Shown here: piece by piece, positions 1 through 64,000 of the stretch
Layout of the letters: each line of letters starts with the position of its first letter
How positions within the stretch are numbered: position 1 is the stretch's first letter
Source of the DNA: Rossellomorea sp. y25
GTDB taxonomy: Bacteria > Bacillota > Bacilli > Bacillales > Bacillaceae_B
Assembly (NCBI RefSeq): GCF_038049935.1
Contig: NZ_CP145886.1
Span: 3,705,001-3,769,000 of the forward strand
DNA: 64,000 nucleotides
Direction of reading: 5' to 3'
Notes under the pieces: generated by a model
Database searches by the model: none
The model's input: the letters and a program-made list of their open reading frames with translations, nothing else
What the model was told of the DNA's origin: nothing
Position numbers and translations under genes: made by a program

Positions 1-449
<449 letters not shown>

Positions 450-561
450 AGTTTGAATAGCTCTTTAAAAATAAATCTAGAATTAACGTTGACGTATTGT
501 CTTGTTTTGTTCAGTTTTCAAGGTTCAAGGTTTGTCCACTCCGCTCTGAAGCGACTTTATT

Positions 562-591
562 AATATAACATAACTTTTACTCTCGCGTCAA
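562..591 (-). promoter_or_regulatory. rRNA operon promoter P2
   Basis: On the reverse strand a -35 TTGACG (586-591) and a -10 TATATT (562-567) are separated by 18 bp, about 110 bp upstream of mature 16S. The region between promoter and 16S contains the usual Bacillus rRNA leader with an antitermination-like stretch (TGAAAACTGAACAAAACAAG). This fits the proximal member of the tandem rrn promoters known in Bacillus. Confidence 0.75.
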
Positions 592-647
592 CAACTTTTT
601 TCATTTGTTTTTTCGTAATGGTGTTTGCTGCATCAGCGACGTTTATA

Positions 648-676
648 AATATAACATGCTGTTAATGTTATTGCAA
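648..676 (-). promoter_or_regulatory. rRNA operon promoter P1
   Basis: On the reverse strand TTGCAA (671-676) and TATATT (648-653) are spaced by exactly 17 bp, about 85 bp upstream of P2. Both promoters share the TATATT -10 box. Together they fill the otherwise gene-free stretch from 450 to 789. Confidence 0.7.
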
Positions 677-789
677 TATATTTTTAAGGAAAACTTTAAA
701 AACTTAATCAACCTCTTCTGTTGTTCTGTTTACCAGTAAACCTCCATATACATTATTACTACGCATTCCTGAAAGGAGATCTATTAATC

Positions 790-966
790 ATGCTTTCTAA
801 CGTCGCTTTATCTCTATCATTCATCATGGCTGTGTATCTGTTTGCGTATTCATATGTACAAGCTCTTAAGATAAGCGAAAGCAGTACACCTGTAAGAGGA
901 ATGACCTTCATCTTTTCAGTCGTCATGGCGTTTGTGTTTTCTGGTTTTACATACGTATTTTCTTGA
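790..966 (+). CDS. small two-helix membrane protein, unknown function
   Basis: A 58-residue protein (start MLSNVALSL) with two predicted transmembrane helices: one near residues 3-23 and one near 40-57, joined by a short polar loop containing KISESSTPVRG. The start at 790 is preferred over the TTG at 721 because a good site, AAAGGAG, lies 11 nt upstream. It is divergent from the rRNA operon and convergent with the acetyltransferase gene at 1047, with a shared terminator between them. No family was recognised. Function cannot be inferred; the clear RBS and terminator argue that it is a real gene. Confidence 0.6.
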   Translation: MLSNVALSLSFIMAVYLFAYSYVQALKISESSTPVRGMTFIFSVVMAFVFSGFTYVFS

Positions 967-1005
967 GTAAAGGTTCTGTTAACGATTAGTGTTGAGCAAT
1001 TTAAT

Positions 1006-1049
1006 AAAGGAGTAAAGGAGCGTAATGAACGCTTCTTTACTCCTTTTTA
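1006..1049. terminator. bidirectional intrinsic terminator
   Basis: The inverted repeat AAAGGAGTAAAGGAGCG / CGCTTCTTTACTCCTTT, with one mismatch and a short loop, is followed by T-runs on both strands. It separates the small membrane protein gene (plus strand) from the acetyltransferase gene (minus strand), whose stop codon lies in its edge. Confidence 0.8.
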
Positions 1050-1547
1050 ATTCAGGTTCAGCAGCAAACCTTCTTCCTGGTGAGATTCACCACCAATCGT
1101 TAATACCTCTTCCTTAATGCGTGTAGGATTAAAGGCATAATAGAAATGTTTGGATGGATTCTCTTTCAACACCCAGATCCACATAGAGTTGTATCCTTGT
1201 TTTTTAAGACCTGTAGCGGCAATTTCTAAGAGCTCTTTCCCGATGCCTTTACCTTGATATTCTTCCAGAAGATAAATGGCATATAACTCCCCTTCGTACT
1301 CCCCTGAACGCTCTTTCCCAAATGAAACAAAGCCGATGATTTGCCCATCATCCAATTCACATACATACGTATGATGAGATCCGGAAAGGATTTGTACCCA
1401 CTTTTGTTCTCTTTCTTCTATTGATAAAGACTGAAGATAGTTTTCTGAAACAATTCCTTTGTACGTCGTTCTCCAGCTATGGACGTGTACGTATGCTAAC
1501 CCGGGTGAGTCTTGAAGGTTTGCTTTTCTAAAGCGGAAGTTCTTCAT
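1047..1547 (-). CDS. GNAT family N-acetyltransferase
   Basis: A 166-residue single-domain GNAT protein. The acetyl-CoA binding motif A is clear around residues 95-110 (LEEYQGKGIGKELLEIA, the Q/RxxGxG/A pattern), followed by the motif B region WIWVLKENP. Substrate is not predictable from sequence. It overlaps the upstream DMT transporter gene by 20 bp and has its own GAGGTG site inside that gene, so the two are translationally coupled. An acetyltransferase paired with an exporter hints at detoxification, but that is inference. Confidence 0.85.
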   Translation of the reverse strand: MKNFRFRKANLQDSPGLAYVHVHSWRTTYKGIVSENYLQSLSIEEREQKWVQILSGSHHTYVCELDDGQIIGFVSFGKERSGEYEGELYAIYLLEEYQGKGIGKELLEIAATGLKKQGYNSMWIWVLKENPSKHFYYAFNPTRIKEEVLTIGGESHQEEGLLLNLN

Positions 1548-2457
1548 TCTTTTTCACCTCGTTGACTTTTTGGACCATCTTTTTTAATTTCCTTTCTTCT
1601 ATTAAGAAGAAGGTAACGCCGATGATTATGACAAGACCTCCAACCACTTGAGTCATCATCACTTTTTCAGCTAAGAGCCAATACGCAAGGATTGATGCTC
1701 CGATTGGTTCAAATAGGATGGCCATAGAGATGGTTGAGGTGCTTAACCATTTCAGGGACCAGTTGAATAATGAATGACCTAATAGTGTCGGGATGATGGC
1801 AAGCAATAGAAAGTATACCCAATCCTCTTTCGGATACGGCCCAAGGCTTTCGGAACGCATCATGACATATAAGAATAAAACGACTGAGCTGATCGCATAG
1901 ACCAAATACGTGTAGGTAATGAGGGATAGCCGCTTTCTTATCGTCTGCCCGAATAACAGGTATCCTGTTACAAGAGCGCACGCCACTAAGGCTAAAATAT
2001 CTCCCCATAGCGCGCTTCCGCTTATTTTAAAATCTCCCCAGCTTATGATGACACTTCCACTAACAGCTAAAACCGCCGAGATGATGGCTCTCCCTGTTAA
2101 TTTTTCCTGAAAGAACAAGTAAGCCCCGATAAAAGCGAATAATGGCTGCAATGTGACGAGTACCGTAGAACTTGCAACCGAAGTATAATTTAAGGATTCA
2201 AACCAGAGTATGAAGTGAAAGGCCAGAAAGACCCCGGCTAAAATTGAAAACATCCAATCTCTCAGAGTAATAACTTTCAGTTCCTTCACATACTTTAAGA
2301 AAAATACAGGGGACATTAATAAAACTGTGAAAAACAACCGGTAAAAGGCCAGGACACCTGCTGGTGCACTCGATACTTTCACCAGGATGGCAGAGGTTGA
2401 TACGGAGATGACTCCGATTGCGAGTAATAGATACGGATTAACCTTTGTGTCTGACAT
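1528..2457 (-). CDS. EamA/DMT superfamily transporter
   Basis: A 309-residue membrane protein with about ten hydrophobic helices in two tandem EamA repeats (roughly residues 9-145 and 155-290), the usual drug/metabolite transporter layout. The second repeat has the typical PTLLGHSLFNWSLKWLST and LFEPIGASILAYWLLAEK stretches. The start is ATG with CAGGAGG upstream. The charged C-terminal tail (EERKLKKMVQKVNEVKKNEE) is cytoplasmic. It is first in a two-gene operon with a GNAT enzyme. It likely exports a small metabolite or drug, but the substrate is unknown. Confidence 0.9.
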   Translation of the reverse strand: MSDTKVNPYLLLAIGVISVSTSAILVKVSSAPAGVLAFYRLFFTVLLMSPVFFLKYVKELKVITLRDWMFSILAGVFLAFHFILWFESLNYTSVASSTVLVTLQPLFAFIGAYLFFQEKLTGRAIISAVLAVSGSVIISWGDFKISGSALWGDILALVACALVTGYLLFGQTIRKRLSLITYTYLVYAISSVVLFLYVMMRSESLGPYPKEDWVYFLLLAIIPTLLGHSLFNWSLKWLSTSTISMAILFEPIGASILAYWLLAEKVMMTQVVGGLVIIIGVTFFLIEERKLKKMVQKVNEVKKNEELPL

Positions 2458-2559
2458 GACAAACCTCCTGATATGTATTCGTTGCTCCTATTTTATAATC
2501 AGCAGGGGTAAATTACTACATGAATATTCAGAGATAAACGTAGAACTGGAGGGGGCTTG

Positions 2560-3252
2560 ATGGAGCTATTAGATACGACATTCATGATAAAGCTGGGTGT
2601 ATCTGCGGTATTAGGGTTAATCATTGGGCTTGAGAGAGAGTTAAAGAGAAAGCCTGTAGGTTTAAAGACGTCTCTCGTTATATGTATCGTGAGCTGTTTA
2701 TTAACGATTGTCTCTATTGAGTCTGCTTATATTTCGGAGGGATCGGATAAAGTAAATATCACGATGGATCCTTTGCGACTGGCAGCTCAGATTGTTTCAG
2801 GGATTGGTTTCTTAGGTGCCGGTGTCATTTTACGAAGAGGGAATGACAGTATTTCCGGGTTAACGACTGCAGCTATGATCTGGGGAGCGGCAGGAATTGG
2901 AATTGCTGTTGGAGCAGGCTTCTATATGGAAGCTACGGCTGGTGTGATCCTCTTGATTGTCTCCGTTGAAGTGGTGCCGATTATCATTACGTATTTAGGA
3001 CCGAAACGATTGCGGGAAAAAGAGCTGTCTTTGCGTGCTACGATATTGGAGAAAAAAGAGATCAAATCGATTATTGAACGAATTAAAGCAGAAGAAATTT
3101 CTATTGAAAATATCCGCATCAAAGACTTAAAGAATCAGCAGCACCTTTTAGAATTGAAAATCATTGTGGACTTCAGAAAAAAGACCGTAGACATATACTA
3201 TACGATTTCAGAAATAGAAGGGATAAAAGATGTGGAAATTGAAAGCTTATAA
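2560..3252 (+). CDS. MgtC/SapB family membrane protein (copy 1)
   Basis: A 230-residue protein with the MgtC/SapB N-terminal domain: the signature GLIIGLERELKRKPVGLKTS near residues 19-38, GIGFLGAGVILRRG near 86-99 and GLTTAAMIWGAAGIGIAVGAG near 104-124, followed by a soluble ACT-like C-terminal region (about 160-230). The start is ATG 2560 rather than TTG 2557 because it is better spaced from GGAGGGGG. The family is linked to magnesium homeostasis and, in some pathogens, F-type ATPase inhibition; in Bacillus the role is unclear. A second paralogue lies just downstream in the opposite orientation. Confidence 0.9.
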   Translation: MELLDTTFMIKLGVSAVLGLIIGLERELKRKPVGLKTSLVICIVSCLLTIVSIESAYISEGSDKVNITMDPLRLAAQIVSGIGFLGAGVILRRGNDSISGLTTAAMIWGAAGIGIAVGAGFYMEATAGVILLIVSVEVVPIIITYLGPKRLREKELSLRATILEKKEIKSIIERIKAEEISIENIRIKDLKNQQHLLELKIIVDFRKKTVDIYYTISEIEGIKDVEIESL

Positions 3253-3257
3253 ACGTT

Positions 3258-3300
3258 AAGGAATGAGGATGCATGAACACCCTCGTTCCTTTTTATTTTT
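3258..3300. terminator. bidirectional terminator between the two MgtC genes
   Basis: The stem AAGGAATGAGG / CCTCGTTCCTT (one G-U pair) is followed by T-rich sequence on the plus strand. It also overlaps the 3' end of the minus-strand gene, whose stop is at 3293-3295. Confidence 0.7.
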
Positions 3301-4024
3301 TGTGAAGCTGGAACTTTTTTACACATTCTAAATCTTGGACAACTTCCAGTACTTCATTAAACTGAAGGGCACTTGGAGTTAATATAAGAAGGGAATATTT
3401 AAAGGCCTCCACCCCCTCCATTTCATCTCCTTCTTCAATTTGGTATTGAGTGATCTCGATTCCATGCTCATGAAGTGCGTCATTTATAGACGTGATATTC
3501 CCTTTCCCCTTTTGCACGGTCAGACTAAGGAGCAGGAGCTTTTTATGCTTCACTTTCTCCTTATAAAAGTTTTCCAGGTTGTTCAAGAAAAATAACGTCA
3601 CGACGATTACCAGTGTTGTAAAGATAGCTAAATAATACATCCCAATGCCGACTACCAACCCCAAGCCTGCAACAACCCAAATACTGGCGGCAGTGGTTAA
3701 ACCTCTAACCGTCACGCCTCCATGGACCATAATCGTACCCGCACCAAGAAAGCCGATACCCGAAATAACATAGGAGGGAATCCGACTTGGGTCAAAACCA
3801 ACCAATTGAGGGTGTTCGTCTAAAAACGGTTCGAATCCATATAGGGAAACAAGCATCAATAAACAGGAGCCGACACCCACAAGAATATGAGTGCGTAAAC
3901 CAGCCGGGTGATTTTTAAATTCCCTCTCTATACCAATTAAGCCGCTCAGTAGAACGATTAACATAATACGAATAAGAGCAGTGTAAAACTCATCTGGAAT
4001 CTCCAGATAATCTATCATCTCCAT
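3293..4024 (-). CDS. MgtC/SapB family membrane protein (copy 2)
   Basis: A 243-residue paralogue of the preceding protein, with the motifs LIGIEREFKNHPAGLRTH, GIGFLGAGTIMVHGG and GLTTAASIWVVAGLGLVVGIG in the membrane domain and a C-terminal regulatory domain of about 80 residues. ATG 4024 (start MEMIDYLEIP) is chosen because GGAGAGGGG lies 7 nt upstream; the two ATGs 21 and 18 nt further upstream would overlap or precede that site. Convergent with copy 1. The two proteins differ clearly along their whole length, so they are old paralogues and not a recent duplication. Confidence 0.88.
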   Translation of the reverse strand: MEMIDYLEIPDEFYTALIRIMLIVLLSGLIGIEREFKNHPAGLRTHILVGVGSCLLMLVSLYGFEPFLDEHPQLVGFDPSRIPSYVISGIGFLGAGTIMVHGGVTVRGLTTAASIWVVAGLGLVVGIGMYYLAIFTTLVIVVTLFFLNNLENFYKEKVKHKKLLLLSLTVQKGKGNITSINDALHEHGIEITQYQIEEGDEMEGVEAFKYSLLILTPSALQFNEVLEVVQDLECVKKFQLHKK

Positions 4025-4090
4025 AGCTTTTCCCCTCTCCATCATCTACCTATACTTTTTACCTGGAACGAACCTTTTAAAACGCAAAAA

Positions 4091-4120
4091 TCAAAAAAAC
4101 CAGGTGGAATTCACCTGGTT
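4091..4120 (-). terminator. terminator of the fructose operon
   Basis: On the reverse strand the stem AACCAGGTG / CACCTGGTT around a 4-5 nt loop is followed by a run of seven T. It lies just after the fruA stop codon. Confidence 0.88.
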
Positions 4121-4130
4121 CTTTCATGAA

Positions 4131-6002
4131 TCATTTAATCGGCTTCTTTAATAACCCAACCATCACGGCTGTAATAACAGAGCCAATCAGTACTGCTAAC
4201 AGATATAAGAACGGATTCCCTTCTACTACCAGGAAAACAAATAATCCACCGTGGGGGGCAGGTAAACCAATCCCAAAGAACATCGCTAACGCTCCTGCAA
4301 CCGCAGAACCAGTCACAATTGAAGGGATGACCCGGAATGGATCGGCTGCAGCAAACGGAATCGCTCCTTCTGTAATAAAAGATGCTCCCATAAAGTATGC
4401 CGCGATACCCGCTTTTCGCTCATTATCATTGAACTTCTTCTTGAATATTGTCGTTGCCATGGCCAACCCCAGTGGCGGTACCATTCCACCCGCCATGATG
4501 GCGGCATGGGGAGCAAGGTTTCCTCCTTCAATCATGGCAATGCCGAATGTAAAGGCAGCTTTGTTGATCGGACCCCCCATGTCGACTGCCATCATTCCAC
4601 CAAGAACCAGTCCGAGTAAAATCAGGTTCCCTGTTCCCAGTCCATCCAACCAGTTTTGAATCCCCGTATTCACTGCACTCAGTGGCTCCACAAGGAACTG
4701 AAGCATGATGAATCCAGTAATGAAAATCCCCAGCAACGGATAGATCAATACAGGTTTGATTCCTTCCAATGAAGGAGGGAAATTGTTTGTTAAACGCTTG
4801 ATTCCGAGAACTACATAACCTGCTAAGAAACCGGCAATAATTCCACCTAAGAACCCGCTTTGACCCGTTGCAGCAATCAACCCGCCAATCATACCAGGGG
4901 CAAATCCTGGCCGGTCAGCTATACTCATGGCAATGAATCCCGCTAAGACAGGCACCATTAAGTAAAAGGCATTATCTCCGCCGATTTTCATTAGCATGGC
5001 TGCAAATTCATTATACTCAGGAGAATCAGGATTCGCTGACTGAATGCCGAATAAGAACGAGATCGCAATCAAGATCCCTCCCCCTACAACGAATGGAAGC
5101 ATGTTGGAAACACCATTCATCAGATGCTTGTAAAAGCCTGACTTTTGTTTTTTCTCAGGACCAGCATGAGTCTCACCGGATCGCTCTCCACCTTTATATA
5201 GAGGCGCATCTTGTTTCATAGCCTGATTCAATAATTCTTCAGGACGCCTAATCGCTTCTGCAACAGGAACTTCAATCACGTGCTTTCCTTTAAAACGATT
5301 CATTTCCACTTTCGTATCGGCAGCTACGATTATAGCTACAGCGTTTACAATTTCTTCAGAAGTTAAGACGTTCTTCGCTCCACCGGATCCGTTCGTCTCT
5401 ACTTTTAGATTTACACCAATTTCTTTCGCTTTGGCTTTCAACGCATCTGCTGCCATATACGTATGAGCAATCCCTGTAGGACATGCCGTTACAGCCAGGA
5501 CCTTCCCTACGTTTGTGGAAGATTCAGCAGGAATCTCTTCCTCGTCCTCTCGATCATGAACATTAATAATCTCTAAAACTTCTTCTTTTGATGAAGCATT
5601 CACTAACGCTTTGCGGACATCGGAGTCCATCAGCATAGAGGAAAGACGGCTTAACGCTTCTAGATGTGTTTGATTGGCCCCTTCTGTTGCTGCAATCATG
5701 AAGAACAAATGAGCAGGAGCCCCATCGAGAGATTCATAGTCTACTCCATGTGCTGATTTGCCGAATGCAATGGCAGGTGATTTGACTGCCGATGTTTTCG
5801 CGTGAGGAATGGCGATGCCTTCCCCAATACCTGTTGTACTTTGTGCTTCACGATTAAGAATCGCTTGCTTAAATTCTTTAGGGTCCTTTAGCTTCCCGCT
5901 TTTATCTAATACGGAAACCAATTCGTCAATGACTCCGGTTTTTGATGTAGAAGATATATTTAGCTGAATCGTATCTTTCGTTAGTAATTCAGTAATTCTC
6001 AT
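4131..6002 (-). CDS. fruA: fructose-specific PTS enzyme IIABC
   Basis: A 623-residue PTS permease that imports fructose and releases fructose 1-phosphate. The domain order is IIA (residues 1-150, phospho-His67 in GIAIPHAKT), IIB (about 165-265, phospho-Cys174 in VTACPTGIAHT) and a multi-helix IIC domain (about 290-620). The length fits the Bacillus FruA family. It is the last gene of fruR-fruK-fruA, 12 nt after fruK, with GGGGGGAACAAAC ahead of the ATG. Control is by FruR and CcpA through the promoter upstream of fruR. The assignment is firm from domain order and operon partners. Confidence 0.97.
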   Translation of the reverse strand: MRITELLTKDTIQLNISSTSKTGVIDELVSVLDKSGKLKDPKEFKQAILNREAQSTTGIGEGIAIPHAKTSAVKSPAIAFGKSAHGVDYESLDGAPAHLFFMIAATEGANQTHLEALSRLSSMLMDSDVRKALVNASSKEEVLEIINVHDREDEEEIPAESSTNVGKVLAVTACPTGIAHTYMAADALKAKAKEIGVNLKVETNGSGGAKNVLTSEEIVNAVAIIVAADTKVEMNRFKGKHVIEVPVAEAIRRPEELLNQAMKQDAPLYKGGERSGETHAGPEKKQKSGFYKHLMNGVSNMLPFVVGGGILIAISFLFGIQSANPDSPEYNEFAAMLMKIGGDNAFYLMVPVLAGFIAMSIADRPGFAPGMIGGLIAATGQSGFLGGIIAGFLAGYVVLGIKRLTNNFPPSLEGIKPVLIYPLLGIFITGFIMLQFLVEPLSAVNTGIQNWLDGLGTGNLILLGLVLGGMMAVDMGGPINKAAFTFGIAMIEGGNLAPHAAIMAGGMVPPLGLAMATTIFKKKFNDNERKAGIAAYFMGASFITEGAIPFAAADPFRVIPSIVTGSAVAGALAMFFGIGLPAPHGGLFVFLVVEGNPFLYLLAVLIGSVITAVMVGLLKKPIK

Positions 6003-6014
6003 GTTTGTTCCCCC

Positions 6015-6926
6015 CTATTTTTTCGTAATCTGAATTTCTTCAAATAAGCTTTCCACTTTATCCGATGAACAAAGACCGATTGAATAAGCCGTGGCAGATC
6101 CAGCCGAGGTTCCCAAGCGGAATGCGTCCTCAATGCTCCAGCCCCTTGATAGTCCCGCAAGGAATCCGGCAACGGTTGAATCTCCTGCACCGACCGAGCT
6201 TTGCAACTTTCCACTTGGTACGGAAGAATACAATACCTCTTTACCGGTCAGTAAGAGGGCACCTTTTTCCGCCATTGAAACCATCACGTTTTCGACTCCG
6301 TAATCCTTCAACTTCTTTCCGTAGTGAACCGCATCATCAACTGACTCAATATTCACATCAAACATCTCACCCAGCTCATGGTGATTCGGTTTGATCAAGA
6401 AGGGATTCAAGGAAAGAACTGGCTGAATCAAGTTTTTCTCGGCATCGATAATCACTTTCGTTCCTTGTTCCTTACATTGTTCAGCAATCTCCTGGTAAAA
6501 TGATTTAGGCACCGATCCAGGTATGCTTCCCGCCAGAACGATCATGTCTTCTTCTGTTAATGATGATATTCGCTGAAGTAACTGCTGTATATGTTCCTCG
6601 CTAATCGATGGTCCACTACCGTTGATTTCCGTTTCATCATCAGACTTAACCTTCACGTTAATCCGTGAAGCTTCTTCTACTTCGACAAATTCAGCTTTTA
6701 TCTTTTCTTTATTTAAAAATTGTTTAATATACTCACCGGTAAATCCTCCTGCAAATCCAAGAGCAACACTTTCTACATTCAGTACATGTAAAACTCGGGA
6801 GACATTGATTCCTTTACCTCCGGGAAAAGCACTTTCTTTCTCACTTCGGTTTAGACCTCCTTTTTGAAAGGAGTCAAGTTCCATAATGTAATCCACAGAA
6901 GGGTTCAGTGTTAAGGTATAGATCAT
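6015..6926 (-). CDS. fruK: 1-phosphofructokinase
   Basis: A 303-residue PfkB-family kinase that phosphorylates fructose 1-phosphate to fructose 1,6-bisphosphate. The N-terminal signature FPGGKGINVSRVL (residues 34-46) and the C-terminal catalytic motif GAGDSTVAGFLAGL (near 247-260, Asp as base) are intact. Its start overlaps the fruR stop by 4 bp (ATGA), so translation is coupled. Position between regulator and permease, and the LacC/FruK-like length, support FruK over other PfkB kinases. Confidence 0.96.
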   Translation of the reverse strand: MIYTLTLNPSVDYIMELDSFQKGGLNRSEKESAFPGGKGINVSRVLHVLNVESVALGFAGGFTGEYIKQFLNKEKIKAEFVEVEEASRINVKVKSDDETEINGSGPSISEEHIQQLLQRISSLTEEDMIVLAGSIPGSVPKSFYQEIAEQCKEQGTKVIIDAEKNLIQPVLSLNPFLIKPNHHELGEMFDVNIESVDDAVHYGKKLKDYGVENVMVSMAEKGALLLTGKEVLYSSVPSGKLQSSVGAGDSTVAGFLAGLSRGWSIEDAFRLGTSAGSATAYSIGLCSSDKVESLFEEIQITKK

Positions 6927-7675
6927 GGTGTCACAACCTTTATCGTAGTTTGTTTCATTATTGCTGTGTCATGTTCGTCATCCAGTGCGTTCGTTATAAT
7001 CATGGCTTTATCGAGATCCACAATTTTGCTGAATGCAATTTCTCCAAACTTGGAGTCATCCGTTAAGAACATGGCTTCTCTTGATAATTCAATGGCCATG
7101 CGCTTTACTTGAGCCTCCTCGGGGTCCGGAGTCGTGAATCCATATTGAGCATGAACCCCGTTCGCACCCATAAATGCTTTATCAAATCGATACTGGCGTA
7201 AGGATTCAACCGCTCCACTCCCGACCATCGCTCTTGTGACAGGCTTTACATATCCACCGATCATATACGTTTTAAATCCTTTTTGGATGAGTGTATCCAC
7301 ATGAGTCAACCCATTCGTTACAACCACAATATCCATCTGCGGAAGGTGGTCGATGAGACTCAATGTTGTCGTGCCTGCATCCAAAAAGATGCAATCCCCC
7401 TCTTCTACGAGGGAAGCAGCATACTGACCGATGGACTGCTTTTCATGAAAGCTTTTGGATGATTTTTCAGAAACGCTCAATTCCTTCAATTTCCCTTGAA
7501 GCCTTGCAGCTCCACCGTGGATACGTTTCAGAAATTTCTCTTGCTCGAGCTGTGTTAAGTCCCGGCGGATCGTTGACTCAGAAGCGTTCGTAACATCCAC
7601 AATCTCTTGGATTTTTATCGTATCTTTCTCCTTCAATAAGTCTAAGATGATTCCATGTCGTTCCTCCGTTAACAT
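6923..7675 (-). CDS. fruR: DeoR-family fructose operon regulator
   Basis: A 250-residue regulator with an N-terminal DeoR winged helix-turn-helix (residues 1-56; ASESTIRRDLTQLEQE is the recognition helix region) and a C-terminal sugar-phosphate sensing domain (EEGDCIFLDAGTTTLSL is the phosphate-binding loop). It is the first gene of the fru operon and therefore autoregulated. The likely effector is fructose 1-phosphate, by analogy with FruR of other Firmicutes. The start is ATG with TAGGAG upstream. The promoter region carries a cre site and a 10-bp-phased repeat that is the likely FruR operator. Confidence 0.93.
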   Translation of the reverse strand: MLTEERHGIILDLLKEKDTIKIQEIVDVTNASESTIRRDLTQLEQEKFLKRIHGGAARLQGKLKELSVSEKSSKSFHEKQSIGQYAASLVEEGDCIFLDAGTTTLSLIDHLPQMDIVVVTNGLTHVDTLIQKGFKTYMIGGYVKPVTRAMVGSGAVESLRQYRFDKAFMGANGVHAQYGFTTPDPEEAQVKRMAIELSREAMFLTDDSKFGEIAFSKIVDLDKAMIITNALDDEHDTAIMKQTTIKVVTP

Positions 7676-7711
7676 AGCATTCTCCTACTTTCTCCGTTTC
7701 TTGTTACTCTC

Positions 7712-7740
7712 ATTATAATGAGAACGTTTACAAAAATCAA
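7712..7740 (-). promoter_or_regulatory. fru operon promoter with a perfect cre site in the spacer
   Basis: On the reverse strand -35 TTGATT (7735-7740) and -10 TATAAT (7712-7717) are spaced by 17 bp. Within the spacer, 7719-7732 reads TGTAAACGTTCTCA, which matches the CcpA consensus TGWAANCGNTNWCA at all 14 positions. A cre overlapping the core promoter normally gives repression when preferred sugars are present. Confidence 0.85.
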
Positions 7741-7797
7741 TCATTTTTAATCAAAAGTAATCATTTTCTATCATAAATCAATCAAAATCAATCAAAC
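7735..7797 (-). promoter_or_regulatory. candidate FruR operator: phased TGATT repeats
   Basis: Immediately upstream of the fruR -10 region, and including the -35 box, the reverse strand carries repeated TGATT/TGATA words. The complementary TCA triplets fall at 7741, 7751, 7761 and 7771, exactly one helical turn apart, followed by two closely packed copies ATCAAAATCA ATCAA at 7781-7795. DeoR-family regulators typically bind such short direct repeats. Binding itself is inferred. Confidence 0.65.
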
Positions 7798-7806
7798 GTT
7801 TCTTTA

Positions 7807-7932
7807 TTTATTCTTCTGTTGAATTTCTTCCATTATTCAACTGTTAAATTCGAGCCATTATTCGTCTGTCAAATCCATGCCGATATTTGCCTGTCAAACC
7901 CTAACGATTCATTCAACGGTTGAATTCGCCCC
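7807..7932. repeat. intergenic tandem array, 25-bp period, five degenerate copies
   Basis: Units begin at 7807, 7832, 7857, 7882 and 7908. They share a core close to ATTCNNCTGTYAAAT that approximates a 15-bp odd palindrome, ATTCAAC-N-GTTGAAT. The palindrome is perfect in the last copy (7911-7925) and one pair off in the second (7835-7849). Ten bp of spacer follows each core. No ORF or promoter explains it. It sits between the ltaS terminator and the fru promoter. Confidence 0.7.
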
Positions 7933-7961
7933 CTTCAAAACCCCAACAACCCAACCTCCAA

Positions 7962-8004
7962 AAAAAACAAGCTCCACCTCACCGAAATCGGTGGATGGAG
8001 CTTG
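7962..8004 (-). terminator. terminator of the lipoteichoic acid synthase gene
   Basis: The reverse strand forms a long interrupted stem, CAAGCTCCA with CACCG and CGGTG inside, closing with TGGAGCTTG, followed by eight T residues. Confidence 0.88.
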
Positions 8005-8020
8005 CTTAAAGTTACATATT

Positions 8021-10000
8021 TTATTCGTGATTTTCTTCATTTGAAGCTTCAGGATCTTCTGAGCTTTTTGGATTAGGATTATTATACTGATAATCTGAAC
8101 GATCTATCGGTTTGTATCCTTGAGGTTTATAGAAGCGAAGTAAATCTTCATAAACCACTTTATCGGAAAGCTCTAAACGTTTGTTCGCTTCCTTACTTGC
8201 TTCTTCACATGCCTTATTTCCTTCTTCTACAGGTTGACCTGTTTCGTTATCGTAGCAGACTCCTTTAATTTCAGAGTACTTATCTGTAATGACATCTCCA
8301 TTACGGAAAGGTACGATTTGCTTGCGCTCTTCAGAAAGCAGGTCCTGACCAAAGCTTAGATAATCTTTTGTCTCTACTCCCAGAAGGTGCATAATCGTAG
8401 GGCGAAGATCAATCTGTCCACCGTACGTATGGTTAACTCCACCTTCTGCACCAGAGTTAAGAATCAACAATGGTACTCGTTGCAGCTGAGCACTTTCATA
8501 GTTATCCACTTCTTTACCTAATACCTCGGACATCGCCTTATTATGGTTATCAGAAATTCCATAGTGATCACCATAAAGAACGATCATCGTATCTTCATAT
8601 AAACCTTTTTCTTTCAAATCATTCACAAAGTCTTCCAGTACTTGATCCATGTAGTGAGACGTTTGGAAATATCGATCTACTACACCGTTACCTGTTTCAC
8701 CCTGAGGGAAATTAGCATCTTCCTCATGGCGGTCAAACGGGAAGTGATTGGATAATGTAATGAATTTTGTGTAGAACGGTTGTTTTAAACTTTCCAGCAT
8801 CGGAATTGATTCTTCAAAGAACGGCTTATCCTTTAAACCATATGGAAGCTGTTCTTCTGGATTACTCATATCGTAATACGTTGCATCGAAGAACTCGTCA
8901 TAGCCCATAGAACGATACATCTCAGAACGGTTCCAGAATGTTTTATAGTTACCGTGGAATACCGCTGAAGTATATCCTTCTCCCTTTAGAATCGAAGGAG
9001 CTGATTGATACGTGTTGTTAGCATGTGTCATGAATACAGCACCTTGAGGAAGTGGGAATAGTGAGTTTTCAATAATAAACTCAGAATCGGATGTTTTCCC
9101 CTGACCTGTTTGATGGAAGAAGTTATCGAAGTACATCGCTTCTTCACTGTCCACCAAAGAGTTCAAGAATGGTGTAACTTCCTCTCCATTTAGCTCTCTG
9201 CCAATCATAAATGTCTGCAGTGATTCCATGGAGATGTAGATAACGTTTTTCCCTTTTGCTTTACCAAAGTATTCAGGATTTGGTTCTACTTTATTTGCTT
9301 TTACGTAATTTTCAACTTCTGAAACTTCATTACTGTCGGCCAAAGCTCGTTTAGCAGACGTTTTGGAGTTTTGAACAATATCATAAATCGTAAAGTTGTG
9401 AGTTCCAAGATACTTCACTAGATAGTTACGGTCAAAACTGCGAGTCAATAATTCAGGACGATCAATGTTCGCTAAGCCTAAATTCAATAAGAACACAAGG
9501 ACTGCAGATGTCATGACCGCGAACACTGAACGGAAACGCAATTTCTCCTGTGGCTTCACTTTCTTAAGAACCATCAATCCAATGATAATGAATAGATCCA
9601 GGAAATACAGAATATCTAATGGACTGATTAATTCAAGTGCACTGCCACCAAGACCGTTATTCGTTTTTGCCTGTAAAATAACAGGCACTGTAATAAAGTC
9701 ATTAAAGAATCGGTAGTACACGACGTTCGCGTATAGAACGAAGGACATTAACAAATTAATAACGATAAACGCAATATATCTCCCTTTGCCCTTCCAGAAT
9801 AATGCGAAGGCAAAGAATAATAGGGCAGAACTTAATGGGTTAAAAAATAAAAGAAAATGCTGAAGCGCATTTTGTATTCCCAGGTTAAATTCAGCTAAAT
9901 ATACGGCATAAGTCTTAATCCAAAATAGTATAACGACTGTAAAGAAGAACGATAACTTCCCAGTACGCATATCATCAAACTGTCTTTTTAAGAAGTTCAT
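8021..10000 (-). CDS. ltaS: lipoteichoic acid synthase (polyglycerol phosphate polymerase)
   Basis: A 659-residue membrane enzyme that transfers glycerol phosphate from phosphatidylglycerol to grow the lipoteichoic acid chain outside the cell. About five transmembrane helices occupy residues 13-180, then an extracellular sulfatase-like domain (from about 250) with Mn ligand Glu259 (SMES), catalytic Thr303 in GQGKTSDSEF, and the YGDHYG metal-binding motif. A possible signal peptidase site, ALA-D, lies at 219-222, as in processed LtaS proteins. Bacillus has several paralogues (LtaS, YfnI, YqgS, YvgJ), so the exact orthologue is not certain. The RBS AAAGGTGATG precedes the ATG. Monocistronic. 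Confidence 0.93.
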   Translation of the reverse strand: MNFLKRQFDDMRTGKLSFFFTVVILFWIKTYAVYLAEFNLGIQNALQHFLLFFNPLSSALLFFAFALFWKGKGRYIAFIVINLLMSFVLYANVVYYRFFNDFITVPVILQAKTNNGLGGSALELISPLDILYFLDLFIIIGLMVLKKVKPQEKLRFRSVFAVMTSAVLVFLLNLGLANIDRPELLTRSFDRNYLVKYLGTHNFTIYDIVQNSKTSAKRALADSNEVSEVENYVKANKVEPNPEYFGKAKGKNVIYISMESLQTFMIGRELNGEEVTPFLNSLVDSEEAMYFDNFFHQTGQGKTSDSEFIIENSLFPLPQGAVFMTHANNTYQSAPSILKGEGYTSAVFHGNYKTFWNRSEMYRSMGYDEFFDATYYDMSNPEEQLPYGLKDKPFFEESIPMLESLKQPFYTKFITLSNHFPFDRHEEDANFPQGETGNGVVDRYFQTSHYMDQVLEDFVNDLKEKGLYEDTMIVLYGDHYGISDNHNKAMSEVLGKEVDNYESAQLQRVPLLILNSGAEGGVNHTYGGQIDLRPTIMHLLGVETKDYLSFGQDLLSEERKQIVPFRNGDVITDKYSEIKGVCYDNETGQPVEEGNKACEEASKEANKRLELSDKVVYEDLLRFYKPQGYKPIDRSDYQYNNPNPKSSEDPEASNEENHE

Positions 10001-10412
10001 GCTTCATCACCTTTTTTATTAGTATTTATTTAGAACATGTATGACTGAAAGTTTATTAAGAATTTGTTTAGCAAATGTAAATTCATTTGAATCAACAACG
10101 AGTATTATAACAAAAAATAATTTCATGTGTATAACAATTTGTTGTGAATCGTAACAAAAATATTTCATGAAAATTCGACATTCCGTAACAAACAAGGCAG
10201 GAAAGCTTGAGCTGTCAAGGCTTTGTCCATTTTGAACAATTCGTGAACGCCCCATACTTTCCCAATCCTGTGGATATATATACTAAAAATGTTAATAGTG
10301 ATTTAAGATTGTTTGCTCAGTGTAAACTTATTCCCCGGAATCCATTTAATCAAACACAAAAAACGATGAAATTTTTACCATATCAATCATCTTGCTTCCT
10401 ATACTATTATGC
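10001..10412. other. gene-free AT-rich stretch, ltaS upstream region
   Basis: No credible gene was seen. The reverse strand has a clear -10 TATAAT at 10104-10109 about 105 bp upstream of ltaS, without a good -35, followed by a long AT-rich leader. The left-hand part serves the ltaS promoter and leader. The right-hand part is the 3' flank of the permease genes; no obvious terminator with a T-run was found there. Confidence 0.5.
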
Positions 10413-11429
10413 TCAAATCTTTTTCATTTTTACCCTTTGAAACTCAGCCTGTCCCGGTTGATCAGGTTTCTTAGTTAATGGACGATAGGCTGATTTAAAT
10501 TTCTTCCTATAGTAGGATTGCCCGCTATTGGATTGGACATATCCTTCGATCATCAACGAGACCGATAACATTGTTGCCGAAAAGAAAAGAATCGGTGTCA
10601 GTGGAACCCACGGTGCTCCCTGAAGGTACCTGAAGGAGTCCCCGATCATTCCCGACCATTCATAGGTGATGGATCTTGGAGGGTCATTGATCAATTGATA
10701 GTCTACATCGGTTCCACCAAGGAACAGGGTTAATAATCCTAAATGAATAAAAATGATAAGAGCTTGCATGAATTGCTGACCCAGCAAAATGACAAGCTTC
10801 TCTTTCATCCCGGGCAGAATGTGTTTAAAGATGATTCGCCACTTTCCTGCACCCAGAGTTTTCGCGCTCATGATAAAGTCATGTTTATAAAGCAAAGAGA
10901 CTTCATTGCCAATCAGAGCTGACAATATGGGCACAATAAGTAAGGTCAAGATCAGTATCTCAAGGATGAAACGTTCCACAATCGAATTAGGAAAACCTTC
11001 AAACGGTTCCCAAAGGATCGGTTCCAACAAAAAATACGCGAGGATCGTCAAGGGGATGTAATGGAAAGAATCAATCCAGCCATTAACGTACTTCTTATAC
11101 TTCACAAGAAACGTCCCAAGGACCAACCCGAGTGGGATCGCTAAAAACACACGTAAGAAGGCGATCACTAATGCCGTTAGAATTGTATACTTGGCACCAA
11201 TAATGATTTTTCCGAGCATGTCAAGCCCCAGGGGGTCCGTTCCAAATGGGAAAGACCATTTTGGTGAAATTGGAGAAGATTCCACTACAACACCCTCAAC
11301 AGAAATAAAATACAATCTCCGCACTTCATTCCCCCACATAATTGAATAGACAAAACTGGAGGTAAGCATGAATGCGATAAATGTAAATCCAATAAGAAAG
11401 AGCGGGTTCTTCCAAACATTTTTCTTCAT
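10413..11429 (-). CDS. ABC transporter permease, OppC/DppC type
   Basis: A 338-residue integral membrane protein with an N-terminal helix, a periplasm-side loop and a BPD_transp_1 domain. The EAA loop that contacts the ATPase is recognisable as MSAKTLGAGKWRIIFKHILP. The start MKKNVWKNPLF at 11429 is chosen because GGGGGAGG lies 9 nt upstream; a longer frame upstream would run into the preceding gene. It starts one base after the stop of the OppB-like gene, so the two form a heterodimeric permease. No ATPase or substrate-binding protein gene lies nearby, which is unusual. Substrate unknown. Confidence 0.85.
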   Translation of the reverse strand: MKKNVWKNPLFLIGFTFIAFMLTSSFVYSIMWGNEVRRLYFISVEGVVVESSPISPKWSFPFGTDPLGLDMLGKIIIGAKYTILTALVIAFLRVFLAIPLGLVLGTFLVKYKKYVNGWIDSFHYIPLTILAYFLLEPILWEPFEGFPNSIVERFILEILILTLLIVPILSALIGNEVSLLYKHDFIMSAKTLGAGKWRIIFKHILPGMKEKLVILLGQQFMQALIIFIHLGLLTLFLGGTDVDYQLINDPPRSITYEWSGMIGDSFRYLQGAPWVPLTPILFFSATMLSVSLMIEGYVQSNSGQSYYRKKFKSAYRPLTKKPDQPGQAEFQRVKMKKI

Positions 11430-11430
11430 A

Positions 11431-12306
11431 TTATATTTCCTCCCCCTTATTGGCTTTTTTAGAAAGGACCATTTCTCCCAACGTGTAAAAGACAAACAGA
11501 GGAATGAATATAGAAAGAATGGCGATTGTAAACATTTTCGGCTGCAGAGTCGACATTAAGAAACGAGTTATCCCCGTTATATTAAATAGGAGCTCCAGCA
11601 CAAATAAATTGGAGAGCATAAACCAGACGGTCTTCTTTGATTGAAAGAACACGGAAACGACAGCGTTTCTTAAAATCTGAAACGTCAATATCACCAGTTT
11701 CCCCAGTCCAATGGATCGAGCCAGGGTCACATAGTCTTTGCTTTCTTCACTTTCAAATGAAAGAATCGAAATCCTGAACAGCTGAACTGTAGGTAAAATC
11801 GCCAATACGAGCACAGGTAATAGAAATGCGCGTTCAGTGGCGACTGATGCAATTTCAAAAAACAGGATGCCCGTTTGCTTATACAGGGAGAGTACAAATA
11901 ACTGCGAAAGCAAAATAACCAGAACATCCGGCATCGATTCGATCAAATAAAGGGTGAACTTGATTCGGTCTCTGTTTCTTTGAGAAAACAACATGGTGAG
12001 GATCGTGAGGAGAATACTTAAGAAGCATGCCAGAAGAAAAGCAGAAAACAAAACGAGTAACGAATAGGAAATCGGGTCCCATATATAAGGAAATAAATCG
12101 CGTTCCAGCTGCCCTCCGATAATGATATAGGTTAAATCCCCCGGATGAAACAAGGCATAAATGATATCTTTAACAGATTGCACATATGCCTGCAACCTCA
12201 ATTCACGATGACCTATTCCTGAAAGGAGCACGGGCAGTCCGCCTATTAAAATAATGCCTATGATTGATAAGAAGAATTTGAGTAAAATACCACCGATTAC
12301 TCTCAA
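11431..12306 (-). CDS. ABC transporter permease, OppB/DppB type
   Basis: A 291-residue membrane protein with an N-terminal helix (residues 8-28), an external segment and a five-to-six helix BPD_transp_1 domain. The EAA-like loop reads ESKDYVTLARSIGLGKLVIL. It is somewhat divergent from standard OppB. First gene of a two-permease operon, upstream of the OppC-like partner. Because neither an ATP-binding subunit nor a lipoprotein receptor is encoded in the operon, it must borrow subunits or act otherwise. Substrate unknown; peptide or nickel families are possible. Confidence 0.82.
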   Translation of the reverse strand: MRVIGGILLKFFLSIIGIILIGGLPVLLSGIGHRELRLQAYVQSVKDIIYALFHPGDLTYIIIGGQLERDLFPYIWDPISYSLLVLFSAFLLACFLSILLTILTMLFSQRNRDRIKFTLYLIESMPDVLVILLSQLFVLSLYKQTGILFFEIASVATERAFLLPVLVLAILPTVQLFRISILSFESEESKDYVTLARSIGLGKLVILTFQILRNAVVSVFFQSKKTVWFMLSNLFVLELLFNITGITRFLMSTLQPKMFTIAILSIFIPLFVFYTLGEMVLSKKANKGEEI

Positions 12307-12408
12307 TGGATTGTCCCCCTGTAGGAATGATTAGTTTTAATAGTATCATAGGACGGTGCATATTATACATTATTTTCCTGTTTTTTCACAATTCCCTATA
12401 CTCCTTAA

Positions 12409-12447
12409 AAAAAATGACCGAAATCCCCTAAAAGGACTTCGGTCGTT
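12409..12447 (-). terminator. terminator of the HAD phosphatase gene
   Basis: The stem GACCGAAGTCC / GGATTTCGGTC (one mismatch) on the reverse strand is followed by a run of eight T. Confidence 0.88.
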
Positions 12448-12453
12448 TCTTCT

Positions 12454-13275
12454 TTACACTCTCGAAAGTTTATTCAACACAAATTTTTCAACGACTTCCG
12501 CTACTCCGTCCTCCATATTAGAGGCCGCAACGTAGTCCGCTTTTGCTTTTATATCCTGAGGAGCGTTGCCCATGGCGACACCCAGCCCTGCAAATTCGAT
12601 CATGGCAAGATCGTTGTAGCTGTCCCCTATGGCAATGACCTCTTCCGCTTTAATGCCCATCGGCTTGATCAGATAGTCGAGGCTTGCTCCTTTTGTCACT
12701 CCAAGCTGTGTAAACTCCAAGAAGAATGGTTTGGAGCGCATCACACTCAGTTCACCTTCCAGTTCGGTTTGAAGTTTTTTCTCGACTTCCACCAATCGAT
12801 CGGCTTCTTTTAACATGAGTGCCTTCACAACAGGCTCCTTAATTGCTTCTTTAAAGTTCGGAACCACCTTTACAGGCAGCCCTGTCAATTCACTTTCAAT
12901 AGAAGCATATTCACTTGTTTCTTCTACGACAATCGCATCATCAGCATAAGTCAGAATCCCTACATCTTCCCGTTTACTCAAATCATATAAGCGATGAGCG
13001 GTTTCGGCTGATAGAGTTCGACTGTATTTCTCTTCGTTTGTCTTGCAATCTATTATTTTCGATCCATTGAAAGAAAGAATATAGCTTCCGTATCGGTCCA
13101 GCTTCAGTTCTTTTGCAACCCACTTCATCCCAAACGTGGGGCGGCCGGATGCCAGGACAACTTTCACTCCAGCTTCCTGCGCTTGAAGTAAAGCATCTTT
13201 TGTACGACCCGAAATCGTTTGGTCATCTCGTAATAATGTATCATCTAAGTCCAGTACAATCATTTTATAAGTCAT
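12454..13275 (-). CDS. Cof-type HAD-IIB family phosphatase
   Basis: A 273-residue cytoplasmic HAD hydrolase. Motif I is DLDDTLL (residues 9-15, nucleophile Asp9), motif II is the ASGRP region near 41-45, motif III lies in the Lys-containing region before GDSYNDLAMIE, and motif IV is GDSYNDLAM near 218-226. A C2B cap domain lies between. Such YidA/YwpJ-like proteins dephosphorylate sugar phosphates or flavin precursors with broad specificity. It sits next to sucrose genes but has its own terminator, so the link is only positional. Confidence 0.88.
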   Translation of the reverse strand: MTYKMIVLDLDDTLLRDDQTISGRTKDALLQAQEAGVKVVLASGRPTFGMKWVAKELKLDRYGSYILSFNGSKIIDCKTNEEKYSRTLSAETAHRLYDLSKREDVGILTYADDAIVVEETSEYASIESELTGLPVKVVPNFKEAIKEPVVKALMLKEADRLVEVEKKLQTELEGELSVMRSKPFFLEFTQLGVTKGASLDYLIKPMGIKAEEVIAIGDSYNDLAMIEFAGLGVAMGNAPQDIKAKADYVAASNMEDGVAEVVEKFVLNKLSRV

Positions 13276-13341
13276 AATGAAAAATCCTTTCAGGAAATCT
13301 GATTTATATTATCTTACTATAACATCTATCTTTTAGTATGA

Positions 13342-13376
13342 AAAAGAAAATAGACCACCGAATCGGCAGTCTATTT
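13342..13376 (-). terminator. terminator of the sucrose operon
   Basis: The reverse strand forms AAATAGACTGCCG / CGGTGGTCTATTT (one bulged pair) followed by TCTTTTTC. The sacA stop codon lies inside the 5' arm. Confidence 0.8.
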
Positions 13377-14828
13377 CAAGTTTACATGGTCCAGATCCCA
13401 TTTTCTAATGGTAAAACCAGCCTGGTTTGAAGCTCCGAATACTACAGCATCAGTGTTTGGTGATGGATAGAACCGGGCTGTAAACGTTTCTTCTCCTCCA
13501 TTTATAAATACTTCAATGGAAGAAGTGTCGACAAACACTCTTAATGAATTCAATTTCTCCACTTTACATTGCCGCTTCTCTACCACTCCATTTACATAGC
13601 TTTTGCGCTCAAGAGTCACCATCTGTTCCCCGATAGAATAAACGAGTCTGCCTCCATCTCCAATGGAAAGATCAAACCACCCTTCAGATAAGGACAAATC
13701 CTCGATCTCCAATTCAAACGCTTTTCCGTTTACGCCACTGAGTTCGCGGCATTCTTTATCCAATTCAACCTCGTGTTCTATAGCTTCTCCGGCTCTTAAA
13801 TCCCGCAATTCTACAAGAGGAACCTGTCTCACCTTACCGTTCACAAGCTTCAGCTCACGAGGCAAGGTCATTGTATGAAGCCATTTATGTTCAATGGTGG
13901 GATGATCCTGTTCATTTTGATCTGGTACACTCATCCAGGCAAATAGAATACGGCGGCCCTTGTCATCGATTGTCGTTTGTGGTGCATAGAAGTCGAAGCC
14001 GCGATCCAATTCTTCGAAATCGCCATGTTCAAACCTTCCTGCAGCTGAATCAAAATGTCCGGCAACATAGCCTGCCTGATACACATTTTGATACTTCATT
14101 CCGGAAGCTTCTATTCCCTGCGGCGAGAAAATTAGGATGTCCTGATCTTCTAACCTGAACAAATCGGGACATTCAAACATATAACCGAAGTCAGCAAGTT
14201 TGCCCACGCCTCCACCTGCAAGGACGCTCCGATACTCCCAATCAATTAGATCATGCGATTGCAACAAAGCGACTGCTCCTTTTAACTCTGTCGTCTGTGC
14301 ACCTACAACCATAAAAAATGCTCCATCCTGTTCCCACACTTTTGGATCGCGGAAATGGGCGGTAAATCCTTCCGGCAAGTGAACGACGGGACCTTTTTTG
14401 TCAAAATGAATACTGTCTTCCGAGAGTGCTAAGCACTGATAGGATTCCCGATTCCCTTCCTTGTCCTTCACGTTCCCTGTATAGTACGCATAGATTTTCC
14501 CGTCATGCTCGATGGCACTTCCGGAATAACAACCATTTTTCTCATACCATTCTGCAGGCGTGAGGGCGATGTCTTCATGCGTCCAGTTCACTAAGTCCCT
14601 TGACGAGTAATGCCCCCAGAACTTCGCACCATGTCCTGTTTTAAAGGGCATCCACTGGTAATATAAGTGATAGACCCCTTTGAATTGGATAAATCCATTC
14701 GGGTCATTCAATAGTCCCACAGGTGGCATGAGGTGATAATGAAGGCGGTAGGGATCCTGCTCTACAATACCCTTATGCTTTTCCATTTCTTCATATACTT
14801 CTTGTCGAAGCTGTTCATCTTTGGTCAT
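13371..14828 (-). CDS. sacA: sucrose-6-phosphate hydrolase (GH32)
   Basis: A 485-residue GH32 enzyme that splits sucrose 6-phosphate into glucose 6-phosphate and fructose. The nucleophile is Asp42 in LLNDPNG, the transition-state stabiliser is in FRDPKVW (160-162), and the acid/base is Glu219 in FECPDLF. A five-bladed propeller is followed by a beta-sandwich domain from about residue 340. There is no signal peptide, which fits an intracellular phosphosugar hydrolase and not a secreted levanase. The start overlaps the fructokinase stop by 4 bp (ATGA). Last gene of the sacP-scrK-sacA unit. Confidence 0.96.
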   Translation of the reverse strand: MTKDEQLRQEVYEEMEKHKGIVEQDPYRLHYHLMPPVGLLNDPNGFIQFKGVYHLYYQWMPFKTGHGAKFWGHYSSRDLVNWTHEDIALTPAEWYEKNGCYSGSAIEHDGKIYAYYTGNVKDKEGNRESYQCLALSEDSIHFDKKGPVVHLPEGFTAHFRDPKVWEQDGAFFMVVGAQTTELKGAVALLQSHDLIDWEYRSVLAGGGVGKLADFGYMFECPDLFRLEDQDILIFSPQGIEASGMKYQNVYQAGYVAGHFDSAAGRFEHGDFEELDRGFDFYAPQTTIDDKGRRILFAWMSVPDQNEQDHPTIEHKWLHTMTLPRELKLVNGKVRQVPLVELRDLRAGEAIEHEVELDKECRELSGVNGKAFELEIEDLSLSEGWFDLSIGDGGRLVYSIGEQMVTLERKSYVNGVVEKRQCKVEKLNSLRVFVDTSSIEVFINGGEETFTARFYPSPNTDAVVFGASNQAGFTIRKWDLDHVNLK

Positions 14829-15784
14829 CGTATCTCACCTTTCCTTAGATGATGGTTTACTTCTTCTAAAGTAGGTAGAGCCGTCATCGCCCCTTTTGTT
14901 GAGGCAGCAAGTGCACCGGATATGGCTGCAAACCGGGCCATGCGGGCTGCTTCTTCTATTGATAAGGATTCAATATTCCCTTTGTATTCATGTAGAGAAT
15001 AGAGAATCCCGGATACAAACGCATCCCCGGCCCCGGTTGTATCCACTGCTTTCACCTTCATGGCAGGTACGTACTGTCGAGCATCTCCTACATACACAAT
15101 GCTTCCTTCTGCCCCCATCGTGATAATCAAGAAAGGAATATTGTATGATTTTAGTTTCGCTACCCCTGCTTCAATCTCTCTTTCACCAGTAATAAATTCG
15201 AGTTCTTCCTCAGAAATTTTCAAAACATCCGCTTCAGATAACATGCTCTTAATCGTTTCTCGGGCATTTTCCTCAGAATCCCATAATCCTAATCGTAAAT
15301 TGGGATCATACGAAACCAGTAAACCATTCTCTTTCGCCACTTTCACAGCATGTTGCGTCGCTTCTTTCGCCGGAGAGCTGATCATGGAGATGGAACCAAA
15401 GTGAAGGATTTTATGGGAAACGAAATCCTCTTCGTCTATATCATTTACTTGGAGGAATCGGTCGGCACTCGGATCAATGTAAAAGTCAAAGCTGCGCTCT
15501 CCGTCTTCTCCATTGGTTACAAATACCACTCCCGAACGGACATCAGGAGTTAAAAGCATTTGATTGGTCCGAACACCATATTCCTGAAGAGTCTCTTGCA
15601 GGAACCTCCCTAATACATCAGCTCCCACTTTCCCTAAAAAGGTAGATCTCGCGCCTAATCTAGCAAGTCCAACAGCCACATTGGCGGGAGCTCCTCCGGG
15701 ACTTTTTTGATAGGTAGTATTTTGTTCATCTAAAGGGATGAAGTCTATCAGTGCTTCTCCCAGTGAGATAATTCCCTGTTTCAT
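14825..15784 (-). CDS. scrK: fructokinase (PfkB family)
   Basis: A 319-residue ribokinase-family kinase. The N-terminal signature SPGGAPANVAVGLARLG lies at residues 28-44, and the C-terminal motif DTTGAGDAFVSGILYSL near 248-264 provides the catalytic Asp. It phosphorylates the fructose released by the neighbouring sucrose-6-phosphate hydrolase to fructose 6-phosphate. B. subtilis sacPA lacks a kinase between the genes, but many other Firmicutes sucrose operons carry one. RBS GGAGGAAC precedes the ATG. Upstream of it, a 30-bp palindrome separates it from sacP. Confidence 0.92.
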   Translation of the reverse strand: MKQGIISLGEALIDFIPLDEQNTTYQKSPGGAPANVAVGLARLGARSTFLGKVGADVLGRFLQETLQEYGVRTNQMLLTPDVRSGVVFVTNGEDGERSFDFYIDPSADRFLQVNDIDEEDFVSHKILHFGSISMISSPAKEATQHAVKVAKENGLLVSYDPNLRLGLWDSEENARETIKSMLSEADVLKISEEELEFITGEREIEAGVAKLKSYNIPFLIITMGAEGSIVYVGDARQYVPAMKVKAVDTTGAGDAFVSGILYSLHEYKGNIESLSIEEAARMARFAAISGALAASTKGAMTALPTLEEVNHHLRKGEIR

Positions 15785-15830
15785 ATCGAGTTCCTCCTCG
15801 TTCCATTCGCTTCTACTTTAAATATAGCAA

Positions 15831-15860
15831 ATCCTTACTAGTCAGGTGACTAGTAAGGAT
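15831..15860. other. perfect hairpin between sacP and scrK
   Basis: Fourteen-bp arms (ATCCTTACTAGTCA / TGACTAGTAAGGAT) flank a 2-bp centre, in the 84-bp gap after the sacP stop. No T-run follows on the reverse strand, so it is not a standard terminator. It may be a weak attenuator or an mRNA 3'-end stabiliser that sets sacP expression above scrK-sacA, or a protein binding palindrome. Confidence 0.6.
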
Positions 15861-15868
15861 AAAGATTT

Positions 15869-17242
15869 CTATTTTGCTTCTTCTTTCCAACCCAGTAATA
15901 AGGTTGCTGCAAATGCGCCTGCTACAGCGATGACAAATCCGATACCATAATTAAGTGGGTCTTGAGCGATCGCAAACATCGGAATACCCGTCAGTCCAAT
16001 CCCGTTGGCCATCACTTGAGTGAATACCACGTAAGCTCCTCCAAGTGCTCCACCGATGGCTGCTCCAATAAACGGGCGGCGATACTTTAAGTTAACCCCG
16101 AAGATTGCCGGTTCTGTAATTCCCAGGAAAGCTGAAACGGCTGCAGGTACAGCAATTTCCTTCGTTTTCTTATTTTTCGTTTTAAAGAAGACGGCGAGTG
16201 TTGCCCCACCTTGTGCAACGTTGGCCATTGCCCAAATTGGCAGCAAATAGTTTCCGCCGATGTTTGATAACAGCTCAGCTTCAATGGCATGAAAGCTGTG
16301 ATGAACACCTGTTAATACGATGGTTGAATACAATCCACCGAAGATCAGTCCCGCTATCGGACCGGCTGTATTGTATACAACATCGAGAACCGTTGTGATT
16401 CCGTTACCGAGGACTCTTCCAAGTGGTCCAACGATAAGCAGGGCGGTAAATCCTGTGAAAATGACCGTTAAGAACGGTGTCACCAACAAATCAACGGTAT
16501 TTGGTACAATTTTGCGTAAGCTTTTTTCAATCTTCGCCATTAAGTAAACGGTTAATAGTACAGGAATAACCGTCCCTTGGTACCCAAGCATTTCAACGCC
16601 GAATCCGAAGAAATCAAGAGTGTCCGGCTGGGCATCGGCAAGACCCCATGGATTCAGTAATGCCGGGTGGGTCATGATCCCCCCGATGACAGCACCTAAG
16701 TAACCATTCGCGCCAAATTCTTTCGCTGCACTCATCCCGATCAAGATCGGTAAAATGATGAAGGCAGCAGAAGAGAACATGTCCAGCATCACGAATAGAC
16801 CGCTTTCAGGATCTACCCATTTATACGTTCTCATCAGACCAAGGAGCCCCATTAACATACCAGCCGCTACGATTGCAGGGATGATGGGTACAAATATGTT
16901 TGACAATGTACGTGCAAAACGGGCAAATGGGTTCATCTTCCGTTTGGCTGCATCGCTGTGAGACTCCCCCGTTGGTGACCTATCTTCAACTGATGCTCCA
17001 ACAAGAGGGCCGAAATGTTCAAATACTTTGTTTACATTCCCTGTCCCGAATATGATCTGGAACTGACCGGAGCTTGAGAATGCCCCCTTCACACCATCCA
17101 ATTCCTCGATGGCGCTCTTTTCTATCTGACTTTCGTCGTCAATCACGAGACGCAGACGCGTCGCACAATGAGTAGCGCTTACAACATTATTCTTTCCGCC
17201 CAATAACGGGACAAGCTGTTCTGCCACTTCACGATAGTTCAT
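15869..17242 (-). CDS. sacP: sucrose-specific PTS enzyme IIBC
   Basis: A 457-residue permease that imports sucrose as sucrose 6-phosphate. IIB domain at residues 1-85 with the phospho-cysteine in SATHCATRLRLV, then a IIC domain with about ten helices. There is no IIA domain, so it depends on a glucose-type IIA encoded elsewhere. The start MNYREVAEQLV is used because AGGAGG lies 8 nt upstream; the adjacent upstream ATG at 17245 is an alternative. Expression is controlled by a RAT/terminator switch in the leader, acted on by the SacT homologue encoded just upstream. Confidence 0.95.
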   Translation of the reverse strand: MNYREVAEQLVPLLGGKNNVVSATHCATRLRLVIDDESQIEKSAIEELDGVKGAFSSSGQFQIIFGTGNVNKVFEHFGPLVGASVEDRSPTGESHSDAAKRKMNPFARFARTLSNIFVPIIPAIVAAGMLMGLLGLMRTYKWVDPESGLFVMLDMFSSAAFIILPILIGMSAAKEFGANGYLGAVIGGIMTHPALLNPWGLADAQPDTLDFFGFGVEMLGYQGTVIPVLLTVYLMAKIEKSLRKIVPNTVDLLVTPFLTVIFTGFTALLIVGPLGRVLGNGITTVLDVVYNTAGPIAGLIFGGLYSTIVLTGVHHSFHAIEAELLSNIGGNYLLPIWAMANVAQGGATLAVFFKTKNKKTKEIAVPAAVSAFLGITEPAIFGVNLKYRRPFIGAAIGGALGGAYVVFTQVMANGIGLTGIPMFAIAQDPLNYGIGFVIAVAGAFAATLLLGWKEEAK

Positions 17243-17276
17243 CATGAATCCCTCCTGTTTCTTTGAAAATATCAAT

Positions 17277-17360
17277 AAAAAAAGACCTAGTACCCTTAAG
17301 AGAATAGAGGTAGGTCAAAGAGAGACGCTTACCATTATCGTCTTAAAGATTCTAGGTCTT
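17277..17360 (-). terminator. leader terminator controlled by antitermination
   Basis: In the sacP leader the reverse strand pairs AAGACCTAG (17352-17360) and the following TTTAAGA with TCTTAA and CTAGGTCTT near the sacP RBS, ending in seven T residues at 17277-17283. Its 5' arm overlaps the 3' end of the RAT element, so the two structures exclude each other, as in known sac and bgl leaders. Confidence 0.85.
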
Positions 17361-17383
17361 GCCTGCATGATCAGTAACAATCC
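17353..17383 (-). promoter_or_regulatory. ribonucleic antiterminator (RAT) target of SacT
   Basis: The reverse strand reads GGATTGTTACTG, then ATCATGCAGGCAAGACCTA. This matches the RAT consensus of B. subtilis sacPA/sacB (GGNTTGTTACTG...GCAGGCAAGACCTA). Binding of the dimeric CAT domain of the antiterminator would stabilise it and prevent terminator formation. Confidence 0.9.
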
Positions 17384-17445
17384 TACTGTATGAAATTGAT
17401 GAGTTCATTCTACAATATGAAAACGGTACCGTCAACCATTTACTT

Positions 17446-18270
17446 TTACTTTAAGAGGCGCTCTATGTGCAGCGCGATATACGCAACCTCTGAAGGAGGG
17501 AAGTCAATGTTGTATTCTTCCTGAAGATATTTTGTGATTTCCTTTGAGCACTCATAAGCCCTTAGGTATTTCATCTGAATGAGTTCAAGCATGTCTTCAT
17601 CGATGGGATCAAACTGGTCTCCCTGCTCAATCCGATTTAGCGCAAAACGGAGATGGGTGATCAATCGTTGATAGTTGATGCTCGACTCTTCTACTTCTAT
17701 GGAAAGAATCGATTCTACCTGATCGACAAAATCCCTCAGGATCGTTGCATGCTTCAACGTTTCACTCATGGAAGGGGCATCCATCTTCGCCGTATGAATA
17801 TGAAGGGCAATATGAGCCGCTTCATCATCAGGGATTTCGATCCCGAGTTTCTCCCTTATCTCTTCTTTAGCCCATAGCCCAACTTCATATTCCTTTTTGT
17901 AAAGCAGCTTGATTTCGTTCAAGAGCTTATTTTGGATGGGGATTCCTTGCTGCAGTCTCTCAAGTGCAAATGACAGGTGATCCGTCAGGGCTATATGGAT
18001 ATGATCGCTAAGAGGGGCATTTAAATGTCCCTCTGCATAGCTGATGATGTTTTCAGCGATCTCAATATGTTCCTCCGGCAAGGTAGCCAGTAGCTGCTGG
18101 AATTTCTCCGAGGATTGTTCATGAAGGACAAAGATCTTTTCAATTTTGTTCTTGGGAATAATATCATTTCGCTTCTTTTGAAAAGCAATCCCGCTCCCCA
18201 TCACAATTTTCTCCTGCGGCCCGTCCACCACTACAACAGCATTGTTGTTTAAAATTCTAAAAATACGCAT
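17446..18270 (-). CDS. sacT: BglG/SacT-family transcription antiterminator
   Basis: A 274-residue protein with an RNA-binding CAT domain (residues 1-56) and two PTS regulation domains: PRD1 (about 65-170) with His98 and His157, and PRD2 (about 171-274) with His206 and His268. All four phosphorylatable histidines are present. Without sucrose it would be phosphorylated by the sucrose permease and be inactive; with sucrose it binds the RAT upstream of sacP. It lies directly upstream of its target on the same strand. Start ATG with GGAGGAC. SacT is preferred over LicT because of the sucrose context. Confidence 0.94.
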   Translation of the reverse strand: MRIFRILNNNAVVVVDGPQEKIVMGSGIAFQKKRNDIIPKNKIEKIFVLHEQSSEKFQQLLATLPEEHIEIAENIISYAEGHLNAPLSDHIHIALTDHLSFALERLQQGIPIQNKLLNEIKLLYKKEYEVGLWAKEEIREKLGIEIPDDEAAHIALHIHTAKMDAPSMSETLKHATILRDFVDQVESILSIEVEESSINYQRLITHLRFALNRIEQGDQFDPIDEDMLELIQMKYLRAYECSKEITKYLQEEYNIDFPPSEVAYIALHIERLLK

Positions 18271-18371
18271 ATATGTCCTCCGTACAGTTCATTACTCCTT
18301 ATGTTACCACGATTTAGCGTAAAGATAACATGTAAAGTGTGTAGACTAAAAATTTTCATGAGGAATATGAT

Positions 18372-19148
18372 ATGCTGATAGAAAAAATGAAAGCGGGAAA
18401 AATAATGATTTCTACATACTTTGAAAAAATCCAGGAAAAGTTACATGTTGTGCAAACCATTGAAGCTGACAAAATGTCTGTGCTTGCCGGGAAGATTTCT
18501 TCTTCCATTCAACAAGATGGCATCATCCAGCTCTTCGGATGTGGTCACTCCCACATCCTCTCTGAAGAGGTATTCTATAGAGCAGGTGGACTCGTTCCGA
18601 TCAATCCGATTTTGATAGAGCCACTCATGCTTCATGAAGGAGCCGTGCGATCTTCTCATTTAGAACGAGCGAAAGGGTATGCGAGTGAATTCATGAATGC
18701 ACAAGATATTCAGCCCCATGATGTGGTGGTTGTTCTCTCCACTTCCGGAAAAAATCCCGTTCCAATCGATGTTGCCCTTCACGCGAAGGAAAAGGGTGCT
18801 TATGTTGTATCCATCAGTTCCTTTGACTACGTGGAGAAAGAAACATCCAGACATCCCAGCGGAAAATTTCTTAGTGAAGTAGTGGATCTTGCCATTAACA
18901 ATCACTCTATCGTCGGGGATGCAATACTGACCGATGAACGAGTGGCTGTTCCATTCTCTCCCTCTTCAACCGTCGTCGGGGCGGCGATTTTGAATAGCGT
19001 TATGGCTGGTGCCATAGAAAACATGGTGGAAGAAGGATACGAGCCGCCTATCTTCATCAGCGGAAACGTGGATGGTGCAGATGATCATAACAAGGTGTTA
19101 ATTGAGAAGTATCATAAGCGTATTCCCTTGTTAACGAAAGGATTATAG
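18372..19148 (+). CDS. SIS domain protein (UPF0309-type)
   Basis: A 258-residue cytoplasmic protein with one SIS phosphosugar-binding fold: IIQLFGCGHSHILSEEVFYR (near 51-70) and DVVVVLSTSGKNPVPIDVAL (near 116-135) are the two nucleotide-fold strands with the Ser/Thr-rich phosphosugar loop. Such proteins may isomerise or cleave amino-sugar phosphates; a role with the adjacent GlcNAc genes is likely but unproven. It is divergent from sacT and convergent with nagR. The ATG at 18372 has AGGA 7 nt upstream; the internal ATG at 18405 (MISTYFEKI) is a plausible alternative start, giving 247 residues. Confidence 0.85.
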   Translation: MLIEKMKAGKIMISTYFEKIQEKLHVVQTIEADKMSVLAGKISSSIQQDGIIQLFGCGHSHILSEEVFYRAGGLVPINPILIEPLMLHEGAVRSSHLERAKGYASEFMNAQDIQPHDVVVVLSTSGKNPVPIDVALHAKEKGAYVVSISSFDYVEKETSRHPSGKFLSEVVDLAINNHSIVGDAILTDERVAVPFSPSSTVVGAAILNSVMAGAIENMVEEGYEPPIFISGNVDGADDHNKVLIEKYHKRIPLLTKGL

Positions 19149-19150
19149 AT

Positions 19151-19195
19151 AAAAAGAGTAGGTGCCCTTTATAAATAAGGCTCCTACTCTTTTTT
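19151..19195. terminator. bidirectional terminator between the SIS gene and nagR
   Basis: AAAAAGAGTAGG pairs with CCTACTCTTTTT around a short AT-rich loop and is flanked by A and T runs on both sides, so it can stop transcription from either direction. Confidence 0.85.
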
Positions 19196-19919
19196 ACAGT
19201 CTGTCCAAGTTAATTTTAAACTTATATTTATCAGCTCGATATATAGATCGCACCAATTCAAAAGGAGTGCCGTCCTCCAGGAATGAATCGCGTTGGATGA
19301 GCAGCACCGGCTCACCGCTCTTGACCTTCAGATGCTTCGTATCCGCTTCGGTCACAATCGCCGCTTCCACTGATTGAGTGGCATGGCTGATGTGAAGGTT
19401 TAGCTCACCTTCAATATAATGATACAGGGATTTTTCCAGTATTTCCTGATTCAATCCAGGAAGAAGCTTGACTGGGATATGACTCGTTTCCAGGGCCATC
19501 GGTTCGCCGTTTGCAAGGCGAATTCGCTTCATAGTATACACAAGCTCTTCTTCCTCTAATGAAAGAAGTTCCTGTATATCCTCCCCTGCCGGAGAAATTT
19601 CGAAATGCAATAATTTATTTCCTGGCTCTAAACCGCGACTCTTCATGTCTTCGCTAAAGCTTGTTAACCCTTGAAGGCTTTGTTCAATCTTCCGGTGGGA
19701 GACGAATGTTCCCCGCCCTTTTTCTCGATATAACACATTCTTATTCACAAGATTGGTGATCGCCTGTCTCACGGTCATTCTGCTGATTTTAAATGCTTCA
19801 GCAAGCTCCCTCTCAGAAGGCAGGGCATCCCCTGGTTTTAGCTCTTCAGACTGTATTAAATGTTTAAGGTGTTCTTCTAACTGATAATACAAAGGAAGAG
19901 GAGAATTTTTATTAACCAC
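19194..19919 (-). CDS. nagR: GntR/HutC-family regulator of N-acetylglucosamine use
   Basis: A 241-residue repressor with an N-terminal winged helix (residues 8-75; ERELAEAFKISRMTVRQA holds the recognition helix) and a UTRA effector domain (about 90-235). It closely fits B. subtilis NagR/YvoA, which senses glucosamine 6-phosphate or GlcNAc 6-phosphate and represses nagP and nagAB. Two candidate operators occur at 21507-21527 and 21605-21620. GTG start with GGAGAAG upstream. Here it is placed downstream of nagP on the same strand and not in a nagAB-nagR operon as in B. subtilis. Confidence 0.92.
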   Translation of the reverse strand: MVNKNSPLPLYYQLEEHLKHLIQSEELKPGDALPSERELAEAFKISRMTVRQAITNLVNKNVLYREKGRGTFVSHRKIEQSLQGLTSFSEDMKSRGLEPGNKLLHFEISPAGEDIQELLSLEEEELVYTMKRIRLANGEPMALETSHIPVKLLPGLNQEILEKSLYHYIEGELNLHISHATQSVEAAIVTEADTKHLKVKSGEPVLLIQRDSFLEDGTPFELVRSIYRADKYKFKINLDRL

Positions 19920-20014
19920 GAACGCTTCTCCTTTCGAATTAAACGATTTATCTTTTATTTTAGTATATACACCCTGTTTATAACAGACAATTATCCGAGG
20001 TCTATATGAAAGTG

Positions 20015-20050
20015 GCAGACGATTTTGTCAAAAACGACAAACCCGTCTGC
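20015..20050 (-). other. hairpin downstream of nagP
   Basis: GCAGACG and GTTTGTC on the reverse strand pair with GACAAA and CGTCTGC around a TTTTT-containing loop, 10 nt after the nagP stop. No T-run follows, so termination may be partial, allowing some read-through towards nagR. Confidence 0.55.
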
Positions 20051-20059
20051 TCTCTCCAT

Positions 20060-21442
20060 TTATTTTAACTTTCTTAACTCATCGGCAACAAATTCCACAT
20101 CAGTCCCGACAATGACTTGAAGGTTTTTGTTGTTTACCTTCATCACACCTTTAGCCCCGTGTGCTTTTAACGCTTTTTCATCTACAAGTGCGGCGTCATT
20201 GATCTGTAATCGTAATCGTGTGGCACAGTTATCGATCACTGCCAGGTTTTCTTTCCCGCCAAGATCCTTCAGGAAATGTTCAGCCATTATTTCATATTTA
20301 CTATTTCCACCTGAATTCTCATCTGCTACTACCACATCTTCATCATCTTCACGACCCGGAGTTTTCAAATTAAACTTCTTGATCAAGAAGGTGAATAGGA
20401 GGAAATAGATGATTCCATAAAGAATGCCTACCCCTAATAACAGCCAAGGTTTTTGACCGATATTGAAATTCAAGATGTAATCGAAGGCACCTGCTGAGAA
20501 ACCAAAACCGTGATGGATCCCAAGTAGGTATGTGATGACCATTGAACTTGCCGTTAAAACCGCATGAATTCCATAAAGAACAGGAGATAAGAACATGAAA
20601 CTGAATTCAATCGGCTCAGTGATCCCTGTTAAGAATGAAGTAACTGCTAATCCGATTAACATACCAGATACATTTGCACGCAGATGTTTTTTGGCAGTCA
20701 CAATCATTGCCAGGCAAGCTGCCGGAAGACCGAACATCATGATCGGGAAGAATCCGGTTTGGAACGTTCCAGCTGTTGGATCCTTCGCAAAGAAACGCGG
20801 GATGTCCCCCTTCACGATTTCTCCTGCTGTGTCTTTAAATGTTCCAAATTCAAACCATACAAGTGTATTTAACACGTGATGCAGCCCGACTGGAATCAAG
20901 AGACGATTCAACAGGCCAAACACACCTACTCCCGTTGCACCTGCACCGATGATCCATTCACCGATGGAATTGATCCCGCTCTGAATCGGAGGCCAAACGA
21001 TTCCAAAAACACCTGCGAGTATAACCATTGACGCAGCAGTTACAATCGGAACGAAACGTCTGCCTCCGAAGAAGCCAAGCCAGGCCGGAAGTTTAATATC
21101 ATTAAAACGGTTATATAATAAACCTGCCACGACCCCGGAAATGATTCCACCGAAAATCGCCATATTGGCATCAGGGTCAAGGGCTTTTAAACCGCCCGTT
21201 AACACCAAATAACCGATGGCACCCGCCAGACCAGCCGTACCATTACCATCTTTCGAAAATCCGATTGCCACCCCGATGGCAAAGATTAAAGCTAAATTTT
21301 TAAATATGGCATCTCCTGCTTCAGACATGAACGCGATTCCCAATAAATCATCCTGACCTAAGCGCAGCAATAATGCAGCTGCAGGCAGAACCGCGATTGG
21401 AAGCATGAGCGATTTACCGATTCTTTGCAAGAAACCTAACAT
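20060..21442 (-). CDS. nagP: N-acetylglucosamine-specific PTS enzyme IICB
   Basis: A 460-residue permease importing GlcNAc as GlcNAc 6-phosphate. The IIC domain with about ten helices occupies residues 1-360 (FLTGITEPIEFSFMFLSPVL is the substrate-site signature), then a linker and the IIB domain (about 385-460) with phospho-Cys in VIDNCATRLRL. No IIA domain is present, so a general glucose IIA is needed. Start ATG with AAAGGAGAGG. It is divergent from nagA-nagB; the shared intergenic region holds two NagR operators and a cre-like site. Confidence 0.94.
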   Translation of the reverse strand: MLGFLQRIGKSLMLPIAVLPAAALLLRLGQDDLLGIAFMSEAGDAIFKNLALIFAIGVAIGFSKDGNGTAGLAGAIGYLVLTGGLKALDPDANMAIFGGIISGVVAGLLYNRFNDIKLPAWLGFFGGRRFVPIVTAASMVILAGVFGIVWPPIQSGINSIGEWIIGAGATGVGVFGLLNRLLIPVGLHHVLNTLVWFEFGTFKDTAGEIVKGDIPRFFAKDPTAGTFQTGFFPIMMFGLPAACLAMIVTAKKHLRANVSGMLIGLAVTSFLTGITEPIEFSFMFLSPVLYGIHAVLTASSMVITYLLGIHHGFGFSAGAFDYILNFNIGQKPWLLLGVGILYGIIYFLLFTFLIKKFNLKTPGREDDEDVVVADENSGGNSKYEIMAEHFLKDLGGKENLAVIDNCATRLRLQINDAALVDEKALKAHGAKGVMKVNNKNLQVIVGTDVEFVADELRKLK

Positions 21443-21466
21443 ACTATCCTCTCCTTTTGTTTCAAG

Positions 21467-21480
21467 TGAAAGCGTTTAAG
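21467..21480 (-). promoter_or_regulatory. cre-like site in the nagP leader
   Basis: TGAAAGCGTTTAAG on the plus strand matches 12 of 14 consensus cre positions (the last two differ). It lies 25 bp upstream of the nagP start, downstream of the probable promoter, a position where CcpA could act as a roadblock. Moderate support only. Confidence 0.5.
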
Positions 21481-21506
21481 CAAAACACATCATATCATTA
21501 AAAAGG

Positions 21507-21527
21507 AATAGATGTCTATACCAATTT
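21507..21527 (-). promoter_or_regulatory. NagR operator (dre site) for nagP
   Basis: The reverse strand reads TTGGTATAGACATCTATT, matching the known YvoA/NagR box built on ATTGGTATAGACAACT. The same 16-bp word TGGTATAGACATCTAT occurs in the opposite orientation in front of nagA. Confidence 0.82.
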
Positions 21528-21604
21528 AACGATTGGAACTTATTGTTCAGTAAGTTAGAAAAGTTCCCCACCAGTCTGAATTGTAAAACATTTATTATAA
21601 CTCT

Positions 21605-21624
21605 AACTGGTATAGACATCTATA
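21605..21624 (+). promoter_or_regulatory. NagR operator (dre site) for nagA-nagB
   Basis: AACTGGTATAGACATCTATA on the plus strand is the mirror copy of the nagP operator and lies about 50 bp upstream of the nagA start, next to a TTATTATAAC stretch that may be the -10 region. Confidence 0.82.
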
Positions 21625-21672
21625 CTTTCTGGTGGTATTGTAGAATTGTAAAGTATTCAAGGAGTGATTTCA

Positions 21673-22881
21673 GTGACCTCAAATACAAAAAAACTACTTA
21701 TCCTGGATGGTAACATCTATGCAGAAGATACAGTTTATGAAAAAGGATTTATCAAAATAGAGAATGGAAAGATCACCGAAATGGGTGAACGTTCCCAGTT
21801 AACCGATTCAGAAGAGTATAAAGTGATTTCTCTTCCCCATGGGTATAGTGTTATCCCAGGAATGATAGATATTCATATTCATGGAGTAAATGGCGCAGAC
21901 ACAATGGATGCAAAGCGAGAAGCTCTTGATACGATGACCGGGACACTTCCGAAAGAAGGAACAACCAGCTTCCTTGCAACAACCATGACAGAAGGATCCG
22001 ATGCAATCGAAAAAGCATTGAAGGCAACCGCAGACTATATGTCAAAGCATCAAAGTGATGGTCAGGCAGAAATTCTCGGCATTCATTTAGAAGGACCGTT
22101 CATCAATCCGGACAAAGCAGGAGCACAACCTCTCAATCGAATCCAAAAGCCAAGTGTTGACATATTTAAACACTGGCAGGCCCTATCTCAAAACCATATA
22201 AAATTAGTCACTCTCGCTCCCGAACTTGATGATGACCATGAATTGATCCGTTATTTAAAAGAGAATGGGATTATCTCTTCAGTAGGCCATTCCAATGCAA
22301 CATTTGATCAGGTCGGTAAAGCCATCGATGCCGGCTTGTCCCATGTGACCCACTTGTTCAATCAAATGTCAGGACTTCATCATCGTGAGCCCGGGATTGT
22401 CGGTGCTTCCTTCTTACGACAGGAATTAATGGTGGAATTGATTTCAGATGGAATTCACGTTCGACCAGAAGTGATACAATTGGCATTCAATCAGATTACA
22501 GATGAGCGACTGATCCTCATCACTGATTCCATGAGAGCCAAATGCTTGAAAAATGGTCAGTATGACCTTGGCGGACAGATGGTGACGGTTAAGGACGGGA
22601 AAGCTTTATTGGACGAAGACACTTTAGCGGGAAGCGTATTGAAGATGAAAGACGCATTTACGAATATCCAGGAATTTACTACGGGTGATATGAGAAGTGC
22701 GATCAAAATGACCGCTGAAAATCCGGCCAGACAATTAAATGTCTTTGATCGAAAAGGAAGCCTTGCTCCCCTGAAAGATGCAGACATCGTCATATTAGAC
22801 GAAAACAAAGACGTATACACAACGATATGTAAAGGAAAAATAGCCTATATTCGAGAGGATGATACTCATGAAACTAATTGA
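21673..22881 (+). CDS. nagA: N-acetylglucosamine-6-phosphate deacetylase
   Basis: A 402-residue amidohydrolase-superfamily enzyme converting GlcNAc 6-phosphate to glucosamine 6-phosphate and acetate. Metal and substrate residues are visible: DIHIHGVNG, HLEGPFINPDKAGA (Glu ligand), SVGHSNATFDQ and SHVTHLFNQMSG (His ligands), and LITDSMRA (catalytic Asp). The start is GTG 21673 because AAGGAG (21659-21664) is 8 nt upstream; the earlier GTG at 21664 overlaps that site. It overlaps nagB by 14 bp. Likely repressed by NagR. Confidence 0.95.
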   Translation: MTSNTKKLLILDGNIYAEDTVYEKGFIKIENGKITEMGERSQLTDSEEYKVISLPHGYSVIPGMIDIHIHGVNGADTMDAKREALDTMTGTLPKEGTTSFLATTMTEGSDAIEKALKATADYMSKHQSDGQAEILGIHLEGPFINPDKAGAQPLNRIQKPSVDIFKHWQALSQNHIKLVTLAPELDDDHELIRYLKENGIISSVGHSNATFDQVGKAIDAGLSHVTHLFNQMSGLHHREPGIVGASFLRQELMVELISDGIHVRPEVIQLAFNQITDERLILITDSMRAKCLKNGQYDLGGQMVTVKDGKALLDEDTLAGSVLKMKDAFTNIQEFTTGDMRSAIKMTAENPARQLNVFDRKGSLAPLKDADIVILDENKDVYTTICKGKIAYIREDDTHETN

Positions 22882-23617
22882 AGTGAAAGACTACCAGGAG
22901 ATGAGTCAAGTCGCTGCAGACTATCTATTATCCAAGGTAAAAAAAAGTAAAAACGTAACACTGGGTTTAGCCACAGGCGGAACACCACAAGGGCTTTACG
23001 AGGTGCTGATTCATGATCATCAACAAAACGGAACGTCTTATCAATATGTATCGTCCTTCAACCTGGACGAATACATCGGCCTATCAGGTAAACACCCTAA
23101 CAGCTACTACCATTACATGAATGATAACCTATTTAAACACATTGATATAGATTCAGAAAACACCCATATCCCTTCAGGAAAAGCAGCCGACCCCGCAAAA
23201 GAATGCGAAGCGTATGATGAAAAAATCCGCTCCCACGGGGGGATCGACCTTCAAATACTAGGGATCGGAAGCAACGGACACATCGGGTTCAATGAACCAG
23301 GTACATCGTTTGAATCCAACACTCACATTGTTGAGCTTGCAGAGTCTACACGTGAGGCTAATGCCCGTTACTTTGATTCAATCGATGACGTTCCGACACA
23401 TGCTATTACCATGGGAATCTCATCGATCATGAAGAGTAAAGAAATTCTCTTACTGGTTTCAGGCGAGGCCAAACAAGCGGCGATGAAAAAGTTAGTTGAA
23501 GGCAAAATCTCAGAGGACTTCCCTGCTTCTATTCTGAATCAGCATGATCATGTAACGGTGATCGCCGATGAAGAAGCTCTGGCACTAGTGAAAGGGTTAG
23601 AGTTTTTAAATAGATGA
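22868..23617 (+). CDS. nagB: glucosamine-6-phosphate deaminase
   Basis: A 249-residue enzyme that converts glucosamine 6-phosphate to fructose 6-phosphate and ammonia. Conserved segments: GLATGGTPQGLYEVL (phosphate loop), SFNLDEYIGLSGKHPNSYYH (catalytic Asp), LQILGIGSNGHIGFNEPG (catalytic His and Glu). ATG 22868 (MKLIEVKDYQ) is chosen because GAGAGG lies 9 nt upstream. It is the usual short allosteric-site-lacking Bacillus type. Translationally coupled to nagA and followed by a terminator. Confidence 0.95.
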   Translation: MKLIEVKDYQEMSQVAADYLLSKVKKSKNVTLGLATGGTPQGLYEVLIHDHQQNGTSYQYVSSFNLDEYIGLSGKHPNSYYHYMNDNLFKHIDIDSENTHIPSGKAADPAKECEAYDEKIRSHGGIDLQILGIGSNGHIGFNEPGTSFESNTHIVELAESTREANARYFDSIDDVPTHAITMGISSIMKSKEILLLVSGEAKQAAMKKLVEGKISEDFPASILNQHDHVTVIADEEALALVKGLEFLNR

Positions 23618-23662
23618 AAGGATGAAGATATGGAGTGATTAAGTTTGGTCCGTGTCTTTGAG

Positions 23663-23695
23663 AGCGGCGAACAATGGTTCGTCGCTATTTTTTTT
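23663..23695 (+). terminator. terminator of nagA-nagB
   Basis: The stem AGCGGCGAAC / GTTCGTCGCT (one G-T pair) with loop AATG is followed by eight T residues. Confidence 0.9.
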
Positions 23696-23746
23696 ATAAT
23701 TGTTGGGATATTTATAGATTAAAAAGAAGAATATTATAAAAAAGGA

Positions 23747-23776
23747 TTGACGAAAGCTATGTATATTTCTTATAAT
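23747..23776 (+). promoter_or_regulatory. sigma-A promoter of the tRNA-Ala gene
   Basis: TTGACG (23747-23752) and TATAAT (23771-23776) are spaced 18 bp, placing the start site about 10 nt upstream of the mature tRNA. Confidence 0.85.
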
Positions 23777-23793
23777 AAATCTTGACCGATCAC

Positions 23794-23866
23794 GGGGCAT
23801 TAGCTCAGCTGGGAGAGCGTTTGGCTGGCAGCCAAAAGGTCAGCGGTTCGATCCCGCTATGCTCCA
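23794..23866 (+). tRNA. tRNA-Ala (anticodon GGC)
   Basis: A 73-nt cloverleaf. The acceptor stem is GGGGCAT/ATGCTCC (one G-U pair), the D arm GCTCAGCTGGGAGAGC, the anticodon stem-loop TTTGG-CTGGCAG-CCAAA with anticodon GGC, and the T arm AGCGG-TTCGATC-CCGCT. Discriminator A is encoded; CCA is not. It reads GCC/GCU alanine codons. It is a solitary tRNA gene with its own promoter and terminator. Confidence 0.97.
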
Positions 23867-23871
23867 TACCG

Positions 23872-23921
23872 AAATAAGATGGGGAAATCTTGTATACAAG
23901 ATTTCCCCATCTTATTTTTAT
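23872..23921 (+). terminator. terminator of the tRNA gene, 46-bp perfect palindrome
   Basis: Twenty-three-bp arms beginning AAATAAGATGGGGAAATCTT meet without a loop at GTATAC and are followed by TTTTTATT. The length suggests it may also stop transcription from the minus-strand gene downstream. Confidence 0.88.
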
Positions 23922-23961
23922 TATCTTGTTTTTGCTATAGCTTTGATCTCACACTAAACGA

Positions 23962-24657
23962 TTAGTTAGCAAGTGGTATAAACTGAAACTTAGTTATCAC
24001 AATTTCTGCTTCCTTTTGATTCAATGGAGCCCTTCCTCCAAATAACCATAAGTTAATGTCTACTTTTTCGTTTTTGGTATTAGGAATATCTCCTCCTCTA
24101 TATGTCCATTCCTTGATTCGATACCATTCTATTGGACTTGGTAGTTTTGAATAATGTCCATGAAGGGAAAGAAATTTAATGGTTGTTGGAGTCCATAAAA
24201 AACTATGGGTTGAATAGTTTCCGCTTAGAGACGTTTGAAATTGAATCATATTCCCCGCCTTTGTATAGGGCTGAACCACGTACTGAGAATTTGGTCCTTT
24301 TGGATTTCCCCATTTCGCAAATTCAATGTCAATTTCCCGATAATTATTCGCAGCAGCATCCGCAGAAGTACCATCATATGTGAATAATCCCAAAGTTATA
24401 TTTGGATCCAATAGATCCGGGCGACCATCCACAAAAAATCGGTACGTTCCATAACCAAGGGTTTGCGTGTTATATACTTCAGCACAGTACCACTTATTGT
24501 TTCGTTTTGTTATTTTCAAATGCAATCTTCCCGCACTGTCTACCCATACATTTTCGGTACTACCTGAAAAATAATTCGGTCCGGGACCCCATTTGTTAGT
24601 TGAAGAATTTTTCACATTCCAAGTATAGCCACTCCACTTAATTGTTCTATTATTCAA
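23962..24657 (-). CDS. GH16-like glycoside hydrolase without signal peptide
   Basis: A 231-residue concanavalin A-like jelly-roll protein. The GH16 catalytic motif ExDxE is present as EIDIE at residues 108-112 (Glu108 nucleophile, Glu112 acid/base), inside YREIDIEFAKWG. Other aromatic-rich strands (GYGTYRFFVDGRPD, HSFLWTP) fit the fold. There is no signal peptide or membrane helix, which is odd for an enzyme family acting on external polysaccharides. TTG start with GGAGG 7 nt upstream; no ATG is in a better place. It lies alone, just 3' of a tRNA gene, in an AT-rich stretch, which may point to acquisition. Substrate unknown. Confidence 0.75.
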   Translation of the reverse strand: MNNRTIKWSGYTWNVKNSSTNKWGPGPNYFSGSTENVWVDSAGRLHLKITKRNNKWYCAEVYNTQTLGYGTYRFFVDGRPDLLDPNITLGLFTYDGTSADAAANNYREIDIEFAKWGNPKGPNSQYVVQPYTKAGNMIQFQTSLSGNYSTHSFLWTPTTIKFLSLHGHYSKLPSPIEWYRIKEWTYRGGDIPNTKNEKVDINLWLFGGRAPLNQKEAEIVITKFQFIPLAN

Positions 24658-24966
24658 TTCTATTCCTCCGATATATTAAATTTTTTAATATATCATATGT
24701 ATAACCTGTCACAATGAATGTAAGTTTGTCCATATAATAGAGTAAACTTTGTATACAAACTAACGTTTATACTTAATAGATTTCTAGATCCATGCTGAGT
24801 AAGAATATTGTTGGCAGAATAAAGCGACCATCCTTCATAGAGTTTATCCGGCCCCTTTCCCATTCACTTTTGCCACAATACTTTTTGAAGTGTACTCAAT
24901 CAAAATTCATTATCCTCGATCCGGCACTTCCGTGATATACTTTCATGTACAAAGGGGTTGAAAATA
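24658..24966. other. gene-free AT-rich region with palindrome 24670-24694
   Basis: An 11-bp inverted repeat GATATATTAAA / TTTAATATATC with a 3-bp centre (24670-24694) directly abuts the RBS of the minus-strand GH16-like gene. It could be an operator or an RNA hairpin that hides the RBS. The rest, up to the acetyltransferase gene, shows no gene; ATACTTT at 24939 could be part of its promoter. Confidence 0.5.
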
Positions 24967-25518
24967 ATGGAAAAATATCCAGTATTCGAAACGGAGAAAT
25001 TAACACTAAGACAACTCACAATGAAAGATGTAGATTTTCTTTATGAGCTATACACGTCCGAGGACGTTCTCCGCTATTTTGGCATGAGTCCGATTGAATC
25101 GAAAGAAGTGGCTGTCAGTATGGTAGAGAACTACGAAAAACACCTTGAAACAGGCGGTCCCATGCGCTGGGCGATTGTGGAGAATACCAGTGACAAAATG
25201 ATCGGTACATGCGGATTCCACGCCATTTCCAAAGCCTATAAACGCTGTGAAATAGGTTATGACTTGAGCCCCGGCCACTGGGGTAAGGGCATCATGGGAG
25301 AGGCACTCTCCCCTTTACTTACCTATCTGTTTACAGATAAAGGAATGAATCGTGTAGGGGCAGTGATCGTCCCATATAATAAAGCTTCTGCAAGAGTGAT
25401 TGAAAAGCTTGGTTTCAAACAGGAAGGATTACTCAGAGAATATATCCTTCAAGATGACCATAAATATGATGCTTACATGTACAGCTTGTTAAAGAAAGAA
25501 TGGCTTTGTGAGTTTTAG
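24967..25518 (+). CDS. RimJ/RimL-type GNAT acetyltransferase
   Basis: A 183-residue GNAT protein with the Acetyltransf_3 layout: FETEKLTLRQLTMKDVDFLY at the N terminus, IGTCGFHAISKAYKRCEIGY and LSPGHWGKGIMGEAL (acetyl-CoA loop, HWGKGI) in the centre, and NKASARVIEKLGFKQEGLLR near the C terminus. Such enzymes acetylate ribosomal protein N-termini or small amines; the target is not predictable. ATG 24967 has AAAGGGG 9 nt upstream. Stand-alone, followed closely by yugO. Confidence 0.88.
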   Translation: MEKYPVFETEKLTLRQLTMKDVDFLYELYTSEDVLRYFGMSPIESKEVAVSMVENYEKHLETGGPMRWAIVENTSDKMIGTCGFHAISKAYKRCEIGYDLSPGHWGKGIMGEALSPLLTYLFTDKGMNRVGAVIVPYNKASARVIEKLGFKQEGLLREYILQDDHKYDAYMYSLLKKEWLCEF

Positions 25519-25570
25519 AAGAACCTGAATGGGCAATAATGGTCAGTGCAGATGAAAAGGAGCTGGTAGA

Positions 25571-26563
25571 ATGGTACAGCAGATGTTTCAGGGGTTTTTG
25601 CGCTGGCCTTTAGTTGTTCGGATATTTATGATTGCGATTACGCTGATGCTCTCGTTTGGAACGATTATTCATTTCATCGAGCCCGATACCTTCCCTTCCC
25701 TATTCGATGGGATCTGGTGGGCGATTATTACGACTTCCACTGTTGGGTATGGGGATTTTGTTCCCTCATCGTTTGAAGGCAGACTGATTGGCATTATTCT
25801 CATCTTAGTAGGTGCCGGTTTTCTTTCTACTTATTTTGTCACCCTTGCAGCAGAAACGGTGATGACACAAAATGCATATTTGGAAGGCAGAGCTGCGTTC
25901 AAGGGGAAAGAACATGTTGTAATCGTAGGATGGAATGAACGGACGCGTGAAGTGATTAACCAACTAACATCCCTGCAGTCCCAATGTGATATCATCTTGG
26001 TCGATGAAACCCTTCAAAAGAATCCATATAGCAATAACCGTATTCATTTTGTGAGGGGAACCCCTTTTACAGATGCGATTCTAAAAAAAGTAAATCTCCA
26101 TCAAGCATCGATCGCCATCATTACCGCTGATCAAAATAAAGATGAGAAAACGGCAGACATGAATTCTGTCCTGACTCTTCTCGCCATTAAAGGGAATCAC
26201 CCTGAATTGTATACGGTCGTTGAAATTCTCCAGAAGGATCAAGTGGCCAATGCCAAACGTGCTGGAGCCGATGAAGTAATTCAAACGAATATGCAAACCA
26301 GCTACGTGATGATGAACAGTATCATTTCTCAAGGGATGTCTAAGACGATATTAAAGCTTTTGAACCATCTTAAAGGAAATAATCTGAAGCTGATCCCTGT
26401 TTCCGATGAATACATCGATGAAAATTTTCATTCATTGAGTGCACATCTTCTGAAGAACAATATTATCTTATTGGGCATAAAAAAAGGAGAAATCACGACT
26501 GTGAATCCTCCTTTGACGACTTTGATTGAAGAAAATGATGAACTGCTTGTGATCTCTAACTAG
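25571..26563 (+). CDS. yugO: potassium channel with RCK/TrkA-N domain (YugO-like)
   Basis: A 330-residue protein with two membrane helices flanking a pore loop whose selectivity filter TVGYGD is at residues 57-62, followed by a cytoplasmic RCK domain (from about 113, Rossmann motif HVVIVGWNER) and a short TrkA-C-like end. Length and architecture fit B. subtilis YugO, the channel reported to mediate electrical signalling and potassium release in biofilms. RBS AAGGAG. It overlaps the convergent yugN gene by 8 bp, an arrangement also consistent with the B. subtilis neighbourhood. Confidence 0.92.
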   Translation: MVQQMFQGFLRWPLVVRIFMIAITLMLSFGTIIHFIEPDTFPSLFDGIWWAIITTSTVGYGDFVPSSFEGRLIGIILILVGAGFLSTYFVTLAAETVMTQNAYLEGRAAFKGKEHVVIVGWNERTREVINQLTSLQSQCDIILVDETLQKNPYSNNRIHFVRGTPFTDAILKKVNLHQASIAIITADQNKDEKTADMNSVLTLLAIKGNHPELYTVVEILQKDQVANAKRAGADEVIQTNMQTSYVMMNSIISQGMSKTILKLLNHLKGNNLKLIPVSDEYIDENFHSLSAHLLKNNIILLGIKKGEITTVNPPLTTLIEENDELLVISN

Positions 26564-26963
26564 AGAACAAAACGTTCTCCAGCTCTTTTACAAGTTCTTT
26601 CCCGACTTCAATATATTCTTCCGGGAAGCTTGCATCGGGATCTTGTGGTTCAGAAAATTGATTGACAGAGCCTGAAAAGGTTCCGGTTGATGCGTAATCG
26701 TCCAAGCCACGCTGGTATTTATGAGAGAGAAGGAACGGTTTACCGAATTCAACCGTGGCCCCCCTTGAATCCAATTGACCGTCAACAGACGTAAACGGTA
26801 CTCTCAAATACTGGTAGCCAACTTCGTCATCAATTTTATAATCAAAATAGCCGTGATCATAATCCCAATTTCCACCTATCGAATATCCAAGCGGTTTTAA
26901 TAGCTGTTCAAGCTTATACAGTTGGTAATGCTGTCCTTCAATGCTAGATGAAAGCTCAATCAC
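26556..26963 (-). CDS. yugN: YugN-like family protein
   Basis: A 135-residue soluble protein matching the YugN family, which is found only in Bacillales and has no established function. It has an N-terminal amphipathic helix (MIELSSSIEGQHYQLYKLEQLL) followed by a beta-rich region (YFDYKIDDEVGYQYLRVPF). GTG start with AAAGGGG upstream. It overlaps yugO tail-to-tail by 8 bp and lies downstream of pgi on the same strand, separated by the pgi terminator. Assignment rests on sequence recall plus synteny. Confidence 0.85.
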   Translation of the reverse strand: MIELSSSIEGQHYQLYKLEQLLKPLGYSIGGNWDYDHGYFDYKIDDEVGYQYLRVPFTSVDGQLDSRGATVEFGKPFLLSHKYQRGLDDYASTGTFSGSVNQFSEPQDPDASFPEEYIEVGKELVKELENVLFSS

Positions 26964-27017
26964 GTGGATCCATCCCCTTTCTTTTAGGGATAGTTTCTCC
27001 TAAAGTAAAAGAAAAAT

Positions 27018-27053
27018 GTAAAAAGAGCACTGAGATTTCCCTCAGTGCTCTTT
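27018..27053 (-). terminator. terminator of pgi
   Basis: The reverse strand forms GAGCACTGAG / CTCAGTGCTC with a six-base loop, followed by TTTTTAC. Confidence 0.88.
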
Positions 27054-27055
27054 CC

Positions 27056-28405
27056 TTATTTAAGACGTTTTTCAAGCTCAGCTTTCTTCTCTTCAAAGCC
27101 TGGTTTTCCAAGAAGGGCGAACATATTCACTTTATATGCTTCCACGCCCGGCTGGTCAAATGGATTTACACCCAGCAGGTATCCACTCATCGCACATGCT
27201 TTCTCGAAGAAGTACACCAGGTATCCGAATGTGTATGCATCCATTGCAGGAATTTCCACGATCAGATTTGGTACGCCACCATCTGTATGGGCAAGCAATG
27301 TCCCTTCAAACGCTTTGTTGTTTACAAAATCCACTGTTTCACCGGCTAAATAGTTTAAGCCATCCAGATCACTGTCAGCCTTCTCGATTTTCAGCTCATG
27401 CCGAGGCTCTGAAACCTTGATGACCGTTTCAAAAATGTCACGGCGTCCTTCTTGAACATATTGTCCAAGAGAATGCAGATCTGTAGTGAAGTTAGCTGAA
27501 GAAGGATAAATTCCTTTTTGGTCTTTCCCTTCACTTTCTCCAAACAGCTGCTTCCACCATTCAGAAAAGTATTGTAAGCCAGGCTCATAGTTAATGAGCA
27601 TTTCAATTGTTTTCCCTTTATTATATAGGGCGTTGCGGACCGCTGCATATTGATAAGCAGGGTTTTCTGTAAGCTCGGATTTGCCGAAATCTTCACGCGC
27701 CTGTGCAGCACCGTTCATCATTGTCTCGATTTCCACTCCGCTTACAGCAATCGGAAGCAGCCCAACTGCTGTCAGAACAGAATAGCGGCCTCCGATATCA
27801 TCAGGAACAACAAATGTTTCATAGCCTTCGTCAGATGCCAGTGTTTTAAGGGCACCCTTCGATTTATCCGTTGTCGCATAGATGCGTTTGCGAGCCTCTT
27901 CCACCCCGTATTTTTCTTCCAGCATTTTACGGAAGATACGGAAAGCAATCGCTGGTTCAGTCGTAGTACCGGACTTCGAAATCACATTGATGGAGAAATC
28001 TTTTCCATCAAGGAGATCCATTAAGTCTCTCATATACGTGGAGCTGATGTTTTGTCCAACGAATAATACTTGTGGAGTTGAACGCTTTTCTTTCGGCAGG
28101 GCATTGTAGAAGCTGTGGTTCAGCATTTCAATCGCTGCACGGGCTCCCAAGTATGATCCACCAATACCGATTACAAGAAGCACATCAGAATCATTTTTAA
28201 TTTTCTCTGCTGATTTCTGAATGCGGGAGAATTCTTCTTTGTCGTAATCTACAGGGAGGTCGATCCATCCAAGGAAGTCGTTTCCTGCACCTGTTTGTTC
28301 ATGTAAAGAATGATGAGCAACCTTTACGGCATCACTTAAGTATGTAAGTTCGTGTTCTCCAAAAAACGATAACGCTTTTGAATAATCAAAACGAATGTGT
28401 GTCAT
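27056..28405 (-). CDS. pgi: glucose-6-phosphate isomerase
   Basis: A 449-residue enzyme interconverting glucose 6-phosphate and fructose 6-phosphate. Conserved PGI segments are seen: [34 protein letters not shown] (phosphate loop), [16 protein letters not shown] and [16 protein letters not shown]. The start [12 protein letters not shown] (28405) is preferred over the ATG two codons earlier because GGAGG would abut that one; B. subtilis Pgi starts the same way. Monocistronic with its own terminator. It links sucrose, GlcNAc and fructose catabolism in this window to central metabolism. Confidence 0.97.
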
Positions 28406-28567
28406 AACCATCCTCCGATTAAAATATTTTCTTCTATCTCACTTTATCGAAAGCTGACTCGAGAATCAAGAAAGCTCCCCTTATGTAAGCGTGTGCATTA
28501 AAAACTTTTTTTAACCACAGTTCTCACCAGCTTATAATTCCCTAATTATGGGTCAGCAAACCAAAAA

Positions 28568-28598
28568 GAGGGACGGACCTTCACGTGGTCGGTCCCTC
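28568..28598. repeat. GGGACGGACC hairpin, copy 1
   Basis: GAGGGACGGACC pairs with GGTCGGTCCCTC (one mismatch). It is one of several dispersed copies of the same word in this window (also 28909, 45327, 52855, and half a copy inside the RocR-like gene at 35934). It begins a 376-bp block ending with copy 2. Confidence 0.7.
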
Positions 28599-28761
28599 CC
28601 CATTAAGACCAGTAAAATCGGATTCGGTTCCTTACGTGAATGGGTGATCATTAACGATGAGGCGTTGTTTGGGTCAGAAGAGTAATGATTATATCGTGAA
28701 AATAGACGGATGGAATGCAAACGGCATGAAAAATAAGGGAGTAATTTGAGTAAGAATCTTA

Positions 28762-28887
28762 AATCCGGCCGAAACGGAATCGAATCCGGCCGTTTTGTTG
28801 AAAAATCCGGCCGAAATGGTTCAGAATCCAGCCGTTTCACCCCTTAATCCAGCCGAAATCACAAAAAATCCAGCCGATTAGCTATAT
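28762..28887. repeat. intergenic tandem array, exact 21-bp period, six copies
   Basis: The core AATCCRGCCG starts at 28762, 28783, 28804, 28825, 28846 and 28867, exactly 21 bp apart each time, with an 11-bp variable spacer. The base after the core alternates GAAA, GTTT, GAAA, GTTT, GAAA, GATT. The first three cores contain CGGCCG, the last three CAGCCG. No gene is supported on either strand. The array lies in the 548-bp gap between pgi and yugJ. Confidence 0.85.
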
Positions 28888-28908
28888 TTTCCAACTCTCA
28901 CGCAAGAA

Positions 28909-28943
28909 GAGGGACGGACCTTGTTCACCAAGGTCCGTCCCTC
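28909..28943 (-). terminator. GGGACGGACC hairpin, copy 2 (probable yugJ terminator)
   Basis: Perfect 15-bp arms GAGGGACGGACCTTG / CAAGGTCCGTCCCTC lie 11 bp after the yugJ stop. The T-run is poor (CTTCTT), so efficiency is uncertain. It is a copy of the dispersed hairpin family. Confidence 0.65.
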
Positions 28944-28953
28944 CCAATACTTA

Positions 28954-30117
28954 TTATAGTGATGCTCTCAGAATCGCAAGAACGTCGTCTTTATTCAGTT
29001 TATTGAAGTTACCGAATTCGCCGTTCACCATCGCTTTGTCTGCCATCAATTCAAGTTGACTGTCGTCGATATCATAGTCTGCCAAGCGGGACGGGGCACC
29101 GATGCTCGTCCAGAATTCACGAAGCTTTTCGATTCCTTCCAGTGCCACTTCCTCTTCTGACTTACCGGCAGGATCGACATTGAATACTCGTTCTGCCAGT
29201 TGAGCAAATCGTGCAGGATTCACTTTCAGGTTATGCTTCATCCAGTTAGGGAATAGAATCGCGAGTCCACCTGCATGTGGGATGTCGTATACGGCTGACA
29301 CGGCATGTTCAATGTTATGGCTTGCCCAGTCACCGTTGTAGCCCATTTGCAGCATTCCATTAAGGGCAATTGTTCCAGAGTACAGAATCGTCTCACGAAG
29401 CTCATAGTTTTCAAGATCATTGATCAACTTCGGAGCTGTTTCGATAACCGTAGTCAGAACGGATTCACACATACGGTCTTGAAGTGGTGTGTTGGTTGCA
29501 TTATTGAAATACTGCTCAAACACGTGACTCATCATATCCACCATACCGTAGATTGTATGATCTTTCGGAACTGTGAACGTATTTTCCGGATCCAGGATAG
29601 AGAATTGCGGGAACGTCACCGGGCTGCCCCAACCATATTTCTCATTCGTTTCCCAATTCGTGATAACAGATCCTGCATTCATTTCAGAACCGGTCGCTGC
29701 AAGAGTCAGGACGGTACCGAATGGAAGAGCTTCTTTCGCAAAAGCTTTCTTGGTTACAAGATCCCATGCATCTCCATCATATTTTGCACCAGCAGCAATT
29801 GCTTTTGTACAGTCGATGACACTTCCGCCGCCGACAGCTAATATAAATTCAATATTATTTTCTTTACTTATCTCTACACCTCTTCTGACTGTGGAAAGGC
29901 GTGGATTCGGTTCTACTCCGGAAAGCTCGAATACTTCGCTGTCAATATCCTTCAATACAGACATTACCTGATCGTATAACCCATTACGCTTAATGCTTCC
30001 GCCACCATACACGACAAGCACTTTTTTACCGTATTGAGGTACCAATTCTTTCAGTTGTTCTACTTGTCCTTTTCCAAAAATCAATTTGGTTGGATTGTAA
30101 AAAGTAAAGTCATTCAT
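28954..30117 (-). CDS. yugJ: iron-containing NADH-dependent alcohol (butanol) dehydrogenase
   Basis: A 387-residue group III alcohol dehydrogenase. The NAD-binding motif [16 protein letters not shown] and [17 protein letters not shown] are typical; the iron ligands lie in [10 protein letters not shown] and in the [19 protein letters not shown] region. Length and sequence match B. subtilis YugJ/YugK. It likely reduces aldehydes such as butyraldehyde or methylglyoxal-like carbonyls with NAD(P)H. RBS AAGGAGG. It is divergent from yuzA, as in the B. subtilis yug region. Confidence 0.92.
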
Positions 30118-30317
30118 TTGTTGTTACCTCCTTGTATTTTATAAGGGCCGAACTATTTCGTTACCCAAAATGTCTTCAACACATTTCCTATTATCGAATA
30201 TATCATCCCCAAAATGCAAAGAACTTGCACATGGAAATTTTGTTGCAGTCAATCTGAATAGGAATAATTGCAATGGGAAACTTATAAATGAGCCATTCAA
30301 ATAAGGAGGAAAACAAC

Positions 30318-30551
30318 ATGAGTGCAATTCAACGCATTGCTTTGGTTCTTACCATCATTGGTGCTGTGAACTGGGGACTTATAGGCTTCTTTCAATTCGA
30401 TCTTGTTGCAGCCATCTTTGGTGGTCAAGATGCCGCTCTATCCCGTATCATTTACGGCTTAGTTGGTATTGCTGGTCTAATTAACCTTGGACTATTATTC
30501 AAACCAACGGAAGAGCTTGAAAGAGAACCTCATACTGAACCAACAAGATAA
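30318..30551 (+). CDS. yuzA: DUF378 small membrane protein (YuzA-like)
   Basis: A 77-residue protein with two transmembrane helices: IALVLTIIGAVNWGLIGFFQ (with the family signature NWGLIG, residues 5-24) and IIYGLVGIAGLINLGLLF (about 43-60). The C-terminal tail is acidic. Start ATG 30318 (MSAIQR) follows AAGGAGG by 9 nt; a longer reading from 30288 has no RBS. DUF378 has no assigned function. Synteny with yugJ supports the name. Confidence 0.88.
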   Translation: MSAIQRIALVLTIIGAVNWGLIGFFQFDLVAAIFGGQDAALSRIIYGLVGIAGLINLGLLFKPTEELEREPHTEPTR

Positions 30552-30612
30552 ATGATGCTCAAACAGCATCAAAATTAACGAGGATTACACTTTGATCCTT
30601 CGCTTAACAGTT

Positions 30613-30645
30613 CAAAAAGGTGACCCATTCTTTGGGTCACCTTTC
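30613..30645. terminator. terminator between yuzA and the aldehyde dehydrogenase gene
   Basis: AAAGGTGACCCA / TGGGTCACCTTT around a short loop is followed by TTTTTGAAC on the reverse strand and TTCTTATT on the plus strand. It serves mainly the minus-strand gene. Confidence 0.8.
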
Positions 30646-32049
30646 TTATTTCAGTAACTTCTTAATGATCTGCATGCCAAATCTTCCACTTGGATAACGG
30701 AAGCTTAAGTCGAACTTCGTCGTCTGCTTTAAGATGCTTTTATAATGTGAGAAAGTTGAGAAGCTTGATTCCCCGTGATAATTCCCAATCCCACTCTCAC
30801 CTACTCCTCCGAAAGGAAGATATGGTGTAACGATGTGCATGAGTGTATCATTCACACAACCGCCGCCGTAGGAAATTGATCCGTTAATTCGCTCTTCGGT
30901 GACTGGATTGCTCGTGAACAAATATAGAGCCAGGGGTTTCGGTCGCTCTGTCACAAATTCAATGACTTCATCAAGCTCCTCATATTCTATGACTGGGAAA
31001 ATAGGGCCGAATATTTCATCCTGCATCACCGGTACAGTAAAATCTCTCGGCTTCATTAAAGTGGGTTCAATTTTTAAGCTCCCAGCATCTACATTTCCCC
31101 CTAAGAGGATTTCTCCATCTTCCAGGTAGCTTGTTAAACGATTGAAATGACGCTCATTGACAATCCGACCAAATTTTTCACTCTTTAATGGTTCTGTTCC
31201 ATAAAACTCAATAACCGTTGTCTTAAATTCAGTGATAAATTCATCTAGCTTGCTTTTATGAACAAATAAGTAATCAGGTGCAATACACGTTTGCCCGGCA
31301 TTTGTCACTTTACCGAAGGCGATGCGCTTCGCAGCCAGAGGGATATCCGCCGTTTCATCCACGATACACGGGCTTTTCCCACCCAATTCAAGAGTGACAG
31401 GTATCAACTGTTTTGCCGCTGCTTCCATCACCACTTTTCCAACGGGAACGCTTCCCGTAAAGAAAATATAATCAAATGGCTGTTTTAGAAGATGCTGCGT
31501 CGTTTCCACTCCACCTTCAATCACGAAAAGCTGTCTTGGGTCAAAATGAGTATTGATCATTTCCGCTAATAATGCCGATGTAGTAGGAGTTAATTCTGAC
31601 GGTTTAATAATGGCTGTATTCCCCGCTGCAATCGCTCCAATGACAGGGGCTAGTGCAAGCTGGATTGGGTAATTCCATGGTGCGATGATCAGGGTAACCC
31701 CGTAAGGCTCCGGCACGGTATAGGCTTTAGAGCCAATATGTGTTTTCGCCGTTTTGACCTTTTTAGGTTCTGCCCATTCGTCGATATTCTTCAGAACAAA
31801 TCGAATTTCTTCAAGCAGGATGCCGATTTCTGTCGCATACGTTTCCATCTCTGATTTATTTAAATCTCTTTTCAATGCATCGATGATTTCTGCTTCATGA
31901 TTTTTTATGACTGCTGAGAATTTCTCTAACAAGTCTTTTCTATATTGAATTGGCCGGGTAACCCCTGACTTGAAAAATCGCTTATGCTTTTGAAGTGCTG
32001 ATTCAACCGTTTCAAGAGAAGCTTCCTCGATAATCATTTCAGTTGACAC
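30646..32049 (-). CDS. aldehyde dehydrogenase (class 3-like, YwdH type)
   Basis: A 467-residue NAD(P)-dependent aldehyde dehydrogenase. Visible motifs: APWNYPIQLALAPVIGAIAAGN (cofactor site), [22 protein letters not shown] (general base Glu) and NAGQTCIAPDY (catalytic Cys). The short length and hydrophobic C-terminal tail (FGMQIIKKLLK) match the class 3 fatty aldehyde group, such as B. subtilis YwdH. GTG start with GGAGGG. The substrate is probably a medium or long chain aldehyde, but this is inferred. A palindrome lies in its leader. Confidence 0.9.
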   Translation of the reverse strand: MSTEMIIEEASLETVESALQKHKRFFKSGVTRPIQYRKDLLEKFSAVIKNHEAEIIDALKRDLNKSEMETYATEIGILLEEIRFVLKNIDEWAEPKKVKTAKTHIGSKAYTVPEPYGVTLIIAPWNYPIQLALAPVIGAIAAGNTAIIKPSELTPTTSALLAEMINTHFDPRQLFVIEGGVETTQHLLKQPFDYIFFTGSVPVGKVVMEAAAKQLIPVTLELGGKSPCIVDETADIPLAAKRIAFGKVTNAGQTCIAPDYLFVHKSKLDEFITEFKTTVIEFYGTEPLKSEKFGRIVNERHFNRLTSYLEDGEILLGGNVDAGSLKIEPTLMKPRDFTVPVMQDEIFGPIFPVIEYEELDEVIEFVTERPKPLALYLFTSNPVTEERINGSISYGGGCVNDTLMHIVTPYLPFGGVGESGIGNYHGESSFSTFSHYKSILKQTTKFDLSFRYPSGRFGMQIIKKLLK

Positions 32050-32070
32050 ATGAATCCCTCCGAATCTTTA

Positions 32071-32090
32071 ATGTTTAATAGTTTAAACAT
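32071..32090 (-). promoter_or_regulatory. palindrome upstream of the aldehyde dehydrogenase gene
   Basis: ATGTTTAA-TAGT-TTAAACAT is a perfect 8-bp inverted repeat with a 4-bp centre, 22 bp before the start codon. It looks like a TetR- or MarR-type operator, perhaps for an unlinked aldehyde or lipid sensor. No regulator gene is adjacent. Confidence 0.5.
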
Positions 32091-32258
32091 AAGAACATTA
32101 ATATCGTACGACGACTTATGCTTATTGTCAATTTTAATGATTTTACCCAGAATCGATGCTCTCTAATCATTTTGATACAAATAGAAAATTCCTTTACAAA
32201 CCGAAAAAAAAACGCATCCCCAATAAATTGAGAACACGTTCTTTATTTTATGCGATCG

Positions 32259-33503
32259 TTACACCCAACCTCTGAATCTGGAGGCTTCAGCCATTTTGCG
32301 TGCGCCGACCATGTATGCGGCGAGTCGCATATTCACTCGACGATTCTGAGATGTTTCGTATACATTGTTGAAAGCTTCGACAAGTTTAGCATGAAGCTTC
32401 TCGTTTACTTCTTCTTCCGTCCAATAATACCCTTGGTTGTTCTGAACCCATTCGAAGTATGAAACCGTAACTCCACCCGCACTTGCAAGTACGTCCGGTA
32501 CAAGCAGGATTCCTCTTTCAGAAAGAATTCGAGTTGCTTCAAAGGTAGTCGGACCGTTTGCAGCTTCTACCACAATGGATGCTTTAATATCATAGACATT
32601 CTCTTCAGTGATTTGGTTTGAAATCGCTGCTGGAACAAGGATGTCACACTCAAGCTCCAATAATTCTTTATTTGAAATCGTGTTTTCAAATAGAGTCGTT
32701 ACTGTACCGAAGCTATCGCGACGATCTAATAGATAATCAATATCCAAACCTGCCGGGTCATGAAGGGCACCATGGGCATCTGAAATGGCGATGACCTTCG
32801 CACCCGCATCGTGCATGAACTTCGCCAAGAAACTTCCTGCGTTTCCAAAACCTTGGATCACGACGCGTGCACCTTTGATGTCGATGCCACGTTTCTTTGC
32901 AGCTTGGTCAATACAGATTGTAACACCTTGAGCCGTTGCCTTTTCACGACCTTGGGAACCACCAAGAACAATCGGTTTTCCTGTAATGAATCCTGGTGAG
33001 TCATTTTCACGAAGACGGCTGTATTCATCCATCATCCAAGCCATGATTTGTGAGTTTGTGTACACATCAGGTGCTGGAATATCCTTTGTAGGACCCACAA
33101 TCTGACTGATGGCACGAACATAACCGCGGCTTAGCTTTTCAAGTTCAGTGAAAGACATCGTTCTTGGATCACAGATGATCCCGCCTTTTCCTCCACCGTA
33201 TGGTAAATCAACAATTCCGCATTTCAAGCTCATCCACATGGATAAGGCCTTTACTTCCTCTTCATCTACTTCAGGATGGAATCGTACCCCGCCCTTGGTA
33301 GGTCCGACTGCATCGTTATGTTGTGCACGGTAGCCAGTGAATACCTTGATACTGCCATCGTCCATTCGAACCGGGATTCGAACGGTCAACATACGAATCG
33401 GCTCTTTCAGAAGTTCATACATTTCTTCCGTATATCCTAGCTTAGATAAAGCATCATTGATGACATGCTGTGTAGAAGTAAACAGATTAAGGTTTTCTCC
33501 CAT
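32259..33503 (-). CDS. gudB: catabolic NAD-dependent glutamate dehydrogenase
   Basis: A 414-residue enzyme that oxidises glutamate to 2-oxoglutarate and ammonia. Conserved elements: YRAQHNDAVGPTKGGVRFHP, LPYGGGKGGIICDP (catalytic Lys), IQGFGNAGSFLAKF (NAD fold), AANGPTTFEA. It is closest to B. subtilis GudB/RocG, and the EEEVKALSMW segment carries no 9-bp duplication of the cryptic laboratory gudB allele. MGENLNLF (33503) is preferred, as GAGG would overlap the upstream ATG at 33512. It lies next to rocD, forming an ornithine-to-oxoglutarate route. rocG is an alternative name. Confidence 0.93.
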   Translation of the reverse strand: MGENLNLFTSTQHVINDALSKLGYTEEMYELLKEPIRMLTVRIPVRMDDGSIKVFTGYRAQHNDAVGPTKGGVRFHPEVDEEEVKALSMWMSLKCGIVDLPYGGGKGGIICDPRTMSFTELEKLSRGYVRAISQIVGPTKDIPAPDVYTNSQIMAWMMDEYSRLRENDSPGFITGKPIVLGGSQGREKATAQGVTICIDQAAKKRGIDIKGARVVIQGFGNAGSFLAKFMHDAGAKVIAISDAHGALHDPAGLDIDYLLDRRDSFGTVTTLFENTISNKELLELECDILVPAAISNQITEENVYDIKASIVVEAANGPTTFEATRILSERGILLVPDVLASAGGVTVSYFEWVQNNQGYYWTEEEVNEKLHAKLVEAFNNVYETSQNRRVNMRLAAYMVGARKMAEASRFRGWV

Positions 33504-33668
33504 TGTAAACATTCGCCTCTTTATTATGTGATCTGAAACGTTGTAATTGTAACATATTACCGTATCTTAAACCATTGACTTGGTAAAGAAATAATTTTTA
33601 TTTTCACGCCTTATTACGCTCAGTCTAAGAAAAAAATCTTCTTGCTAAATGGTTATTCACCCTTGGGA

Positions 33669-34862
33669 TTAAGATAATACTTTTTTGATTCTTTCGATTG
33701 CCCAATCCAGGTCTTCTTGTGAGATGACAAGTGGTGGAGCAAAACGAATGACTGTATCATGTGTCTCTTTACAAAGCAGTCCTTCTTCTTTCAGCTGTTC
33801 ACAGTATTTACGGGCTGGTTCGTTAAGTTCCACTCCAATAAATAAACCACTACCACGAACTTCCTTAATCATAGGATTATCTATCTCACGAAGTTTACTC
33901 ATAAAGTATTCTCCCATTTGAAGAGAACGCTCTGCCAGATTCTCATCGATCAGTACATCCAGGGATGCTACAGAAACCGCACATGCCATTGGATTTCCTC
34001 CAAAAGTAGAACCATGGGAGCCTGGGTTGAATACACCTAACACTTCTTCATTGGCAACAACACAAGAAATCGGGAATACCCCTCCACCAAGTGCTTTTCC
34101 AAGGATGTACATATCAGGGTCAACATCTTCCCACTCACACGCAAACATTTTACCAGAGCGTGCTAGACCTGCCTGAATTTCATCTGCAATGAATAGGACG
34201 TTGTTTTCTTTACATAATTCATATGCTGCTTTCATGAAGCCTTTAGGAGGGAATACAATCCCTGCTTCTCCTTGGATAGGTTCGATTAGGAAAGCTGCTG
34301 TATTTGGTGTAATGGCGGATTTCAATGCTTCCAAGTCACCGTAAGGAATCAAGTTGATTCCCGGAAGCATCGGACCGAAGCCACGCTTGTATTCTTCTTC
34401 TGAAGAGAGGGAAACAGCTGTCATCGTTCTTCCGTGGAAGTTCCCGTTACATGCGATGATTTCCGCACTGTTTTCGGCTACACCCTTCACATCATATGCC
34501 CAGCGGCGAGCTGTCTTGATCGCTGTTTCCACTGCTTCAGCACCAGTGTTCATTGGAAGAGCCATGTCTTTACCGGTCATCTTACAAATCTTCTCGTACC
34601 AAGGAGCCAATTGATCGTTGTGGAAAGCACGTGAAGTCAATGTCACACGATCTGCTTGATCTTTTAATGCCTGTATGATCTTTGGATGACGATGTCCCTG
34701 ATTTACAGCTGAATAGGCGCTAAGCATATCCATATACTTATTCCCTTCAGGATCCTTAACCCATACACCCTCTGCTTCTGAAATAACGATTGGTAGGGGA
34801 TGATAATTTTTCGCACCATACTTTTCCGTTTGTTCGATAATCGAATGAGTACTTACTGCCAT
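33669..34862 (-). CDS. rocD: ornithine aminotransferase
   Basis: A 397-residue PLP-dependent class III aminotransferase converting ornithine and 2-oxoglutarate to glutamate semialdehyde and glutamate. The PLP lysine is in [31 protein letters not shown] and [17 protein letters not shown] bind the cofactor. Closely matches B. subtilis RocD (401 residues). RBS AAGGAGG. It is divergent from the RocR-like regulator, and its upstream region holds two 19-bp inverted repeats, one lying inside a sigma-A-like promoter. Confidence 0.96.
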
Positions 34863-34926
34863 GAAAGTTCCTCCTTGTTTAAAACATTCTATTTTTAAAG
34901 GCTTATGACGAGGTTAGTTAACATAT

Positions 34927-34945
34927 ATGCAAAAAAAGTTTGCAT
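34927..34945. promoter_or_regulatory. 19-bp inverted repeat in the rocD-rocR intergenic region (distal to rocR)
   Basis: ATGCAAA-AAAAG-TTTGCAT, 7-bp perfect arms, lies 65 bp upstream of the rocD start. With the second copy 44 bp away (about four helical turns) it is a candidate site for the RocR-like protein. Confidence 0.6.
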
Positions 34946-34967
34946 TTAGAAAACCCTTACACTTATA

Positions 34968-34996
34968 ATAATGCAAAAGATAGTTGCATTTTTCAA
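34968..34996 (-). promoter_or_regulatory. candidate rocD promoter containing the second inverted repeat
   Basis: On the reverse strand TTGAAA (34991-34996) and CATTAT (34968-34973) are 17 bp apart. The spacer and -10 region coincide with ATGCAA-AAGATAG-TTGCAT (34971-34989). No convincing sigma-54 -24/-12 element (TGGCAC-N5-TTGCA) was found: the nearest GG-N10-GC, on the reverse strand at about 34942-34955, lacks the rest of the -24 box. A protein bound at this repeat would cover a sigma-A promoter. Confidence 0.5.
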
Positions 34997-35158
34997 GAGT
35001 TTTTTAAAATTTTTTATAAATCCGCTCTTTTTGCCAATTTAATTGCTTAACAGTCATCAATTCAGTAACGGACGGAAGGAAAATTTGCGCAAATAGATGC
35101 TTGATAGACGATACGTTTTGCAGTAAGACCTAATGAAAAAGAAGAGGAGAGAGACAGC

Positions 35159-36541
35159 ATGCTGGAATCAGAAAAACGTTTGTATATGTACGAAAAAGTC
35201 GCTGAACATCTCGAATCAGGCATACATGTCATCGATTCTACCGGAAGAACCATCATCTACAATCGAAAAATGCGCGAAATCGAAGGGATGGAAATTGAAG
35301 ACGTCCTGGATAAAAATTTGCTGGATGTTTTCCAATTTCACTCTGAAGAAGAAAGTACCCTTCTTAAAGTTCTGAACACAAAGGAACCAACCCTTAATGT
35401 GAAACAAACTTATTTTAATATGAACGGAATCGAAATCACGACGATGAACGACACCTTTCCGATCTTTCACGATGAAGTGCTAATTGGGGCGATTGAAATT
35501 GCCAGAGACATCACGAAACTCGAAAAGGTGATGAGAGATCATATAAATAAGCGTCCGAGCAGTTTATTTACCTTTGACAGCATCATCGGTAAACATCACC
35601 GACTGCAGGACGCCGTCGAAACCGGAAAGCGGGCGACAAGGACGTCTTCCCCTGTGTTGATATGTGGTGAAATCGGTACCGGAAAGGAGCTTTTTGCACA
35701 AAGCATCCACAACGACAGCGCCCGTGCCAATCGCCCTTTCATCACCCAGAATTGCTCGTCACTACATGATGATAAGCTAGAAGAAATCCTGTTTCACGAG
35801 GAGCGAAAGGACAGCAATCCGGAAGAACACCGCCCCTCCCTCTTCCAACAAGCACAGGGAGGCACACTGCTACTGGACGAAATTAACTCATTACCCCTTT
35901 CCCTTCAAGAGAAGCTGCTAAACTTCTTTTCCCAAGGGACGGACCTTCCATATGATGTGCGGGTGATGGCGACTGTGAACGAGGATCCCATCGACGCAAT
36001 TGCAGAAGGGCGGTTATTAAAGGACCTCTATTACAGGCTGAGCATTGTTTCAATCTTTATCCCCTCTCTCCGCTCGAGAAAAGAAGATTTACCGGAGATT
36101 GTGAACTATTTCATTGACCAGTTCAACCACCATTTCGCTATGGGTATTAAAGGGATTTCGGATGAAGTGAGTGAAATTTTCCACCAGTATGACTGGCCAG
36201 GCAATGTGAGGGAGCTTGAGCATGTCATTGAAGGAGCATTTAGCTTGGTGGGGTTTGAAGAAGAGATTGGCTTCAATCATCTTCCATTCGGATTCAGGCA
36301 GAGGATTCATCATACTTCGACAGGAGAAAATAGTCAGGATGAATCGGAGTTTCTTTACCAATCTGGAACCGAAATCAAGCCGTTGGAAATTTTCATGGAA
36401 GAAGCTGAAACCTATTATATTCAAAAAGCGTTGAAATACCATGACTTTAATATCACTAAAACAGCGAAATCCCTTGGTATGAGCAGGCAGAATCTGCAGT
36501 ATCGGATACGGAAGTATAGGATTGAGCGGAATGCGTTTTAA
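35159..36541 (+). CDS. rocR: RocR-like enhancer-binding protein lacking the sigma-54 contact loop
   Basis: A 460-residue protein with an N-terminal PAS-like sensor domain (about 8-120), an AAA+ domain (about 137-370) and a Fis-type helix-turn-helix (about 430-452, FNITKTAKSLGMSRQNLQYR). Walker A GEIGTGKE (170-177), Walker B TLLLDE and arginine finger YYRLS are intact. However, the segment where the family has GAFTGA is HEERKDSNPEEHRPS (213-227), and the second loop region is about eight residues shorter than in B. subtilis RocR. It may therefore not work with sigma-54. Divergent from rocD; RBS GAGGAG. Confidence 0.9.
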   Translation: MLESEKRLYMYEKVAEHLESGIHVIDSTGRTIIYNRKMREIEGMEIEDVLDKNLLDVFQFHSEEESTLLKVLNTKEPTLNVKQTYFNMNGIEITTMNDTFPIFHDEVLIGAIEIARDITKLEKVMRDHINKRPSSLFTFDSIIGKHHRLQDAVETGKRATRTSSPVLICGEIGTGKELFAQSIHNDSARANRPFITQNCSSLHDDKLEEILFHEERKDSNPEEHRPSLFQQAQGGTLLLDEINSLPLSLQEKLLNFFSQGTDLPYDVRVMATVNEDPIDAIAEGRLLKDLYYRLSIVSIFIPSLRSRKEDLPEIVNYFIDQFNHHFAMGIKGISDEVSEIFHQYDWPGNVRELEHVIEGAFSLVGFEEEIGFNHLPFGFRQRIHHTSTGENSQDESEFLYQSGTEIKPLEIFMEEAETYYIQKALKYHDFNITKTAKSLGMSRQNLQYRIRKYRIERNAF

Positions 36542-36553
36542 TGTTGGTATTTG

Positions 36554-36584
36554 GCCACTTTCCTTTTAGGGGAGTGGCTTTTTT
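36554..36584 (+). terminator. terminator of the rocR-like gene
   Basis: GCCACTTTCC / GGGGAGTGGC (one G-T pair) with loop TTTTA is followed by six T residues. Confidence 0.88.
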
Positions 36585-36701
36585 GGTGGCGCGGTGATGC
36601 TGTTTGTCGCGTTGCTTACATCTCCCCAACAATAGAAAAAAGAGCACCAGCCCTTTCATCAGCACACCTTCACCGATAAAAAGACCAGTACTCATCCATA
36701 T

Positions 36702-38162
36702 TTATTTCACATGCTGCAAATATGGCGTCAGATCCAATCCGATACTCTTCGCCAAATCCTTCCCAAGCCCCTCATCCGCCCGGAAGAAATTGCACACTGC
36801 ACGCAGGGCAATTCTTTCGTTGATTCCTGATAATTCACTTGAAATATTCTTCACGACTTGCTTCTTCACTTCTTCGGGATAGCTTCTGTAAATGTGACCG
36901 ACCTGACCAAAATCGTCCGTTTTCTGGATCTTCTGTCTTCCTGTTTCTCCTGCCATCGGCTGATGAACCTCTGTATACCCTGACACTTCTTTCGGCGTAT
37001 CATTAAAGCTGTTCGGCTCATAATTTATCGGACTCGTTTGCTGCTTGAACGACATTTGTCCGTCCCTCTGATTATTGGCCACTTGAGCAAATGGGCAGTT
37101 GATCGGGAGCTGCAGGTAGTTTGCACCGATTCGGTAACGCTGTGTATCTGAATAAGAGAATAGTCTTCCTTGCAGCAACTTGTCTTCTGACGGAAGCATC
37201 CCGTTTACTAGCACTCCTGGGTTAAAACCCACTGATTCTGTCTCAGCAAAAATATTTTCAGGATTTCTATTTAAAATCATGGTTCCGACAAAATGAGATG
37301 GAATGTCACCTTCTGACCAATCCTTCGTTGCGTCAAGAGGATCGAAATCAAAGGCATCCATATCCATTGGGTCCAGCACCTGCACATACAGGTCCCATTC
37401 CGGGAAATCCCCTTTTTCAATCGATTCGTATAGATCACGGCTTGCATGATTAAAATCTTTCCCTTGAACTTCAGCTGCTTTTTCTGTTGTTAAATTTTCA
37501 ATGCCTTGCTTTGGTTTCCAGCTTAGCTTCACATAAACAGTATTCTCGGCAGCATTCACCCATTTATATGCATGCACACTTGACCCTCGCATTTGTCTAT
37601 AATTAGCAGGAATCCCTTCATCTGTGTAGAGATGCAGCAGCATGTTGGTTGATTCAGGAGTTAATGACATGAAATCCCAATATCTCTCAGGTTCTTGGAT
37701 ATTCGTTTGTGGATTAGGTTTTAAAGAATGGACCATATCCGGAAACTTCATGGCATCACGAATGAAAAAAACAGGCAGGTTGTTCCCCACAAAATCCCAG
37801 TTCCCTTCTTCAGTATAGAATTTGACGGCAAATCCACGGGGATCGCGCAGGGTCTCCGGTGAATGCTGGCCATGGACGACGGTGGAAAAACGGGCAAATA
37901 CAGGTGTTTCTTTGCCAGTTTCCTGAAAAAGTGCAGCTTTCGTATATTTTTTCATGCTGTTTTTTGTAATGAATACACCATGCGCTCCCGCTCCTCTGGC
38001 GTGAACGACTCTTTCAGGAACTCGCTCACGATCGAAATGAGCCAGCTTCTCAATTAGTTGATAATCTTCAAGCAGCGCAGGTCCTCTTTCCCCAGCTGTC
38101 AATGAGTTCTGGTTATCGCCGATCGGGGCACCTTGATTCGTTGTTAGTTTTCTATTATCCAC
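36702..38162 (-). CDS. katA: vegetative catalase (monofunctional haem catalase)
   Basis: A 486-residue clade 3 catalase that dismutates hydrogen peroxide. Active-site His54 lies in RVVHARGAGAHG, the distal Asn in FVGNNLPVFF, and the proximal haem Tyr in RLFSYSDTQRYRIG. The start is the GTG at 38162 (MDNRKLTTN), because AAAGGAG lies 8 nt upstream; the GTG at 38171 abuts that site. Two PerR boxes flank its promoter, so peroxide induction is expected, as for B. subtilis katA. Confidence 0.97.
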   Translation of the reverse strand: MDNRKLTTNQGAPIGDNQNSLTAGERGPALLEDYQLIEKLAHFDRERVPERVVHARGAGAHGVFITKNSMKKYTKAALFQETGKETPVFARFSTVVHGQHSPETLRDPRGFAVKFYTEEGNWDFVGNNLPVFFIRDAMKFPDMVHSLKPNPQTNIQEPERYWDFMSLTPESTNMLLHLYTDEGIPANYRQMRGSSVHAYKWVNAAENTVYVKLSWKPKQGIENLTTEKAAEVQGKDFNHASRDLYESIEKGDFPEWDLYVQVLDPMDMDAFDFDPLDATKDWSEGDIPSHFVGTMILNRNPENIFAETESVGFNPGVLVNGMLPSEDKLLQGRLFSYSDTQRYRIGANYLQLPINCPFAQVANNQRDGQMSFKQQTSPINYEPNSFNDTPKEVSGYTEVHQPMAGETGRQKIQKTDDFGQVGHIYRSYPEEVKKQVVKNISSELSGINERIALRAVCNFFRADEGLGKDLAKSIGLDLTPYLQHVK

Positions 38163-38180
38163 TTCAGACACTCCTTTAGA

Positions 38181-38195
38181 TTATAATAATTATTA
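38181..38195 (-). promoter_or_regulatory. PerR box, downstream copy
   Basis: TTATAATAATTATTA matches the PerR consensus TTATAATNATTATAA with one to two differences at the end. It lies between the -10 region and the katA RBS, a repressing position. Confidence 0.75.
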
Positions 38196-38210
38196 AGTAA
38201 TTATAGTTTT

Positions 38211-38238
38211 ATTTTAACTATTTGAGAACGAAAGTCAA
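38211..38238 (-). promoter_or_regulatory. katA sigma-A promoter
   Basis: TTGACT (38233-38238) and TAAAAT (38211-38216) on the reverse strand, 16-bp spacing, placed between the two PerR boxes. Confidence 0.75.
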
Positions 38239-38245
38239 TTACAAA

Positions 38246-38260
38246 TTATAATCATTCTAA
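38246..38260 (-). promoter_or_regulatory. PerR box, upstream copy
   Basis: TTATAATCATTCTAA differs from the PerR consensus at one position. It ends 7 bp upstream of the -35 box. Confidence 0.8.
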
Positions 38261-38331
38261 AATTGTAATCGTTAAAATTAGTAAAGTCAGCATACGATAG
38301 GCATACCCACACAATCAATCGCTCTAAAGAC

Positions 38332-38368
38332 AATAAAAAAGAGACAACCTATAAAAAAGTTGTCTCTA
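38332..38368 (-). terminator. terminator of the aldehyde dehydrogenase-DUF779 operon
   Basis: AGAGACAAC / GTTGTCTCT on the reverse strand, AT-rich loop, followed by TTTTTTATTG. Confidence 0.85.
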
Positions 38369-38413
38369 GAAATTATTATTGAGAGTAGAAGGGTAGAACC
38401 ATAAGATTCACAT

Positions 38414-38746
38414 TTATGCTTTGATCAGTTTGGAATCCGTAATAAAGCGTACGCCTTCCATTGATTCCAAAGAGAACACTCCTCCCCTTCCTTCCTTTAC
38501 ATCCAATATGATCCGGAAATGCTTCCAATACTCATATTGTTGTTCGTTCATATAAAAAGGACAGTCGGCTACAGTACCTACTAATACATCACTGTCACCA
38601 ATGATCAGATCATCTTGACTTAAACACATAGGAGAACTGCCATCACAACATCCTCCAGACTGATGAAACAGGAGGGCCCCATGCTTGCCTTTTAACGTTT
38701 CAATCAGCTGAAGGGCTTGTTCAGTTGCCTCTAGTCGCTGTTCCAT
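38414..38746 (-). CDS. DUF779 domain protein
   Basis: A 110-residue protein of the DUF779 family with conserved cysteine-rich QSGGCCDGSSPMCL (residues 29-42) and a second conserved Cys in TVADCPFYM. These cysteines may bind a metal. DUF779 genes almost always adjoin acetaldehyde-type aldehyde dehydrogenases, as here, one base after the upstream stop, so it is part of the same transcript. The exact role is unknown; a maturation or redox accessory function for the enzyme is an inference. Confidence 0.88.
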   Translation of the reverse strand: MEQRLEATEQALQLIETLKGKHGALLFHQSGGCCDGSSPMCLSQDDLIIGDSDVLVGTVADCPFYMNEQQYEYWKHFRIILDVKEGRGGVFSLESMEGVRFITDSKLIKA

Positions 38747-38747
38747 T

Positions 38748-40268
38748 TTAGAAGAATCCTAACGCTTTAGGGCTATAGCTAACTAGTAAATTCTTCGTTT
38801 GTTGATAGTGTGATAGCATCATTTTATGATTTTCACGACCGATACCGGACATTTTGTATCCACCGAATGCCGCATGTGCCGGGTATTGGTGATAGCAGTT
38901 CGTCCATACGCGTCCTGCTTGAACCTCTCTACCGAAACGGTAAGCCGTGTTCATATCACGTGTCCATACACCTGCTCCAAGTCCGTAAAGAGTATCATTG
39001 GCGATTTCAAGGGCTTCTTCTTTCGTTTTGAACGTTGTAACGGAAACAACAGGGCCAAAGATTTCTTCCTGGAAAATACGCATTTTGTTGTTGCCTTTGA
39101 AGACCGTCGGCTTCACATAGAAACCTGCCTCCTGATCTCCATCCAGTGTATTTTGCTCACCACCGATGAGCAATTCCGCTCCTTCTTCTTTCCCAATCTC
39201 AATATAAGATAGAATCTTATCCAATTGCTCTTGAGAAGCTTGAGCACCCAGCATTGTATCTGAATCCAACGGGTTCCCCTGCTTGATTTGTTTCACGCGT
39301 TCGATTGCACGCTCCATGAACTTATCGTAGATCGATTCCTGGATCAGCGCCCTTGAAGGACATGTACACACTTCTCCTTGATTAAGTGCAAACATCACGA
39401 AACCTTCGACTGCTTTATCAAGGAAATCATCATCCTGATCCATTACATCTTCAAAGAAGATATTAGGTGATTTTCCACCAAGTTCTAACGTAACAGGGAT
39501 AATGTTTTGAGATGCATATTGCATGATCAGTCGGCCAGTTGTCGTTTCACCTGTGAAGGCTACCTTACCAACACGCTTACTTTGCGCAAGGGGTTTCCCT
39601 GCTTCCACTCCAAACCCTTGAACAACATTCAGTACACCTTTAGGCAGCAAATCTTCAATCAGTTCAACCAGAACCATGATGGAAGCAGGTGTCTGCTCAG
39701 CCGGCTTCAATACGACACAGTTACCTGCAGCCAGGGCAGGGGCAATCTTCCATACACCCATCAGAATCGGGAAGTTCCAAGGAATGATTTGGGCTACAAC
39801 CCCGATTGGCTCATGGAAATGATATGAAACCGTATCATTATCGATCTCACCAAGAGATCCTTCCTGGCCTCTGATACATCCGGCGAAATAACGGAAGTGG
39901 TCAATCGCAAGGGGTAAGTCTGCCGCTAATGTTTCACGAACCGGCTTACCATTATCCCACGTTTCGGCTACAGCAAGCATTTCTAAATTTTCTTCCATAC
40001 GATCTGCGATTTTATTTAAGATGATGGATCTTTCCGTAACAGAAGTTTTGCCCCAGGCGTCTTTCGCTGCATGTGCTGCATCTAATGCCTTTTCGATATC
40101 CTCTTTGTTTGAACGGGCAATTTTCGTGAAAACTTTCCCCGTAACAGGTGATACATTTTCAAAGTATTCTCCACTTGCTGGCGGCACATATTCTCCACCA
40201 ATAAAGTTCTCATACTTGTCTTTAAATTGTACCAGTGACCCTTCAGTGTTCGGATTATTATAAAGCAT
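38748..40268 (-). CDS. acetaldehyde/aldehyde dehydrogenase (ExaC/AcoD type)
   Basis: A 506-residue NAD-dependent aldehyde dehydrogenase, oxidising acetaldehyde or similar short aldehydes to acids. Motifs: [50 protein letters not shown] (general base Glu) and [15 protein letters not shown] (catalytic Cys, with a second Cys two residues on, typical of this subgroup). RBS CAGGAGG. It forms an operon with DUF779. The promoter carries a cre-like site, so catabolite repression is likely. Confidence 0.93.
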
Positions 40269-40302
40269 CTAAGATCCTCCTGTATATATGTATTTTCGTT
40301 AA

Positions 40303-40351
40303 ATTAAGCGCTTTCATTTCTCATTATAGGCCATTAAGGAGGTACGGACAA
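40303..40351 (-). promoter_or_regulatory. promoter with cre-like site for the aldehyde dehydrogenase operon
   Basis: On the reverse strand TTGTCC (40346-40351) and TATAAT (40323-40328) are spaced 17 bp. Just downstream, 40303-40316 reads TGAAAGCGCTTAAT, 12 of 14 to the cre consensus and a good palindrome at its centre. CcpA bound there would block initiation. Confidence 0.7.
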
Positions 40352-40423
40352 GTGTATTGTTCAAAAATTCATTATTTTTCGTTAATTTATGATGGATTAT
40401 TCCACGAACGGCCAAACCTTCTT

Positions 40424-40460
40424 CAAAAAAAATAAGTTGATTCTCATCAAGAGAATCAAC
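40424..40460 (-). terminator. terminator of the MEDS-domain gene
   Basis: GTTGATTCTC / GAGAATCAAC, loop TTGAT on the reverse strand, followed by TTATTTTTTTTG. Confidence 0.88.
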
Positions 40461-40474
40461 GATATATTTACTGA

Positions 40475-41038
40475 CTAATTGGCTTTACTATATACTTTCG
40501 AGTTCAGAATATTCTCATCCGACATTAAATATCCATGATTTTTCTTTAAAGCGTCTTCCAGTTGATCTGGCATTTTCTTTGAATCATACGCACAGACAAC
40601 GGTCAGATTGTACTCGTGTACAACGCGATCCGTTTCTGTTTCAAACCATTCAATAATGGACGTTGGCTCTTCTAATGTGCCCCACTCCACATTTGTCCAC
40701 GAGCGAAAAGAAATATCGTTCTCTAAGTAGGGGGTAATGGCTTTTGTTAATTGTTCATAAATGGCTGGAGGATGGTAACTTCCACTAGATTGATAAAAAT
40801 CAAAGTTACTGATAACCTGAATCCTCTCCAATTGGCTGCTTGTTAATTGGGTTTTTAACCGTTTGAGCAACACATTCAGATTCCTTTCGTTCTCAATCAG
40901 AACGACGGAATCCCCAGTTTCGATCCCCTCAAGAATATAGGCTACGGCGTTTTCTAAATATTTATTTCGATCCTGATAGGCATAAAGGACATGAGTGCAT
41001 TGATTTCCAGCTAAAAGATTCCCTATTTCCTCTTTCAT
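40475..41038 (-). CDS. MEDS domain-containing protein
   Basis: A 187-residue cytoplasmic protein matching the MEDS (DcmR-like sensory) domain: QCTHVLYAYQDRNKYLENAV at the N terminus, GIETGDSVVLIEN, and TNVEWGTLEEPTSIIEWFE to LTVVCAYDSKK near the C terminus. In other bacteria the domain precedes a kinase or DNA-binding region and senses small hydrocarbon derivatives; here it stands alone with no output domain. RBS GAGAGGGAG. Its role, perhaps as an anti-sigma or sigma-B-like partner switch element, is not known. Confidence 0.82.
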   Translation of the reverse strand: MKEEIGNLLAGNQCTHVLYAYQDRNKYLENAVAYILEGIETGDSVVLIENERNLNVLLKRLKTQLTSSQLERIQVISNFDFYQSSGSYHPPAIYEQLTKAITPYLENDISFRSWTNVEWGTLEEPTSIIEWFETETDRVVHEYNLTVVCAYDSKKMPDQLEDALKKNHGYLMSDENILNSKVYSKAN

Positions 41039-41153
41039 ATTCTCCCTCTCCCCATCAATTTTTTCTATTTATATCTATCAATTCTCTAAAAAAGAGCAAT
41101 ATCCCTCTTTTTCAAAGGATATTCCGGTACCTCCAGGGATATAAAACAAATCT

Positions 41154-41186
41154 ATAAAAAAGACCGCCCTCCAAGAAAGGCAGTCT
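41154..41186 (-). terminator. terminator of yugI
   Basis: AGACTGCC / GGCGGTCT with a ten-base loop on the reverse strand, followed by TTTTTTAT. Confidence 0.88.
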
Positions 41187-41200
41187 ACTTAAAAATTGTA

Positions 41201-41617
41201 TTATTTCTTGATTAGATCTTCACGTTCTGATTGTTCGATCCACTCTTCAAGCTTGTCTTTAAGAGTGTTGAAGCCAGCTGGTGTTGTTTCTTCGTTTGCT
41301 TGCTTTACACTTCCTTGACCTTGACGGCGAGGTTTTTTCGCTGCTGCAGGTTTTGCTTGTGGTGCTGCAGGAGCTTCTTCTGTAGCACGGATAGAAAGGC
41401 TGATTTTACCAGCTTTTTCGTCCACTGATAATACTTTAACCTTTACTTCGTCGCCTACTGAAAGGTGCTCGCTAACGTCTTTAACAAAGCCGTGAGTGAT
41501 TTCAGAGATATGAACTAATCCTTGTGTTTCTTCATCAAGTGCAACGAACGCACCGTATGGTTGAATGCCTGTAACTTTACCTGTTACAACAGTTCCTGTT
41601 TCGAATTTTGTAGTCAT
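41201..41617 (-). CDS. yugI: S1 domain RNA-binding protein, general stress protein 13
   Basis: A 138-residue protein with one S1 RNA-binding domain (residues 5-75: GTVVTGKVTGIQPYGAFVAL, GLVHISEI, VGDEVKVKVLSVDEKAGKIS) and a low-complexity Ala/Pro/Lys linker, ending in an amphipathic helix (FNTLKDKLEEWIEQSER). This matches B. subtilis YugI (GSP13), a ribosome-associated stress protein. Start MTTKFETG at 41617 follows AGGAG by 7 nt; the longer frame lacks an RBS. Monocistronic. Confidence 0.93.
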   Translation of the reverse strand: MTTKFETGTVVTGKVTGIQPYGAFVALDEETQGLVHISEITHGFVKDVSEHLSVGDEVKVKVLSVDEKAGKISLSIRATEEAPAAPQAKPAAAKKPRRQGQGSVKQANEETTPAGFNTLKDKLEEWIEQSEREDLIKK

Positions 41618-41812
41618 GGTAACACTCCTAGTATATATATTATTTTTCGTCTTTACACGCAATTGTAGATTATATCATAGAATCCGTGATTCGGCAAAAG
41701 TTTATTCTATAAGACCTCTGCAACTAACCCCATTTTCATTGATTTATTCACCTATAATTGCTTTCTCACTAGTTATGCTTCCCAATTTTTAAAATTATTA
41801 AAACAGTGTAAC

Positions 41813-43069
41813 TTAGCGCTCTTTATTTAGTTCTTCTGTCTCTGAAGACAAAATGACCGGTGTCGTCTGAACCCAACGATCTGGCTTAACGAAATTTACA
41901 CGTCTTAACTCTTCGTATACTTCTTTCAGATGAAGGGATGTTGTGTACTCTGGATACTCTTTCAGTATATATCGGTAGGTTTCTTCAACTTGTGATTTCA
42001 TTTCATCACTTTCATCAAAGATGGGCTGATACACATTTCCATCTGTAAAGTTTTGATAGAGAAGATCGTATTCAAGCTTCACTTCCACCCTGAACCTTGA
42101 ATTTTCCGGCAATTCCTTTAACATCTTTTCGTAGTCCATCAAGCGATCAGCTGCTTCTTTCCATGTCCCTGTAAATTCACCTGCTTTAATGACTGGATCA
42201 AAACGGGTAATCATATACAATTCATACCCTTCCGGTAAGGCTTCACGACTTGTGATCATCCTGTAGTACTCCACATCCAATGTAGTTTCAAGCCGGTCCG
42301 TCTCACTGTTATACGATAGCTTAACTGCATTATTGAATATTCCATCCCGCAATAACCATAGTTTGGGGGGATAGTCGTTATTCATATGATTGAACTCCTT
42401 TATATTCAATTCTCCGTTCTCAACATAAGGCTTCCAATATTCACCATACTTATTCAACTCGTCCTCATATAGAGGGAGGATATCTTGTTCCTTTTTAATA
42501 AAATCATCAACCCATACTTCTGCTTCTTCCATCGTTAAAGGAGCTTTCAGATTTTTCATCATCACATCAGGAGTAGCCAATATCTGAGTCAACTCGTCAC
42601 TCGCTCTCTGGATCCACTCCACTTTTCTTTCATTTGAGAAGTCCCGCTTTGGAATGGACTCGATATATGTGAGTTGCCTCCCTGCATCCCGTGCGATCAC
42701 AGTCGAATTAAATATGCCTTCCGTAAACCCGAGCCGCTCCATTGCTTGAATTTTCCTTACATCATATTGAGCTTTCGCATTTTCTATCTCCCTTTGAAGT
42801 CGTTGGTCTGACTCACCGGCAAAATCAGCTTGATTCCCATTCTGTCTTCCCGGTACATCCATCGTAAGCTGCAGGATGAGAACCGCACCGATCAGAAGGA
42901 CACCAATGAAACTTGCGACGTATGGCCAATGAATAAGTGTTCGCTTCTTTTGGGATTTCCCTTCTTGTTTTATGGCTTGTATGATGTCTGAGGGATTAGT
43001 CTGATCCGGAATTTTCTTATACGATTGATTCAATAATTCCATGCGTTTTTCAAGCATCTTGTCATCCAT
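41813..43069 (-). CDS. membrane-anchored anti-sigma-like protein
   Basis: A 418-residue protein with a short cytoplasmic N-terminal region (1-45), one transmembrane helix (about 48-68, YVASFIGVLLIGAVLILQLT) and a large external domain rich in charged residues. This topology, and an 8-bp overlap with a sigma region-4 gene just upstream, fit an ECF anti-sigma factor, although the cytoplasmic part does not show a clear zinc anti-sigma (HxxxCxxC) motif. The external domain was not recognised. RBS GGGAGGGGAG. Function beyond this is unknown. Confidence 0.65.
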   Translation of the reverse strand: MDDKMLEKRMELLNQSYKKIPDQTNPSDIIQAIKQEGKSQKKRTLIHWPYVASFIGVLLIGAVLILQLTMDVPGRQNGNQADFAGESDQRLQREIENAKAQYDVRKIQAMERLGFTEGIFNSTVIARDAGRQLTYIESIPKRDFSNERKVEWIQRASDELTQILATPDVMMKNLKAPLTMEEAEVWVDDFIKKEQDILPLYEDELNKYGEYWKPYVENGELNIKEFNHMNNDYPPKLWLLRDGIFNNAVKLSYNSETDRLETTLDVEYYRMITSREALPEGYELYMITRFDPVIKAGEFTGTWKEAADRLMDYEKMLKELPENSRFRVEVKLEYDLLYQNFTDGNVYQPIFDESDEMKSQVEETYRYILKEYPEYTTSLHLKEVYEELRRVNFVKPDRWVQTTPVILSSETEELNKER

Positions 43070-43247
43070 TCAATCTCCCCTCCCTTTTTCCAGCCTCTTC
43101 CAGTTCTTTTTTCAAGAGGTTTTTCCCTCTTAAAAGTCTTGTTTTGACAGTAGATAAATTGATTGACAGTATTTCAGCCATTTCTTCATACTTCTTTTCA
43201 TGAAAATAGTAAAGGATGATCGGTATTTGATATTTATCATCCAGCAT
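43062..43247 (-). CDS. ECF sigma factor remnant, region 4 only
   Basis: A 61-residue protein comprising only the sigma-70 region 4 helix-turn-helix: YQIPIILYYFHEKKYEEMAE and ILSINLSTVKTRLLRGKNLL. A normal ECF sigma factor has about 160-190 residues with region 2 in front. Upstream, the reverse strand has no coding sequence for region 2, only AT-rich DNA, and the ATG has no recognisable RBS. It is probably a deletion remnant of a sigma gene whose anti-sigma partner is still downstream. A two-part sigma factor, such as B. subtilis SigO-RsoA, is an alternative. Confidence 0.65.
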   Translation of the reverse strand: MLDDKYQIPIILYYFHEKKYEEMAEILSINLSTVKTRLLRGKNLLKKELEEAGKREGRLNG

Positions 43248-43328
43248 TTGGATGTTTCATTTATGTAACGACTACAAAGTGGATTTTGTTTCATTTATTT
43301 ACCATTAATTTATTCTTTTAAAATAGAC

Positions 43329-43363
43329 AAAAAAAAGCCTAACCCAATTCAAATTGGATCAGA
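43329..43363 (-). terminator. terminator of the YwcE-like gene
   Basis: On the reverse strand AGTCTGATCCAATT pairs imperfectly with AATTGGGTTAGGCT, followed by eight T residues. Confidence 0.8.
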
Positions 43364-43648
43364 CTAATTCTTTGCAGTGATTGATTTCTTCTTTCGTTGC
43401 TTTTGGATAAATGGCAAGGCATACAGCATGAAGGCTGCAATATGGGCGAATGCAAGGTTTGCAACAAATAGGCTCCACAACGTCACATGTCCCCATCCTC
43501 CAAGTTCCGGAACGGCTACGTAATAAATAAACACTGCCCATAAGGCTATAACAAATGGGATATGAAGAACCGCCCACTTACGATGTTCTATCCAAAGAAA
43601 TAGCGGAGTAGCCGTTGCGATAAATAGATATACAAGAAATACATCCAT
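43364..43648 (-). CDS. ywcE: YwcE-like spore morphogenesis/germination membrane protein
   Basis: A 94-residue protein with three hydrophobic helices: MDVFLVYLFIATATPLFLWI (1-20), VLHIPFVIALWAVFIYYVAV (about 27-47) and LFVANLAFAHIAAFMLYALP (about 60-80), then a basic tail. It resembles B. subtilis YwcE (87 residues), a holin-like protein needed for normal spore coat and germination. Recognition is from sequence recall of the N-terminal pattern and lengths. Start MDVFLVYL is chosen because GGAGG lies 8 nt upstream. The promoter carries a near-perfect cre site. Confidence 0.7.
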   Translation of the reverse strand: MDVFLVYLFIATATPLFLWIEHRKWAVLHIPFVIALWAVFIYYVAVPELGGWGHVTLWSLFVANLAFAHIAAFMLYALPFIQKQRKKKSITAKN

Positions 43649-43669
43649 AGTAAATCCCTCCAATCAGAT

Positions 43670-43713
43670 AGTAAACGCTTTCAATTATGGCGAAAAAAAG
43701 AATAATTTGTGAA
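43670..43713 (-). promoter_or_regulatory. ywcE promoter with cre site
   Basis: On the reverse strand TTCACA (43708-43713) and CATAAT (43684-43689) are spaced 18 bp. Directly downstream, 43670-43683 reads TGAAAGCGTTTACT, 13 of 14 to the cre consensus. A second, weaker cre-like word overlaps the -35 box (43708-43721). The 330-bp gap up to the NSS gene holds a third (43812-43825) but no gene. Confidence 0.65.
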
Positions 43714-43992
43714 CGTTTTGTTACAATTAGTATACTACATTTTAGAGAAATTTCCAGCCCATTCATCATGTTTTTGACTAGTTTTCTAGAAATTAGGTTA
43801 ATTGTAATGTTTACAAACGTTTTCACACATAATAAATGGAAATACATGTTGCCAAATTGTTCGCTATCTCTCATTTAATGGTATTCACCCCCATATTTCT
43901 TATATATTGAAAATTTAAAAATCCGGTGTACAGAGGGTGTAAAACATAGTACGATTGAAAAATCTTATTTTTTTGAAAGGAGGATCTTAGGT

Positions 43993-45321
43993 ATGGCCAA
44001 AAAAGAACAATGGACTTCCAAGATTGGTTTCATTCTGGCGGCAGCCGGTTCTGCTATAGGGCTGGGTGCCATTTGGAAATTCCCGTATATGGCTGGTGCA
44101 AATGGAGGGGGTGTCTTCTTCTTACTCTTTATCCTTTTCACCGTTTTGATCGGTGCTCCCATTCTTTTGGCAGAGTTTGTCATCGGAAGACGGGCTGGAG
44201 CCGACGCTGTCACTTCCTATAAAAAGTTGGCTCCTCATTCCCATTGGCACTGGATCGGATATTTAGGAACGGTTGTTTCTTTTATCATATTATCGTTTTA
44301 CAGTGTTGTGGGCGGATGGATCCTTTCTTACTTGGCCAGAAGTGTTACAGGCTCTTTAATTGGGAAAACCCAAGAGGAGTATGGAACCTTATTCGAAAGC
44401 ATCATTGCAAATCCTAAGGAAGTGCTGATTGCACAATTCATCTTTATTGTGATCACAATACTTGTGGTACAAGGCGGGATTCAAAAAGGGATTGAACGTG
44501 CAAGTCGTTATATGATGCCGGCTTTATTTATCTTATTTATTATTTTAGTCGTCAGGTCCCTTACCTTGGAAGGCGCAATGGAAGGTGTCCGCTTCCTGTT
44601 ATTGCCGGACTGGAGCTATTTGAATGGGGAAACGATGTTACTTGCGCTAGGACAGGCATTCTTTGCCCTTACTGTCGGACTCTCTGTCATGGTGACGTAT
44701 GCATCTTATCTTTCAAAAGAAGATAGTATGCCACGGTCCGCCATCAGCGTATCCGGGTTAAATATCTTTATCTCATTATTGGCAGGATTGGTCATCTTCC
44801 CTGCTGTGTACGCCCTTGGTTTCCAACCGGATGAAGGACCTGGAATTGCTTTTGTTGTCCTGCCAGCCGTCTTTAATGAAATTGCTTTCGGCGGCATTTT
44901 CTTAACTGTATTTCTCATTTTATTATTGTTTGCAACCTTGACTTCCGCATTCTCCATACTTGAAATCGGAGTGGCTGCACTGTCAAAAGGAAATCAATCG
45001 AAACGAAAACCATTTACATGGTTAATCGGAATCCTTGTGTTTTTTGCAGGTATTCCAAGTGCCCTTTCATTTGGTGTATTCGATGATTTTCTCATTCAAG
45101 GAAAGAACTTCTTTGACTTTGCCGATTATATAACGAGCAATTTCGGATTGCCGATAGGGGCATTACTGATCAGTATATTCGTTTCCTACCGATTAAAGAG
45201 AGAAGATGTATGGAGCGAAATCCAATCCGGTTCGTCTATATCACCGGCCCTGTTCAATTGCTGGATCTTTCTATTGCGCTACATCGTACCCGTAGCCATT
45301 CTACTTGTTTTCATATCTTAA
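43993..45321 (+). CDS. sodium-dependent transporter, NSS (SNF) family
   Basis: A 442-residue membrane protein of the neurotransmitter:sodium symporter family, with about eleven to twelve helices. The TM1 substrate/sodium signature GSAIGLGAIWKFPY lies at residues 19-32 with NGGGVFFL following. Similar to B. subtilis YocR/YhdH and to LeuT/MhsT, which carry hydrophobic or aromatic amino acids with sodium. The substrate is not assignable from sequence alone. RBS AGGAGG. Monocistronic with a GGTCCGTC hairpin terminator. Confidence 0.92.
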   Translation: MAKKEQWTSKIGFILAAAGSAIGLGAIWKFPYMAGANGGGVFFLLFILFTVLIGAPILLAEFVIGRRAGADAVTSYKKLAPHSHWHWIGYLGTVVSFIILSFYSVVGGWILSYLARSVTGSLIGKTQEEYGTLFESIIANPKEVLIAQFIFIVITILVVQGGIQKGIERASRYMMPALFILFIILVVRSLTLEGAMEGVRFLLLPDWSYLNGETMLLALGQAFFALTVGLSVMVTYASYLSKEDSMPRSAISVSGLNIFISLLAGLVIFPAVYALGFQPDEGPGIAFVVLPAVFNEIAFGGIFLTVFLILLLFATLTSAFSILEIGVAALSKGNQSKRKPFTWLIGILVFFAGIPSALSFGVFDDFLIQGKNFFDFADYITSNFGLPIGALLISIFVSYRLKREDVWSEIQSGSSISPALFNCWIFLLRYIVPVAILLVFIS

Positions 45322-45326
45322 ATGAG

Positions 45327-45358
45327 AGGTCCGTCCCTAAAGACGGACCTTTTATTTT
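45327..45358 (+). terminator. terminator of the NSS transporter gene (GGGACGGACC family)
   Basis: AGGTCCGTC / GACGGACCT, loop CCTAAA, then TTTATTTTT. It is a copy of the dispersed GGGACGGACC hairpin. Confidence 0.88.
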
Positions 45359-45451
45359 TAACATTTTGTTCACTAGAAGGCGGGCTATTTTTTTCCAAAT
45401 GGTGATAAACTATAGATATAAGGAAGATATTCTATGGGGAGGGACTTTAGC

Positions 45452-45823
45452 ATGTCACACTTTGGTGAGAATTTAAGACGTGTACGCGAAGAGCGCAAAT
45501 TATCTCAACAGGAGCTTGCTTTAAGGGCCAGATTAGGCACGAAGACGATTGAAAAGTATGAATCCGATCTGCAAATCCCTGATACACAAACAATTCTAAA
45601 GCTTTCAACCGTTCTTGATATACCAGCTTCCGAGCTGCTTGAACGGGAAGTCAAGGATCATCATCCGACCGGAGTTGATGTTGAAATGGAGCAGCTGATC
45701 AAAGAATTGGGTCCCAAACGAACGAAGTTGATCCTCCGCAAGGCAAAGGAATTCTCTGAAGATGATTTCCTGCGTGTGATGCAAATGTTATATGAGTTGA
45801 AATACGAAAAGAGCCAGCCTTAA
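45452..45823 (+). CDS. XRE-family helix-turn-helix regulator
   Basis: A 123-residue DNA-binding protein with an HTH_3 domain at residues 6-60 (ENLRRVREERKLSQQELALR; TKTIEKYESDLQIPDTQTIL). The C-terminal half (DVEMEQLIKELGPKRTKLILRKAKEFSEDDFLRVM) is helical and unlike common dimerisation domains. Start MSHFGENL at 45452 follows GGGAGG by 8 nt. Target unknown; it is flanked by terminators on both sides, so it is monocistronic. Confidence 0.85.
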   Translation: MSHFGENLRRVREERKLSQQELALRARLGTKTIEKYESDLQIPDTQTILKLSTVLDIPASELLEREVKDHHPTGVDVEMEQLIKELGPKRTKLILRKAKEFSEDDFLRVMQMLYELKYEKSQP

Positions 45824-45855
45824 AAACTTTTTATAAAATGATGTATAAATAATTG

Positions 45856-45945
45856 AAAAAGGGGTCATACTGAAAATAAGCTTTCTAAGTATTCCCCCTT
45901 TTGTTTTCATTTGTTGGACGATATTTCATCGTCCTATTTTTTTTT
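45856..45945 (+). terminator. two tandem terminators after the XRE gene
   Basis: The first (45856-45906) pairs AAAAGGGGTCATACT with AGTATTCCCCCTTTT and ends TTTTGTTTTC. The second (45917-45945) pairs GGACGAT with ATCGTCC and is followed by nine T. Both are oriented for plus-strand transcripts. Confidence 0.75.
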
Positions 45946-45959
45946 GCCCAAATTAAATA

Positions 45960-45997
45960 GGTGCCAGGCACAAATGTGTTTCTTTGTGCCTGGCACC
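45960..45997. repeat. GTGCCTGGCAC-type inverted repeat
   Basis: Arms of 15 bp, GGTGCCAGGCACAAA / TTTGTGCCTGGCACC, with an 8-bp centre. Each arm is itself an 11-bp odd palindrome (GTGCC-T-GGCAC). This word is familiar as a dispersed intergenic repeat in Bacillus-type genomes. It lies 10 bp after the alaT stop codon, where it may act as a transcript end. Confidence 0.8.
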
Positions 45998-46006
45998 CTT
46001 CATTTT

Positions 46007-47176
46007 CTAACTATGATTCTCAACAAATCTCTTCATCCGTTTCACAGCTTCCTGCAGCTGCTCCATACTTGAAGCATAAGAACAACGAATATATCCTTCT
46101 CCGCCTTTTCCGAACACATTACCAGGTACAACCGCAACTTTTTCTTCCATAAGAAGCTTTTCTGCGAATTCCTCTGAAGACATTCCTGTTTTCTTAACGG
46201 ATGGAAAGGCATAGAAAGCTCCTCCCGGGGTGTGACAGGTTAATCCCAGTTCATTTAAAGAGTCCACAAAATAGTGGCGTCGATGGCGATAGCTTCGCTT
46301 CATTTCCATCACATCATCCATCCCTTTATCCAGTGCCTCCACCGCGGCATGTTGGGCAGGTGTAGACGCACACATCATGGCGTATTGATGAATTTTAAGT
46401 AATGACGAAGCGATCTCTTCAGGTGCACAAATATAACCCAGCCTCCAGCCCGTCATGGCAAACCCTTTAGAAAATCCATTGATCACAATGGTACGTTTTC
46501 TCATGTCCTTTAAAGATGCAATGGACACGTGGTGATGATCATAGGCCAGCTCAGAGTAAATTTCATCTGAAAGGACCACCAAATCATGCTTACGAATCAC
46601 CTCTGCTAATTCCTCCAGGTTCTCTCTTTCAAGGACCGTCCCTGTTGGATTATTTGGCGAACAGAGTAAGACGGCTTTCGTTCTCGGGGAGATGGCTGCT
46701 TCAAGTTCTTCGGCTGTGACTTTGAAGTCATTTTCCGGCTTGGTTTCAACCGTTACAGGTACTCCCCCTGCCAATTGAACAAGTGGTACGTAGGAAACGA
46801 AGCTTGGCTCCACTACAATCACTTCATCTCCCTGATCAATGATTGCCCGCATACTGATATCAAGGGCTTGAGAGGCACCGACCGTCACAATGATCTCGTT
46901 TTTCGGATCATAGTCGACGGAGTATCCATCTTTCATATACGCAGCAATCTTTTCCCGGAGCTCAAGTAAGCCTGCGTTTGCTGTATATGAGGTATAGCCT
47001 TGCTCCAAGGACAGAATCGCGGCTTCTCGAACCGTCCATGAGGTAATGAAATCTGGTTCCCCAACCCCTAACGAAATGACGCCTTCCATATTTGCAGCCA
47101 AATCAAAGAATTTCCGGATACCGGAAGGCTTTAAGTTTTTCACTGATTGAGATATGTAAGAGGTCTTGGTTGTCAT
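46007..47176 (-). CDS. alaT: PLP-dependent aminotransferase (alanine-forming)
   Basis: A 389-residue class I/II aminotransferase. The PLP lysine is in NGFSKGFAMTGWRLGYI; SPNNPTGTVL, SDEIYSELAYD and the C-terminal GEGYIRCSYASS arginine motif are conserved. It matches B. subtilis AlaT (YugH), which makes alanine from pyruvate and glutamate. Its start overlaps the alaR stop by 4 bp. The alaR-alaT operon is induced by alanine through AlaR in B. subtilis. Substrate assignment rests on synteny and sequence similarity. Confidence 0.9.
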   Translation of the reverse strand: MTTKTSYISQSVKNLKPSGIRKFFDLAANMEGVISLGVGEPDFITSWTVREAAILSLEQGYTSYTANAGLLELREKIAAYMKDGYSVDYDPKNEIIVTVGASQALDISMRAIIDQGDEVIVVEPSFVSYVPLVQLAGGVPVTVETKPENDFKVTAEELEAAISPRTKAVLLCSPNNPTGTVLERENLEELAEVIRKHDLVVLSDEIYSELAYDHHHVSIASLKDMRKRTIVINGFSKGFAMTGWRLGYICAPEEIASSLLKIHQYAMMCASTPAQHAAVEALDKGMDDVMEMKRSYRHRRHYFVDSLNELGLTCHTPGGAFYAFPSVKKTGMSSEEFAEKLLMEEKVAVVPGNVFGKGGEGYIRCSYASSMEQLQEAVKRMKRFVENHS

Positions 47177-47673
47177 GGTGACACCACAATTCGTTTATCT
47201 TCACCATGATCACCAAAAATGGTTCCATCATGTTTGTATTTCTTTAATTGAAAGTGAGTTGTTGTAGATAATACAGAATCAAGAGTCGATAGCTTCTCAG
47301 ACACAAAGGTAGCCACTTCGTGCATGGATCGGCCCTCCACCGTCACAGAAAGGTCATACGCCCCCGACATTAGATAGACGCTCTTCACTTCTTTGTAACG
47401 ATAAATACGGTGAGCCACTTCATCAAATCCTACTCCTCTTTTTGGAGCGACTTTTACATCGATCATCGCCGTAACCCCTTCATGTCCTTCTACCTTGGAC
47501 CAATCCACAACGGTACTGTATCTGACCAGAACATTGTCTTTTTCAAGCTTCTCAATCGCTTCCTCTATTTCATCTGTTGATACTTGAAGCATTTTCCCTA
47601 AATTCTCGGTGGAAATCCTGGCATCCTTCTGTAAAATCCTAACTAAATCCAGTTCCATTTCTCTTAGTTGCAT
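47173..47673 (-). CDS. alaR: Lrp/AsnC-family regulator
   Basis: A 166-residue regulator with an N-terminal HTH (residues 4-55; DARISTENLGKMLQVSTDEI) and a C-terminal RAM/AsnC effector domain (about 66-150, with YLMSGAYDLSVTVEG as the ligand-site signature). First gene in the alaR-alaT operon, matching B. subtilis YugG/AlaR, the alanine-responsive activator of alaT. Start ATG with GAGGAGG. No operator was identified in the 200-bp divergent region with yugF. Confidence 0.92.
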   Translation of the reverse strand: MQLREMELDLVRILQKDARISTENLGKMLQVSTDEIEEAIEKLEKDNVLVRYSTVVDWSKVEGHEGVTAMIDVKVAPKRGVGFDEVAHRIYRYKEVKSVYLMSGAYDLSVTVEGRSMHEVATFVSEKLSTLDSVLSTTTHFQLKKYKHDGTIFGDHGEDKRIVVSP

Positions 47674-47872
47674 TCTTCTTCCTCCTCATCACCACTAAAT
47701 GGTTTTATTATATCAGAAGTCACTATTATGAAAAGAGGGTTCATCACTTTAAGGCTATTTTCCCCATTCCATCTATAATTACAATTGAATATGTTACAAC
47801 TTTCAAATAGAGGTGTTAAATGAGTAAATACGGGTAAAATACCTGTAAGCCAGTAGAGAGGAGTGACGAAGT

Positions 47873-48781
47873 ATGCAAGAACAAGATTTTGCAAAAGTGG
47901 TTCAAGTGAATGGTGCCAATGTTTACTTTGAACATCATCAGCATCCTACAGCCTCGGAAACCTTCGTCCTTCTTCATGGATTTCTATCGTCAACCTTTAG
48001 CTTTAGACGGCTTACACCTCTTTTGAAAGAAAATTATAATGTCATTTCCATCGATCTTCCTCCCTTTGGGAATAGCGAGAAAAACAACCGATTTATCTAT
48101 TCTTACGACAACTTGGCCAACACGGTCATCGCCTTATTGGATCACTTGAATGTAAGGAATGTCCATTTAACTGGTCATTCAATGGGTGGTCAAATCGCTT
48201 TGAACGTGATGAAAAAAGCACCTTCATTAGTCGAAAAAGGCGTTCTCCTATGCAGTTCCGGCTATCTCAAGAAAATGAAGTGGCCTGTCACGATGCTAAG
48301 TCACATCCCCTTTTTCCATCTGTATGTAAAGCTGTGGCTAACTCGATCAGGTGTAAGGAATAATCTTGAAAATGTGGTACATGATTCAAAAATGATTGAT
48401 GATGAAATGATGTTTGGATATTTGAAACCTTTTCTGGATGATGATATTTTCAAGGCCTTAACAAGGATGATTCGAGACCGTGAAGGAGATTTATCAGGGA
48501 ACGACTTACGTAACATCCAAACACCGTGCCTCCTTGTTTGGGGAGAACATGACAGAGTGGTACCCCTATCCACGGGGCATAAGTTGAAACAGGATATCCC
48601 GAACTCAAGGCTGGTGGTCCTAGAGGAAACCGGTCATCTCGTTCCTGAAGAGAAGCCTGAGGAAGTATTGGAATACATTCATCAATTTGTATCTGCAAAT
48701 GCGGCAGAGTTTTCCGACGATACTCAGACACAACCACTATACAAAAAAGGACTTTCCCAAGCGCTCATTTCTGAAACGTAG
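47873..48781 (+). CDS. yugF: alpha/beta hydrolase (YugF-like)
   Basis: A 302-residue alpha/beta-hydrolase fold protein. The nucleophile elbow is GHSMGGQIAL (Ser near residue 104), the oxyanion loop LLHGFLSSTFSFR near residues 31-43, the acid Asp in LLVWGEHDRVVP and the His in EETGHLVPEEKPEEV, all in the expected order. Similar to B. subtilis YugF. Substrate unknown; ester or epoxide hydrolase families are both possible. RBS GAGGAG. Divergent from alaR-alaT as in B. subtilis. Confidence 0.9.
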   Translation: MQEQDFAKVVQVNGANVYFEHHQHPTASETFVLLHGFLSSTFSFRRLTPLLKENYNVISIDLPPFGNSEKNNRFIYSYDNLANTVIALLDHLNVRNVHLTGHSMGGQIALNVMKKAPSLVEKGVLLCSSGYLKKMKWPVTMLSHIPFFHLYVKLWLTRSGVRNNLENVVHDSKMIDDEMMFGYLKPFLDDDIFKALTRMIRDREGDLSGNDLRNIQTPCLLVWGEHDRVVPLSTGHKLKQDIPNSRLVVLEETGHLVPEEKPEEVLEYIHQFVSANAAEFSDDTQTQPLYKKGLSQALISET

Positions 48782-48915
48782 GGAGAAGTCCCTTTTTTAT
48801 GTTACAAGTTAAATCGAACAAGATCCGCAATAAGGATAAACAAATAATTTTCATCTTTTTCGATTACATCATATGATTATATTAATCATTACATATTTAG
48901 AAAGGGGACAAATTT

Positions 48916-50079
48916 GTGAGTAAATTCGAAGAAATCATCAACCGAAAAGGGTCATCCTCCGTAAAGTGGGACCTGACGAAAACGGTATTTGGAAAAGACG
49001 ATGTTTTGCCCATGTGGGTGGCAGATATGGATTTCCTTCCTCCACAAGATGTATTGGATGCCCTGCAGGAACGATTGAAGCACGGAATCTTTGGCTATAC
49101 CTTTGTAGGGGATGAAACGGCATCAAGCATTAAAGACTGGGTACAAAATCGTCACGGCTGGGACATCGAGAAGACGTGGCTGCAGTACAGTCCAGGAGTC
49201 GTGCCGGCCATTTCAACCATTATTCAAGCCCTCACTGTACCCGGTGACAAAGTACTCATTCAGTCCCCCGTCTATACACCGTTTTTCAGCTTGGTGGAGG
49301 ACAATGACCGGGAAATTGTCAATGCTCAATTAGAGTATAAAGACGGCAGCTATTCCATTGACTATCATGCCTTTGAAGAATCACTGAAAACAGGCGCAAA
49401 ACTGTTCTTACTATGCAATCCACACAACCCGAGCGGACGTGTATGGAAAAAAGAAGAGCTTACGAAAATGGCTGAATTATGCCATCAGTACAATGTCGTG
49501 ATCGTCTCGGATGAAATTCACTCAGATCTGGTATACGACACGCACAAGCATATTCCATTAGCATCTCTGAATGACTCGTTCCGGGATATAACGATCACGT
49601 GCATCGCACCAAGTAAAACCTTTAATCTCGCTGGATTACAGGCTTCAGCCATGATCACTCCCAATCCCGATCTCCGGGAAAAGATCGCCGCCATTCATAA
49701 AAAACAGGGCTTTTTCACTCTCAATACGTTTGGGATTGTTGGAATGGACGCAGCTTATCGCTTTGGTGGGGCATGGCTGGGAGAAATACTTGCGTACCTG
49801 CAGGAAAATGTGAAAGTCACGAAGGAGTTCATTGGGAAGCATTTACCCAATCTTCAAGTGGTGGACGCAGAAGGAACGTACCTGCTCTGGATTGATTGCA
49901 CAAAGATGAATCTATCAGATGAAGAACTGAAGGAACGTCTATTGGATAAAGGAAAACTCGCATTGGAACCCGGAACGAAATACGGTCCTGGCGGGGAAGG
50001 CTTTGTACGAATGAATATTGCCTGTCCACGAGGGACGCTGATGGATGGGTTGGAAAGATTGCGAAAAGCTTTAAGCTGA
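48916..50079 (+). CDS. patB: cystathionine beta-lyase PatB (MalY/PatB family)
   Basis: A 387-residue PLP enzyme with the PLP lysine in APSKTFNLAGLQASA; WVADMDFLPPQDVLDALQ near the N terminus, CNPHNPSGRVWKKEEL and SDEIHSDLVYD are typical of MalY/PatB. B. subtilis PatB cleaves cystathionine and cysteine conjugates and also shows aminotransferase activity. GTG start with AAAGGGGAC. Monocistronic, ending in a strong palindromic terminator. In B. subtilis it is followed by kinB-kapB; here by a repeat array and unrelated genes. Confidence 0.94.
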   Translation: MSKFEEIINRKGSSSVKWDLTKTVFGKDDVLPMWVADMDFLPPQDVLDALQERLKHGIFGYTFVGDETASSIKDWVQNRHGWDIEKTWLQYSPGVVPAISTIIQALTVPGDKVLIQSPVYTPFFSLVEDNDREIVNAQLEYKDGSYSIDYHAFEESLKTGAKLFLLCNPHNPSGRVWKKEELTKMAELCHQYNVVIVSDEIHSDLVYDTHKHIPLASLNDSFRDITITCIAPSKTFNLAGLQASAMITPNPDLREKIAAIHKKQGFFTLNTFGIVGMDAAYRFGGAWLGEILAYLQENVKVTKEFIGKHLPNLQVVDAEGTYLLWIDCTKMNLSDEELKERLLDKGKLALEPGTKYGPGGEGFVRMNIACPRGTLMDGLERLRKALS

Positions 50080-50083
50080 TGTT

Positions 50084-50122
50084 AAAAACGGGAAGAGTTG
50101 CCGGCAACTCTTCCCGTTTTTT
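50084..50122. terminator. patB terminator
   Basis: A perfect palindrome, AAAAACGGGAAGAGTTGCC meeting its complement with no loop, followed by six T. Confidence 0.9.
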
Positions 50123-50362
50123 GTATTAAAGAGGGGAGGTCATCGCTTTGATCGATTGGTATCCCTTTTCATCAGCTGGAATCTTAAAGATGTTATTACA
50201 CAAATATCTTAGTGTGTTGATTAGAATAAGGACAAACCAATGAGTGTTGGGTTAATAAATTGGTTCAAGCATTGAATTGAGTGACCATCTGGAATGAAAT
50301 CGGTTGGGGTAGAGGGTGTTAATTTCAACTTTTGCACGTTTTTTTTACTTTTCAAATTCTAA

Positions 50363-50462
50363 TTGTACCAGGTGCAATTCGAATTATTTGTACCTGGTAC
50401 AACTCGAATCATTTGTACCTGGTACAATTCGAACTATTTGTACCTGGTACACTGTGCTGCAA
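50363..50462. repeat. intergenic tandem array, exact 25-bp period, four copies
   Basis: TTGTACC(A/T)GGTACAA cores start at 50363, 50388, 50413 and 50438, exactly 25 bp apart; the last copy is partial. Each core is a 15-bp odd palindrome centred on T (A in the first, which also has GGTGCAA), joined by ten bp containing TTCGAA or TCGAA and ending in TAT/CAT. No ORF is supported. It lies in the 350-bp gap between patB and the SOD-like gene; the rest of that gap shows no other feature. Confidence 0.88.
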
Positions 50463-50475
50463 ATCCGCACACACT

Positions 50476-51006
50476 CTACTTCTTTTTATCGCTCACAATT
50501 TCCCCGCAGGCAATACGTTTACCGGAATCACCAGAAGGCTGCGTCATGCCATCATCCTTATTTTCATCAATGATCAAAGAAGTACCTTCTTTTGTAAATA
50601 GAGATGTCTTCCCTTTTGTCAAGGTGACCCCCCCTGCCATCAGCTTTGCCTTTGTTGTCCCGTCATCATCCACGATGATATTAGGCAGGTCTCCTCCATG
50701 GGCCCCTTCAGGATGAAGAAGTCCATGTTTGGTGTCATCCGGATTGAAGTGATTCCCTGCAGATACAAAATCCGGACGTTTACATACTCCTTTTTCGTGG
50801 ATATGAATCCCATGCTCACCCGGTGGCAGGCCTTCAAGATCCAAGCCGACTTCCACTCCGTCTGATTTCTCTTGCAGGGTGGCTTTTCCAAGTGAATCCC
50901 CGTTCTCATTTTTCATTTCCACTTCGACCTTTTTGGGGTTTTCAATGGCACATGCCCCAAGTAAAACACTCATCAAGATCATATATAATAGTGATAATTT
51001 TGTCAT
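50476..51006 (-). CDS. Cu/Zn superoxide dismutase-like lipoprotein
   Basis: A 176-residue protein with a lipoprotein signal (residues 1-19, LLGAC with Cys19 lipidated) followed by a Cu/Zn SOD fold. Metal ligands visible are GIHIHEKG (two His), [22 protein letters not shown] and the disulphide-type C-terminal RIACGEI. The position that normally supplies the fourth copper His (xVVH/IxH before DD) reads [11 protein letters not shown], so Asp replaces it. B. subtilis YojM also lacks full copper ligation, so enzyme activity is doubtful. Start MTKLSLLY at 51006 with GGAGG 9 nt upstream. Confidence 0.88.
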
Positions 51007-51178
51007 ATCGCTCTTCCTCCAAATCTGCATACTCTTCCTCCATTGTTGACGTTTGAGGGAAAAAGTATTCCTTTTTTGCCCGAAAAGAAGCTGCAGGTTG
51101 GAGACGGTATTAGAAGAAAATCGGGGTGAATCAACACAACAAAAAAACACGCCTATATTTAAGCGTGTTTCATTCTTT

Positions 51179-51382
51179 TTATTCTGATTCCCTTTTACGC
51201 TGCCCCGCTTCCTCTTCCATCTTCTTCGTTTTCAATTCTTCACGTTTTGAAACCTTTATAATTAAACGGAACGTCAATAAGGCAGCTATTAAGAAGATGG
51301 CCATTGTAATGCTTGCCGGGATATATTCCGACTTATCTTCAGGAAAGTAAAGAAATAAATTTAATACATAAGAAGAAAGCAT
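51179..51382 (-). CDS. small membrane protein with coiled tail, unknown function
   Basis: A 67-residue protein with one clear transmembrane helix (about 23-43, [21 protein letters not shown]), a hydrophobic N terminus ([12 protein letters not shown]) and a highly charged helical tail ([20 protein letters not shown]). RBS AAAGGAG lies 6 nt before the ATG, which supports it being a real gene. No family recognised. It sits between the SOD-like gene and the cyclophilin gene, both on the same strand. Confidence 0.65.
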
Positions 51383-51564
51383 CGTAAGCTCCTTTCAAAA
51401 AACAAACTCTTCTTTTATTATACCAACACTGTAAAGGACAAACCAACTTGAATTCGGTCCGTTTTTAACGATTTATTGAACAGCCCCGGGAACAAGCCTC
51501 GACAATTTCCGAGGAAATACTTGTATATTCCTGCATATCCTGAACCTTCAAATCCTCCACGCTA

Positions 51565-51606
51565 TAAAAAAAAGAGCCCTGAACCTCCAAAAGGGTTCAC
51601 AGCTCT
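51565..51606 (-). terminator. terminator of the cyclophilin gene
   Basis: GAGCTGTGAACC / GGTTCAGGGCTC on the reverse strand followed by eight T. Confidence 0.85.
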
Positions 51607-51613
51607 CTCATTC

Positions 51614-52354
51614 CTATTTTACAACCTTAATGCTTTCGATCACAACTTCTTCTTTTGGAAGGTCGTTCGCACCAACTTCTACGTTGGCAATTTCATCAAC
51701 GATGTCCATTCCTTCAACCACTTGACCGAACACGGTGTGCTTTTGATCAAGCCAAGGCGTTCCACCATTCTTCATGTAAGCGTCAATGATTTCTGATGGG
51801 AATCCTGCTGATTTCATTTGCTCTTCAAACTGTGGATCGATGTCATCCTTCTGCACGATGAAGAATTGACTTCCATTCGAATCAGGACCTGCATTGGCCA
51901 TGGAAAGGGCGCCACGAAGGTTGAACAATTCAGGTGAGAACTCATCTTCAAAGGATTCACCATAAATACTTTCTCCACCCGTTCCATTTCCATTCGGGTC
52001 TCCCCCCTGGATCATGAAGTCTTTGATCACGCGATGGAATTTCAGTCCGTCATAATAGCCGTTTTTACTATGAGTAATAAAGTTTTCAACTGTTTTAGGT
52101 GCCTGCTCGGGGAATAGCTTTATTTTAATCGTTCCCATTGAGGTTTTCATTTCTACTAATTTCTCGTTTTCAGCAACTTCTGTTGTAAGCTGAGGGAATG
52201 TCATTGTGTCATCTCCTTTGGATTCTTCCGCAGTATTCTTACTTTCCTCTGTTTGTTGTGTTTCTTCTTTAGCGGTATCTTCCTTCTCTGTTTGTCCACA
52301 AGAAGCAAGTACTAAACCTAGTAAAAATAGGATTACAATCATCAGACGCTTCAT
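51614..52354 (-). CDS. cyclophilin-type peptidyl-prolyl isomerase lipoprotein
   Basis: A 246-residue lipoprotein: signal peptide with lipobox LASC (Cys near residue 19), a low-complexity acidic linker (to about 55), then a cyclophilin domain. Active-site elements: [21 protein letters not shown] (Arg of the FHRxIxxFMxQGGD motif), [18 protein letters not shown] (Gln/Phe), and [17 protein letters not shown]. It would catalyse proline isomerisation during folding of secreted proteins outside the membrane. The similar cytoplasmic PpiB has no signal peptide. RBS GGAGG. Confidence 0.93.
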
Positions 52355-52449
52355 ATATGTACCTCCACATGTTACCTTTATAGTAGTTATTTCTCAATTC
52401 ATTCCGCTTTCATTATAATAGAGTTTGAAGTATTAGAGGAGGATTTTTT

Positions 52450-52848
52450 ATGAAAAACATACAAATTGGTGATTATGTCACAGCTTTTTATAAAACCGGG
52501 AAGTATATCGGCGAGGTGACCGGAGAGCGGCCAGGTGCCTATGTGGTGAAGATTCTCTCAGTGTTAAAACACCCTCGACAAGGGGACCTGCATAATCCTC
52601 AGGAGGTGGATGTTCCACTGTTTCACGAGAGAAAAGCCCTTGCCCACCGTGAGCAGGCAAACATGCCGGAGAAAATGGTCAAGCCCTTTGATGGGAACAT
52701 AGTAGACTATAATGAATCATTAGTGGCTGCCTACCTTACTCTTAAAAATGAGCTGGAAGCAGATTCTTCCCCTCACGCCCAAAAGAGCCTGGAAACACTC
52801 CAGTCCATTCAGAGAGAATATGAATTGATGTACAGTCTGACATTTTAA
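52450..52848 (+). CDS. kapB: sporulation phosphorelay protein KapB
   Basis: A 132-residue protein matching KapB: an SH3-like barrel at the N terminus (IGDYVTAFYKTGKYIGEVTG), the PRQGDLHNPQEVDVPLFHERKALAHRE stretch and a C-terminal helical part. In B. subtilis KapB is encoded with kinB and is needed for KinB function in starting sporulation. No kinB is present here between patB and kapB. RBS GAGGAGG. Convergent with kapD, sharing a bidirectional terminator. Confidence 0.9.
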   Translation: MKNIQIGDYVTAFYKTGKYIGEVTGERPGAYVVKILSVLKHPRQGDLHNPQEVDVPLFHERKALAHREQANMPEKMVKPFDGNIVDYNESLVAAYLTLKNELEADSSPHAQKSLETLQSIQREYELMYSLTF

Positions 52849-52851
52849 CCC

Positions 52852-52891
52852 AAAATGAGGGACGGACCTTAGTAAGGTCCGTCCCTCATTT
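52852..52891. terminator. bidirectional terminator of kapB/kapD (GGGACGGACC family)
   Basis: AAATGAGGGACGGACCTT pairs perfectly with AAGGTCCGTCCCTCATTT around AGT. It is another copy of the dispersed GGGACGGACC hairpin. Confidence 0.9.
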
Positions 52892-52893
52892 CA

Positions 52894-53514
52894 TCATGCA
52901 AGCTGATTGTAAAATTTGGAGAGGTCGATTCTGTCCCCTATGGTTGTGGGTTCAGCTTTATCGAGGTATTTTTTGTCTTTTTCGACCAGATTGTAGATAT
53001 GGTGGGTGGTGAGGGCATCATCTAATGCTTTATGATGTTTTCCGACTCCTTCTCTACCGTATTCCTGAACTGCTTTCCATAGCCCCGTTTGGTTTTGATC
53101 ACCAAAGAAGCGTTTATATTCCATGGACAAGTCGACGAATTGAGCTTGGAAAGGAAATGGAATATCAGTCTGGGAACAATTATCCCTCAGTACCTTCATA
53201 TCCATGTTTCCCCACGTTACTACCTTCTCGACTCCCCTTGCATTTAAACCGTTAAAATAGTCGATCAAGCAATGAAACGATATTCCCGTATCGACTTCTT
53301 GCTGATTGATCGATAAGAACCGTTTACAGCGATTGGTTAGTTTGGGAAACGCAGTCGGTTTCACATAAGATGAAAACGTATCTGACACTTTCCCATTCTG
53401 AACCACCACTACACCAGCTTCGATAATCTCTGGATAAAAACCTTTGGGGACTCTATGTCGTTCCGGCATAGAAAACTCAAAATCTATGAACACAAGCTGA
53501 TCCGCTTTCGCCAC
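52894..53514 (-). CDS. kapD: KapD, DEDDh-type 3'-5' exonuclease
   Basis: A 206-residue exonuclease-fold protein. Motif I is FIDFEFS (residues 9-15, the Asp/Glu metal ligands), motif II lies in the WGNMDMKVL region and motif III in GKHHKALDDALTT (His and Asp). In B. subtilis KapD is described as an inhibitor of KinA-dependent sporulation initiation. GTG start with GAGGAGGG. In B. subtilis it is kapB's neighbour as well, but there on the same side; here the genes converge. Confidence 0.92.
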   Translation of the reverse strand: MAKADQLVFIDFEFSMPERHRVPKGFYPEIIEAGVVVVQNGKVSDTFSSYVKPTAFPKLTNRCKRFLSINQQEVDTGISFHCLIDYFNGLNARGVEKVVTWGNMDMKVLRDNCSQTDIPFPFQAQFVDLSMEYKRFFGDQNQTGLWKAVQEYGREGVGKHHKALDDALTTHHIYNLVEKDKKYLDKAEPTTIGDRIDLSKFYNQLA

Positions 53515-53752
53515 AATACTCCCTCCTCAAAATGTGGATAAGACCCCAATTTATCTATAATAAATAGAATGCAAAAATAATGGTACACACGTCACTTTCC
53601 CATACTTCTTATTCTTACATTATATCATGTTGAACCTAGAAATTATGACTAATTCCCGGTTTTCACCGTGAATAAATGTTCTTCGTTGGACTGGAGACTG
53701 TATCTTTAATAAAATGAATATTTAGGTATGCGAAATAAATATCACATAGAAG

Positions 53753-54973
53753 GTGTTAACCATTTCAATCAAAAAAAAGAATTTAACGATTATGCTTTTG
53801 GCCAATTTCCTGGTAGCGGCAAGCGCGACAATGGTCTTGCCGTTTTTATCCCTTTATATCGAAACCTTTGGTACGTACAGTGAAGAATATGTACAGCGCT
53901 GGTCAGGGTTTGTGTTTGGGGTTACATTTTTAACGGCTTTCTTTATTTCTCCATTATGGGGACGGATCGGAGACCGTTTCGGGTATAAGCCGATCCTCCT
54001 TATTACAGGGTACGGAATCGCTGCGTCCATTTTTCTAATGGGCTTTATGGATTCGGTGTGGGGACTCTTTCTGCTTCGAATGGTCATGGGGGCTGTGACA
54101 GGCTTCATCCCTACCTCAATGGCCCTTATTTCCGCCCAGACCCCCAAGGAAGAAGCAGGTCGCACATTGGGGACCTTGCAAATGGGAACCGTGTCAGGAG
54201 GGTTATTCGGTCCGGTGATTGGTGGGATCCTCGCCGATAATGTGGGCTTTTCCTACACGTTTATTTTCACCTCCATTGCCATTGCCGTAGCAGCAACTGT
54301 TGTATTAATAGGCATTAATGAGCAACGGAGCAAAGAGCAACAGAATCAACGAAACCAGTATTCAAGTAAAGAAGTGCTTCACCATATTTTCAGTCACAAA
54401 TTATTAGTGACGGTTCTATTACTGTCATTCCTTATCCAGGTTGCGAATTTTAGCATCCAGCCTCTTCTCGCCCTTTATGTAGACGAACTTACCTCTTCTA
54501 CGAATCTGGCATTTCTGGCGGGAATTGCTTTCTCTGCTACCGGATTTGGTAATTTACTCGCGACCAGACGGTGGGGTCAGCTTGGTGATGATATTGGTTA
54601 TGAAAAAGTTTTATCGATTCTCCTTGTTCTGGCATCTATTTTCATCGTGCCTCAAGCACTTGCTGTTGAACTTTGGCAACTCGTCCTGTTCCGTTTCTTG
54701 TTTGGGATCGCGATTGGCGGGATGATTCCTTGTGTGACGGCTTATATCCGTCAGGAAGCCCCTATAAGCATGCAAGGGGAAGTGCTTGGATACAATCAAA
54801 GCTTTCGTTTTCTTGGAAACGTGGTTGGACCTGCTTTCGGAGGGGTTGTGTCAGGATATATTGGTATTTCTTCCGTTTTTTATGTAACAGGTGCTTTATT
54901 CTTGGGCGCGTTTGGATTACTATGGTGGAGTATACGTCATTCTGAAACAACCAGCCATGTGAAAGATTACTAG
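53753..54973 (+). CDS. yuxJ: MFS multidrug-type efflux transporter (YuxJ-like)
   Basis: A 406-residue MFS transporter with 12 helices. The loop 2-3 signature GRIGDRFGYKPILL and motif C-like GLFGPVIGGILADN place it in the drug:H+ antiporter group. B. subtilis YuxJ occupies the same place before pbpD. The start is unclear: the GTG at 53753 lies within the putative SD (AGAAGGTG), while an ATT codon at 53762 (ISIKKKNLT) is 6 nt after it. Substrate unknown. The pbpD gene follows after 16 bp. Confidence 0.88.
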   Translation: MLTISIKKKNLTIMLLANFLVAASATMVLPFLSLYIETFGTYSEEYVQRWSGFVFGVTFLTAFFISPLWGRIGDRFGYKPILLITGYGIAASIFLMGFMDSVWGLFLLRMVMGAVTGFIPTSMALISAQTPKEEAGRTLGTLQMGTVSGGLFGPVIGGILADNVGFSYTFIFTSIAIAVAATVVLIGINEQRSKEQQNQRNQYSSKEVLHHIFSHKLLVTVLLLSFLIQVANFSIQPLLALYVDELTSSTNLAFLAGIAFSATGFGNLLATRRWGQLGDDIGYEKVLSILLVLASIFIVPQALAVELWQLVLFRFLFGIAIGGMIPCVTAYIRQEAPISMQGEVLGYNQSFRFLGNVVGPAFGGVVSGYIGISSVFYVTGALFLGAFGLLWWSIRHSETTSHVKDY

Positions 54974-54989
54974 AAAAGTAGAGTGAGAA

Positions 54990-56837
54990 ATGAGAGTTTT
55001 CGCAGGTTATATAACGGTTATTAGTTTTATGCTCATATTTTTTACCACATTATTTTTTACGACGGATGAATTAAACAAAGTACAAAGCTTTCAAAAGGAA
55101 CTGGAACTCGCTGTAAGTGTAGATACCATAGACCTTAATCGGACGAGCTTACTCCTCGACCAAAACGGGCATGTCTTTTCAGAGGTGAACCGTCCCTATC
55201 GTTTATATGTTTCGGATGAACAGATTCCTCCCTTTATGGAGGAAATTCTAGTCGCGTCAGAGGATCAGAACTTTTATGAACACGTTGGATTTGATGCCGG
55301 AGCGATTCTTCGAGCTGTTGTGAAAAATTTAGTGTTTACCCACATTCAACAGGGTGGGAGCACGATTACACAGCAGCTCGCAAGAAATTTATATCTAGGT
55401 CAGGAAAAAACGTACAATCGTAAATTGACCGAGTTATTTTATGCCCATGAAATTGAAAAATCATTATCAAAAGATGAAATTTTAGAGCTTTATCTGAATG
55501 TCATTTACTTCAGTAATGGTGTTTATGGGATTGAAACTGCGTCACAGTACTACTTTCAGAAGAGTGTAACGGAACTCAATCAGGCAGAGATGGCGTTCAT
55601 TGCATCGATTCCCAATAACCCGGGAAAATATGATCCCATCGATCATTTCGATCAAACGAAAGTTCGTCAGGAGCGCCTCCTGGATATTCTAGTGGCTACG
55701 TCCAAGCTTTCTAAAGAACAGGCGGAAAAACTAAAAAAAGTTCCGATTAGTTTAAACGTTCGTAAGAAAAAAGACTTATACCCTGACTACGCTTTTTACG
55801 TTGAAAACGAATTAAAAGAACTGATCTCCATGCACGAGGGGTACAAATTGGAATTAGAAAATGCAGAATCTCCTGAAGAAAAGGAAAGGATCGCTCAGAA
55901 GCTTGAGGAACGTTTTCAGGAAGTGATTTCCTCAGGTGTCCGGATTCAAACTGCTTTAAATCCAGCTCTTCAACAAAAAAGTGTTCAAGCCTTAAATGAT
56001 AATTTACAGAAAGAGCTACAGGGAGCCACTATCACCATCGACAACAAGACAAGGAACATTGTGGCCTTGTCCGGCGGCAGGGAGTATCAGAAATACAATT
56101 TTCATCATGCATTTCAAGCCTTCAGGCAACCAGGATCAGCGATAAAACCACTTCTTGTATATGGGCCATATATTGAGAAATACCAGGCTTCCATTACAGA
56201 TAAAGTGAATGCGAACCGGTACTGCATCGGTGATTATTGCCCTATAAACTATGGAGGGGTTCAGCCTGGTAACGTGACGTTAAAACAATCGCTGGCGCAA
56301 TCCTATAACAGTTCGGCACTTCGATTGCTGGAAAGAGTCGGAATAGAGGAAGCCTTTAAATCCCTATCTGCTTTTTCATTTAAAAAGGTCTCAAACGAGG
56401 ACAAAACGTTTGCTTCATCGGTTGGAGGATTCACTTATGGAATGAGCCCTTTGGAATTAACCGATGCCTATACATCTTTTATTGATGGGAATTACCAGGA
56501 GAGTCATGCCATTATTCACGTGAAAGACAATAACGGTAAGATTCTTTATAAATGGAAGAATGATCAGAAGAAGGTATGGTCCGCAGATACAACATCCAAA
56601 ATAAGAAAAATGCTGGGCGAAGCAGCTACTTCGGGAACCGGAAGGACAGCTTACGTTTCAAAACCTTATGTGGGAATCAAAACCGGAACCACCAATAACT
56701 ATCATGACTACTGGGTGATGGGATTAACAGACACCTTCACTACTGGAGTATGGGTCGGGCACGACATCCCCCGGAACATGAGTCAGATCGAGCAACAGCG
56801 GCCAAGTCATAAGATTTGGAAAAGAATCATGGAATAA
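54990..56837 (+). CDS. pbpD: class A penicillin-binding protein (PBP4)
   Basis: A 615-residue bifunctional peptidoglycan synthase with an N-terminal anchor helix (about 5-25), a glycosyltransferase domain (about 70-240: ASEDQNFYEHVGFD, QGGSTITQQLARNLYL) and a transpeptidase domain (from about 345). The catalytic Ser is in GSAIKP (SxxK), followed by SYNSSA (SxN) and KTGTT. It matches B. subtilis PbpD. The RBS is weak (GTGAGA). It probably shares a transcript with yuxJ and ends at the terminator 56836-56875. Confidence 0.95.
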   Translation: MRVFAGYITVISFMLIFFTTLFFTTDELNKVQSFQKELELAVSVDTIDLNRTSLLLDQNGHVFSEVNRPYRLYVSDEQIPPFMEEILVASEDQNFYEHVGFDAGAILRAVVKNLVFTHIQQGGSTITQQLARNLYLGQEKTYNRKLTELFYAHEIEKSLSKDEILELYLNVIYFSNGVYGIETASQYYFQKSVTELNQAEMAFIASIPNNPGKYDPIDHFDQTKVRQERLLDILVATSKLSKEQAEKLKKVPISLNVRKKKDLYPDYAFYVENELKELISMHEGYKLELENAESPEEKERIAQKLEERFQEVISSGVRIQTALNPALQQKSVQALNDNLQKELQGATITIDNKTRNIVALSGGREYQKYNFHHAFQAFRQPGSAIKPLLVYGPYIEKYQASITDKVNANRYCIGDYCPINYGGVQPGNVTLKQSLAQSYNSSALRLLERVGIEEAFKSLSAFSFKKVSNEDKTFASSVGGFTYGMSPLELTDAYTSFIDGNYQESHAIIHVKDNNGKILYKWKNDQKKVWSADTTSKIRKMLGEAATSGTGRTAYVSKPYVGIKTGTTNNYHDYWVMGLTDTFTTGVWVGHDIPRNMSQIEQQRPSHKIWKRIME

Positions 56838-56875
56838 CAAAAGAGTCTTCAGCATGTGCCGAAGACTCTTTTGTT
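56836..56875. terminator. bidirectional terminator pbpD/yufK
   Basis: AACAAAAGAGTCTTC pairs with GAAGACTCTTTTGTT around a 10-base loop, with T-rich ends on both strands. Confidence 0.88.
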
Positions 56876-56876
56876 A

Positions 56877-57452
56877 CTAAAATTTCACCTTCGACATCAC
56901 TGGCAAACTCGCCATCACCCCGTTGTATAATTTCAAAAAAACAAAGAATATCGTTAAGAATAAGGATGACCACGAGAACACCTGTAAACTGACGACTCCG
57001 ATGATTCCCATTTTCGAGAGGGATGGACTTATTTTATAAACAAAATAAATAAAATACACGATGGAGCTTAAAGTAAATATGATCAAAAGTCCCAGGAAGG
57101 ATTTCAGACTCAGGACAGACACGAGGCCACCGATAAAGTAAATCATCGAGCCTGTTCGAACGCGGTTATACAATAAACCATTCGAATCCATGGAGAAAAA
57201 CAGCATGGATACACCATTGATCGTCTCCGCTATCAGCTTCAAGGCAGCAAACACCATAAAAAAAGCAACCATTAACAAAATCAAAATGGCGAGCTTTAAT
57301 TGCATATCCGATAAAAACTCCCTCATTCCGGGATAGACACCAATTTTCTTGAAGATGTCTACAAACACTTCCACACCATATACGGAAAACGTAAGGCTAA
57401 ATAATAATATAGAAAAAAGAGGCAAGTAACTTGTTAAGTATGTATTTTTCAA
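56877..57452 (-). CDS. yufK: DUF5366 membrane protein (YufK-like)
   Basis: A 191-residue membrane protein with about five helices and short loops, matching B. subtilis YufK, which lies next to the mrp operon there too. No function is known. TTG start with GGGAGAG 6 nt upstream. Convergent with pbpD. A regulatory role related to sodium or pH physiology is tempting because of the neighbour, but there is no evidence in the sequence. Confidence 0.82.
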   Translation of the reverse strand: MKNTYLTSYLPLFSILLFSLTFSVYGVEVFVDIFKKIGVYPGMREFLSDMQLKLAILILLMVAFFMVFAALKLIAETINGVSMLFFSMDSNGLLYNRVRTGSMIYFIGGLVSVLSLKSFLGLLIIFTLSSIVYFIYFVYKISPSLSKMGIIGVVSLQVFSWSSLFLTIFFVFLKLYNGVMASLPVMSKVKF

Positions 57453-57618
57453 TCAAAACTCTCCCATAACGATTCTTCAACCACTCTCATCATAATCGTT
57501 TATGAGTATCTTGAAAAGGGTATAGAAACAGAAGGAACAATGACTATATACCTATCATTCATTTCGTGAAAATGACAAAAAGACTGCCCCTTCCATTCAT
57601 TGCAGAAAGGACAGAACC

Positions 57619-57882
57619 TTATTGTTGGGTCTCAGGGCCAGAATGCGGCACGACTCGAATATATTCCCGCGATCCAAATGGTTGTCTTTGAGGAATGGGA
57701 TCTCTCGTTACTTCTTCTTCCACTTCTTCTGTTTCACCATATTGAACCGGCCTGATATTCATACTGGTAGGGTCTTCAATTTCAATGATTCCTCTATTAA
57801 ACCGATCTTGTGATTCAATTAACCACGCAAAGCCAAAAAAAGTAAAGAATATGGTCGTAACCGCTACAGTTTTCTTTTTCAT
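57619..57882 (-). CDS. small exported or anchored protein, unknown function
   Basis: An 87-residue protein: lysine-rich start and a hydrophobic helix (about 4-22, KTVAVTTIFFTFFGFAWLI), then an extracellular, acidic and proline-rich domain (EDPTSMNIRPVQYGETEEVEEEVTRDPIPQRQPF). There is no obvious signal peptidase site, so it may stay membrane-anchored. The RBS AAGGTGGTGAAGTT is good. No family recognised. It lies between yufK and the mrp operon, transcribed away from mrp. Confidence 0.65.
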   Translation of the reverse strand: MKKKTVAVTTIFFTFFGFAWLIESQDRFNRGIIEIEDPTSMNIRPVQYGETEEVEEEVTRDPIPQRQPFGSREYIRVVPHSGPETQQ

Positions 57883-58184
57883 AACTTCACCACCTTATGG
57901 ATAGGATTCTCCAATTAGACCGAAACTATTCTTGAGCTCGAGTAATTCAGAAAAAATCTAACAATTTTTCAGGTGTATTTTCCGTCTGTCTTCATATTTA
58001 ATACTTCATGAACAATCTGATACGAACGGAATCCTCAGTAATGCAAGCATTTATTTTTTACGTTATAATGCTCTTTGAGGTTCAGCTTCGGTCGAGGTTT
58101 TTGAAAGAAGATGCTTGTTTAAAAACTGGAAAGACATTAGACCATGCTTTAGAATAAATGAATTTTACATGAGGGGGGTTTTAT
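57883..58184 (+). other. mrp operon upstream region
   Basis: No gene seen. A -10-like TATAAT at 58064-58069 lies about 115 bp before mrpA without a good -35; an AT-rich tract precedes it. A candidate promoter for the mrp operon; no hairpin, riboswitch or operator was recognised. Confidence 0.45.
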
Positions 58185-60590
58185 ATGACTTTGTTACATT
58201 GGGCTATTGTATCGCCTTTTTTATTTGCCATACTCATTCCATTCCTTTATAAGGCATTTCGGAATGTACATACCGGTTGGTTCGTATTACTGCTGCCAGT
58301 CGCTTTATTTACTTACTTTTTTCAATTCATCTCCATTACCAAAAATGGAGACACCGTCAAGGAAACCTTGGAGTGGATGCCCTCCTTCGGGATCAACTTC
58401 ATCGCCTATGTTGACGGCCTTGGATTACTTTTCTCCCTTCTCATCACAGGGATTGGTTCACTGGTTGTCCTGTACTCGATTTATTACTTAGATAAGAAGA
58501 AAGAACAACTACATAACTTTTATGTGTATCTAATGATGTTTATGGGAGCGATGTTGGGAGTTGTCCTTTCTGATAACCTAATCGTTCTTTATATGTTCTG
58601 GGAGTTCACTTCCATCTCCTCATTCTTATTAATCGGTTACTGGTATCATCGTGAACGTTCGAGATACGGTGCTCAGAAATCCATGCTCATTACCGTATTT
58701 GGTGGACTGAGCATGCTAGGAGGATTTTTACTTCTCTATCTTATGGGTGGGACCTTCAGCATCAGGGAATTAGTCATGCAAGCAGATCAGCTCATGACTG
58801 AAGCACTGTTCCTTCCAGCATTATTGCTTGTCCTATTAGGCGCATTCACGAAGTCCGCTCAATTCCCGTTCCACATTTGGTTACCTGATGCCATGGAGGC
58901 ACCGACACCGGTCAGTGCTTACCTGCACTCTGCCACAATGGTCAAAGCCGGTATTTATCTTGTTGCCCGCATGAGCCCGGTATTTGCAGAATCAAGTGTA
59001 TGGCTGTGGCTTGTGGGCGGATTCGGTATCTTTACACTATTCTGGGGTTCCTTTAATGCGGTGAAACAAACGGATCTTAAAGGAATACTTGCATTTTCAA
59101 CCGTCAGTCAACTTGGTCTTATCATGTCTTTATTGGGAGTCGGAGCAGCGGCTCTTCACTATAGTCAATTGGAAGATAATATTTATATGGTGGCTACCCT
59201 TGCAGCCGTCTTCCATTTAATTAACCATGCGACCTTTAAGGGAAGCTTGTTCATGGTTGTCGGTATCATTGACCATGAAACAGGCACGAGGGATATTCGT
59301 AAGCTTGGTGGGTTGATGAACTTTATGCCGATCACTTTCACCATTGCGATTATCGGAGCCTTCTCCATGGCTGGACTTCCTCCATTTAATGGATTCTTAA
59401 GTAAAGAGATGTTCTTTACAGGAATGGTAAGGGTCCTTGAAATGGATATTTTCAACTTGGATACACTGGGCATGATTTTCCCAATCCTTGCTTGGGTAGG
59501 CAGTGTGTTCACATTTATTTACAGCATGATTCTTGTGTTTAAAACCTTCACAGGTGAACACCAACCGGAGAAACTTGAAAAGAAGCCACATGAAGCTCCA
59601 CTTGGAATGTTGATTCCACCAATCATTTTGGCTTCACTTGTGATTATTTTTGGTTTCTTTCCAAATATCCTGTCAGAACGAATCATCGCTCCGGCAGTGG
59701 CTGCCATTACTCCCAGCCTGATTCAGGAAGGACATGCTGTCGAAACTCATATTTCATTCTGGCATGGATTTACGCCTGAACTGTTTATGACGTTCGGGGT
59801 CATTCTATTTGGAATCCTGTTATATCTCCTCCTTCCAAAATGGAGAAAAGTGTACTCATGGATCCCTGATCGTTTCACATTGAATTCATTTTATGATGGT
59901 GGATTAATCGGAACCGAACGCGGAGCTTACAACTTTACAAAAGGTTATATGACAGGTTTTATCCGTACGTATCTTGTATATATATTCTCTTTCTTAATTG
60001 CCGTATTACTGTTTAGTTTGTGGTTTAAAGGAGCATTTGCGATCAATACGGATGATTTGGCTCCGATTGGGGTCTATGAGGTGGCCATAGCGCTTTTACT
60101 TATTATCAGCTCGGTTACCATCTTGTTTGCAAAGTCTCGATTAACGTCCATCATTTCGCTGGGGGCTGCCGGATATACGGTTTCTTTATTCTTTGTATTA
60201 TTCCGCGCTCCGGACCTTGCTCTGACACAGCTTGTAATCGAGACCGTGTCCGTTGCTCTATTCTTACTTTGCTTCTATCACCTGCCTCCATTAAGCAGGC
60301 ATGAAGAACGAATGAGATTTAAGCTTGGAAATGCATTGATTGCCATTGGAGTCGGGGTGGTCGTTACCTTATTTGCGATTTCTGCTTACAGCACTAAGCT
60401 TTATGACTCAATTTCAAGCTATTACATCGAGAATGTGTATGAAGAAGCCGGCGGTAAGAACATGGTCAACGTCATACTCGTTGACTTCCGTGGATTTGAT
60501 ACATTATTTGAAATTTGTGTGTTGGCGATAGCCGCACTTGGTATTTTCTCCATGATTAAATTGCGTCTGACAAGGGGGAAAGAAGGATGA
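58185..60590 (+). CDS. mrpA: Na+/H+ antiporter subunit A
   Basis: An 801-residue, about 21-helix protein, the largest Mrp subunit, homologous to NuoL of complex I with an extra C-terminal MbhE/MbhD-like part. The key acidic residue is Glu140 in LYMFWEFTSISSFLL; FPFHIWLPDAMEAPTPVSAY and HSATMVKAGIYL follow. Length equals B. subtilis MrpA (801). GAGGGGGG precedes the ATG. Together with B-G it exports Na+ (and cholate) for alkali and salt tolerance. Its stop overlaps mrpB by 4 bp. Confidence 0.97.
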   Translation: MTLLHWAIVSPFLFAILIPFLYKAFRNVHTGWFVLLLPVALFTYFFQFISITKNGDTVKETLEWMPSFGINFIAYVDGLGLLFSLLITGIGSLVVLYSIYYLDKKKEQLHNFYVYLMMFMGAMLGVVLSDNLIVLYMFWEFTSISSFLLIGYWYHRERSRYGAQKSMLITVFGGLSMLGGFLLLYLMGGTFSIRELVMQADQLMTEALFLPALLLVLLGAFTKSAQFPFHIWLPDAMEAPTPVSAYLHSATMVKAGIYLVARMSPVFAESSVWLWLVGGFGIFTLFWGSFNAVKQTDLKGILAFSTVSQLGLIMSLLGVGAAALHYSQLEDNIYMVATLAAVFHLINHATFKGSLFMVVGIIDHETGTRDIRKLGGLMNFMPITFTIAIIGAFSMAGLPPFNGFLSKEMFFTGMVRVLEMDIFNLDTLGMIFPILAWVGSVFTFIYSMILVFKTFTGEHQPEKLEKKPHEAPLGMLIPPIILASLVIIFGFFPNILSERIIAPAVAAITPSLIQEGHAVETHISFWHGFTPELFMTFGVILFGILLYLLLPKWRKVYSWIPDRFTLNSFYDGGLIGTERGAYNFTKGYMTGFIRTYLVYIFSFLIAVLLFSLWFKGAFAINTDDLAPIGVYEVAIALLLIISSVTILFAKSRLTSIISLGAAGYTVSLFFVLFRAPDLALTQLVIETVSVALFLLCFYHLPPLSRHEERMRFKLGNALIAIGVGVVVTLFAISAYSTKLYDSISSYYIENVYEEAGGKNMVNVILVDFRGFDTLFEICVLAIAALGIFSMIKLRLTRGKEG

Positions 60591-61015
60591 AAACAAAAAC
60601 GAATGACGTCATCTTACAAACCGTAACGAACGTTGTCGCATTCATCATTATCCTGTTTTCTCTGAGACTTTTCTTCGCCGGGCACTATACCCCGGGTGGA
60701 GGCTTTATTGGAGGCTTGATGACTTCGGCTGCGATTGTATTACTGTTGTTGGCGTATGATATCAAAACAGTAGCTACTATCCTGCCAGTGGATTATAAAA
60801 TCCTTACTGCGATTGGTTTACTTCTGGCTGTGGCGACTTCTGCGGGGGCACTTCTGTTTGATGTTCCTTTCCTGACTCATGCGTACGATTATTTCCATCT
60901 TCCATTGTTAGGAAAGACATCCCTGCATACAGCCGTTTTATTTGATACAGGAGTGTATCTGGTTGTGATCGGTGTCACGATGACCATTATTCAAACGATT
61001 GGGGTGAGCGAATAA
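60587..61015 (+). CDS. mrpB: Na+/H+ antiporter subunit B
   Basis: A 142-residue four-helix protein with the conserved stretch [20 protein letters not shown] (about residues 29-48). It starts within the mrpA stop (ATGA) and ends at TAATG overlapping mrpC. It forms part of the Mrp core and interacts with MrpA and the small subunits. Confidence 0.96.
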
Positions 61016-61356
61016 TGGAAATATTAATGGCCATTGTTGTCGGAATCCTTATTACCATCGCCGTGTACTTAATGTTATCCAAAAGCTTGCTCCGAATCAT
61101 TATTGGAACAGCATTGTTGAGTCACGGTGCACATCTTTTACTTCTTTCCATTAGTGGTCTAAAAGGAGGAGCTGCACCTCTTCTTGGAGAACACGCAAAA
61201 TCTTATGTCGATCCGTTACCACAAGCATTGATTTTAACAGCGATTGTTATTAGCTTTGGAGTGACAGCTTTCTTCCTTGTTCTTGCTTATCGGGCATATC
61301 AAGAGCTTGGAACGGATAATATGGATCAGATGAGAGGTAACGAAGGAAATGACTAA
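61015..61356 (+). CDS. mrpC: Na+/H+ antiporter subunit C
   Basis: A 113-residue, three-helix NuoK-like subunit. [22 protein letters not shown] is the family signature and [19 protein letters not shown] the third helix. One-base overlap with mrpB and 8-bp overlap with mrpD indicate tight translational coupling. Confidence 0.96.
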
Positions 61357-62830
61357 CTTATTAATACTACCCATTTTAATCCCGTTATTTACGGCGATTA
61401 TCTTAATGTTTATCAGCAAATATGTGAAACTACAACGCGGGATTTCAAGCCTATCGACTCTGGCTACCATTGCAGCATCCCTTGTACTCATCAACACCAT
61501 CTACAATGATGGAATACAAACGATTAACTTAGGAAGCTGGGTGGCTCCTTTTGGGATTACACTCGTTTCTGACATGCTCTCTGCTTTATTGGTGACGACG
61601 ACAAGCATCATCACATTGGTTGTGCTACTTTACTCCTTCAAATCGATAGGAGCCGACAGAGAACGATTCTACTACTACCCTGTTGTTCAATTCCTATTGG
61701 TGGGAGTGAACGGGGCATTTACAACCGGGGATATCTTTAACCTCTTCGTCTTTTTCGAAGTAATGCTGATGAGTTCGTATGTTCTGCTCGTTCTTGGCGG
61801 GACAAAGGCTCAGTTGCGTGAAGGAATTAAATACATCCTTGTCAATGTCATCTCCTCTGCTTTATTCGTTATTGCCGTGGCGTACTTGTATTCCGTAGTG
61901 GGGACACTGAATATGGCAGATATTTCGAGAAAGATTGCTGATGTGAATCAGCCGGGAATTCTTACAGCGATCGCCATCATGTTTCTCTTAGTCTTCGGAC
62001 TTAAGGGTGCGATCTTCCCTCTTTACTTTTGGTTACCAGGCTCATACTACGCTCCACCAACACCGGTGCTTGCTTTATTCGGAGCCTTGCTAACAAAGGT
62101 AGGGGTTTATTCGATTTTACGAACGTACACATTATTCTTCTACCATGATATCGGGTATACACATGAAATCCTGAGCATGTTAGCCATCCTGACAATCGTG
62201 CTTGGCTGTATCGGCGCCATCGCGTATTGGGATGTTAAGAAAATCATTATCTACAACATCATCATTGCAGTTGGTGTGATATTGTTCGGGGTGTCGACCA
62301 TGAACCCTGAAGCATTAGAAGGAGCCATTTACTATCTAGTTCATGACATGTTCATTAAAGCCGCCCTCTTCCTCCTTGTCGGGGTGATGATCGCGATAAC
62401 GGGAACGACTAACCTTAAGAAGATGGGAGGTCTCATCAAGGAGTACCCGTGGCTCGGCTGGACATTCCTGGTCGCTGCATTCTCCTTGGCAGGTATCCCT
62501 CCTTTGAGTGGATTTATTGGAAAACTATTAATTCTGAGAGGAAGCTTTGCTGCAGAAGCCTATGTAGGTGCAGGAGTGGTTCTCGCCTCAAGTCTCTTAG
62601 TACTGTATTCTGTTATTAAAATCTTCCTGAACGGTATATGGGGTAATCCGAAAGAATACAAAGGAGTTTCAAAAGGACACGCTCGTTACTTATGGATGAC
62701 CTCAGCGATTCTCGTTGTGTTAGCTGTATGTTACGGCTTTGGTGCCGAAGCGATCCGTCCTTTATTCTCACAAGCAGCGGAAGTACTGGTGAATCCGAAT
62801 CTCTATATAGACGCAGTGTTAAAGGAGTAA
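61349..62830 (+). CDS. mrpD: Na+/H+ antiporter subunit D
   Basis: A 493-residue, about 14-helix NuoM/NuoN-like subunit. The key acidic residue is Glu137 in [17 protein letters not shown] and [20 protein letters not shown] carries the conserved lysine-helix neighbourhood. Length and motifs match B. subtilis MrpD. It and MrpA provide the two proton/sodium pathways of the complex. Starts inside mrpC, 6 bp before mrpE. Confidence 0.97.
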
Positions 62831-62836
62831 TGTAGA

Positions 62837-63313
62837 ATGGCTTTTCAAATTTTATTAAACTTTTTCATGGCCTTTGTCTGGATGTTTCTTTCGGTATCCT
62901 TTACTTCTCAGTCATTCATAATTGGCTATTTGCTAGGATTGCTTGTGATTTTTGCATTCAGAAGGTTTTTCAGCTCACGGTTTTATTTATTGCGCGTGAC
63001 TGCCGTGATCAACTTATTGTTCTTGTTCTTAAAAGAACTTATCCTTGCTAACATCTCGGTCTTAAAAACGATTCTAAGACCCAAGCTTGATTTCCAACCG
63101 GGAATCTTTGCTTTACCGACTGATTTAAAAACAGATTGGGAGATTACCTTATTAGCTAATCTCATTACCTTAACACCCGGGACCCTCGTGATGGATGTAT
63201 CGTATGATAATAAGATCCTTTATGTCCATGCCATCGATATCCCGGATGTGGATCAAGCCATTGATGAGATAAAAAATTCCTTTGAAAAAGCCATTATGGA
63301 GGTGAGCCGCTAA
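62837..63313 (+). CDS. mrpE: Na+/H+ antiporter subunit E
   Basis: A 158-residue protein with two to three N-terminal helices and a cytoplasmic beta-rich C-terminal domain (NLITLTPGTLVMDVSYDNKI, LYVHAIDIPDVDQAIDEIKN). Matches MrpE, a subunit needed for complex assembly and full antiport. Its stop TAA shares one base with the mrpF ATG (TAATG). Confidence 0.96.
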   Translation: MAFQILLNFFMAFVWMFLSVSFTSQSFIIGYLLGLLVIFAFRRFFSSRFYLLRVTAVINLLFLFLKELILANISVLKTILRPKLDFQPGIFALPTDLKTDWEITLLANLITLTPGTLVMDVSYDNKILYVHAIDIPDVDQAIDEIKNSFEKAIMEVSR

Positions 63314-63597
63314 TGTTACACACGATTTTTCAAATCACACTGCTATGCGTCTCCCTATCCATGCTGGGACTTGTATACAGGGTTGTGAAAGGGCCAACCA
63401 CTCCCGACCGTGTGGTAGCCCTGGATGCAATCGGTATTAATCTGATTGCCATCATCGCCCTCGTATCCATTATGCTCGATACTTACGCCTTTCTGGAAGT
63501 TATTCTCCTTCTTGGGATTCTGGCTTTCTTAGGAACCGTTGCCTTTTCAAAGTTCTTAGAGAAAGGGGAGATCATCGAACGTGAGCGAGATCATTAG
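63313..63597 (+). CDS. mrpF: Na+/H+ antiporter subunit F
   Basis: A 94-residue three-helix protein with the family signature VKGPTTPDRVVALDAIGINL (residues 25-44). MrpF of B. subtilis has also been linked to Na+-coupled cholate efflux. Overlaps mrpE by one base and mrpG by 17 bp. Confidence 0.96.
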   Translation: MLHTIFQITLLCVSLSMLGLVYRVVKGPTTPDRVVALDAIGINLIAIIALVSIMLDTYAFLEVILLLGILAFLGTVAFSKFLEKGEIIERERDH

Positions 63598-63943
63598 ATT
63601 TTTCATCGGATTCTTTTTAGTAGTAGGAGGGTTTCTCAGCCTGGTCACTGCCTTTGGTTTGCTGAGGCTCCCCGATGTATATACGAGAAATCATGCGGCT
63701 TCTAAAAGTGCGACACTGGGCGTGATGTCGATTCTTTTGGCAACATTCCTTTACTTTTATTTGGAGCATGGACACTTTAATTCGAGACTGATTCTGACAA
63801 TCGTCTTCATCTTTGTGACGGCACCGGTTGCTGGACACCTCATCTCAAGAGCTGCTTATAATTCCGGGGTTAAGCTCTGGGACAAAAGTGTTCGGGATGA
63901 CCTGAAAAATAAAAAAGAATACGATCGTCAAAACAATCAGTAA
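63581..63943 (+). CDS. mrpG: Na+/H+ antiporter subunit G
   Basis: A 120-residue three-helix protein with the signature LLRLPDVYTRNHAASKSATLG (in the loop after helix 1) and TAPVAGHLISRAAY near the C terminus. GTG start inside mrpF. Last gene of the complete seven-gene mrp operon, followed by a terminator. Confidence 0.96.
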   Translation: MSEIIRFFIGFFLVVGGFLSLVTAFGLLRLPDVYTRNHAASKSATLGVMSILLATFLYFYLEHGHFNSRLILTIVFIFVTAPVAGHLISRAAYNSGVKLWDKSVRDDLKNKKEYDRQNNQ

Positions 63944-63952
63944 GCAGCATAC

Positions 63953-64000
63953 AAAAAGGCTTGACCCCACGAGGATCTCCTCGGTTGGTCAAGCCTTTTT
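63953..64000 (+). terminator. mrp operon terminator
   Basis: AAAAAGGCTTGACC pairs with GGTCAAGCCTTTTT, with an inner stem GAGGA/TCCTC, and ends in TTTTT at the window edge. Confidence 0.88.

Follow-up and report, generated by a model that had tools for sequence, protein, structure and literature searches.

Introduction

Activation through sigma-54 needs a matching promoter, loop and ATPase, and an exit from the sigma-54 system is an evolutionary puzzle because the intermediate should be dead. The question of how such an exit can be made is raised by a rocR-like gene in a stretch of 64,000 nucleotides from the genome of Rossellomorea sp. y25 (the window, in whose numbering all coordinates are given). 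From the letters alone, its product had been predicted to have lost the GAFTGA loop and possibly to regulate a sigma-A promoter instead.

GAFTGA is called invariant in sigma-54-specific proteins in extracts from a recent survey (PMC12316311). TyrR, DhaR and HupR are related to enhancer-binding proteins, have no GAFTGA and are described as acting at sigma-70 promoters; for VpsR and B. subtilis YplP, dependence on sigma-54 is considered improbable (extracts from PMC3162934). Expression of rocDEF in B. subtilis requires both SigL and RocR, and a cryptic SigA-type promoter of the same operon was activated by point mutations in proline-bypass suppressors (extracts from PMC9245794).

Results and Discussion

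The RocR-like protein and its motifs

Altogether 191 rocR loci, taken from named genomes and from further genomes of the order, were compared, 139 of them with distinct proteins, and 85 of these 139 carry a -24/-12 site with a score of 15.0–25.5 before the divergent gene (sigma-54-type loci). The features of the window gene are the following.

35159..36541, plus strand: rocR-like gene, 460 amino acids, open reading frame and translation without a stop
35666..35689, plus strand: Walker A, GEIGTGKE (GETGTGKE or GDTGTGKE in the 85 sigma-54-type loci)
35795..35839, plus strand: loop 1 codons (residues 213–227), GAFTGA replaced by HEERKDSNPEEHRPS in the alignment of 139 distinct loci
35930..35956, plus strand: loop 2 (pre-sensor I), shortened by 8 residues relative to sigma-54-type loci
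36014..36043, plus strand: arginine-finger motif LLKDLYYRLS, first arginine lost in the alignment including ZraR
36449..36517, plus strand: Fis-type HTH, under strong constraint (dN/dS 0.018 over residues 405–457)

The Pfam layout of the protein was PAS, Sigma54_activat, AAA_lid_14 and HTH_8, that is, a PAS sensor, an AAA+ domain, a lid and a Fis-type HTH. RocR and arginine utilization regulatory protein were names found among its listed relatives, the nearest named ones being Rossellomorea proteins (R. aquimaris JM7, 94%). Together with the divergent roc gene and the GCAA-N7-TTGC palindromes between the two genes, these are the features of a RocR orthologue. No match to a plasmid copy of the gene was obtained in the search.

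Loop 1 reads HEERKDSNPEEHRPS where relatives have GTKKGAFTGAIERPG, with unchanged length, and the stretch of loop 2 aligned to residues 246–268 has 23 residues compared with 31 in all 85 sigma-54-type loci. Both the loss of GAFTGA at equal length and the shortening of the pre-sensor I loop by about eight residues had been predicted, and both were borne out. As had also been stated, the protein keeps Walker A, Walker B (LLLDE) and the Fis-type HTH. The description of the arginine finger as intact needs correction, because the first of the two arginines of LRKDLYYRL is replaced by leucine (LLKDLYYRL), at a place where the solved ZraR has FRQDLYYRL. In PspF and NtrC1 both arginines of this motif serve ATP hydrolysis. 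Judged from the alignment, the AAA+ domain of the window protein is degraded.

GAFTGA, the full pair of finger arginines and a target -24/-12 promoter, all features of a sigma-54 enhancer-binding protein, are lacking here, and what is found is the enhancer-binding-protein layout without GAFTGA. A single strong match to sigma-54 was obtained in the 4.63-Mb genome (one contig), and seven activator-domain matches exceeded 100 bits; among these RocR scores 128.6 bits, far below the other six (226.6–250.1 bits).

Conservation of the change in the genus

All 36 Rossellomorea genomes have one rocR match each (loci L016–L051), GAFTGA is missing in 34 of them, and the composite promoter described below is present in all 36. 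An assembly error or a strain-specific loss was ruled out by the 34 genomes without GAFTGA. The original prediction had named closely related strains with an intact GAFTGA as evidence against it. To the letter two such genomes exist, L044 and L046 (the latter the same as L073, Rossellomorea sp. BNER), but in sense they do not qualify, being only about 61% identical and having the promoter already replaced. The search for sigL that had been proposed found the gene in the window's genome and in 36 of 36 genus genomes, so that loss of sigL as the cause in the window's genome was ruled out.

The promoter region upstream of rocD

The -24/-12 elements were scored with a matrix for which 12 of the 16 sites listed for B. 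thuringiensis in Table 2 of PMC4428206 were used. The scan covered the divergent strand over at most 700 bases upstream of rocR, with the opposite strand as control (maximum 11.5). At the window locus the best score was 5.7 on the rocD strand and 8.4 on the control strand, compared with 15.0–25.5 in the 85 loci, in agreement with the earlier statement that no good -24/-12 element lies upstream of rocD. A surviving element was also rejected: the only candidate, TTGGCA without a -12 partner at 35021–35037, reads CGGCA in the nearest relative (L052) and was taken as chance or a relic. In its place the following features were found.

33669..34862, minus strand: rocD (ornithine aminotransferase), divergent target gene, open reading frame named from its place and matches
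34929..34943, minus strand: UAS2, second GCAA-N7-TTGC palindrome, 44 bp from UAS1 and downstream of the expected start, putative RocR site
34948..34961, minus strand: conserved block TGTAAGGGTTTTCT at the expected transcript start, identical in 46/62 clade loci
34965..34970, minus strand: overlapping TATTAT, 20 bp from the -35 hexamer, in 57/62 loci at a fixed distance from UAS1
34968..34973, minus strand: -10-like hexamer CATTAT, 17 bp from the -35 hexamer (CATTAT 60/62, CATCAT 2/62)
34973..34987, minus strand: UAS1, GCAA-N7-TTGC palindrome within the -35/-10 spacer, putative RocR site
34991..34996, minus strand: -35-like hexamer TTGAAA of the rocD-strand promoter (TTGAAA 60/62, TTGAAT 1/62 clade loci at the same distance from UAS1)

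In 48 of the 139 loci no -24/-12 score exceeded 7.6 (four of the 48 have less than 700 bases upstream, 176–550) and a composite block was held in common: the -24/-12 element is gone, TTGAAA stands before the first palindrome and CATTATTATA after it. Six GAFTGA loci without a -24/-12 element in the 700 bases (L088, L164, L188, L190, L193 and L197) were excluded from both groups; two of them, L188 and L197, are GAFTGA-bearing RocR-like genes without such an element on the divergent strand. With 14 added loci, 62 clade loci were used for promoter counts. Their block reads cTTGAAAAA.GCAA..atcTTTTGCATTATTATA..tgtAagGgTTTtct, and 61 of the 62 have a sigma-A-type TTGAA(A/T)-N17-CAT(T/C)AT around the first palindrome, hexamers being counted at fixed distances from UAS1 (the gap in L126 is 3 bp shorter). 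The distance from UAS1 to UAS2 is 44 bp in 56 loci and 43 bp in three, and the other three have no exact second palindrome.

Among the 85 sigma-54-type loci an exact GCAA-N7-TTGC pair lies 40–47 bp apart in 36, 30–34 bp apart in 10 and at other spacing in 6; one exact palindrome is present in 23 and none in 10. The commonest position of the -24/-12 element was 50–69 bp beyond the last palindrome (43 of 75 palindrome-bearing loci). Both flanks together, TTGAA before and xATNAT after, were absent from every exact palindrome of these 85 loci. The first divergent gene is rocA or rocD in 60/62 clade loci, and rocA, rocD or gdh in 83/85 sigma-54-type loci. In the whole order the composite pattern occurs in 41 of 397 genomes, once each and, judged from coordinates or retrieved loci, always adjoining rocR, and the reversed pattern in none; it is not due to chance.

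Within the window's genome the exact UAS pair and the exact composite site each occur once, so the search for further RocR targets gave no second exact copy of either. With up to three mismatches the composite site gave 9 forward and 4 reverse matches (control, 1 and 5). The -24/-12 pattern has two exact matches genome-wide, and 28 forward and 18 reverse matches with at most one mismatch (control, 20 and 33).

Some further observations were made around these sites. The block TGTAAGGGTTTTCT (34948–34961, minus strand) is cre-like, with one central mismatch to the cre consensus, or possibly the site of another regulator. An exact palindrome, ATTTGCGCAAAT, lies at 35083–35094 between UAS1 and rocR, is similar in some close relatives, and may be another half-site. 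The gene rocA, the first roc gene in 43/62 clade loci, is absent beside rocR in the window (33669–36541), and no gene of the window's genome reaches the TIGR01237 cut-off (best 380.4 compared with 659.65 bits). In L081 (Bacillus aerolatus; match 3001–4380) a short 5′ piece of rocA was apparently left between the promoter and rocD, as after a recent rocA deletion.

Readings of the composite block

If CATTAT is the -10 hexamer, transcription of rocD would by arithmetic start near 34961, UAS1 would then lie at about -26 to -12 and UAS2 at about +19 to +33. A protein so placed would exclude polymerase, and binding downstream of the start is a common mark of repressors, so that repression by RocR is the reading we favour, with somewhat more belief than doubt. 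The earlier reading had left repression out; the geometry of the sites suggests that RocR may now repress.

The block can also be read as a promoter that RocR activates, either by bending or twisting an over-long TTGAAA-N20-TATTAT spacer in the manner of MerR, or by contacting polymerase from UAS1 in the manner of TyrR. MerR-type promoters have a 19–20 bp spacer with an internal site, and here the 17-bp and the 20-bp readings are both conserved. TATTAT or TATAAT is found at 20 bp in 59/62 loci; L126 has TTGAAT-N17-TATTAT, derived from its shorter gap. Activation is moreover the role inherited from a RocR of the B. subtilis type, and Caulobacter NtrC, which lacks GAFTGA, both activates and represses promoters of the sigma-70 type, with ATP binding and hydrolysis reported as necessary for ammonium assimilation (extracts from PMC10274813). 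The 17-bp register, however, keeps A at position 2 and T at position 6 in 62/62 loci at the fixed distance from UAS1, the 20-bp register departs in three loci (CATTAT, CATTGT and TATATA), and UAS2 lies downstream of the expected start. Activation of a sigma-A promoter by RocR is accordingly regarded as possible, though at perhaps half the weight of repression or less.

It may be asked whether the block is mainly the promoter or autoregulatory site of rocR itself, with rocA or rocD read from another, unrecognised start. The rocR strand carries TATAAT at 34964–34969, in the same place as the rocD-strand -10 candidates and with UAS1 and UAS2 beside it, and rocR is under negative autoregulation in B. 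subtilis; part of the conservation of the block may on account of this TATAAT serve rocR. This arrangement as the main function is nevertheless improbable: the TTGAAA that flanks UAS1 towards rocR is kept in 60/62 loci; read on the rocA/rocD strand it would be a -35 hexamer, and no role for it is evident on the opposite strand.

Loop loss and the probable order of events

The loop motif of the 85 -24/-12 loci is GAFTGA in 56, GAFTGS in 26, GAFSGA in two and GGFTGA in one (L118). GAFTGA is missing in 46 of the 48 loci with a replaced promoter, so that loop type matches promoter type in 131 of the 133 classed loci (6/139 unclassed; Fisher 9e-34, computed on loci that are related and not independent). 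A single branch separated the replaced-promoter rows from the others in three unrooted trees built from subsets of 104, 55 and 74 rows, one of them without the AAA+ columns 135–300, with support of 99, 100/99 and 100/99. Replacement of the promoter thus appears as one event, and the loci count as non-independent for that reason.

Inside the replaced-promoter group, L044 and L073 combine the new promoter with an intact GAFTGA, which argues that the promoter probably changed first; the simplest order is probably promoter change followed by loop loss. The loop reads NAYPGA in L137 and STFTES in Bacillus seohaeanensis P0018 (judged from the protein alone), and both resemble stages of partial decay. 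GAFTGA may have been lost once or several times independently; AU tests of this point gave p of 0.046 with one tree and 0.25 with another.

Selection on the RocR domains

Pooled Nei–Gojobori dN/dS values from 8 Rossellomorea pairs were compared with those from 14 sigma-54-type pairs. The values were 0.57 and 0.010, respectively, for loop 1 (15 codons only), 0.076 and 0.028 for the rest of the AAA+ domain, 0.040 and 0.059 for PAS, and 0.018 and 0.089 for the HTH. Two other replaced-promoter groups, with two pairs each, gave 0.42 and 0.24 for loop 1. In the single pair with both an intact GAFTGA and the new promoter, no amino-acid change is seen in loop 1 and the AAA+ dN/dS is 0.026; this constraint suggests that its protein may still use the ATPase or have other targets. 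Mean pairwise identity over residues 140–300 was 0.616 in the clade and 0.806 outside it, and PAS and HTH are more alike within the clade.

By these ratios selection maintains RocR and holds its DNA-binding part more tightly than before, while the lost sigma-54 contact is nearly free. That rocR is a functionless, decaying remnant would be in keeping with the losses in loop 1, loop 2 and the AAA+ residues of many clade members, but it is scarcely credible beside the strong purifying selection on PAS and HTH, a frame open in all 48 + 14 clade loci examined, and the presence of the gene throughout the genus.

Clade genomes without a sigma-54 match

A sigma-54 match was found in 48 of the 61 listed clade genomes and in none of the other 13, which comprise 11 of genus group g39 (probably mainly Jeotgalibacillus), G106 and G137. 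All 13 are 97–100% complete and have both the composite promoter and RocR. Their RocR proteins have lost most of loop 1. In place of DE, Walker B has GH in seven, DH in four, EN in one and TH in one, with the second residue changed in 13/13, and the finger motif LRKDLYYRL has another residue for its second arginine in 13/13. Similar changes of the Walker B and finger type occur in relatives that keep sigma-54 (L189, L249 and L250).

Among 183 genomes with RocR at 1e-110, sigma-54 was missing from 11 of 39 bearing the composite compared with 2 of 144 without an exact composite, the two being the incomplete genomes G188 (80%) and G238 (62%); the cross-count of composite against sigma-54 absence, made by hand on genomes that are not independent, gave Fisher 7e-7. 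G264 and G305, with no sigma-54 and a RocR below the 1e-110 threshold, complete the 13. G073, of the same genus group as the 11, has sigL and RocR and no exact composite match.

A test of rocD expression in a sigL mutant had been proposed, and the persistence of rocR and the new promoter in 13 genomes without a sigma-54 match is its equivalent in nature. The window's RocR orthologue very likely works without sigma-54, because the comparison of loci and genomes documents that the promoter was replaced, that loop 1 was lost and set free of constraint, and that RocR persists where no sigma-54 is found. That RocR might still activate through sigma-54 by some substitute for GAFTGA draws on the sigL gene kept in the window's genome and across the genus; with no target -24/-12 element, a nearly unconstrained loop 1 and the 13 clade genomes against it, this is highly unlikely.

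Two observations on the same genomes may be added. Several Jeotgalibacillus relatives of RocR are named sigma 54-interacting regulators, while no sigma-54 match was found in the 11 g39 genomes, G106 and G137, all of them nearly complete. The sigma-54 match of G064 (G064:C18:70097-70609; 1.8e-36) is weaker than those of the other 47 clade genomes with a match and may be decaying; its genus group also contains G106, where no match was obtained.

Proposed mechanism

The original inference of a move to a sigma-A promoter gains support from the comparison, that is, from the missing -24/-12 element, the sigma-A-type hexamers, the free loop 1 and the 13 genomes without sigma-54. In the ancestor of the clade, which includes Rossellomorea, Jeotgalibacillus, Falsibacillus and Pseudobacillus, the -24/-12 element before rocA or rocD would have given way to a sigma-A-type TTGAAA-N17-CATTAT, formed around the RocR-type palindrome UAS1 with UAS2 kept 44 bp further on. 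Decay of GAFTGA would have come next, followed by partial decay of loop 2 and of the residues for ATP hydrolysis; some lineages would finally have lost sigma-54 altogether. RocR dimers on UAS1 and UAS2 would now keep sigma-A polymerase out until the PAS domain senses arginine, ornithine or citrulline. Use of the promoter by sigma-A, binding of RocR to both palindromes, the identity of the inducers and the direction of regulation are points we infer.

Repression would need no new protein contact, and the negative autoregulation of rocR in B. subtilis would mean that RocR was already capable of it. Two features fit this mechanism poorly. TATTAT at 20 bp is kept in 57/62 loci and favoured in L126, as would suit an activator that reshapes DNA, and Walker A and B are kept in most clade members, which plain repression would not need. 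Taken as a whole, a sigma-54-independent RocR at a replaced promoter, now most likely a repressor, is the explanation we prefer, rather more probable than all others together.

Comparison with known systems

The window's RocR resembles that of B. subtilis in being divergent from rocD or rocA, in its PAS-AAA+-Fis HTH layout and in its RocR-named relatives, the sequence comparison being with the 85 sigma-54-type loci rather than with B. subtilis RocR. It differs in having no GAFTGA, no target -24/-12 element and palindromes in and downstream of the core promoter. With the cryptic rocDEF promoter of B. subtilis, as described in the extracts from PMC9245794, it shares the takeover of one operon by a sigma-A promoter, which is presumed here for the window's locus; that case, however, is a laboratory suppressor with the sigma-54 regulator intact.

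Caulobacter and Rhodobacter NtrC, HupR, TyrR, DhaR and VpsR, so far as the extracts describe them, are alike in the loss of GAFTGA and in sigma-70-type promoters (presumed here for RocR), and repression is reported for Caulobacter NtrC. Unlike them, the RocR clade has intermediates, changed ATPase residues, genomes without a found sigma-54, and a promoter change seemingly before loop loss. Among the open-licence literature matches listed, no paper brought together RocR, GAFTGA loss and a sigma-A switch. GAFTGA-less relatives at sigma-70 promoters were thus already known, and the new elements are the apparent sequence of steps, the intermediates still living, the decay of the ATPase and the persistence without a found sigma-54.

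Conclusions

A sigma-54 activator may here have been turned into a sigma-A repressor without any new contact: the DNA round its fixed sites would have become a promoter, the useless loop and ATPase would have decayed stepwise, and two lineages could then have dropped sigma-54, an account that we put forward with belief and doubt in equal measure. The clade suggests an order of exit, from promoter to loop to ATPase and in places to the sigma factor itself, and appears to hold living examples of these steps away from sigma-54. It also carries a warning for annotation, namely that regulators annotated as sigma-54-interacting occur in genomes in which no sigma-54 is found.
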